The notes: generated by a model not told the origin, from the sequence alone. A DNA stretch of 40,428 bases from Deltaproteobacteria bacterium RBG_13_61_14 (GCA_001797815.1 MGQK01000125.1:16416-56843), one strand, 5' to 3'; positions 1-40,428 are shown, counted from the first letter of the stretch. A program made the numbers and translations.

Positions 1-2
1 TC

Positions 3-83
3 AAGATGAGCACGAGCATGATCCACCTGGCGGCGCGGGGCGACCTGCGGGAAAAAAGAAGGGAGGCGACCCTTGTCACCTAG
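3..83 (+). CDS. C-terminal end of an upstream CDS, possibly a family 2 glycosyltransferase judging from the downstream DUF2304 gene
   Basis: Open frame from the window edge reading ...KMSTSMIHLAARGDLREKRREATLVT-stop (TAG 81-83), overlapping the next start; GT2-DUF2304 pairing is a known gene arrangement. Confidence 0.4.
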   Translation, partial: KMSTSMIHLAARGDLREKRREATLVT

Positions 84-465
84 ACAAAAAGCCTTTGCGA
101 TTATTGTGGCGGTCTTGCTGATCCTGCTGATCGTCGAGTTGATCCGCCGGCGGAAGCTCCGGGAAGAGTATGCCCTGGTCTGGCTGGCGGTGGGGATCGG
201 GGGCGTGCTCCTGGTCTGGCAATACGGCATCCTGGAGCGGGTCACCCGCCTGATCGGCGCGGTGATGCCGACCACCACCCTCTTCCTCTTCGCCTTTTTC
301 TTCATCCTGGTCATGGCCATGCACTTCTCGATCAAGCTCTCCAAGCTCACCGGCCAGATCAAGGACCTGACCCAGGAGATCGGGATCCTGCGCAGCGAGC
401 TGGAATCGAGCCGCGGCCGGCCGGAAAGCGGAAAGGAAAAAGGAGGCGCTGCATGCACTGGCTGA
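73..465 (+). CDS. DUF2304-like small membrane protein
   Basis: TTG start; three TM segments plus a C-terminal coiled coil, typical DUF2304 layout. Confidence 0.65.
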   Translation: MSPRQKAFAIIVAVLLILLIVELIRRRKLREEYALVWLAVGIGGVLLVWQYGILERVTRLIGAVMPTTTLFLFAFFFILVMAMHFSIKLSKLTGQIKDLTQEIGILRSELESSRGRPESGKEKGGAACTG

Positions 466-713
466 CCTGGATCGTGGTGGGCCTGGTCGCGGGCTTTGCG
501 GCCTCGGCTTTTTTGGGCATGGGCAAGGTGATGCCTTGGCCTTTGCTCCTGGGGTTGGGAGTTCTCGGCGCGCTGCTCGGCGGCTGGGTGATGAAATTCT
601 TCGGCTGGGGCGGGCCGATGGACTTCAACTGGCGCTGGTTGCTTTCCTCCTTCCTCGGCGCGCTGGTGGTGATCTTCATCTTCCGGGAGTTCTTCACCAA
701 GCACCGGGGGTGA
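453..713 (+). CDS. Small membrane protein, GlsB/YeaQ/YmgE (transglycosylase-associated)-like
   Basis: 86 aa, Gly-rich TM helices MHWLTWIVVGLVAGFAASAFLGMG; overlaps the upstream gene end. Confidence 0.5.
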   Translation: MHWLTWIVVGLVAGFAASAFLGMGKVMPWPLLLGLGVLGALLGGWVMKFFGWGGPMDFNWRWLLSSFLGALVVIFIFREFFTKHRG

Positions 714-765
714 GGGTTGCCGAGAATTTCTTGAACCCTCGGCCGGCTTGGCCTACAATCAAAGA

Positions 766-2901
766 ATGCGCAAATGGTGGCCGGCGTTGGTCCTGATCCT
801 GTTCCTTGCCGCAATCTTGACCATCCTTTTCACTCCTTACCTGCACAATTATTTTGTGGCCGATAGTTTCTGGCACCTGAGCTTTGGCCGCTTTTCCCTG
901 GCCCCGGAAGAAGTCTGGTGGAGGCCTTGTTACGGCCGGGTCTTCTGGCGGCCCCTGGCCTGGAGCGCGGACGCAGGCATTTATGACCTGGCCGGGCTGG
1001 AGCCTTTCGGCAACCATCTGGCCGACGCCGTCCTCCACGGCCTGAACGCGCTCTTGGTGGCCGGGCTGGCCTGGATCCTGGGCCGGCCGCTGGAGAGGGA
1101 GCGCTTCTGGCGCTATGCCGGCGCCTATCTGGCCGGCCTGCTTTTTGCCCTGCATCCCATCGGGGTCCTCACCGCCTCCTGGCTGTGCTGCCGGTCGGCC
1201 CTGTTCGGGACTTTCTTTGTTCTGCTCTCGCTCATCTTTTTCTTGCAGTTCCGGGGCCGAGTCTGGGCGATCGCGCTCTCCGGCCTTTTTGCGCTGGCCG
1301 CCATGCTCAGCAAGGAAACCATGATCGCGCAGCCCGCGCTGATCCTGGCCGCGGCCTGGCTGTTCCCGGCGGAGGGGCTCCGGGGGTTGCGCCGCCTGGC
1401 GCGGGCGGTGCGCGAGACGCTGCCGTTCGCGGCCGTGCCCGCGGTTTACCTGGGCTGGCGGCTGAGCGTGCTCGGACAGATCGGAGGCTACGAACCCATC
1501 CGGTTTCAGCTCTCGTTTTTCCTGCCCCGGCTCGCCTATCATTTGCCCCGGATTTTAATGCGGGTGCCCCGCGACCTGCTCTTCCATCACCTGGAGCCCG
1601 CGTCTCCCAACTTCCGGATGCTGGCCGCGTTTTTCCTGCTGCTCCTCCTGGTCACCGGCTGGCGCCTGCTCCAGCGGGAACGGCCCCTGCTCACGTTTTG
1701 CCTGGTCTGGCTGGTGATCGCTCTGGCACCGCTGTGGAACGTGAGCCAGATGCTGGCGCAGCGGGAGGAGCGGCTGCTGTATTTCGCGTTGGTGGGTTGG
1801 CTGCTGTTGGCCCCGGCCGGACTGGCGGCGCTCAGCCGGCCGACCTGGCGGGCGCTCGCGCTCTGTCTCTGGATCCTGGTGTTCTACGCCTACAGCCTGG
1901 CCGACCTGCCGGCGCTTAAGCAGTGGCAGCAAGTCGGACGGGCGAACCAGGCCCTGGCCGTGGCCATTCGGCAGAAGGTGACCGAGATCAAGCCGGCGCC
2001 GGCCGGCGGCCGGTTCTACCTGCTCGGGCTGTCCGGGGACCAGTATTACCTGGACCCCATGGTCAAGCTGGGGCTGCCGCTCGAGTATCTCGGCAACCGT
2101 TTCATGCTCGGAGACCACCCGAGCCTGGTCTGGGAATTCCTGCCCGCGCTGCCGGAGCCCGCGGGGTCCGCCCCCGGGCCGGAGGCGGCTGCTCTTCCCC
2201 ATGAAGAAGTGTATGATACGGAATCGCACAACCGCTTGCTGGGGGTCACCCCGCCGGACCTGGTCCTGGCCGTGCAGAAAGACCCTCAGGCGCGGGTCTG
2301 GGAATGGAAGGGCGACCTGGTCCTGGATATCAGCCAGGATATCCGGGCGCTCTCTTACCGGATCAGTTCCATGCAGAACAACTATTCGGTGCGCCGGCTG
2401 CTCCTGCCGACCTGGTCGTTCTTCCGCGAGCCGCTGCCCTGGAGTTGGACCCTGTCCCCCGATTGCCGGGCGGATAAATCCGACCGCTCCAATGAAGCCC
2501 TGGCCTTGGTGTCCCTGGGGCAGGACCCGTATTTGCTCTCGCCCGAGGTCCGTTTCCACGCGCCCGGCGCGGCCGCGGTGCTGATCGAGCTCAAGGTGGC
2601 GCCGCGGGACTATCTTCCGCCGGACCAGGCGGAGGCGGTGTTGATGTGGAGCACGGAAGAAGACTCGGGCTTCCGAACGCCGCGGGAGATCCGCTTTCCG
2701 ATCCAGGCGGACGGTGAGTTCCACACCTACCGGCTGGACCTGGAGTCCAACATCGCCTGGGTGCGCTCGGACCTGGTGCGGCAGGTCCGGCTGGACCCGG
2801 TTTCCTTTCCAACGCGCTTCTGGCTGCGGCGGGTCGTGTTTTTATCCAAGGACGAGGCCAAGCCAGTGGCCAAAAAGGAAGCTGGAGAAGAAGAAAAGTA
2901 G
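766..2901 (+). CDS. Polytopic GT-C/TMTC-like glycosyltransferase-type membrane protein
   Basis: Long ORF (track start 748 TTG; ATG at 766); multiple TMs; WRPL...NHLADAVLHGLNALLVAGL...LLFALHPIGVLTASWLCCRSAL resembles bacterial TMTC-like proteins. Confidence 0.65.
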   Translation: MRKWWPALVLILFLAAILTILFTPYLHNYFVADSFWHLSFGRFSLAPEEVWWRPCYGRVFWRPLAWSADAGIYDLAGLEPFGNHLADAVLHGLNALLVAGLAWILGRPLERERFWRYAGAYLAGLLFALHPIGVLTASWLCCRSALFGTFFVLLSLIFFLQFRGRVWAIALSGLFALAAMLSKETMIAQPALILAAAWLFPAEGLRGLRRLARAVRETLPFAAVPAVYLGWRLSVLGQIGGYEPIRFQLSFFLPRLAYHLPRILMRVPRDLLFHHLEPASPNFRMLAAFFLLLLLVTGWRLLQRERPLLTFCLVWLVIALAPLWNVSQMLAQREERLLYFALVGWLLLAPAGLAALSRPTWRALALCLWILVFYAYSLADLPALKQWQQVGRANQALAVAIRQKVTEIKPAPAGGRFYLLGLSGDQYYLDPMVKLGLPLEYLGNRFMLGDHPSLVWEFLPALPEPAGSAPGPEAAALPHEEVYDTESHNRLLGVTPPDLVLAVQKDPQARVWEWKGDLVLDISQDIRALSYRISSMQNNYSVRRLLLPTWSFFREPLPWSWTLSPDCRADKSDRSNEALALVSLGQDPYLLSPEVRFHAPGAAAVLIELKVAPRDYLPPDQAEAVLMWSTEEDSGFRTPREIRFPIQADGEFHTYRLDLESNIAWVRSDLVRQVRLDPVSFPTRFWLRRVVFLSKDEAKPVAKKEAGEEEK

Positions 2902-2997
2902 GGGTCCTGATTTTAATTTTTGTAATGATCACCGCGCATTAGTCCAAAAAATCCAACTAAAACTGCACCATTTTTACATATTATAGAAGGATCAAGC

Positions 2998-3306
2998 ATG
3001 ACTGATGAAACTTGCCAACCGCCGACCCAAATCATTCTTGTAACCTTTTGTTATCTAATGACATTTTCACTTGATCGTTTTTCCGTCTTTTTAGTTTTTC
3101 AATCCGGGGATGCGGCTCAGCTTAGCCGCATGGGGACGGGTTTTGGCCCCCATCCGGCCGGCCTTTTCCGCCAAGTCGCCCCCATCAAGACCGCATCGTT
3201 CCCCACCAAAAGACCTTCTCTCCCCATGGTGCGGCCTTCTTTCCCCACTCAAGCGCTTTCTCTCCCCATCCGGCACCCAACCGTCCCCGCCTTTCTGTTA
3301 AGTTAA
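2998..3306 (+). CDS. Doubtful small ORF with heptapeptide repeats (SFPTKRP/SLPMVRP/SFPTQAL/SLPIRHP)
   Basis: AGAAGG SD-like sequence 7 nt before ATG; repeats coincide with the phased 21-bp DNA repeats, so it may be non-coding. Confidence 0.2.
   Translation: MTDETCQPPTQIILVTFCYLMTFSLDRFSVFLVFQSGDAAQLSRMGTGFGPHPAGLFRQVAPIKTASFPTKRPSLPMVRPSFPTQALSLPIRHPTVPAFLLS
3110..3131. repeat. Perfect 8-bp hairpin next to the 21-bp repeat array
   Basis: ATGCGGCT-cagctt-AGCCGCAT. Confidence 0.7.
3175..3300. repeat. Iteron-like array: six phased 21-bp direct repeats
   Basis: CCCCA/CCCCG cores start at 3180, 3201, 3222, 3243, 3264 and 3285 (exact 21-bp steps); approximate consensus TCTYTCCCCAYCMARRCSCCT. Confidence 0.8.
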
Positions 3307-3332
3307 CTTGGGGTCAGGCCCCAAACTTAACT
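3302..3332. repeat. Imperfect palindrome around GGGGTCAGGCCCC just upstream of the winged-helix gene
   Basis: gttaacttGGGGTCAGGCCCCaaacttaact; GGGGTCAGNCCCC also occurs at 28941-28953. Confidence 0.55.
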
Positions 3333-3361
3333 AACCCTGAACCCGAAAGGAGATCCCGATC

Positions 3362-4159
3362 ATGACCCCCGAGCAAATTCTCAACCGCCTGGCCCATAGG
3401 CTGGAAAGCTCGTCCCGGCGCAAGACCGCGGCGCTCGATCTCTATTCCGAGCCGCGCGACCTCCTGGAGGAATATTTCAGCGATATCTTCCGGCCCCGCC
3501 TCTCCGGCAACGCCTTCCTGGTCTGGTCCCTGCTCCTCCACCGCGCCGACCCCGAATCCCGCATCGCCTCCCTCTCCCACCGCGACATCAAACTCCAGAC
3601 CGGCATCCGCTCCAACCGCGGCCTCCACCGGGCCCTCCACGAACTCGCCCACTACGGCTATTGCATCCTCTCCAACTTCCCCACCGGACCCGGGATGCCC
3701 CGCAACTACAAAATCCCCGAACACATCGGCACCCGGCGCTTCCCCCATCTTGAGGCCATGCGCCTCTGCGTGGAGGCCGACCGGCCCCGCAAACGCGGCC
3801 AAAAGGCGGCGCGGATTCTCCGCGAGGCGGCCCGCGAGTTCGCCCAGGCGGATTCCCGGACCCAAGGCCCGGGCTTCGATTCCTTGGCTCCCGGCTCGAA
3901 CCAGGCGCGCGGGCTGGGCCAGACCTCAGATAGCGGATCGCGGGTGGGGGCACCCGCGCCCTTAAGTGCTGATGGAGCGCCCGCGAACCCCATGAGTCCT
4001 TCCCGCCCGCCGGCCAAAGCGGTTTACCCCGATCTTCCTCAGCTCGACCTCCCGGACCTGGAGCACCTCAACCTGGATCAGGAAATCGAGAGGCTGGAAA
4101 AGGAAGTGGAAGAAATCGGGAAGGCTCTCTCGAAAAAAGAGAGCGAGGACCCGCGATAA
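3362..4159 (+). CDS. Putative winged-helix DNA-binding protein with Pro-rich linker and C-terminal coiled coil (Rep-like or regulator)
   Basis: AGGAG RBS; LSGNAFLVWSLLLHR...LSHRDIKLQTGIRSNRGLHRALHELAHYGYCIL has a wHTH-like pattern; C-terminus LDQEIERLEKEVEEIGKAL. Confidence 0.6.
   Translation: MTPEQILNRLAHRLESSSRRKTAALDLYSEPRDLLEEYFSDIFRPRLSGNAFLVWSLLLHRADPESRIASLSHRDIKLQTGIRSNRGLHRALHELAHYGYCILSNFPTGPGMPRNYKIPEHIGTRRFPHLEAMRLCVEADRPRKRGQKAARILREAAREFAQADSRTQGPGFDSLAPGSNQARGLGQTSDSGSRVGAPAPLSADGAPANPMSPSRPPAKAVYPDLPQLDLPDLEHLNLDQEIERLEKEVEEIGKALSKKESEDPR
3940..3957. repeat. GC-rich palindrome inside the winged-helix CDS
   Basis: GCGGGTG-gggg-CACCCGC followed by GCCC; near-identical hairpin at 39050-39067. 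Confidence 0.6.
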
Positions 4160-4230
4160 ATATCTTAATGTTCAAATTTGACCACAGTCGTTCATGCCGC
4201 GTTGCGGCACCCAGGAAACATGAAAATCGC

Positions 4231-4301
4231 AACCGCAGATGCACGCAGATCAACGCCAATGGAAAAAGAATTGAACCCCTGATCCGCGTTCATTTGCGGT
4301 T
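4231..4301. repeat. Intergenic inverted repeat
   Basis: Arms AACCGCAGATGCACGCAGATC (4231-4251) and GATCCGCGTTCATTTGCGGTT (4281-4301), nearly complementary. Confidence 0.65.
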
Positions 4302-4350
4302 AAAAGTATTTTCTGAACAGAATCAGGGGCTTGCCAGATATTTCCCGCCC

Positions 4351-4422
4351 CCGCTCGCGCTGGTCTCGCCCACGGTCAGAGTCGTAACCTCCGTGTCATT
4401 ATGATAGACCTTCAGGCTGGCT
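4351..4422 (-). pseudogene. Fragment of a paralog of the 5504-9703 secreted protein
   Basis: Minus strand reads ASLKVYHNDTEVTTLTVGETSAS versus ATLMVYHNDVDITPTLTVGETSAT encoded around 8031-8105; DNA also clearly similar. Confidence 0.75.
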
Positions 4423-4445
4423 CGATCAAGGCCATGTATCTAAGC

Positions 4446-5483
4446 TTAAGGTCCAGATTTCTGCTGAACGAGGTCGAGGAGGTTGAGGATTTCGACTTTG
4501 TCGAATTGGGCTCTGCGATCGGAGCCTAGCGGATGGACCGCGGCTTTCGTTCCTTCGCCGTTAATACCGATGAAAAGGGCTCTGAAACTGCCGATGACTT
4601 TTCCCTGGCTTGGATCGAAAATAACATATTTATGATTGCCTACAGTAAAAATGGCGGCATTCAGCTTTTTGCTCCAGCAGACATATACAAAAGTTGTGTT
4701 GTCAGGATAATCTCCTTCATTTCTAATCATATTTTCCCAATCTTTCATTTCCCTATTATCTTGGGTTCTGAATATCAAGGATTCTGATGCCGAAAAGTTA
4801 TATTTACCATCGGAGGAAAAATAAATACCTGGATAGGAAACCAGATCACTTTTGCTTCTTTTAAGATCATACTTAATTACCTGTGGATTAATTAAAAGGT
4901 AAATATTTCCGTCATGTTCAGACCAGTTGAGATCTGTTATTCCGGTGGGTGCAGGAAGTATCATTCTATTAGTTTTATAATTAAAATTATAAAGCCACAC
5001 TCCTCCTTGATAACCGGGAGGAGCCGGTGAACCGCGTTCACCTGGTATTTCTTCTGCATAGACAATCGCGTTGCCCTTGGGAGAAAATGAAAAAATGGAA
5101 CCCCCATGGTCAAATGAGGCAACTTCTTTACTATTATTAACATCAAGAATAACTAAACGATAAAAGCTTTGCGCAGCGCTTTCGGAAGATTTAGTATTTG
5201 TTAAATTGCAAAATGCAACATAGGTTATCTTACTTCCTGTTGGATCAAGGGATATGTAACTTAAATGGCAATTATCCTGATTACGAACAGGATGCTCCCA
5301 AGAGCTTTTGTTATTATATTTGTCATATTTCGCTATATAGCGGTTCCCTTTTCCATTATATGGAGCAAAATAAGTATTTCCATCAGGGGCAATGATTATT
5401 CTATCAAAGGCATAACTGGAGTAAGTAAAAGAAAATATGGGTATCACAATAGCAAGCATTGTTCCCCAAAAGGGCTTTTTCAT
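4446..5483 (-). CDS. Secreted WD40/beta-propeller-like protein
   Basis: Signal peptide MKKPFWGTMLAIVIPIFSFTYSSYAF; repeated blade-like motifs (FSFSPKGNAIVYAEE, YFSSDGKYNF); AT-rich relative to neighbours. Confidence 0.6.
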   Translation of the reverse strand: MKKPFWGTMLAIVIPIFSFTYSSYAFDRIIIAPDGNTYFAPYNGKGNRYIAKYDKYNNKSSWEHPVRNQDNCHLSYISLDPTGSKITYVAFCNLTNTKSSESAAQSFYRLVILDVNNSKEVASFDHGGSIFSFSPKGNAIVYAEEIPGERGSPAPPGYQGGVWLYNFNYKTNRMILPAPTGITDLNWSEHDGNIYLLINPQVIKYDLKRSKSDLVSYPGIYFSSDGKYNFSASESLIFRTQDNREMKDWENMIRNEGDYPDNTTFVYVCWSKKLNAAIFTVGNHKYVIFDPSQGKVIGSFRALFIGINGEGTKAAVHPLGSDRRAQFDKVEILNLLDLVQQKSGP

Positions 5484-5503
5484 GATATTCTCCTTCACGG
5501 TAA

Positions 5504-8500
5504 TCATGGTCTCCAAATTCTAATATGGAAATGATTATCATGTCCAGCGGTAGGGATCATTGGACAACCTGGAGGAGCAGTCAAACCGTCGCGGCCTTGC
5601 AGATCAGCATATATTCCAGTCGCTCCGAATTTGCAGAATAAATCAACTAACTCCTGGGTGAGAGGTTGGCTATAGCCAGCAACAGGAGGATCAGGAGGAA
5701 TATTGGTAAAAGTATAATTTGCTTCAGATCCATCATCCCGCATATACCTCAAATCCGCATCCTGACCCGTTCGATGGTAGGTATGGCACGGCGGCCCACC
5801 ACCCGGTCCCCAGCACATGCTTCCACCCTTTCTCCAACTCATATCTCCAATTGAAAACCGGGGACCCTCGGGATGCTGAAGATTCCATTCCCGACCAACC
5901 GCCTCAATAATTTGAAGCAACCTCAATGTTCCCCAATTGTCGCCTTTATTATAATCCAGTTGAATTCCATAAAAATGGCGATAACCAATCCCCTCGTCAG
6001 GCAAACGGAAGCCGCCAATCATTCCAATCGGCATCCCTGGGTTAGGGAAGGAAGAAACCGTATCGGCTACTGTGGGATCCAGGTAATCAATCGTTTCATT
6101 TTCTCGAAAGATTCCCTGATAATTTACGGCCTCCACCAAATCACTGATCTTATCCCCATCCCGGTCAAAGTGCGGCCACACCCCGATCCCCTCCGGCCCA
6201 AAAATCTGATTTACGGAATTACCCGCAATAGTAGAATAATAATTAGTTTTAATGGTCCCCCCATCAGCCACGGACACCGAATCGCTGTCCAGGACCATGA
6301 GCTTGCTCCCGGCCATCGTGTTAAACCACACCGCGGCCAGCACCTTGTTCCTATACGGCGTCCAGGCAACTTCGCGGATCCCGGCCCCGGTCCCGGTAAC
6401 CGCCGCGGTGGCCGCCCGCACTTCATTGTTGCTGTAATTCGTCAGATTTTCGGCCATGCATAAATTGTTGGTGTAATAACAGCCTAAAAAGGCCCGATCT
6501 CCCTGGGGAGAGACTGCTACGTCCGAACAATTTTGACAATCGGGGTGAGGAATAATCAAAGTAGAGACAATAATAATATCCTCACTGGTCAAGTCAGGAA
6601 CCGGCGCGACATCATAGAGCACCCGGAGGACCAGAGCATCCTGAGTCCGATAGGAAGCCGAACCATAGTTGACCACCAGCGAACGCCAAGGATTTTCCAC
6701 ATCCAGGGTATAGCTTTGAGGCAGGAAGGCAACTCCATATGGCCCAATATTGGCATTGGGCACACCGCTCCCGCTCGGGAAATAGGAATGATCTAAATAA
6801 AGGGAATTCCAGTTATCATCCGTTAAATAATAACGTCCGATATCCACGCTGAGGATTCTCCCATCGGCGCTGGTGCCGTTGCTCACGATCAAAAGGGTCT
6901 TGCCCTCCGGAGAAATATCCAGGTCTCGAAAGCCGGAAGTGCCGTCGCTGTAGAGCTTATTGGTCACGGCCTGTTGACAAAGTGTAGTGCCGGTAAGTTC
7001 AGGGTCCAGCGCCTTGCGGAGTTCGATCACCGAAATCACTTTATTATAGTTGCCCACAAAGGCCCGGCTCCCGTCCGGGCTGATCACCAGGGATTCCGGG
7101 TTACCGGGCGTGGGGGTTTTGCAGTTCAAAGGCACCATTTTCTTGATAGTGTTGGTGAGAGTATCTATCACCGCTACCCGGGTGGTAGCGCGGTTGGCAA
7201 CCAAGAGCCAATGGCCGTCGGGCGTGACATCCGCTTGATAGGGCGTGGGTGAACTGGTGGTGTCTCCCGGGTAAAAGGTTGCCGGGAAGGTATCTTCCAT
7301 GTAATTGTAAACCGATATCCGATGGCTCCCCCGGTTGGTGATGTAGGCGTAGGGCAAGCCATACTTGAAGGGCTGCAAGTTGCTGGCCACCGGCCAATTG
7401 TTCACCGTATTTTCAACATAAACCTCACCGGTAATGACGCTTCCCGGAACCGTGGCGGTAATCGAGGTGGGGCCAGCCGAAAGGATTTCTGCCTTCACCC
7501 GGCCGAGGGTGCCGGTGAAGTAAACCGCCACGGTATTTCCAAAATCAGTGCCCGCAATGACAACATCGTCACCCCCAACCGTGAAATCTGGCGAGATCGT
7601 ATCTATATTCGGATTCATCCCGCTGGGATAAATCGTAAAATTAATAATCTCATGGGAGGAAACATTCCCGAAATAATCTTCAATCCAAACTTCCAAAGTG
7701 TGAGGACCGGGAGAAAGACGGTCTTCAAAGGTAACCCACCATTCCGCGAAGTCAAAGTAGGTATTGAATTTTTCGGTAACCGGTTGCCCGTCTAGCAAAA
7801 TTACCAGAGTGCCTGGGTCAACCCCTGATGATCCGGGATCATAATATTCAACCCGAAAGTAAGGAGTATTCGTTCCCACGGCCTGACCATCGAGGGGGGA
7901 GACAATGTTCACCACCGGCGGGAGACCGCTCTCGATCAGGACCAGGGCCGAGTCCTCCGCTGATAATCCGGCCAGGTCTTCGATATAAGCCCGGATCAGG
8001 TTCCCGCCCTCATAAACTCCGGTCACCGATCCGGTCGCGCTGGTCTCGCCTACCGTGAGAGTTGGAGTAATGTCCACGTCATTATGATACACCATCAGGG
8101 TGGCGGTGTCAGCTCCCAACCCGATGTCGCTGTAAGTGATGTGGATCGAGATGAGCGAAATGGTAGTCATCCCGTCCGGGGGTTCCACGATGGTGATGAT
8201 TGGCGGGGTAACATCGGTAAAGATGCAGGGATCGTAGCCGTTCTGATATTCTTGCAAATTGGTATAACCGTCGGTGTCCGGGTCGGCCAGGCTGTCGCCC
8301 ACCAGGAGATTGACACAACTGGAATAGTTCACCTCCCAGGCATCTTCCATCCCGTCGCCGTCGGTGTCGGAGCTGCAAGGGTTGGAGCCGAGGTTGTATT
8401 CCGTGAGATTGCTCAAGGTGTCGCCGTCACCATCGGCCAGGGAATCGCCGACCAGAAGATTGACGCAGGCGGCATAACTATTCTCCCACCCGTCGGGCAT

Positions 8501-9703
8501 GGTGTCCCCGTCGGTGTCCGCGTTGCAGGGGTTCGAGCCCAGGGTGGATTCGGCCTTGTTGCTCAGGCTGTCCGTATCCCCGTCGCCCAGCGAATCACCC
8601 ACCAGAATATTCACGCACGCATAACTATTCTCCCACCCGTCGGGCATGGTGTCCCCGTCGGTGTCCGCGTTGCACGGATTCGAGTTCAGGCCGTATTCGG
8701 TCTCGTTGTTAAGAGTATCGGAGTCGTAATCCAGGAGGTTATCCACCGTGTTCGCCTGCATGCAGGCCGAATGGAAATTCTCCCAGTCGTCGGGCAGCCC
8801 GTCGCCGTCGGTGTCCAGATAAGCCTGGAGCTGGACCTGGGCCTCCACCGTCTCCCCGATGCCGATGACCGGGACCGGCGGGACGAACACGTTTACCAGG
8901 ATGGCGCCCTGCGCCGTCGGCTTCACCACCATCCGCGCCCGGCCATTGGCGCTCACCCGGCCGCTGATATCGTAGCGGATCCCATCGGTCTCCTCGCAGA
9001 GCTCATCCCCGGACACCGAACAGTCCCCGCCCCAGAGGCTGGCCGAACCCGAAAGCACCTCAAAGCCCACGCCCCACCCGGCCCGGCCTTGCATCCCGAC
9101 CTTCTTCAACTCTACCTCTATGCCCACCGTCTCTCCCACCCGCACTATCGGACTGCCCGGCGGGGAAATCACGGTCAGGGCAAACGGCCCCAGGTTGACG
9201 CTTCTGTTATTCAGGAGCTGGCTGAGGAAGTTCCTGTCCGGCACGCCGATGATGCCGTTGCCGTCCAGGTCGAGCACATCCCCATAAGGAGGATTGACGT
9301 TGGAAAAGTCCGCCGGCCGGTTGTTGAGGAGCAGGTTCAATCTATTCAGATCTGGAATTCCGAAAATATAATTGCCATCGCCGTCGCCAAAGTAGCACCT
9401 GCCGGGACAAGTAGCCCCGTGATTGCCATGCTTTTCTTTCCGGCAGGGATTAGAGGTAGGCAAAGGTGTCTCACCCTCTAAAATATAGGTATTGTTGCGG
9501 TCGTAGTATTCGTGGAGGTTGGGGTTCCAGTCGGTGTCCGCATCCAAAAGCGCATCGTCAAGGAAAGGGTCCAGGCAGGGGTATAGATTTTCCCAGTCAT
9601 CGGGCATGCCGTCGCCGTCGGCATCCGCGGCGAAAAGCGGGCGCCCGAGGGAGAGGCTGGCGGAGAGGGCCAGGAGAAGAGCAATGCCGAGTTTTTTCTT
9701 CAT
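5504..9703 (-). CDS. Large secreted mosaic protein: dockerin-like, TSP3-like repeats, Ig-like, IPT/TIG, beta-propeller and C-terminal LAS/MepA-like metallopeptidase domain
   Basis: Signal peptide; repeated DTDGDxMPDxWE; NIDTISPDFTVGGDDVVIAGTDFGNTVAVYFTG (IPT); YAYITNRGSHRISVYN (YncE-like); HRTGQDAD...HFHIRIW (LAS-type HxxxxxxD/HxH). Confidence 0.75.
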   Translation of the reverse strand: MKKKLGIALLLALSASLSLGRPLFAADADGDGMPDDWENLYPCLDPFLDDALLDADTDWNPNLHEYYDRNNTYILEGETPLPTSNPCRKEKHGNHGATCPGRCYFGDGDGNYIFGIPDLNRLNLLLNNRPADFSNVNPPYGDVLDLDGNGIIGVPDRNFLSQLLNNRSVNLGPFALTVISPPGSPIVRVGETVGIEVELKKVGMQGRAGWGVGFEVLSGSASLWGGDCSVSGDELCEETDGIRYDISGRVSANGRARMVVKPTAQGAILVNVFVPPVPVIGIGETVEAQVQLQAYLDTDGDGLPDDWENFHSACMQANTVDNLLDYDSDTLNNETEYGLNSNPCNADTDGDTMPDGWENSYACVNILVGDSLGDGDTDSLSNKAESTLGSNPCNADTDGDTMPDGWENSYAACVNLLVGDSLADGDGDTLSNLTEYNLGSNPCSSDTDGDGMEDAWEVNYSSCVNLLVGDSLADPDTDGYTNLQEYQNGYDPCIFTDVTPPIITIVEPPDGMTTISLISIHITYSDIGLGADTATLMVYHNDVDITPTLTVGETSATGSVTGVYEGGNLIRAYIEDLAGLSAEDSALVLIESGLPPVVNIVSPLDGQAVGTNTPYFRVEYYDPGSSGVDPGTLVILLDGQPVTEKFNTYFDFAEWWVTFEDRLSPGPHTLEVWIEDYFGNVSSHEIINFTIYPSGMNPNIDTISPDFTVGGDDVVIAGTDFGNTVAVYFTGTLGRVKAEILSAGPTSITATVPGSVITGEVYVENTVNNWPVASNLQPFKYGLPYAYITNRGSHRISVYNYMEDTFPATFYPGDTTSSPTPYQADVTPDGHWLLVANRATTRVAVIDTLTNTIKKMVPLNCKTPTPGNPESLVISPDGSRAFVGNYNKVISVIELRKALDPELTGTTLCQQAVTNKLYSDGTSGFRDLDISPEGKTLLIVSNGTSADGRILSVDIGRYYLTDDNWNSLYLDHSYFPSGSGVPNANIGPYGVAFLPQSYTLDVENPWRSLVVNYGSASYRTQDALVLRVLYDVAPVPDLTSEDIIIVSTLIIPHPDCQNCSDVAVSPQGDRAFLGCYYTNNLCMAENLTNYSNNEVRAATAAVTGTGAGIREVAWTPYRNKVLAAVWFNTMAGSKLMVLDSDSVSVADGGTIKTNYYSTIAGNSVNQIFGPEGIGVWPHFDRDGDKISDLVEAVNYQGIFRENETIDYLDPTVADTVSSFPNPGMPIGMIGGFRLPDEGIGYRHFYGIQLDYNKGDNWGTLRLLQIIEAVGREWNLQHPEGPRFSIGDMSWRKGGSMCWGPGGGPPCHTYHRTGQDADLRYMRDDGSEANYTFTNIPPDPPVAGYSQPLTQELVDLFCKFGATGIYADLQGRDGLTAPPGCPMIPTAGHDNHFHIRIWRP
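8340..8770. repeat. Tandem intragenic repeats of about 147-150 bp encoding TSP3-like 49-50 aa units
   Basis: ataactattctcccacccgtcgggcatggtgtccccgtcggtgtccgcgttgca recurs from 8474 and 8621 (147 bp apart); diverged units flank it. Confidence 0.85.
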
Positions 9704-9770
9704 CCCTCACTTCCTTGGCTCGCGGTATGCGGGTTGAGGGTTACAGAATCAGCTTATAACACTGCCCTGC

Positions 9771-9799
9771 TCTTTACCATAGCGACCCCTGCTTGTCAA
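9771..9799 (-). promoter_or_regulatory. Possible sigma70-type promoter for the mosaic protein gene
   Basis: Minus strand TTGACA-17 nt-TAAAGA; -35 perfect, -10 weak. Confidence 0.4.
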
Positions 9800-9841
9800 G
9801 AAAAAAATGATTAAAATGATCTAGCGAGACAAAACAAGGGG

Positions 9842-11866
9842 TTAGGGTGGAGCAGGAGAAGGCTGAGAGGCTTTTAGTTTTTGCAATTCCGCTTTGATCT
9901 TGCTGTCCTGGGGATGGCGCTTGAGGTATTCCTGCAAGGCCGCAATGGCAGAATCGAGCCGGTTTTGGCGTTGGTAGAGGAGAGAGAGGTTGGAGTAGGT
10001 CTCCGGCAGGTCCGGGTCTATCTCCAGCGAGCGGCGGAATTCGGACTCGGCTTCTTCATACTTTCCCATGCTGGCGAGGGCCGCGGCGTAATTGTTGTGG
10101 GCCTCGGCATTGTAGGGCATCAACTCCACCGCCCGGGCCAAGGCGTCCGCCGCTTCCGGGTAGCGCCGGAGCTCGAGCAGGTTCTTGCCCAAATTGTTGT
10201 AAGGATGCCCGGAGCGGGGATTGTATTGAATCGCCTGTTTTAAAGTCTCGATGGCTTGCTCGCGCCGGTCGGTCAGGTTGTAGATGTTGGCCAGGTTGTT
10301 GTAAGCCTTGTCATACTTGGGGTCCAACCGGATCGCCCGCAAATAAAGCGGCTCGGCCCGCTTGGTGTCGCCGGCCTTGCCGTAAGTATCTCCCAGGACG
10401 GTCATTGTCCGCGCTTTCCTCGGCGACTTCCTCACGCAATTCCGCCAGAGCGCCTCTTCCGTCCGCCAGTCCTGGACCCGGGCCCAGGCCAGCGCCGCCC
10501 AGAGGACCGCCACCACCGCCGCGGCCGGAATCATTCTCTTTTGCGATCCGGCCAGGCGCAGGAGGGCCACGGCCACCAACAAGACGAGTCCCAGCGAAGG
10601 CAGATACAAGCGGTGGTCGAAAGCGATCTCCAGGGGGAGGAAGGTGGACTCGAGGGCGAGGTGGAGGAAGAACCACAGGGTGGCAAAGGATAACAGGGGG
10701 GTCCTCCGGGCATTGAGCACGGCCAGGACGAGCAGCGCGAGGATCCCGATCAGGGCGGGCAAGGTGGAGGGCGGGGAGAGGGCCACGGTGGAGAGGGGGA
10801 TATCGTAGTCCAGGTTCATCCAGGCCGGGAGCGGGAAGAAGAAGATGAGGAGGTAATGCCAGATCACGCGGGGCTCGGTGAGCAGGCGCTCGGCCAGGGT
10901 AAATTCCCGGCCCGCGTAATAGTCGCGGAGCTGCTGGAGAGGGTGGCCGGCCAGGACGATCACGCCGAAGACGGCCATGAAGAGCAGGGCGAGGCCTGCG
11001 GTCCAGGCGTAGCGCCGGAGCCATTTCAGGTCGAGGTCGCGGAAGCAGAAAATCTCGATCAGGAGGACGGCGAGGGGCAGGGTCGCGACAATCTCTTTGG
11101 AGCCGAGCCCCAGCCCGAAGCTGATGACTGCGCCGGCCAGGTAGAGCCAGCGAAGCGGCGACCGGATTGAATCCGGTCGCACGGAGATTCGGAAGCGGAA
11201 CCAGGCGACCAGGGCCAGGAGGTAAAACAGCACGGCCAGGCTGTTCATGCGCTGGACGATATAGACCACCGACTGGGACTGCACCGGGTTCACCAGCCAG
11301 AGCAGCGCAGCCACCAGCGCGACCAAGTCCGGCGCTCCCTGGAAGCGGCCGCGGCCGGCGAGGTAGCTCAGGAGCTGGGCGAGGAAGAGATAGACCAGGA
11401 GGCCGTTGAGGAGGTGGATGGCGAGGTTCACGGCCTGGTAGCCGGCGGGGTTGGTCCGGCCGAAGTAGTAGTTGAGGGCCAGGGTCAGGTTGGCCACCGG
11501 CCGGTGCGGGATCGCGCTTTTGAACATGGCCTGGGAAACGGCGGACAGATTGAGCGAGCGCAGGTGGATGAAGTAGTTGAGCAGGATGTTGGGCCGGTCG
11601 TCGAAATGGAAGGGATGGGAAAGCGCGTTGTGATAGACCAGAAGCCCGGCGCCCAGGATCAAGGCCGCGGCCAGCGCGCCGCGGACCGGACGGCGGCCGA
11701 CGGCCGGCTTGGCCGCGGGAACCGCGGCGGTTTTTTTTACCTTCGCCTCCTGCAGGACTTGCTCGACCTCGCGCAGTTTCAGACCCAATTCCCGCGCCAA
11801 TTCTTCCGCCGACTGCCTGGGCCAGACGCGCAGGATCTGCTTGCGCTTCTTCTTGGAGACCGCCAT
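9842..11866 (-). CDS. TMTC-like membrane glycosyltransferase with C-terminal TPR repeats
   Basis: HRPVANLTLALNYYFGRTNPAGYQAVNLAIHLLNGLLVYLFL...NPVQSQSVVYIVQRMNSLAVLFYLLAL; TPR array DKAYNNLANIYNLTDRREQAIETLKQAIQYNP. Confidence 0.75.
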   Translation of the reverse strand: MAVSKKKRKQILRVWPRQSAEELARELGLKLREVEQVLQEAKVKKTAAVPAAKPAVGRRPVRGALAAALILGAGLLVYHNALSHPFHFDDRPNILLNYFIHLRSLNLSAVSQAMFKSAIPHRPVANLTLALNYYFGRTNPAGYQAVNLAIHLLNGLLVYLFLAQLLSYLAGRGRFQGAPDLVALVAALLWLVNPVQSQSVVYIVQRMNSLAVLFYLLALVAWFRFRISVRPDSIRSPLRWLYLAGAVISFGLGLGSKEIVATLPLAVLLIEIFCFRDLDLKWLRRYAWTAGLALLFMAVFGVIVLAGHPLQQLRDYYAGREFTLAERLLTEPRVIWHYLLIFFFPLPAWMNLDYDIPLSTVALSPPSTLPALIGILALLVLAVLNARRTPLLSFATLWFFLHLALESTFLPLEIAFDHRLYLPSLGLVLLVAVALLRLAGSQKRMIPAAAVVAVLWAALAWARVQDWRTEEALWRNCVRKSPRKARTMTVLGDTYGKAGDTKRAEPLYLRAIRLDPKYDKAYNNLANIYNLTDRREQAIETLKQAIQYNPRSGHPYNNLGKNLLELRRYPEAADALARAVELMPYNAEAHNNYAAALASMGKYEEAESEFRRSLEIDPDLPETYSNLSLLYQRQNRLDSAIAALQEYLKRHPQDSKIKAELQKLKASQPSPAPP

Positions 11867-12069
11867 GGCCTACCAGTATATCATTCCTTTCCACCGGGTA
11901 AAATCCTTGCTTTGATCACGATCCCAAAAGATTTGACAATGGCCTGGCACTTGGGCTATACAGAAGCATCTCGAAAATGACTTTGTTTATACAGTAATCA
12001 TTCCTGGTAGTCGGAAGTGTATCAATCCCGGTAGTTCCAAAACGGCAAGCCCAAGAAGGAGGATCAAAG

Positions 12070-12618
12070 ATGAAGGCAAAGGGATTGGTTCACGGAGTGC
12101 TGATCGGGACAGTCTGCCTGGGGGCGGTGTTCCTGAGCGCCTGCGCCGGCTCCGGCGGCACCACCGCGGCCTCGGATGCCTTTATGGCCAGCGTGGTCAT
12201 CTCCGCGCCGGCCGAAACAGTGTTCAACTACGTGGCGGACGTCCAGCATTTGTCGGAATGGCACCCGGGGAGTTATACCAACCTGCAAGGCCAGGGACTG
12301 GGCGGCACCTTCGAGTGGTTCCACGATCTGGGCGAGACCAGCCTCCGCGGTCAAACCGTGGTGGTGGACTATATCCCCAATCAAAAGATCGGCGAGTATT
12401 TCATGGGCGACTCCAACGGGTATCTAACCCCGCTCTTCCTGCCGGTTGCCGAAGGGACCAAAGTCATCGCCGCCGCCTCCTATCACATGGAATTCCCCCA
12501 GCCGATCAAGGCTGACGAGGCCGCGTTCAAGCGGATGGTTCGGGAAGGTTGGCGGCAGGATTTAAAAAAAAGCTCAAAGCCGCGGTGGAAAAGCGATAAT
12601 TATTCCATTTCAGTATAA
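12070..12618 (+). CDS. SRPBCC (START-like) family lipoprotein, paralog 1; frameshifted C-terminus
   Basis: Lipobox FLSAC; VVISAPAETVFNYVADVQHLSEWHP; -1 shift at the A8 tract gives LKAAVEKR-stop at 12599 as in paralogs. Confidence 0.7.
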   Translation: MKAKGLVHGVLIGTVCLGAVFLSACAGSGGTTAASDAFMASVVISAPAETVFNYVADVQHLSEWHPGSYTNLQGQGLGGTFEWFHDLGETSLRGQTVVVDYIPNQKIGEYFMGDSNGYLTPLFLPVAEGTKVIAAASYHMEFPQPIKADEAAFKRMVREGWRQDLKKSSKPRWKSDNYSISV

Positions 12619-12635
12619 CGGATGCCGGCGAACCG

Positions 12636-12661
12636 TAGGGGCACGGCCTGCCGTGCCCCTA
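12636..12661. repeat. REP-like palindrome
   Basis: TAGGGGCACGGC-ct-GCCGTGCCCCTA. Confidence 0.75.
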
Positions 12662-12695
12662 TGGGATTCCGCTCTGCCCGAAGGGAGGAAACATC

Positions 12696-14303
<1,608 letters not shown>

Positions 14304-14348
14304 GGCGAACACCAAGAGAGAAATTATGGCCAGCAAAGGAGGACGAAG

Positions 14349-15404
14349 ATGAGCGAGGAAATTTACGAGCGGCTGAGAGAGTTTATGGACAAACTTCCGG
14401 GCGGGTATCCGAAGACCCCCTCCGGGGTGGAGATGAAGATTTTGAAGAAACTGTTCCGGGAGGAAGACGCGGAACTGGTGATGAAGCTGACGCGCCGGCC
14501 GGAGGAGCTTTCCTCGGTTGCGAAGCGGACGGGCATTCCGCGGGATCAACTGGAGCGGAGGCTGGACGATCTGGCGGCCCGGGGACTCATCTTCCGGGAG
14601 CGGACCGGGGACCGGAAGAAGTATATGGCCCTCCATTTCGTGGTGGGAGTTTATGAGTTCCAGTTGAAGCGGCTGGACCGGGAGTTTTGCGAGTGGTTCG
14701 AGCAATATCTTCCCTACCTGGCGCTCTCCCTGCGGGCGGCCCAGGTCGGCCAGTTGCGGGTCATTCCGGTTCAGTCCGCGTTAAGCCCGGCCAAGCCGGT
14801 GGCGCCCTATGCCTCGGTCCGGGAGCTGGTCAAAGGCCAGGAGCTGATCGCGGTGCAGGATTGCATCTGCAAGAAGGAGCAGGGGCTGTTGGGCAAAGAG
14901 TGCACCCGGCCGCACGAGATCTGCTTGAGCTTCGGCCAGTTTGCCCGGGGGAGCATAGACCATGGCGCGGGCCGGCAGATCAGCGTGGAGGAGTGCCTGG
15001 GCATCCTGGACTTGGCCGAAAAAAACGCGCTGGTGCTCTCGCCCAGCAACACCCAGGAGCTTTCCTTCATCTGCTGTTGCTGTTCCTGCTGCTGCCCGAC
15101 CCTGCGCTACGGCAAGTATATGCCCCGACCGCAAGACGAGGTGATCTCCTACTTCCAGGCGAAAATTGACCCGGAACTGTGCTCCAATTGCGGGGCCTGC
15201 CTGGACCGCTGCCAGATTGAAGCGCTGCGGGAGGGCGAGAAGGTGACGGAAGTCATTGACGGCCGCTGCATCGGCTGCGGCCTGTGCGTGGCCGACTGCC
15301 CGGAGGAAGCCATCGCGCTTGAGCCACGCCCCGGGGCCCAGCCGCCGCCCCAGGATATGTACGAGGTCTGGGACCTGATGGCCAAAGCGAGAGGGGTGGT
15401 ATAG
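14349..15404 (+). CDS. 4Fe-4S ferredoxin-type protein with N-terminal winged-helix-like region and CCCCSCCC cluster
   Basis: CSNCGACLDRCQIEALREG and CIGCGLCVADCPEEAI; upstream CICKKEQGLLGKEC and SFICCCCSCCCPTLR. Confidence 0.8.
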   Translation: MSEEIYERLREFMDKLPGGYPKTPSGVEMKILKKLFREEDAELVMKLTRRPEELSSVAKRTGIPRDQLERRLDDLAARGLIFRERTGDRKKYMALHFVVGVYEFQLKRLDREFCEWFEQYLPYLALSLRAAQVGQLRVIPVQSALSPAKPVAPYASVRELVKGQELIAVQDCICKKEQGLLGKECTRPHEICLSFGQFARGSIDHGAGRQISVEECLGILDLAEKNALVLSPSNTQELSFICCCCSCCCPTLRYGKYMPRPQDEVISYFQAKIDPELCSNCGACLDRCQIEALREGEKVTEVIDGRCIGCGLCVADCPEEAIALEPRPGAQPPPQDMYEVWDLMAKARGVV

Positions 15405-15406
15405 AT

Positions 15407-15428
15407 GCGCGGCTGAGGTCAGCCGCGC
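15407..15428. repeat. REP-like palindrome
   Basis: GCGCGGCTG-aggt-CAGCCGCGC followed by CCCTA; near-identical to 39020-39041. Confidence 0.75.
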
Positions 15429-15450
15429 CCCTAAAGAAAAAGGAGGGAAG

Positions 15451-15957
15451 ATGAAAGGCAGAGGCAAGTCTTGGGGAATGGTTCTGGTTGGTCTGACGCT
15501 GGTTTTCCTGGCCGGGTGCGCGGCCACCATGTCCGGCGTGGAGATCGCCGACGTCGAGATCCAGGCGCCGGTAGAGAAGGTTTTCGATTACGTGGCGGAC
15601 TACAACAACCTGCCGCATTACATCCCTGAGGTCAAGCGGGTAAGCAATATCCAAGGACAAGGGCTGGGGACCACGTTCGATTGGACCGTGGAATCGAAGG
15701 GACATCGCTCCCAAGGCCGGACGGTGGTGGTGGATTATGTGCCCAACCAGAAAATCGTCCTGAATTCCACCTGCGGCAAGATTATCACGGAAATTTTCCA
15801 GCCCTTGCCGGATGGGGGAACCCGGCTTATCGTCTCCGTGTTCTATGCCGCGGAAGTGCCGATCGAAGGCAAGCCGGTGAAGAAAATAGTGGTCAAGGGC
15901 ACCCGGGAAATGTTCGAGGGCATGGTCCAAAACATCAAGGCCGAGATGGAAAAATGA
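15451..15957 (+). CDS. SRPBCC family lipoprotein, paralog 2
   Basis: Lipobox FLAGC; VEIQAPVEKVFDYVADYNNLPHYIPEVKRVSNIQGQGLGTTFDW. Confidence 0.75.
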   Translation: MKGRGKSWGMVLVGLTLVFLAGCAATMSGVEIADVEIQAPVEKVFDYVADYNNLPHYIPEVKRVSNIQGQGLGTTFDWTVESKGHRSQGRTVVVDYVPNQKIVLNSTCGKIITEIFQPLPDGGTRLIVSVFYAAEVPIEGKPVKKIVVKGTREMFEGMVQNIKAEMEK

Positions 15958-16051
15958 TCCAGGGGCAGGCCTCAAATTAAACCGTAAAGATTTTGGAAGT
16001 GCCTTAAGCCCGTTAGTTGGAAAACGGCGAGCATAAGAAGGAGGATTTAAA

Positions 16052-16600
16052 ATGAAGGCAAAGGGTTTTCGTTACGGAATGTTGCTGGCGGTGGGCCTGG
16101 GCGCGTTGTTGCTGAGCGCCTGCTCCCCACCGCCGCCGGCACCGTCGCCCGCCCCCAACCGGGTGGCTGGTTTGTCGGACATATCCATTTCCAGAGTGGA
16201 GATCGCGGCGCCGCCGGAAGCCGTGTTTTCTTACCTGGCCGATCCGGCCCATTTTTCGGAATGGGAATGGTCGAAAATCAGCAACGTCCTGGGTCAGGGA
16301 TTGGGCCGGACCAATGATTGGTCAATCGAATTTCAGGGCAAAAAATTAAGCGGGCATTCCGTGGTGGTTGATTACATTCCCAACCAAAAATGGTCCGCGG
16401 CTTGGAACGGCGACTTTCATGGAACCGACACTTGGCTCTTTGTGCCAACAGGCGCGGGAACCAAGCTTATTTTCATCCAATACGGCGCCGCGGTCGGACC
16501 GGATATGACCCAGGAGGCCTGGGACGCCGTTGTCCAGGAAGCGAAGAAAAACATCGAGCAGACCCTGCAAAAGATCAAGGCCGCGGTGGAAAAAAAGTAG
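16052..16600 (+). CDS. SRPBCC family lipoprotein, paralog 3
   Basis: Lipobox LLSAC; VEIAAPPEAVFSYLADPAHFSEWEWSKISNVLGQGLGRTNDW. Confidence 0.75.
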   Translation: MKAKGFRYGMLLAVGLGALLLSACSPPPPAPSPAPNRVAGLSDISISRVEIAAPPEAVFSYLADPAHFSEWEWSKISNVLGQGLGRTNDWSIEFQGKKLSGHSVVVDYIPNQKWSAAWNGDFHGTDTWLFVPTGAGTKLIFIQYGAAVGPDMTQEAWDAVVQEAKKNIEQTLQKIKAAVEKK

Positions 16601-16663
16601 ATGCGCTTTAAGCCCGAAGAGGGAATCATGTCGCATCGCTAAATCCGATTTCGCGCGGCCATG

Positions 16664-16698
16664 AGCGGAGGGGATGAATTCTTCTCCGCTTTTATTTT
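16664..16698 (+). terminator. Rho-independent terminator candidate of the SRPBCC gene cluster
   Basis: AGCGGAG-loop-CTCCGCT followed by TTTATTTT. Confidence 0.65.
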
Positions 16699-16717
16699 CG
16701 GCCTAGCATAATTGTAG

Positions 16718-16747
16718 CCCACCCTTCGCATTCACGCGAAGGGTGGG
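16718..16747. repeat. Perfect 12-bp intergenic hairpin
   Basis: CCCACCCTTCGC-attcac-GCGAAGGGTGGG. Confidence 0.75.
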
Positions 16748-16779
16748 TCTCCTGTGCACTGTCCACCGTGCACTGCGCA

Positions 16780-18600
16780 CTATCTTGTCTTCCAGAGGTA
16801 TTCCAACCGGTGCCAGAGGTCGCGGCCCTTGCGGGCGTCGGGGTTGAGGAAGAGTCCGCGCAGGGCCTTGAGCGGCTCCATCTCCACCCCGTCGAACTCC
16901 ACCTTGGCGAAGCTCGCCAGCTGCATGGGCGAAGTGTAGCGGTCAATGCGCACGTCGGCCACCACCACCCCGTCCGGGTCGGCGAGCTTCTCCAAAACCT
17001 GGGGCAACTCCTGCGGGTCCTCCACCGTAAAGGCCTGGCCGCCGAAGCCCCGCACCATGTCCGCGTAACTCACCCCCTCGATATCCGTGCCCAGGTAGCG
17101 GCCGCCGAACATGAAGGTCTGGGCCATGCGGATCATGTTGTAGCAGCCGTCGTTCAGGAGCATGATGCCGAGCGGAATGCCCAGGCGTTGCGCGGTCTCG
17201 ATCTCCTGGAGGTTGTAGAGGAAGGCGCCGTCGCCGACCAAAAGCGCCACCGGCCGGTCGGGCGCGGCCAGGCGGGCGCCGATGGCGAGCGGGATGCCCA
17301 CGCCGAGCGTGCCCATGCCGCAGGGGAAGAAGGCGGAGTTGGGCCGCTCCGGGAGCCCGTAGGTCGCGCCCCAGAGCGCGGTGTTGCCGCCGTCCACAAT
17401 CACGATCGCGTCCGGGGAAAGCTTCGCCCGCGCCGTCTGCACCGCATAGCCCGGATGGATGGGCTTGGCCTTGGGGTCGGCTTCCTGCCTGACCTTTTCC
17501 CGCCACGCAGCCTGATCTTTCTTGAGCGAAAGGCGCCACTCGCTCTCCGGCCAGGGCTGCGCCGAAATATCCTGGGCCGCGGCCAGGAGGTCTTTGAGCA
17601 CCGAGCCGGCGCTGCCCACGATTGCGATTTCCGGGAGCACGTTCAGCCCGATCATGCCCGGGTCCACGTCCACCACGATGAAACGGATGTCCTGGCCCCA
17701 GAGCGGCGGCTGGCCGAAGCCCTCCAGGCCGGAGAAGGTGGCCCCGACCGCCAGCACCACGTCCGCCTCCTTGATCGCCCGGTGGAACGGAATGCCGCCC
17801 ACGTAACTGGGTCCGCCGATGAAGCTCTGGTGCGAGGGCGCGAGGGTGCCCATGCCGCTCATGGTGGTCGAGGCCGGGAGCCGGGTGTGTTCGAGGAAGG
17901 CCTTGAGCTCGTTCCAGGCCCGGGCCGCGCGCACGCCGCCGCCGGAGAGCACCAGCGGCCGCTTGGCCTCGAACAAAAGCTTGGCCGCGGCCGAGATCCG
18001 CTCATGGTCGCCCCGGATCTCGCCGGTGAAGCGGTAGCGCTCGGGCGGAGGCACCATCTTTTTCAGCTCGACCTCGCTCACTTCCCGCCGCTCGAACATC
18101 ACGTCCACCGGCAAATCCAAGTGCGCCGGCCCGCGCCGGCCGGAAAGGGCCTCTCGGAAGGCCTTCTGCACCATCTCCGGGATCCGCTTCCACTGCCGGA
18201 CCACGCCGTTCCAGCGGGTGATGGACTTGAACAGCTCGGCCTGGTCGCAGCCCTGGAGGCTTTCGTGGAACGGGTCCATCTTCCACGATTGCACCTGGGC
18301 GGCCAGCGAGATAATCGGAGTCTTATCCGCCCAGGCCGTGGCGATGCCCGGCACCGCGCTGACCGCGCCCGCGCCCACGGTGGTGAGCACCACCGCCGAT
18401 CTTCCGGAGACGCGGGTGTAGCCGTCGGCCATGCTGGCCGCGGCCCACTCGGTGCGGGGCACCACCAGCCGCAGGTTCCGGCGGTCACGGATGGCGTCGT
18501 AGATGGACAGGATCTGGCCGCCGGAGATGGAGAAGACCGTGTCCACTCCCTCGGCCTCCAGGCAGCGCACCAACAACTCGGCTCCGGTGATCTTAGGCAT
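16780..18600 (-). CDS. Thiamine diphosphate-dependent enzyme, acetolactate synthase large subunit-like
   Basis: N-terminal MPKITGAELLVRCLEAEGVDTVFSISGG; catalytic-type Glu in RTEWAAASMADGYTR; GDGAFLYNLQEIETAQRLGIPLGIMLLNDG. Confidence 0.85.
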   Translation of the reverse strand: MPKITGAELLVRCLEAEGVDTVFSISGGQILSIYDAIRDRRNLRLVVPRTEWAAASMADGYTRVSGRSAVVLTTVGAGAVSAVPGIATAWADKTPIISLAAQVQSWKMDPFHESLQGCDQAELFKSITRWNGVVRQWKRIPEMVQKAFREALSGRRGPAHLDLPVDVMFERREVSEVELKKMVPPPERYRFTGEIRGDHERISAAAKLLFEAKRPLVLSGGGVRAARAWNELKAFLEHTRLPASTTMSGMGTLAPSHQSFIGGPSYVGGIPFHRAIKEADVVLAVGATFSGLEGFGQPPLWGQDIRFIVVDVDPGMIGLNVLPEIAIVGSAGSVLKDLLAAAQDISAQPWPESEWRLSLKKDQAAWREKVRQEADPKAKPIHPGYAVQTARAKLSPDAIVIVDGGNTALWGATYGLPERPNSAFFPCGMGTLGVGIPLAIGARLAAPDRPVALLVGDGAFLYNLQEIETAQRLGIPLGIMLLNDGCYNMIRMAQTFMFGGRYLGTDIEGVSYADMVRGFGGQAFTVEDPQELPQVLEKLADPDGVVVADVRIDRYTSPMQLASFAKVEFDGVEMEPLKALRGLFLNPDARKGRDLWHRLEYLWKTR

Positions 18601-18714
18601 CAACTGTCCTCCTTTGGGGGTCAGGTCTTCACATTTCACATACAGAAAGGCAAAGTTTAAAGTTTAGCTCTGATATCATGAAGCCACGAAGCCCACACGA
18701 GAAGGCCTCCCCAT

Positions 18715-18750
18715 GGTAAAATGAGAGGCAAGTAAACTCATCTCATTACC
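18715..18750. repeat. Imperfect hairpin upstream of the transposase remnant (possible IS left-end remnant)
   Basis: GGTAaaATGAGA...TCTCATTACC, ending 16 bp before the remnant ATG. Confidence 0.5.
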
Positions 18751-18765
18751 AAAAGGAAGCCGACC

Positions 18766-18921
18766 ATGAGCGACATGGGCGTGGATTTCCACCGGGACAT
18801 TTCCTATCTTACCACCTGAAACGAAGAAGGCAAGAAGCGGTTGGAGGTGGAGCTGCGCAGCCGGCCGGAGGCGATCCCGGCCTGGGCGCGGACGCTGCGG
18901 CCGGGGGATCGGGGGGCTTGA
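18766..18921 (+). pseudogene. N-terminal remnant of an IS110-family-like transposase with in-frame stop
   Basis: MSDMGVDFHRDISYLTT*NEEGKKRLEVELRSRPEAIPAWARTLRPGDRGA*; TGA at 18817-18819. Confidence 0.65.
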
Positions 18922-19059
18922 CCGACGGCTTCAGAAGTGACCCCATCTCTTCGCTGCGGAACTCCGACAGCTCAAACTCTTTGTATTGTGATACGCCGCC
19001 GCTTGCCGCGGAGTAGTTCATTATTGAACCCGAGTCCGACTTTCTCGCCCGGGCCGGAC

Positions 19060-21087
19060 TCAGCCCCCGAGCAGCGCCCGCAGTTGCCGGGCCTCGAAGT
19101 TTTGGGGGTCGTGCCGGAGGACCTGGTCCAGGTAGCGCCGAGCCAGCCGGCGGTTGCCCGAGGAAGCGTAATAGCGGGCCAGGAAGAGCCGGGTCTCCTG
19201 GTCGAGATGGTTGAGTTTCGCCGCTCGTTGGTAGAAAGAAATCGCTTCCTCCCGACGCCCCTGGTTCCAGCGGATAGCGGCCAGGCTCCGAAAGGCCCAG
19301 GGCTGATTGGGGTAATAGCGCAAGCACTGCTGGATAACGGCCTCCGCTTCCGCGGTCCGATCCTCATCCAGCAGCAAAGGGGTCAGCCGGAGCATGGCTT
19401 CCTCGGCCGCAGGGAAAATCGCCAGCGCCGCGCGGTAATGGCGGATGGCGGACTCGGAATCGCCTCTGCCTTGGTCGAGCTTGGCCAGCAGGATCCGGGC
19501 TTTGGCCGAGACCATGCCGGGATGGGCCGAATCGAGCTCCAGGATTTTGTTCAACTGCTCCCGGGAATCCTCGCCTTGGCCGGCTTCGGCCAGGGCCGAG
19601 GCCAGGTCAAGCCGGGCCGGAAGAAAGTCGGGGAACTCCTTGGTCACCTTCCGGAAAAGCCTCTCCGCCTCGGCCAGGTTCCCGTGCGTTTTGGCCGCAT
19701 AGCCTTGCCACATGAGCTGTTCGGCGATCCCCATTTCCGGGCCTTCGCTCCCGCCCAGGTTTCCGGCCAGCAAAAGCCCGACCGCGGCCAAGGCGGCGAG
19801 AAGCAGGGGAAACCTCTTTTTTTGCCGCCATTTTTCTTCGGCCCAGGCCGGGAGCCAACTCGCGGCCAGGATCAACGCGGGCACGGTGGGCATGCGGTAG
19901 CGGGCCGCCGCCATGAAAAGGATAATGGCGACCACCTGGGCTCCGGCATAGAGCACGAGCAGGACGCGGTCGGGCCGGCGCTCGCGGCCAAGCAAGATCA
20001 AGCCGAGCAGCCCGAGGGGGCCGATGATCCCGTAAGGCCAGGCGAGGCCGTGTTCCCAGAGCAGGGAGCTCAGCAGGGAAGAGTAATTGCGGGCCAGGTA
20101 GGGGTCCTGGTTGCGCAGATATTCGTGGCCGCGGAAAAAGCGGCAAGTCTTGCGGCCGAGACGCCAGAGCCAGGCCCAGGGATCTTGCTTGAGGTCTGCA
20201 ACCGCCCGCCGATAAAACCAGTCCGACCGCTCTCCCGGCCGAACCGCTCCGGCCAGCAAAGGCTGGATCACGAAGTTGTCCCACGCGTAGGGCCGGATCT
20301 GCATGAAGGCATCGGCGTCGCGGTTGTTGCCGATGTAGAAATTGATGCCGCCGTTGCTGGAGATGAGGACGAACTCGCGGGAGGTGAAGGCGTTGTGGAT
20401 GGTGGCCGGAGAGATGATGAGCAGGCCGGCGGCGACCAGCAGCCCGAGCCGGACTGCGAGCGGCCGGAGCGCGAAGGCCGGCCGCAGCCGCCAGGCCAGC
20501 CAGAGCGCGGCCGCGGGCAGGAAGACCAGGATGTCGGGCCGGGTCAGGGCGGAAAGGCCGAACAGGACTCCGGCGGCTCCGAAGCGAAAGAAGGAGGGAT
20601 GGTCGGGGATGCGGAGCAGGATCAGGAGCAAGGCCAGGTTGAAAAGGATGATCAGCGGCACTGGCAGATAGTCGCCCTCGAAAAAGAGGAAGGTGCCGTA
20701 GCCGGCGGCGATGATCCCGGCGGCCAGCGCCGCCGGCCGGGAAAACAACCTGCGGCCGAGCCGGTAGATCAGGGCGCAATTGAGAGCGCCGACCAGGAAG
20801 TGGGCGAGGTGGAGGCGGAGCGGACTGGGACCCGTGAGCCAGAGGACGACGCCGAGCCAGTAAGGGTAAAGCGGCGGCTGCCAGAAGGCCTCCTCCTGGA
20901 TCCAAAAACCCTGAACCAGGTTTTGGGCCAATTGCAGGTAGGTCTGGGCGTCAATGATCGGCGTATCGAAGAACGGGCTTTTCTGGAACTGGATGAGGTA
21001 GATCCAGCGGACAAGGAGGGCCAGGGCAAAGACCGCGACGCTCAGGATCAGATCGAGAGAGAAGATCTTTTTCAATCTAGCGTTCAT
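19060..21087 (-). CDS. Membrane glycosyltransferase (GT39/ArnT-like, GT-C fold) with C-terminal TPR region
   Basis: YLIQFQKSPFFDTPIIDAQTYLQLAQNLVQGFWIQEEAFWQPPLYPYWLG; many TMs then TPR-like repeats. Confidence 0.8.
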   Translation of the reverse strand: MNARLKKIFSLDLILSVAVFALALLVRWIYLIQFQKSPFFDTPIIDAQTYLQLAQNLVQGFWIQEEAFWQPPLYPYWLGVVLWLTGPSPLRLHLAHFLVGALNCALIYRLGRRLFSRPAALAAGIIAAGYGTFLFFEGDYLPVPLIILFNLALLLILLRIPDHPSFFRFGAAGVLFGLSALTRPDILVFLPAAALWLAWRLRPAFALRPLAVRLGLLVAAGLLIISPATIHNAFTSREFVLISSNGGINFYIGNNRDADAFMQIRPYAWDNFVIQPLLAGAVRPGERSDWFYRRAVADLKQDPWAWLWRLGRKTCRFFRGHEYLRNQDPYLARNYSSLLSSLLWEHGLAWPYGIIGPLGLLGLILLGRERRPDRVLLVLYAGAQVVAIILFMAAARYRMPTVPALILAASWLPAWAEEKWRQKKRFPLLLAALAAVGLLLAGNLGGSEGPEMGIAEQLMWQGYAAKTHGNLAEAERLFRKVTKEFPDFLPARLDLASALAEAGQGEDSREQLNKILELDSAHPGMVSAKARILLAKLDQGRGDSESAIRHYRAALAIFPAAEEAMLRLTPLLLDEDRTAEAEAVIQQCLRYYPNQPWAFRSLAAIRWNQGRREEAISFYQRAAKLNHLDQETRLFLARYYASSGNRRLARRYLDQVLRHDPQNFEARQLRALLGG

Positions 21088-21441
21088 GGGCCAACGAGTG
21101 CGCCGGCTCTTTCCCTCGCACCTCCGGGGATCATAACCCGGCTCCTTGCTTTTAGCAACCGCCCTTAAACTGCAACCTTTTTACAATTTACAATTATAGA
21201 AAGGGAGCGGTGCTCAAAGATGGTAGCTGTTATCGGGGAATGGATATTGCTGATAACCATTCGATTTATAAATAGCTTTTTTGATTGCTTATCCTGAAGT
21301 CCGCTTTGGATTCCAAAACTAATCGGCCCCGCCCTTCCCCGCAACCCATCTATCTACCCCACTCCTCCAAAGGGGTTGTCAATTTGGTATCGGTTCGGGG
21401 TATAATCGGCACCGGAGGTAACGGCCACGCAGCGAATCTTT

Positions 21442-22308
21442 GTGGTATCCCTGTTGATTCTGGGAGCGCTTTGCCTGAACGCCAAGAAGGCGCCCCCTCC
21501 GGTCCCGGACTATCTCGCTGCCCCGGCCGAGGCCCAGGGACACAAGGTCGCGCTGGGCTTTTTCGGCCACTTTGACGACGACTCGACCATCTCCGGCACC
21601 ATGAACCTCCTGGTGCGGAACGGCTGGGAGGTGCACATTGCCTGGATCACCACGGCCGGCGGCGTGGGCGGGATTTACGGTGAGCCGGAGGAGCGGATCG
21701 CGGAGGCCAGGCTCGCGGCCGGGGTCATGGGCATCCCGCCCGAGCGGCAGCATTATCTGGGCTTTCCCGACCGGGGGGTGGTGGACCAATTGCCCGAAGC
21801 TATTGACCAGGCGGTAGCCTTGATCGCGGAGGTCCGGCCCTCGTTGGTCATCACCTGCGCCTACGAGGGCGGCCACACCGACCACGACGCCACCCCGCTC
21901 GCCGCTTACGTGGCCGGCCGGCGCCTCGATTTCCCGTTTGCGCGGTTCGAGGTGCCCACCTACAACACCTCCGGCCCCTGGATCATGCCTTACCGGGTCA
22001 ATGGTTTCATCAAGGCCTGGGGGCCCTGGGAATACTTGAAGCTCGACCGCGAAGGCTATCATGTCCGAAAAAAGGTCCGCCGCACTTACCAGAGCCAATG
22101 GTTCTTCATGGTCCCGGAAGGCTCGATCGGCCTCTGGCGCCACCTGCGCGGCCAGGGCGAGCCGATCCGAAAAACGCCCGATTACGATTTTACCCAACCG
22201 CCCCACCCGGGCAAGCTCCTCTGGCAACGCGGTCCCGGGGTCAAGACCGGCGCGCCGTTTGATTACTGGCGGAATGCGGTGCTTTCCATTCCCGAGTTTC
22301 AACCCTAA
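21442..22308 (+). CDS. PIG-L (LmbE-like) family deacetylase
   Basis: GHFDDDSTISGTM (variant of AHPDDE), REVRPSLVITCAYEGGHTDHDAT-type second motif; GTG start. Confidence 0.8.
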   Translation: MVSLLILGALCLNAKKAPPPVPDYLAAPAEAQGHKVALGFFGHFDDDSTISGTMNLLVRNGWEVHIAWITTAGGVGGIYGEPEERIAEARLAAGVMGIPPERQHYLGFPDRGVVDQLPEAIDQAVALIAEVRPSLVITCAYEGGHTDHDATPLAAYVAGRRLDFPFARFEVPTYNTSGPWIMPYRVNGFIKAWGPWEYLKLDREGYHVRKKVRRTYQSQWFFMVPEGSIGLWRHLRGQGEPIRKTPDYDFTQPPHPGKLLWQRGPGVKTGAPFDYWRNAVLSIPEFQP

Positions 22309-22375
22309 GGAATGAAGAAAAGATTTGGACTAGAGAGGTGGTTGACAAGCGTTTTCATGGAAGGAGGGGAAAATC

Positions 22376-23977
22376 ATGATCAAAAGAATGTTATTTCTAT
22401 TGGGCATTGTGATCCTGTGGGGGAAAGCGGACCGGGCCTGGTCGCAGGTATCATGCACGGAGCCGGTTGAGACCGGCTCGGGACTGGTTAGCGGGAAAGC
22501 CGATGCCGGGACCGCAACCTGCGTTTGGCTTGGGGTGCCGTATGCCGCGCCGCCGGTGGGAGAGCTTCGCTGGAAGCCGCCCCAAAAGCCCCGGCCATGG
22601 GAGGGCGTCAAGGAAACCAGGGAGTTTTGCGCCGCCTGCACTCAATATGGCGGAATGATGTCGATTATGGACTGCGCGAGGATTGGCAAAATTATCGGGA
22701 GCGAAGACTGTCTCTACCTCAATATCTGGCGGCCGCGCAGCGAGGCCAAGGGCTTGCCGGTATTCTTCTGGATTCACGGCGGAGGCAATATGGTCGGGCA
22801 ATCGGCCATGAGCCTGTATCATGGCGCCAATTTCGCCGCGCGCTCCAACATGATCTTCGTGAGTATCAATTACCGGCTTGGCCCCCTGGGTTGGTTTACT
22901 CATCCCGCGCTCCAGACCGGAGATCCCATCGCTGACTCGGGCAATTACGGGACGCTGGATATCATCCAGGCGCTCAAGTGGGTAAAAGAAAATATCGCCA
23001 ATTTTGGAGGAGACCCCACTAATGTCACCATCGCCGGCGAGTCCGCGGGCGGGATGAACGTATATTCTTTGCTCGTCTCTCCGCTGGCCTCCGGACTTTT
23101 TCAGCGGGCCATTTCCGAAAGCGGCGCGCCGAGGGCCGGCGCCATGAAGGATGGGAAGCAAGAAAGCGATTGGCTGCTGTCACAGCTGGTGGTCAAGGAC
23201 GGCCTGGCCGAGAGCGGGGAAGGAGCCAAAAGGTTCGTTGAAAGCAAGGGCCAGGAATGGATTGCATCATATCTGAGATCGAAAGAACGCGAGGAAATCT
23301 ATTCCTGCTACCGAAGCTCGCTGTATGGCACTCTCCGGGGTTCCCATCAGGTCTTTATTGATGGGACGGTTTTGGTCGCCAGTCCCATGCAGAGCCTGAA
23401 ATCGGGGAATTATAACAAGGTTCCTTTTCTGGTGGGAAACAACGCGGAGGAGTTAAAGCTGTTTCTTTCGCCGATGATGACCAAAATGAATGAGGCCGAA
23501 CTCTGTCAATTCATCAAGGATTCTGATCCCGACCGCGACACCGTCAAGCGCAGTGAATTGGTGCAACCGGGGTACTGGCCCATCTATGATCCATTGACCC
23601 GGCTGGGAACCATGCTTGTCCGGTCGGCGGGAGTGGATTCGCCGGCGCGGGCGATGAGCAAACACCAGGACGATATCTATGCTTACCAATTCAATTGGGA
23701 CGATGAGCCCAAGCCAGTTAATTTCGCCATCGGCGCGGCTCACGGCATGGAGATGCCTTTTGTCTTCGAAAATTTCGACCAAGGCCCTGACAGCGCATTG
23801 CGGTTTGCCTGGACCGAAGAAAACAAGGCCGGTCGGGAAAAGCTCAGCGCCCTCATGATGTCCTATTGGGCCAACTTCGCCCGGAACGGAAACCCCAACG
23901 GCCCGGGCCTTCCCGAATGGCGGCCCTGGTCTGATAAGCCGGGTTCCCACAACCGCATGATCCTGGATGCCGACTAA
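22376..23977 (+). CDS. Secreted type-B carboxylesterase, paralog 1
   Basis: SEDCLYLNIWRP, FWIHGGGN, IAGESAGGMN, GAAHGMEMPFVF. Confidence 0.9.
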   Translation: MIKRMLFLLGIVILWGKADRAWSQVSCTEPVETGSGLVSGKADAGTATCVWLGVPYAAPPVGELRWKPPQKPRPWEGVKETREFCAACTQYGGMMSIMDCARIGKIIGSEDCLYLNIWRPRSEAKGLPVFFWIHGGGNMVGQSAMSLYHGANFAARSNMIFVSINYRLGPLGWFTHPALQTGDPIADSGNYGTLDIIQALKWVKENIANFGGDPTNVTIAGESAGGMNVYSLLVSPLASGLFQRAISESGAPRAGAMKDGKQESDWLLSQLVVKDGLAESGEGAKRFVESKGQEWIASYLRSKEREEIYSCYRSSLYGTLRGSHQVFIDGTVLVASPMQSLKSGNYNKVPFLVGNNAEELKLFLSPMMTKMNEAELCQFIKDSDPDRDTVKRSELVQPGYWPIYDPLTRLGTMLVRSAGVDSPARAMSKHQDDIYAYQFNWDDEPKPVNFAIGAAHGMEMPFVFENFDQGPDSALRFAWTEENKAGREKLSALMMSYWANFARNGNPNGPGLPEWRPWSDKPGSHNRMILDAD

Positions 23978-23988
23978 GGAGGCTGAAG

Positions 23989-25635
23989 ATGAAAAAATCA
24001 ATTCCCCTTGGTGTGGCCCTTTTCGCGGTTCTTTTGTGTCTGAGCGGGTCCGGGCCGGCAATGGCCGGAGACGATCTTTGCTCCCGGTCAGTAGCCACAG
24101 GCCAGGGGCCGGTGCTCGGCCAGGCCGAGAAAAACCTGCCCGCCTGCTCTTACAAGGGCATCCCTTACGCGGCCCCGCCAAAGGGCGAGCTCCGTTTCCG
24201 GCTGCCGGGGCCGCCCGCCATGCGGGCCGGAACGCTGGCGGCGCTGGATTACGGTCCGTCCTGCGTTCAGAATGAAATCTTCGGGGCCGGCGGCAAGAGC
24301 CAGTCCTTCAGCGAGGATTGCCTGTTCCTCAACATCTGGCGTCCGCAAAAGACCGGCGCGTTCCCGGTGATGGTGTGGATCCACGGCGGGGGTTTCGTCA
24401 TGGGCTCGGGCTCCTACGAAATGTATCGCGGGGCCAACCTGGCCGCGCAACACGAAGTGGTGGTGGTCACTATCAACTACCGCGTGGGTCCGCTCAGCTT
24501 CCTCGCCTTGCCGGAGCTGGCTCGGGAAGACCCGAACGGCTCCACCGGAAATTACGGGCTCTTCGACCAGATCGCGGCCCTGCAATGGGTCCACGACAAC
24601 ATCGCCGGATTCGGGGGCGACCCGGACAACGTCACCATCTTCGGCGAGAGCGCGGGCGGCCGCTCGGTCTGCGGACAGCTGGCCTCGCCCCGGGCCGCGG
24701 GTCTGTTCCAGCGCGCCATCATCGAGAGCGGACGCTGTGACGACGTCCAGACCCTTGCCCAGGGCTTTGAGAACAGCCGCGAGTTCGTGAAGAAGCTTGG
24801 CTGTGCCGGGGAGGACGCCAGATCTTGCCTGCGGGCGCTTCCGGCCAATAAGCTGGCCATGTCCCTTGGCGCGCGCCGCGATCTCGAGTTCACGGCGCAT
24901 ATGGACGGGTGGTTCTTGACCGCCCGGCCCTCGGACCTGTTCGCCCAGGGAAAATTCAACCGCGTCCCGGTCCTGATCGGCAACAACCGGGACGAGGGCA
25001 AACTCTTTGTTCTCATGGAGCCGGGGGGCTATTTCGCCTCCCGCAAAAAGGTCCTGCAAACGCTGAAGGAGAGGATGGGCCCCCGGGCCGACGAGGTCCT
25101 GGCGATGTATTCCCTTGACGACTACCATCCACCAAACATGATCTCCGGCGCGATCATCACTGACACGTATGTCTCCCGCGGCTTTGATGCTGCGGAAAAG
25201 CTCTCGCCCTACGTGCCCGTCTATTTTTACCGGTTTGACTGGGACGAGGAGCGCGGGAGCGGTTTCTTGGGGGCCTGTCACGGCCTCGAGCTTCCCTTTG
25301 TCTTCGGGAACCTGGACCTGCATTTCCCGGCCTCCGAGCTGGCGCTGGCCCTCCCCAGGAAGGCCGCGCGCGAGGCCGAGCCTCTTTCCGAGCGGATGAC
25401 GGCTTATTGGACCAATTTCGCCAAGACCGGCGATCCCAACGGCGCCGGCCTGCCCGAGTGGCCCCTCTACAACTCGGAAACCAGAATGCGGCTCCACCTT
25501 GACACGAACCTTTCCGCAAGACCGGTGACGGGCGAGGAGTTGAAGCGGCTGCAATACTTCGCCGGCCTGAGCGCGGAGGACCTGGGCCGCCGGGCCGGGG
25601 AAAAACCGCAGGGGGCCGGAGAGCGGCGCCGATGA
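23989..25635 (+). CDS. Secreted type-B carboxylesterase, paralog 2
   Basis: SEDCLFLNIWRP, VWIHGGGF, FGESAGGRS, GACHGLELPFVFGN. Confidence 0.92.
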   Translation: MKKSIPLGVALFAVLLCLSGSGPAMAGDDLCSRSVATGQGPVLGQAEKNLPACSYKGIPYAAPPKGELRFRLPGPPAMRAGTLAALDYGPSCVQNEIFGAGGKSQSFSEDCLFLNIWRPQKTGAFPVMVWIHGGGFVMGSGSYEMYRGANLAAQHEVVVVTINYRVGPLSFLALPELAREDPNGSTGNYGLFDQIAALQWVHDNIAGFGGDPDNVTIFGESAGGRSVCGQLASPRAAGLFQRAIIESGRCDDVQTLAQGFENSREFVKKLGCAGEDARSCLRALPANKLAMSLGARRDLEFTAHMDGWFLTARPSDLFAQGKFNRVPVLIGNNRDEGKLFVLMEPGGYFASRKKVLQTLKERMGPRADEVLAMYSLDDYHPPNMISGAIITDTYVSRGFDAAEKLSPYVPVYFYRFDWDEERGSGFLGACHGLELPFVFGNLDLHFPASELALALPRKAAREAEPLSERMTAYWTNFAKTGDPNGAGLPEWPLYNSETRMRLHLDTNLSARPVTGEELKRLQYFAGLSAEDLGRRAGEKPQGAGERRR

Positions 25636-25710
25636 GCGCCTTGGAAAGCGCGGCGGCGGGATTCGGTTTTCGGGCTGGAGGTTTTGCTCTTCCTTAGGGA
25701 GGATGAGGAA

Positions 25711-27333
25711 ATGCATAAAGAAAAAGCACGGATGATCAAGTTTTGGGTTTTGGGGTTGGCTTGGCTGCTGGCGGCGCCGGCCCTGGCCGCGGAAGACCTC
25801 TGCGCCACGCCGGTCGCCACCGAGCAGGGCCAGGTGGCGGGCACGGCCGCGCCGGGGATGGCCGCCTGCTCCTACAAAGGCATCCCTTACGCGGCGCCGC
25901 CCGAGGACGAGCTGCGCTGGCAAGCGCCCCGGCCTCCGGCCGCGCGGACCGGCGTGCTCAAGGCCAAGGCTTTCGGGCCGTCCTGCATTCAGGACGAGAG
26001 CTTCAGCGGCGGGGGCAAGAGCAAGGTGTTCAGCGAGGACTGCCTCACGCTTAACATCTATCGTCCGGTCCGCTCCGGCACGTTCCCGGTGATGTTCTGG
26101 ATCCACGGCGGCGGCTTTACCCAAGGCGCGGGCAGCTACGAGATGTATGACGGCGCCCGGCTGGCCGCGGAGCGCGAGGTGGTGGTGGTGAGCATCAACT
26201 ACCGGCTGGGCGTGCTCGGCTTCCTGGCTTTGCCCGAGCTGGCCGCGGAAGACCCCCATCACAGCACCGGCAATTACGGCATGCTCGACATCATCGCCGC
26301 GCTCAATTGGGTGCGCGCCAACATCGCCGGCTTTGGCGGCGACCCGAATAACGTTACCATTTTCGGCGAGTCCGCCGGCGGGGTCGCGGTCTGCAACCTG
26401 CTCGCCTCGCCCCTGGCCGCGGGCCTTTTCCAGCAGGGCGTGATCGAGAGCGGCGGCTGCGACCTGGTCCTGACCCAGGAAAAGGGATTTGAACAGGGCC
26501 GCAAGTTCGCCCGGGCCGCGGGCTGTGAGGAGAGCGACGTCGTGGATTGCCTGCGCTCGGCGCTGGTCTGGAAAATGCTCGGGCCGGCCGCCGCCGGCTT
26601 CAACGCTTCCGCTCAGGTGGACGGCTACGTGCTTTCGGCCAAGCCGATTGAGGTTTTCAAGACCGGCGAATTCAACCGGGTGCCGGTGCTGGTGGGCTCG
26701 AACAAGGACGAGTTCAACATGGCCCTGCTCCTGATGCCCGGCGCCATGTTTGCCAGCCGCTCCATGCTCACCAAGACCCTGCATAAGACGGTGGGTCAGC
26801 GGGCGGACGAGATGCTGGCCCTGTATTCGTTTGACGATTACCGCAAGCCGGCCTTCCTGATCGGCGCCCTGTTCGCGGACGGGTTCGGCTCGCGCGCCTT
26901 CGCCGCGGCGGAGGAGTTATCGCCTTACACGCCGGTCTATCTCTACCGCTTCGACTGGGACGACGAGCGCTGGGGCAAGAGTATGGGCGCGTTCCACGGC
27001 CTGGAGATCCCGCTGGTGTTCGGGAACTTGAAGCTGCACCTGCGCACCGCGCCGCTGCGGCTGGTGCTTCCGAAAAAAGCGGCCGGCAAGGCCGAGCCGC
27101 TCTCCGGCCAGATGATGTCCTACTGGACCAACCTGGCCAAGACCGGAACTCCCAACGCCGGCGAGCTTCCGGCCTGGCCCAAGTATAACACCCAGGCGCG
27201 GGAGCGGATCTACCTGGATACCGCGATCTCCGTGGCCCCGCTTTCCGCCAAAGAGGTCGAGCGCTACCAGTATTTCGCCGCGCTCAGCATCGAGGATTTG
27301 CGCTGGGGCGAGACCGAGGAAAAGAAGAAGTAA
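25711..27333 (+). CDS. Secreted type-B carboxylesterase, paralog 3
   Basis: SEDCLTLNIYRP, FWIHGGGF, FGESAGGVA, GAFHGLEIPLVFGN; ATG 25711 chosen from signal peptide. Confidence 0.92.
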   Translation: MHKEKARMIKFWVLGLAWLLAAPALAAEDLCATPVATEQGQVAGTAAPGMAACSYKGIPYAAPPEDELRWQAPRPPAARTGVLKAKAFGPSCIQDESFSGGGKSKVFSEDCLTLNIYRPVRSGTFPVMFWIHGGGFTQGAGSYEMYDGARLAAEREVVVVSINYRLGVLGFLALPELAAEDPHHSTGNYGMLDIIAALNWVRANIAGFGGDPNNVTIFGESAGGVAVCNLLASPLAAGLFQQGVIESGGCDLVLTQEKGFEQGRKFARAAGCEESDVVDCLRSALVWKMLGPAAAGFNASAQVDGYVLSAKPIEVFKTGEFNRVPVLVGSNKDEFNMALLLMPGAMFASRSMLTKTLHKTVGQRADEMLALYSFDDYRKPAFLIGALFADGFGSRAFAAAEELSPYTPVYLYRFDWDDERWGKSMGAFHGLEIPLVFGNLKLHLRTAPLRLVLPKKAAGKAEPLSGQMMSYWTNLAKTGTPNAGELPAWPKYNTQARERIYLDTAISVAPLSAKEVERYQYFAALSIEDLRWGETEEKKK

Positions 27334-27345
27334 CCGGAGGCCGGA

Positions 27346-28938
27346 ATGAAAAATGCTTGCCTATCGGCTTTGATTGCCGTGCTGGCTTTCACCGCCGGCC
27401 TGGCGGAGGAGCCTTCCTTTAAGGCCGAGTCCAGGCAACCCACGGAAAGCGCCAGCCTCGGTAACCTCCTCCAGGGCCTTTTCACCGGGCCTTACAAAAT
27501 CCGGAAAGAGAGGAATCGGGCAAAAAAGCTGGTTCCATCCTTGCCTGATTTCGAGACCACGGTCACGGTGCCCGACTCCGGCACGATCTACTCCTGGATC
27601 GAGGGCATCTGCCAGACCCCGCACCGCCGGCCGGGCACGCCCGAAGACCAGCAAGCGGAAAAGTGGGTGGCCGAGCGCTTCCGGGAGTTCGGGCTCTCGA
27701 ACGTGACCCTGGACCCGATCCCGCTCCAGGTCTGGACCGCGGAGCAATGGTCGCTCCGGGTCGGCGCGCTAGAAATCCCCAGCTTCTACGTGCTCAATAC
27801 CGGCTGGACCGGGCCGGAAGGGGTGAGTGCGCCCTTAGTTTACGTGGGCACCGGCAAGCCCAAGGACTTCGAAAAAGTTGAGGTCAAGGGCAAGATCGTG
27901 GTGGCCGAGGTCCCCATCCTCTACCTGCCCACCGGCGCGATGCTCAAGCTGACCGGGAGCTACTTCGCGCTCTCGGACCCGGACCGCCAGGTGACCCTGG
28001 GCTACGGCCAATACCTGACCTTCCTGCTCCCCAACTTTACCGGCTATGCCACCGAGGAAGAAGCGCCGGCCCGGGATGTTTACTGGCAAGCCTATCGCCG
28101 CGGCGCATTAGCCATCTGCCTGATCCTCAAGGGCCATCCCTCCAACAGCAACACCCATTACGGTCCTTACGACGGCATCATGAAGCCCCTGCCCGGGCTC
28201 TGGATCGGGAACTATGACGGCGAGCGGCTGCGAGCGCTGGCTCAACAGGGCGCGGAAGCCTCGCTCCTTCTCCAAGGCCGGATCGAACCCGGCGTCACCC
28301 ACAACGTCTGGGGCGTGCTGCCCGGCGCTTCGGATGAGGTAATCCTGGTGACCTCTCACCATGACGCCCCCTTCCTGGGCGCGGTGGAAGACGGCGCCGG
28401 GGTGGCCCAGGTGCTGGCCCAGGCCTGGGCCTGGTCGCGCCTGCCCCAAGCGAAGCGGCCCAAGACCCTGGTCTTTGTGGTGGACGCCGGGCATTTTTAC
28501 GGCTCGATCGGCGCGGCTGCCTTTGCCCGCGAGCACCGGGAGATTATGCAGCGCACCCGGGTGCTGGTGACCCTTGAGCACCTCGGCGCCAAGGACGTGG
28601 AGGAGCGCGACCGCGAGTATGCCGAGACCGGCCAGCCGGCGCTGACCATCCTCTTCACCTCCCACGATCCCGAGGTGATTGCGACCGTGGCCAAGGGCCT
28701 GGAACAAAAGCCGCTCCCGGCCACGGTGTCGCTGCCGGTGGACCTTCTCGGTCCCACGCCTCCTTCGGACGCGGCCCGCTATATCTCCGAAGCCGGCGTG
28801 CCGGCTATTTCCTGGATCACCGGCCCGGCCTACCTGCTCGATGCCTACGACACCCTGGACAAGGTGGACCAGGCCCGGCTAAAGCCCATCGCCGAAACCG
28901 TGGCCGGGATGATCGGGACGTTTATGGCTCTGCCCTAA
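27346..28938 (+). CDS. M28 peptidase-like protein with atypical metal-site motifs
   Basis: Signal peptide; VILVTSHHDAPFLGAVEDGAGVAQVLAQAWA; VFVVDAGHFYGSIGAAAFA where EE is expected; YLLDAYDTLDKVD. Confidence 0.75.
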   Translation: MKNACLSALIAVLAFTAGLAEEPSFKAESRQPTESASLGNLLQGLFTGPYKIRKERNRAKKLVPSLPDFETTVTVPDSGTIYSWIEGICQTPHRRPGTPEDQQAEKWVAERFREFGLSNVTLDPIPLQVWTAEQWSLRVGALEIPSFYVLNTGWTGPEGVSAPLVYVGTGKPKDFEKVEVKGKIVVAEVPILYLPTGAMLKLTGSYFALSDPDRQVTLGYGQYLTFLLPNFTGYATEEEAPARDVYWQAYRRGALAICLILKGHPSNSNTHYGPYDGIMKPLPGLWIGNYDGERLRALAQQGAEASLLLQGRIEPGVTHNVWGVLPGASDEVILVTSHHDAPFLGAVEDGAGVAQVLAQAWAWSRLPQAKRPKTLVFVVDAGHFYGSIGAAAFAREHREIMQRTRVLVTLEHLGAKDVEERDREYAETGQPALTILFTSHDPEVIATVAKGLEQKPLPATVSLPVDLLGPTPPSDAARYISEAGVPAISWITGPAYLLDAYDTLDKVDQARLKPIAETVAGMIGTFMALP

Positions 28939-28940
28939 CT

Positions 28941-28953
28941 GGGGTCAGACCCC
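28941..28953. repeat. GGGGTCAGACCCC palindrome
   Basis: Same motif class as 3310-3322; degenerate relative GGGGTCAGGTCTT at 18617-18629. Confidence 0.55.
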
Positions 28954-28985
28954 AAATATTAGATTAAGATAACGCTGCCGGGGCT

Positions 28986-29031
28986 AAAAAAAACGGCCCT
29001 GGCCGGGTAATTTCTCCCGACCGGGGCCGTT
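28986..29031 (-). terminator. Rho-independent terminator of the RRM protein gene
   Basis: Minus strand AACGGCCCCGGTCGGG-loop-CCCGGCCAGGGCCGTT followed by T run. Confidence 0.85.
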
Positions 29032-29055
29032 ATCGTTTACGAGCGGATGGCGGTT

Positions 29056-29382
29056 TTACCAGCGCCGGCCGCTGCCGAAGCCTTCCTTTCTGCCTCTGCC
29101 ACCTCTGTCACCGCCGCCGCCGCCGCCGCCGCCGCCTTCGCTGCGGGGCTTGGCCACATTGACATTCAGCTTGCGGCCTTGAAGCTCGGTTTCGTGGAGC
29201 CCCTGGATGGCGGCCTTGCCGGTCTCATCGCTGGACATCTCCACAAAGGCGAACCCCCTGGACTTGCCGCTGAATTTGTCCTTGATGACGTTGACCGAGG
29301 TCACCTCACCAAAGGCCCCGAAAGCCCCGCGCAAGTCCTCTTCCGTCGCGTCGAACGACAGATTTCCCACATAGATATTCAT
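29056..29382 (-). CDS. RRM-type RNA-binding protein with Gly-rich C-terminus
   Basis: MNIYVGNLSFDATEEDL (RNP2), KSRGFAFVEM (RNP1), GGGGGGGGGDRGGRGRK tail. Confidence 0.95.
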   Translation of the reverse strand: MNIYVGNLSFDATEEDLRGAFGAFGEVTSVNVIKDKFSGKSRGFAFVEMSSDETGKAAIQGLHETELQGRKLNVNVAKPRSEGGGGGGGGGDRGGRGRKEGFGSGRRW

Positions 29383-29540
29383 TTTTCTCTCCTTGGTTTC
29401 GCGAACAAATCTTTCGGAACGTCGCCTGGCTTATCTTCCGAGATCAGTTCGGGTAGGTTTACCCTCGCGGGCCGTTTCCTCGATCAATAGGCGAGTTTGA
29501 CGAGCGGTTAGTCCATCCATCTATAGCTAACTTGTCTATG

Positions 29541-29568
29541 ATTATACACAGATTCAGACAAATTGCAA
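29541..29568 (-). promoter_or_regulatory. Sigma70-type promoter for the RRM gene, implying a ~150-nt 5' leader
   Basis: Minus strand TTGCAA-16 nt-TATAAT. Confidence 0.6.
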
Positions 29569-29626
29569 GCTTTTTTTAAAAAATTTTCAAGGCCCGGCGG
29601 CCCGGTCCTTTCCGGCCTTTTCTGGG

Positions 29627-30313
29627 TTAAGGCAGGTAGGCGTTCGAGCTCATCTGCACGCAGGCTTTGGCTTTCTGGGCGCAGGGCCGGCCCTGGAGGT
29701 ATTCCGCCAGCGCCCGCACCTGGGGCTCGAGCTTGGGGTCGAACAGCGGCATCAGCATGCCGTTGTGATTCATGACCGCGATCGCCTCGTCCGCGCTCAG
29801 GCCCTGATACTTCATCTGGTAATAAGCCGCGAGCCTCCCGGCGCGGTGGCTGCCGGTCTGGCAACGGAAAAGAATTCCCACCTGGTCGCGATTGGCGGCT
29901 TCCACCTGCTGGTCGAACCACTTCAAGAACCCGTCGCTCACCGGCTCACCCACGGTCTGATGCTCGTTGTAGAGCACCTGGATGCCCGGGCAGATCCCCT
30001 CCGCCTGGTATTTCAACTCGTAGCTTTCCGCAGTGCCGGCGAGCACGATCACCCGCTCGATCCGGTATTCGCCGCACCACTTGGCAAAGGTCTCCTGGCC
30101 CGGCGCCCCGCTCCGATAGAGGCGGAAAGCCGGGGGCGCGTCCTTCCCAGGCGGTGGACCCTCGATCTGGTGAAGGTTGCCGTCCATCCGCGTGTATCCC
30201 GGTCCCTCCAGCAATTCCGGCCGCACCGGCGCCTTGGCAGCGCAAGCCGCAACCATCAAGCCAACCGCCGCTGCCGTTAAACCCGCTCTCAGAATCCCGC
30301 CTTTCATTTCCAT
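29627..30313 (-). CDS. Lipoprotein with tyrosine/dual-specificity phosphatase-like domain
   Basis: Lipobox MVAAC; CX5R signature FRCQTGSHRAGR. Confidence 0.75.
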   Translation of the reverse strand: MEMKGGILRAGLTAAAVGLMVAACAAKAPVRPELLEGPGYTRMDGNLHQIEGPPPGKDAPPAFRLYRSGAPGQETFAKWCGEYRIERVIVLAGTAESYELKYQAEGICPGIQVLYNEHQTVGEPVSDGFLKWFDQQVEAANRDQVGILFRCQTGSHRAGRLAAYYQMKYQGLSADEAIAVMNHNGMLMPLFDPKLEPQVRALAEYLQGRPCAQKAKACVQMSSNAYLP

Positions 30314-30454
30314 TCCCTCCCGGCCGTCAGAATCCCAGGTTGAACTCCACCTTTTACCTTACCCTCTTTCTTTGGGCCCGTCCAGGGCCTGCTACCGGCA
30401 GGCAGGTGTGATATGATCGGGCACAAGGGAAATTCGGAAAGGTAGGACCAAACG

Positions 30455-31603
30455 ATGAAGAAGAGCAGGGTTGGGGCCATGGGCCTGGCGGCGGCGGCGC
30501 TCAGCTTACTTGCCGGAGTGAGCTACACTCCGGTGGTGCAGGTGGTGCCCGGGCCCGGGCTGCCGCCCCAGGTCCATTGCCGAGGCTCCAACAATAACCT
30601 CGACCTGGTCCGCTTCCAGGACCGGCTCTTCCTGGCCTTCCGCACCGCGCCCACGCATTTCGCGTCCTCCAAGACCCGGCTCTACATCCTCTCCAGCCAG
30701 GACCAGAAGAACTGGGATTACGAGACCGAGGTCTTCATGGGCTTTGACATGCGCGAGCCGCGGTTCCTCGCGCTCGGCGACAAGCTCATGTTCTACTATT
30801 TCGAGGCGGGCAAGAACCCCTTCAGCTTCACGCCCCAGCACATCTACGCGCTCGAGCGCAAAGGCCCGGCCGAGTGGACCGATCCGGTGCCGGTGTTCCA
30901 GGACCAATGCGTGCTCTGGCGGGCCAAGGTCCGGAAGGGCAGGGCTTACGCCACCGTGTATTGCGGGGAAGGCATGTATTCCGGCGGCAACGAGACCATC
31001 AGCATTTATTTTCTCACCACCACTGACGGGTATCATTTCGAGCCGGTGGACCCCAAGCGGCCGGTGGTCGCCGCCGGCGGCTCGGAGACCGCCTTCGAAT
31101 TCGATGCCCAGGGCAACCTTTACACCGCGATCCGCAACGAGTCGGGCGACGGCAAGACCTGGGGCAGCAAGGTCTGCAAGGCTAGAGCCGCGGACCTCAC
31201 CGACTGGCAGTGCGCGGTTACGCCCTTCAAGTATGACTCGCCCCTCATGTTCCGCCACGGAGAGGACATCTACCTGATCGCGCGGCGGAACCTGGACGGC
31301 GAGTATGACAAGGGCGACCGCTGGCTCCCGAACTCGATCGAGGGGCTTTATTACCTGGCCCGCTACTGGTGGACCAAGAAGCGGACCGCGCTCTATCAAC
31401 TGGACCGGGAGAACCTCCGCCTGGACCCTATCCTCGACTTCCCCTTCCAAGGCGACACCGCCTTCCCGGCCCTGGTCCCGCTCGATGAAAAAAGTTACCT
31501 GCTTTACAATTATTCCAGCCCGCCCGAGGGCAAGGACCGGGTCTGGATGTCCGGCCAGCTCACCGGCACTCGGATTTATTCCACCATCCTCAGCTTTGAA
31601 TAA
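30455..31603 (+). CDS. Secreted beta-propeller protein (sialidase/glycosidase-like fold)
   Basis: N-terminal signal/lipid-anchor-like; FQDRLFLAFRTAPTHFASSKTRLYILSSQDQKNWDYE and repeated blades. Confidence 0.55.
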   Translation: MKKSRVGAMGLAAAALSLLAGVSYTPVVQVVPGPGLPPQVHCRGSNNNLDLVRFQDRLFLAFRTAPTHFASSKTRLYILSSQDQKNWDYETEVFMGFDMREPRFLALGDKLMFYYFEAGKNPFSFTPQHIYALERKGPAEWTDPVPVFQDQCVLWRAKVRKGRAYATVYCGEGMYSGGNETISIYFLTTTDGYHFEPVDPKRPVVAAGGSETAFEFDAQGNLYTAIRNESGDGKTWGSKVCKARAADLTDWQCAVTPFKYDSPLMFRHGEDIYLIARRNLDGEYDKGDRWLPNSIEGLYYLARYWWTKKRTALYQLDRENLRLDPILDFPFQGDTAFPALVPLDEKSYLLYNYSSPPEGKDRVWMSGQLTGTRIYSTILSFE

Positions 31604-31695
31604 GCTACAGGCCCCGTCAACGTGAACGAAAGTAGGCAGTAGTCAAGGAAGAAAGAAGATAAGGAAGAGAATTGGTCAGATGAGGATCGCGCATC

Positions 31696-32295
31696 ATGAA
31701 TGAAATCAAAATCATCAAAAGTCCGGACACCCAGCGGGAGAACCGGGTCCCGCCGGGACAGCGGGTAGTGAAGGGCTTGCCGGTCCTCCATGAGGGACCG
31801 GTCCCGGCTTTCGATCTCGCGACCTGGTCCTTCCGCCTCTGGGGGGCGGTGGAGAAGGAGCGGAGGCTCTCCTGGGCTGAATTTTCCGGCCTTCCGCGGG
31901 TCAAGGTCTATGCGGATGTGCATTGCGTGACCGGCTGGTCGAGCCTGGACCACTGCTGGGAAGGGGTGAGCAGCGCCGAGCTCAAGAGCCTGGTGAAGCT
32001 CCGGCCGGAAGCCAAATGCGCCATGGTCCACGCCCACACGAATTACACCGTCAACCTGACCCTGGAGGACTTTTTCGCGGAGGACGTGGTCTTCGCCTTC
32101 ACGTGCGACGAGGAGGTCATCCCGCCTCAGCACGGCTTTCCGGTGCGGCTGGTGGTGCCCAGGCTTTACTTGTGGAAGGGCGCCAAGTGGGTGACCGGGG
32201 TCGAGTTCCTGACCGAGGAGCGGCCCGGTTTCTGGGAATCGCGGGGCTACCATCTCCACGGCGATCCCTGGAAAGAAGAGCGCTACCGCCGATAA
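31696..32295 (+). CDS. Molybdopterin-binding sulfite oxidase/YedY-like protein without signal peptide
   Basis: WSFRLWGAVEKERRLSWAEFSGLPRVKVYADVHCVTGWSSLDHCWEGV; GFPVRLVVPRLYLWKGAKWVTGVEF. Confidence 0.85.
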   Translation: MNEIKIIKSPDTQRENRVPPGQRVVKGLPVLHEGPVPAFDLATWSFRLWGAVEKERRLSWAEFSGLPRVKVYADVHCVTGWSSLDHCWEGVSSAELKSLVKLRPEAKCAMVHAHTNYTVNLTLEDFFAEDVVFAFTCDEEVIPPQHGFPVRLVVPRLYLWKGAKWVTGVEFLTEERPGFWESRGYHLHGDPWKEERYRR

Positions 32296-32368
32296 GTCGC
32301 TGGGTTAATCAAAAATATGCTACTCGGAGCGCGTTATAGTTGACAGATGACTAATCTGGCCTATCCCG

Positions 32369-32396
32369 GTAGGGGCACGGCGCGCCGCGCCTCTAC
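32369..32396. repeat. REP-like palindrome
   Basis: GTAGGGGCACGGCGCGCCGCGCCTCTAC. Confidence 0.65.
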
Positions 32397-32650
32397 CACG
32401 CCGAAGGGACGGCGCGCTTCCTTTCAGCGAACCAAGGCGGGGAGCTGAAGAGAAGATCGAGATGTTGGTTTCTTAACCGGGAATCAGGGGGAATTAGGTC
32501 GAGTTGTCCGGCGGCCACGCCGGTGCTAGGATAAATACGGCATGAAAGCGGGGATGGCACCTGGGGCGCGAGCCGGATCAACCGCCGGGAGGTCTTCAAG
32601 GCGACGCCCCTGCTCTTCCGGACGGAGACGAGGAGGCTCCTGATAAAATT

Positions 32651-34303
32651 GTGAGCTTTTTCACTCGCGACCGCGCACTCCTCCTCGGGCTGTTCCTGCT
32701 GGCCGGCGCGCTCTATCTCCCCCGGCTCAACGGCGACTGGTATTACCTCTACGGCGAAGAAGCCACCGGCCTCAGCCTGGTCCTTTCGCTCGGCAGCGGC
32801 CAGGGCTATGCCGACATCTCGCTCCCCGGAGCGCCTCCGCACGTGCGTGAGCCTTTCCTCTTCTACTTCCTGGTCTCCCTTCTCTATCGGCTCTTCGGCC
32901 TGAACCTGTGGGCCTTCAAAGGCCTGGTGGTGATCTCCGCGCTCCTCTTCGGCCCGCTCGCGTTCCTCCTCTTCCGAAAACTCGCGTCCCCCTGGATCGC
33001 TTTTCTGGCCGCGCTTCTCACCGTCGCCGCCCCCGCCCTGGTGGATTATGCCGCACTCTTTCGGCCTGATCCACTCGCCAATACCCTCTTTTTCGCGACG
33101 CTGTTCTTGCTGGAGCGCTACCGCGAAAAAGAGCACGCCTTCACCCGCCTAGCTCTCCTGGGCGCCGGTTGCCTGCTCGCGGCTTACCTCGTCCGTTCCA
33201 CCGGCCTGGCCATCGCCCTCGCCTGGCCGCTCGCGCTCGCGCTCCAGCCGGCCGGGCCGGCCCGACTTTCCCTGAACCTGAAAAAAGCGCTCCTGATCCT
33301 CATTCCTTTCGCTCTGGGCTTTGGGCTGTGGGAACATCGCAACGCGGCAGCCGCGGCCTCTTCCAACCTCACCTATTCTGGCCGCTATTTCCTGAACGCA
33401 CCGCCGGACAGCCTTACCATCATGGCCGAAGACTTCCACGCGCCCTTGCACCCACCCTGGCCCCAGGCCACCCTGGTCCAATTTCCCAGCCTCATCCTTC
33501 GCCAGTTTCGCTATTACGCCGACTTGGCTCTCCAATATCTCCTCAACTGGACGCCGGGATCCGCCTCGCCCCAACTTGTCGAGCCGCTCTTGCTCTTCCT
33601 GTTCGCTCTGGTTCTACTGGGTGGGGTGGCCAGCGAATGGCACCGGCGCTCTCTCTCGGCGCTCAGCCTTCCCTTCTACCTGCTCGCGATCACGGCCTGG
33701 CCCATGCGCGCCCCTCGCCAAACTTTTACCTTTCTGCCGTTCCTCTTTCTCTACGGCCTCCTGGGCCTGGAACAGCTCCTGGCTCTGGTCAAGCGTTGGA
33801 TTCCTCGTCTTTCGATTCCACCAACAATCTCGGTGGTTGCGATTCTGCTTCTCGCGAACTACCTCTACGGCGATCTCCTGATCTTCCGGCAAGCCCGGCG
33901 AGTTCAAGCCCTTCCCCGCCTGGAAATCAGCCCCGGCTTTTCCGCGCGCCTCTTTTCCCCCGGCCGCCGGGATTCTGCCCAGGCCCTGCTCTGGGCGCGC
34001 GGGCATCTCCCCCCCGACGCCGTGCTCATGTTCCATTCCCACCCGCCGTGTTACCTGATCAGTCAGCGGCACTGTTCCTCGATCCCTTATGAAGCCGATG
34101 CGCAAAAAGTGCGCGACTATTTGATGACCGGTCCCGTGGACTATGTTCTGGTGGACAATTGGGGGAAAGAATATCCGGGCGGCCCGGGCGAGTTTTCCCT
34201 CCGCTTCCTCGAACCCACCCTTGCCGCTTTCCCGCAAGACTTTGAAAAGGTCCACCAGGAAGGCCAAAGCACGTTTATTTATCGCGTGAAAAAAAGTTTT
34301 TGA
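32651..34303 (+). CDS. GT-C fold membrane glycosyltransferase (ArnT/GT39-like)
   Basis: GTG start; LYLPRLNGDWYYLYGEEATGLSLVLSLGSGQGYAD...PPHVREPFLFYFLVSLLYRLFG; many TMs. Confidence 0.75.
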   Translation: MSFFTRDRALLLGLFLLAGALYLPRLNGDWYYLYGEEATGLSLVLSLGSGQGYADISLPGAPPHVREPFLFYFLVSLLYRLFGLNLWAFKGLVVISALLFGPLAFLLFRKLASPWIAFLAALLTVAAPALVDYAALFRPDPLANTLFFATLFLLERYREKEHAFTRLALLGAGCLLAAYLVRSTGLAIALAWPLALALQPAGPARLSLNLKKALLILIPFALGFGLWEHRNAAAAASSNLTYSGRYFLNAPPDSLTIMAEDFHAPLHPPWPQATLVQFPSLILRQFRYYADLALQYLLNWTPGSASPQLVEPLLLFLFALVLLGGVASEWHRRSLSALSLPFYLLAITAWPMRAPRQTFTFLPFLFLYGLLGLEQLLALVKRWIPRLSIPPTISVVAILLLANYLYGDLLIFRQARRVQALPRLEISPGFSARLFSPGRRDSAQALLWARGHLPPDAVLMFHSHPPCYLISQRHCSSIPYEADAQKVRDYLMTGPVDYVLVDNWGKEYPGGPGEFSLRFLEPTLAAFPQDFEKVHQEGQSTFIYRVKKSF

Positions 34304-34759
34304 GGATCAACCTCAAGGGAGCGAAGCGGTAGGCGACCAGGCTTGCCCAGACCGCGAGAAGCATGCTGAGGGGGCGGTAACGGCAAAGGGTCTCGTGCTC
34401 GCCAACCGGAACCGCCCCGCCCCGCCGAGCTACGTCCACCGGATCAATCCTCGTTTCCACGCCGTCCATGCGTGCCTCCCCGCCCGGGCCGAACCGCGAG
34501 GAGGCAAACCGAGAGGAGATTGATTTTGATTTTTTTAACAAGCCGGGTCAGGCCGACAACGATCGTGTTAACAATAAAGGACTAGGTCCGCGGCCCAGCG
34601 GGTGGCAGCGTCAGCCGGCGGCAAAGAACATCGGACGACGCCATGGACAAATATCAAGATCAGGAGGTTCAGCCCGCCGAAGAAAAGCTGGCGACCGAAC
34701 GTTCCTCCCACGTCATCCCTTGCCATTATACGCGAGCGGATAGCAGGCAGTAAGGCGGG

Positions 34760-35473
34760 CTAACGGAGGCCAGCCTGGTCAAGCAGATCATGGTCGGAGA
34801 ACAGTTCCTGTGGGTTCCCCTCGGCAATGACCCGGCCCTGGGCCATGACCGCGACCCGGGGACAGAGGGTGCGGGCGAGGTCAAGGTCGTGGGTGACGAT
34901 GATGCGGGCGTGGTGGAAGGAGGCGATCAACTCGGTGATCAGGCGCTTGCCGCGGGGGTCGAGGTTGGAGGTCGGTTCGTCCAGCGCGAGCACGTCCGGC
35001 TGCATGGCCAGCACGGTAGCGATGGCCGCGCGCCGCTTCTGGCCGAAGCTCAAGTGATGGGCGCTCTTGTTGTCCAGGCCCTGGAGGCCCACGGCGGCCA
35101 GGCTCGCCCGCACCCGTGCCGTCACTTCCGCCTCCTGCAAGCCCAGGTTGCGCGGACCAAAGGCCACGTCCTCGAACAAGGTGGGGCAAAAAAGCTGGTC
35201 GTCCGGGTTCTGGAAGACCAGGCCCACGCGCCGGCGGACCTCCCGGTAATTCTTGGGTTTCACCGGGATGCCCATCACCTGCACCGCGCCGCCATTCGCG
35301 CGGAGCATGCCGTTGAGGTGCAAAAGCAGAGTGGACTTGCCCGCGCCGTTGGGCCCGACCAGGCCCAGCACTTCCCCCGGCTTTAGCTCGAGCGAGACCG
35401 AGTCGAGCGCAAAGGTGCCGTCCGGATAGGTGTAGGAGAGATCGCGGATGGAAACCGCGGGCGTGAGCGTCAT
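34760..35473 (-). CDS. cbiO: Cobalt/nickel ECF transporter ATPase
   Basis: Walker A GPNGAGKST, signature LSFGQKRR, Walker B VLALDEP; ATG 35473 overlaps cbiQ end. Confidence 0.9.
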   Translation of the reverse strand: MTLTPAVSIRDLSYTYPDGTFALDSVSLELKPGEVLGLVGPNGAGKSTLLLHLNGMLRANGGAVQVMGIPVKPKNYREVRRRVGLVFQNPDDQLFCPTLFEDVAFGPRNLGLQEAEVTARVRASLAAVGLQGLDNKSAHHLSFGQKRRAAIATVLAMQPDVLALDEPTSNLDPRGKRLITELIASFHHARIIVTHDLDLARTLCPRVAVMAQGRVIAEGNPQELFSDHDLLDQAGLR

Positions 35474-36204
35474 GCGGCGCCCCAGCGGAGGCCGGCGAGG
35501 ATGATTGCGGACAGGATTAGCGCCGGCAGGTCCCCGGCGTGCGAGGTATGCGGCGCGACCGGGAAGACGCCGGTAAAGCCCCGGCCGAGCATGGCCAGGT
35601 AAACGCGCTCGCCCCGCTCGTAGGCGCGCAGGAAAAAGGACCCGATCAGGCGGCCGATCGCCCCGGCCTGCCACAGCCAGCGCGGCCGGAACGCGCGTGC
35701 CGCCAGCGCCCGGCGGGTGCGGCTGAATTCCTCGGCGAACACCAGCCCGTAACGGTGGGTGACCGCCAGGAGCGCGAGCAAGAGCCTGGGAAAGCGCAGG
35801 TGCTCGAGGCCGTGGAGCAGTTCGGGGAAGGGGGTGGAAGCGCCGAGGATGACGAGGGCGAAGGCGCCGGTCCAGGCCTTGATCGCACTGTTCCAGAGCA
35901 CGAGGAGTTTGGAGGGGAAGGGGTGGACCGAGGATCCCAGGCTCAAGCTGCCGGCGGGCTGGCCTTCGGGCAGGAAGGGCACGAAAACGGCGATCATCAG
36001 GAGGAAGGGGAGCACGGCCAGGGTGTGGCGCAGCACGCGGCGCAGCTCGACCCGGATCAGCGCGGCGAAGCCGAAGAGAAAGGCGAGGTAGCCGAGAAAC
36101 GCGGGGAAGCGGTTGGCCGGAGTGCTGACGCAAACGACCACCACGGCCAGGGTAATCAGAATCTTGGTCCGGGGCGACAGGAACAGGATCGGCCCGGGGC
36201 TCAT
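35470..36204 (-). CDS. cbiQ: Cobalt/nickel ECF transporter transmembrane protein CbiQ
   Basis: CbiQ-like topology; position in M-N-Q-O order; [17 protein letters not shown]. Confidence 0.85.
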
Positions 36205-36524
36205 GGGGGCGGGGCGGGACCAGGCTTGGTTTTGCCGGAGGCGGACCAGCGGGCGAGCAAATAGCCGGAGCCGAACACCAGCAATGTCCCGATCAATCCG
36301 GCCAGGGCGGTGGCCAGCGCCTGCCGGCGCACGCCGGGCACGGCATAGTCCGGGATCGGCGCCGGGACCAGGGGCTTGGCCTCCTCGGCCCGATCAATGA
36401 AGCCCAGTTTCTCGGCCACTTTTTCCAGGCCGTCGGGCCAGGGCGAGGCAAAGGGCGAGAGCAGAGTGGCAAGGCCGATGGCCAGAATCAGTCCTCCAAG
36501 TAAAAGCCAGCCCCACTTGCTCAT
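36201..36524 (-). CDS. PDGLE-domain protein (CbiN/NikN-type component)
   Basis: [46 protein letters not shown] overlaps on both sides; the track shows a longer 36201..36896 frame. Confidence 0.88.
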
Positions 36525-37177
36525 GGCGTCGCCTCCCGGGGCAGGAGCCGGCTTGGGATCAGGTCGCGCCTCGCCGCCAGGACCACGCCCAGCACCGCGG
36601 TGGTGATCAGGGCTTCGCCGATCCCGATCAGGGCGTGGACCAGCGCCATCGCCGGGAGCGCCTTGTCCAGCGGAACGGTCCCGGAAAAAGCCAGCTCCAG
36701 AGCGCAGGCCGAGGCGGCAAGCTCGATCGAAATCCATGCGGCGATGCCGGCCGCGGCCATGAAGCCGGCGCGGTTCTTCGGGAGCGCCATCTGGAGCGCC
36801 CGGAAAATCAAATAGCCGCCGCCCGCGCCGACCACCCCCATGTTGAAGATATTGGCGCCGAGCGCGGTGATGCCGCCGTCGGCGAAGACCAGGCACTGGA
36901 TCAGGAGCACCAGGGCCATGATCAAAATGGCCGGCAAGGGGCCGACCAGCAGGGCCGCGAGCATCGCGCCCATAAAATGGCCGGAGGTGCCGCCGGCCAC
37001 CGGGAAGTTGAGCATCTGGGCCGCGAAGATAAAAGCCGCGGTCACCCCCAGCAGCGGCACCTGGCGCTCTTCCAGGGTGCGCTTGGCCTGGCGGAGCGCC
37101 AGCGTCACCGCGCCGGCGGAGACGACGAAGGTCGCCACGGCGATTTCATTGCTGACAAAGCCGTCGGGGATATGCAT
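36521..37177 (-). CDS. cbiM: CbiM/NikM substrate-capture protein
   Basis: [15 protein letters not shown]-terminus; [23 protein letters not shown]. Confidence 0.93.
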
Positions 37178-37199
37178 CGGGTTAGCACCTTTCTTAGAA

Positions 37200-37228
37200 A
37201 AGTAGCACGGGGCCCTCCGGCTGTCAAG
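37200..37228 (-). promoter_or_regulatory. Possible promoter of the cbiM operon
   Basis: Minus strand TTGACA-17 nt-TACTTT; SD-like AAGAAAGG follows. Confidence 0.55.
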
Positions 37229-37264
37229 CTTCGCTCCCGGGCCGGATTTTCCGCGTCCTTTTCC

Positions 37265-37999
37265 CTATCGTCCCGGAATTTGCGTTTTCTCGCCCAGCCA
37301 CTCCAGGGTGGCGATTATGCCCAAGGTGCCCTCCCAGTTCGCCGGTTCCGCGTCCGGGTCGCAGCGGCGGACTTCGGTGATCAGTTCCAGGTTTTCGGCC
37401 AGCATCAGGTTCAAGCCCAACGCCAATTCCCATTCCGGCGCCCCGGGACTCTCCCACTCCCACTCCGACTCGGCCAGCACTTCGATCCGGTCGTGGACCG
37501 GCCAGGACAGACCGGCCAGGGCGGAGTAACCGGGTTGGCCGTAATCGGGATGGGCAAAGGCCGCGCCCAGGCGGGAGTAGGGGACGAGGTAATCGTTGGG
37601 CAAAGAGAGTTCAGCGCCCGGAAGATAATAGCCGGCCTCGTCCGTAAAGTTATAGACATACTGACCGATGAGGTCCGCGTCCACCTTGCGGTTCCAGAAG
37701 GTCCAGAGGAGAAACCCGCCTAAGGCATCGGCGTTTTCCTCCACCACCAGCTCCCGGTCCCAGGTGAGGCCCACGCTCCACCGCTCGACCACACCGTAGC
37801 CGAGCAGGAACGAGTGGGACCATCCGTTTTGTTCGCCGGCGGTGGCGAACATCTCGAGGTCGCTCAGGCCGGGGAGGAAAGGTTCGGTGGTGTCCGCGGC
37901 CCGGGCGAGCGGGGTGCCGGTCATGAGCCAGGCCAGCACGACCCCCAGGAAGCCGAAGCTCCGGGAACGCTTTTTGCCTGAACAAGCCTTTGGGTTCAT
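37265..37999 (-). CDS. Secreted/outer-membrane beta-barrel-like protein of unknown function
   Basis: Signal peptide to LARAA; alternating beta-strand pattern (WSVGLTWDREL, GYSALAGLSWPV, ELALGLNLMLAENLELITEV). Confidence 0.6.
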   Translation of the reverse strand: MNPKACSGKKRSRSFGFLGVVLAWLMTGTPLARAADTTEPFLPGLSDLEMFATAGEQNGWSHSFLLGYGVVERWSVGLTWDRELVVEENADALGGFLLWTFWNRKVDADLIGQYVYNFTDEAGYYLPGAELSLPNDYLVPYSRLGAAFAHPDYGQPGYSALAGLSWPVHDRIEVLAESEWEWESPGAPEWELALGLNLMLAENLELITEVRRCDPDAEPANWEGTLGIIATLEWLGEKTQIPGR

Positions 38000-38010
38000 G
38001 ATGCCGGGCA

Positions 38011-38039
38011 TGATAACACGATTTTTAATTTCGTGTCAA
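38011..38039 (-). promoter_or_regulatory. Promoter with embedded palindromic operator candidate
   Basis: Minus strand TTGACA-17 nt-TTATCA; ACACGA-9 nt-TCGTGT (38016-38036) spans the spacer. Confidence 0.65.
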
Positions 38040-38183
38040 GTATTTTTTTACTTTTTATTTTACAAGCAGCGCGGAAACGGAGGCGCCCTAAAGCGGGCCG
38101 GGAACACCGGGCTAACCATGGACAACCCCGCCGGCTTGCCTTAGGTTAGGATGCGGAGATTTCCGAAGCGGGGAGGGAGGATC

Positions 38184-38292
38184 ATGGCGGATTGCCTTTT
38201 TATGCAAGATCATTGGCAAGGAGATTCCGGCGGAGATCGTGTTCGAGGACGACCGGGCGGTGGCGTTCAAGGACATCCCTCCGACTGCGCCC
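38184..38292 (+). pseudogene. Frameshifted, truncated HIT-family (hinT-like) gene
   Basis: MADCLF-frameshift-CKIIGKEIPAEIVFEDDRAVAFKDIPPTAP, then homology ends. Confidence 0.85.
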
Positions 38293-38548
38293 CTTAGAGA
38301 AGGGCCGCCCCGGTTAAAACAACCAACACCGTCACGACCTTTCCACCCCATCCTTTTTTCCTCTGCATCTCTTTTCCCCTTCTTTTGTGAACTGCTCGCG
38401 TCCAGAATCCAGGCACGGTTTCAAATCCTGGCTTTTTCTCTCCGAGGTCTGAAACGCGGGCTGGAAAAAAGGAAAGGAATCAGGGGTGGTGGGACAAGGT
38501 TCTCAGGGCCTTTCCGGCGCCGCACCAGCCGGCCACCGGCAGCCCAAT

Positions 38549-38698
38549 AAAAAAGCGACTTCCCCCCGAAGTCGCTTGGCAGAACCCTCTTGCTGCCGTC
38601 TCCTTTCCAAACACGGGGGGTCAGGAAGTTTCCTTCCAGGCCTAGCGGTCACTGTCCATGGCCTCGATTCCGGCTTTAGGAAGCAGTAACTCGGAGAC
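38549..38698 (-). ncRNA. Candidate structured small RNA (~150 nt), family unassigned
   Basis: Minus strand -35 CTGACT/-10 TAGGAT (18-nt spacer) before GTCTCC; GTCTCC pairs with GGAGAC; GGAAG-GAAA-CTTCC hairpin; terminator AAGCGACTTC-loop-GAAGTCGCTT plus Ts; no convincing ORF. Confidence 0.5.
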
Positions 38699-39019
38699 AA
38701 AAATATCCTAATACAATGCCCAGTGAAAAGTCAGGAAAATATTTTTCCTCGTTGACAGAAGCGGGGGCGACCATTTCGGGTTCGGGGCGATATCCAGGTC
38801 AGACGGCGTCGCCGGCTTCGGACGCTCCCCCGAGCAACGACCTTCTTCCCCGACCCCTTCCTGATATCAGGAGTGGAAGCCCTTTTCATGTTTTCAGGGT
38901 GCCACGCCTCGCGCGGCATGAATGACCGTGCTTCATTCTTTCTTCCACCTCCTGGTATCAGCATCAGAGAACGTGATTGCAGTGGCCGTCAATCTTGATT
39001 GTGTGCTAGAATTCAAGGA

Positions 39020-39067
39020 GCGCGGCTGGGGTCAGCCGCGCCCCCATTGGCGGGTGAGGGCACCCGC
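39020..39067. repeat. Two consecutive GC-rich hairpins in the presumed leader of the mutase gene
   Basis: GCGCGGCTG-gggt-CAGCCGCGC (39020-39041) and GCGGGTG-aggg-CACCCGC (39050-39067). Confidence 0.75.
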
Positions 39068-39090
39068 AACACTCAAAAGGAAGTAAGGAA

Positions 39091-40428
<1,338 letters not shown>

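Follow-up and report, generated by a model that had tools for sequence, protein, structure and literature searches.

A compact M74-type LAS metallopeptidase domain predicted at the C-terminus of a large exported TSP3/TIG/beta-propeller protein

We analyzed a 40,428-nucleotide stretch of DNA (hereafter, the window) from Deltaproteobacteria bacterium RBG_13_61_14, in which an intact open reading frame on the minus strand (5504-9703) starts with ATG, has no internal stops, and encodes a multidomain, putatively exported protein of 1399 amino acids. A second minus-strand gene (4446-5483), which we discuss further below, follows it closely. Elsewhere, the window carries two membrane-protein-plus-TPR genes (9842-11866 and 19060-21087, both on the minus strand), the second of which matches PMT_2 mannosyltransferase, while the first is similar in layout. 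It also carries three carboxylesterase genes in a row followed by an M28 peptidase (22376-28938, plus strand) and a molybdenum/tungsten cofactor riboswitch (38584-38708, minus strand; Rfam RF01055, 64.8 bits).

The 1399-aa protein begins with a probable Sec signal peptide, MKKKLGIALLLALSASLSLGRPLFAA, as read from the sequence (residues 1-26; 9626-9703; this and all following features lie on the minus strand). The first TSP3-like calcium loops, with the motifs DADGDGMPDDWE and DADTDWNPN, occupy residues 27-70 (9494-9625). Next come a dockerin-like calcium-loop pair, DGDGNYIFGIPDLN / DLDGNGIIGVPDRN (residues 104-170; 9194-9394), and a beta/Ig-like domain (residues 171-290; 8834-9193); the loop pair is also found in paralogues from the same genome, where the Ig-like domain is conserved together with it. 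A TSP3 array of tandem repeats of about 49 amino acids (TRF period of 147 to 150 bp) spans residues 297-500 (8204-8815). It is about 50% identical to the arrays of the same-genome paralogues and scores just below the Pfam cut-off for TSP3_bac (23.0 bits versus 25). The array is followed by an Ig-like region in which Big_13 and Big_7 match below their cut-offs (residues 501-695; 7619-8203), an IPT/TIG domain (PF01833; residues 698-781; 7361-7612; 23.6 bits versus a cut-off of 20.9), and a YVTN/lactonase-type beta-propeller (residues 785-1178; 6170-7351). The propeller region matches a surface-layer protein of known structure (PDB 1l0q) with an E value of 9e-15; the Lactonase family stays under its cut-off of 21.7 bits when the whole protein is scanned (20.8 bits) but reaches 25.9 bits when the region is isolated. 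The protein ends in a compact M74/LAS metallopeptidase domain (residues 1229-1399; 5507-6019).

Of the fused parts named in a preliminary description of this gene, the IPT domain, the TSP3-like repeats, and the propeller are thus borne out, with the TSP3 score falling just short of its threshold, whereas the dockerin is a resemblance of loops only. The two DxDGN loops lie 38 residues apart, and each is followed by a conserved GIPDxN/GVPDxN...LLNNR stretch. The isolated pair has no Pfam dockerin match up to an E value of 1, and there is no match to cohesin (PF00963) in the genome, which is 95% complete. We therefore rejected a dockerin or cellulosome reading.

The N-terminal TSP3/loop-pair/Ig module recurs within this genome, in which 61 stretches match it, many of them in proteins of 800 to 4800 amino acids. 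In several paralogues, including a C25 (gingipain-type) peptidase, the loop pair and the Ig-like domain form the C-terminal module, and in an M6 peptidase they sit near the C-terminus; in the window protein, they are N-terminal. Its recurrence on the C25 and M6 peptidases speaks for a shared function in displaying or attaching secreted hydrolases. In the 1399-aa protein, we found neither an anchoring nor a sorting signal, and its surface location is therefore an inference. The same genome encodes a large exported family (L071-L083) of 800 to 4800 amino acids, among them the C25 and M6 peptidases, that has TSP3 arrays in common and, in some members, the dockerin-like loop pair with the Ig-like domain.

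At the C-terminus, the Pfam M74 family (PF03411) matches residues 1229-1322 at 28.6 bits, above its cut-off of 25; the match covers model positions 11 to 90 of 240. The preliminary description had read a MepA-like domain here from its HxxxxxxD and HxH signature, and both halves of the signature can be located, as HTYHRTGQDAD (residues 1307-1317; 5753-5785) and within GHDNHFH (residues 1387-1393; the histidines at 5525-5542). On alignment, all six of the active-site residues of E. coli MepA are kept. H113, D120, and H211, which we take to be the zinc ligands of MepA, correspond to H1310, D1317, and H1393, and the further conserved histidines H110, H206, and H209 correspond to H1307, H1388, and H1391. 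We aligned the domain with four full-length homologues, obtained by tblastn against plasmids and by scanning public genomes, and found 21 invariant columns, which include the motif histidines and aspartate. When the protein was shuffled 100,000 times, the complete spacing pattern of the six residues turned up once. A bare HxxxxxxD...HxH pattern turned up in about 2% of shuffles; it is therefore unconvincing by itself, and we did not use it as sole evidence.

Profile and structure comparisons point in the same direction. As a lone query against PDB sequences, the window domain found no LAS match, so a profile was needed. A five-member profile aligned along the length of MepA with 97.5% probability and retrieved MepA (1tzp) from the PDB with an E value of 3.7e-11. 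An AlphaFold model of the C-terminal domain, built from only four sequences, reached a pTM of 0.69 and a mean pLDDT of 63, with a core of roughly 75 to 90. Its best PDB match was MepA (E value, 1.3e-6; probability, 1.00; TM score, 0.51), and five MepA chains were the sole matches with an E value of 0.001 or lower; the next ones were Hedgehog signalling domains and LdcB, all LAS proteins. Structure prediction and alignment returned neither a missing LAS fold nor absent zinc ligands, the two outcomes that the preliminary description had named as contradicting it. From sequence and model together, we assign the domain to the LAS peptidases, M74 type.

The domain differs from MepA in several respects. 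M74 domains are described as about 230 amino acids long and as accompanied by amidases, LysM, or PGB1 in a review of cell-wall hydrolases (PMC6403190). The window domain has about 170 residues, and the protein ends six residues past the HxH motif. Moreover, the gap between D1317 and H1393 is 76 residues, compared with 91 in MepA, and an eight-residue insertion of the CWGPGGGP type (Gly/Pro/Cys) precedes the first motif. Given the early end, the shorter gap, and the insertion, we classify it as a compact M74 variant that lacks the C-terminal extension of MepA, rather than as MepA itself. The extension and a size of about 230 residues are usual, but to our knowledge neither is required for catalysis. 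LAS folds can lose catalytic function, as in Hedgehog, and in the structural comparison Hedgehog proteins come directly after MepA; the domain could then be a noncatalytic, zinc-dependent binding module like the Hedgehog N-domains. We regard this as highly improbable, given that the compact family conserves all of the catalytic histidines in addition to the metal ligands.

We next consider how the domain is distributed. No other M74 domain was found in its genome, and two other sampled genomes of the same order have no M74 match. Across the 386 genomes sampled, 21 have M74 matches at an E value of 0.001 or lower, a count that includes the window's own genome and a few spurious cases; two catalase-peroxidase-like matches (L055 and L058) were set aside as such. 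No close relative of the window domain was found in phages or viral contigs; one viral sequence matched another profile, and its C-terminus looks M15-like. Elsewhere, compact M74 is the last domain on several unrelated carriers, for which the labels Rhs, TraG-like, and amidase-like come from sequence inspection rather than from a domain search. Namely, it ends a 3471-aa Rhs/YD-repeat protein in genome G194 (L070, 4269-15252), TraG-like conjugation proteins of sphingomonads (L005, 640-3423; L009, 7100-10423), where it perhaps serves to open the wall during transfer, a V8-like protease fusion, and Ig-like proteins. It also follows PG_binding_1 (L089 and, by inspection, L007) and, again by inspection, an amidase-like N-terminus (L008), and one plasmid cluster combines it with an amidase and GH19 (L004). 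The peptidoglycan-directed contexts of these full-length homologues (L089, L007, L008, and L004) count in favor of an endopeptidase. Within this limited sampling, none of the relatives found carries M74 on a TSP3/TIG/propeller protein, and the companions reviewed for M74 are amidases, LysM, and PGB1 (PMC6403190); in this respect the preliminary description, which placed the architecture in no standard family, stands.

These observations bear on what the enzyme might act upon. It could serve the envelope of its own cell in wall remodelling or matrix turnover, exposed on the outside so that surface proteins can be released or inserted. Such a role would suit the sole M74 of a genome, borne on a carrier module that the cell also uses in many other large exported proteins. 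Yet the two relatives of the same order have no M74 match, which argues against a conserved housekeeping function, and we consider this role quite improbable.

A different target would fit the gene that follows. Its likely start at 5483 lies about 20 nt past the stop of the 1399-aa ORF, and from this ATG it would encode a signal-peptide-like protein of 345 amino acids, perhaps propeller-like. The protein belongs to no known Pfam family and has no relatives in the 386 genomes or in plasmids; on these searches, the gene appears to be a lineage-specific ORFan. It shares an AT-rich stretch with the M74 end of the upstream gene (GC3 of 0.30 to 0.43, versus about 0.8 in neighboring genes), which is consistent with later acquisition. 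The M74 tip could be an antibacterial effector that attacks the wall of competitors, with the 345-aa protein as its exported immunity protein. The Rhs/YD-repeat protein of G194 has a toxin-immunity-like layout of this kind, with an exported-looking 181-aa ORF 22 nt downstream. Similarly, an exported-looking next gene is present at 8 of 13 compact M74 loci versus 3 of 16 long ones (Fisher p = 0.027), in a small survey whose counts were made post hoc, after the pattern had been seen, with a crude signal-peptide rule, with near-identical loci collapsed by hand, and with two of the eight judged by eye. For these reasons, we treat the enrichment of exported next genes beside compact M74 as a lead. 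We consider the effector unlikely overall. Pfam and NCBIfam scans of the window protein show no known toxin-delivery domain (such as Rhs, filamentous haemagglutinin-like, or T6SS domains), an immunity protein would usually be shorter than the product of the next gene, and GC declines gradually across the locus in a genome with other AT-rich loci. The effector-immunity and own-envelope readings differ mainly in their target.

Comparisons of the 345-aa protein with the neighbors of other M74 genes revealed no homology to the neighbor of the Rhs-M74 protein and only a chance-level match (E value, 0.07) to propeller lipoproteins adjoining M74 in genome G332. In four loci from two phyla (L087, L088, L096, and L099), a gene with a very compact M74-like end precedes one for a secreted protein of 270 to 380 amino acids, and these secreted proteins are homologous. 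Beside Ig-like carriers, the partner proteins of three genomes from a single phylum are homologs of one another (E value of about 1e-26), with weak homology to one from another phylum (HMM E value, 1.1e-5), indicating that the pair of carrier and partner is conserved at least for Ig-like carriers. One partner (G333) bears two CBM5/12 (chitin-binding) modules, which fits an accessory protein and points to such a role rather than to immunity.

A broader scenario would unite these cases: compact M74 domains may be exchangeable wall-cutting tips, swapped among giant exported carriers (Rhs, TraG-like, Ig-like, and TSP3/propeller), each with the gene of a secreted partner or inhibitor beside it. The partner of the window protein, and perhaps the propeller fused to the domain, would then restrain the LAS site, much like Hhip on Hedgehog. 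Hhip is itself a propeller. Its binding site on Hedgehog is the zinc centre (PMC4102407). We built a model of the propeller and M74 regions of the window protein to seek a docked, inhibited state; it was uninterpretable (pTM, 0.35). The analogy with Hhip and Hedgehog is speculation, and the scenario as a whole seems rather improbable.

Taken together, we think it probable that the protein is an exported, zinc-dependent peptidoglycan endopeptidase on a calcium-stabilized surface or matrix carrier, with its catalysis, target, and location predicted. The Sec signal would direct export, the repeats and the loop pair would hold the protein at the cell surface or in the matrix, and the propeller and TIG domains may serve for binding or spacing. 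At the M74 tip, one Zn2+ ion and a water molecule would cut a peptide bond containing a D-amino acid in peptidoglycan, possibly D-Ala-mDAP by analogy with MepA. The peptidoglycan could be the cell's own or that of neighbors and cell debris. The supported parts of this explanation are the domain order, the predicted LAS fold, the retention of the residues for zinc binding and catalysis, and the recurrence of the N-terminal module on secreted hydrolases of the same genome. Counted against an endopeptidase are the absence of the C-terminal extension, the eight-residue insertion, the low confidence of the propeller model, and the precedent of Hedgehog. M74 proteins have been described as stand-alone periplasmic enzymes or as fusions to wall-binding modules; the carrier of the window domain is unusual for this known type of enzyme. 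The presence of compact M74 domains on unrelated large exported carriers in distant lineages suggests use outside the cell, in attack, feeding, or matrix turnover, and, with a secreted neighbor gene recurring, a role in inhibition or immunity can be tested directly.

Among known systems, MepA (penicillin-insensitive murein endopeptidase; PF03411, MEROPS M74, PDB 1u10/1tzp) is like the window domain in its LAS fold, zinc ligands, second-shell histidines, and export. It is, however, a stand-alone periplasmic enzyme of 274 amino acids, whereas the window domain is the compact tail of a 1399-aa protein. The compact M74 fusions (L004, L007, L008, L009, and L089) have the same compact domain, with about 30 to 35% identity and the same invariant residues, but their carriers are short wall-binding, protease, or conjugation modules instead of TSP3/TIG/propeller. 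The Rhs/YD-repeat protein of G194 is also large and exported, with M74 last and an exported-looking ORF directly downstream; unlike the window protein, it has an Rhs carrier and no propeller, TSP3, or TIG. The surface proteins of L087, L088, L096, and L099 resemble the window in having an exported carrier (Ig-like in those scanned), an M74-like end, and an adjoining secreted partner gene. In contrast, their zinc motifs are just 37 to 45 residues apart and their partner family is unrelated to the next gene of the window; Pfam gives the M74-like end of L088 a score below its cut-off and finds no M74 in L087. Finally, the window protein has its propeller region in common with the YVTN/lactonase propeller surface-layer proteins (PDB 1l0q), in whose solved chain we know of no peptidase domain.
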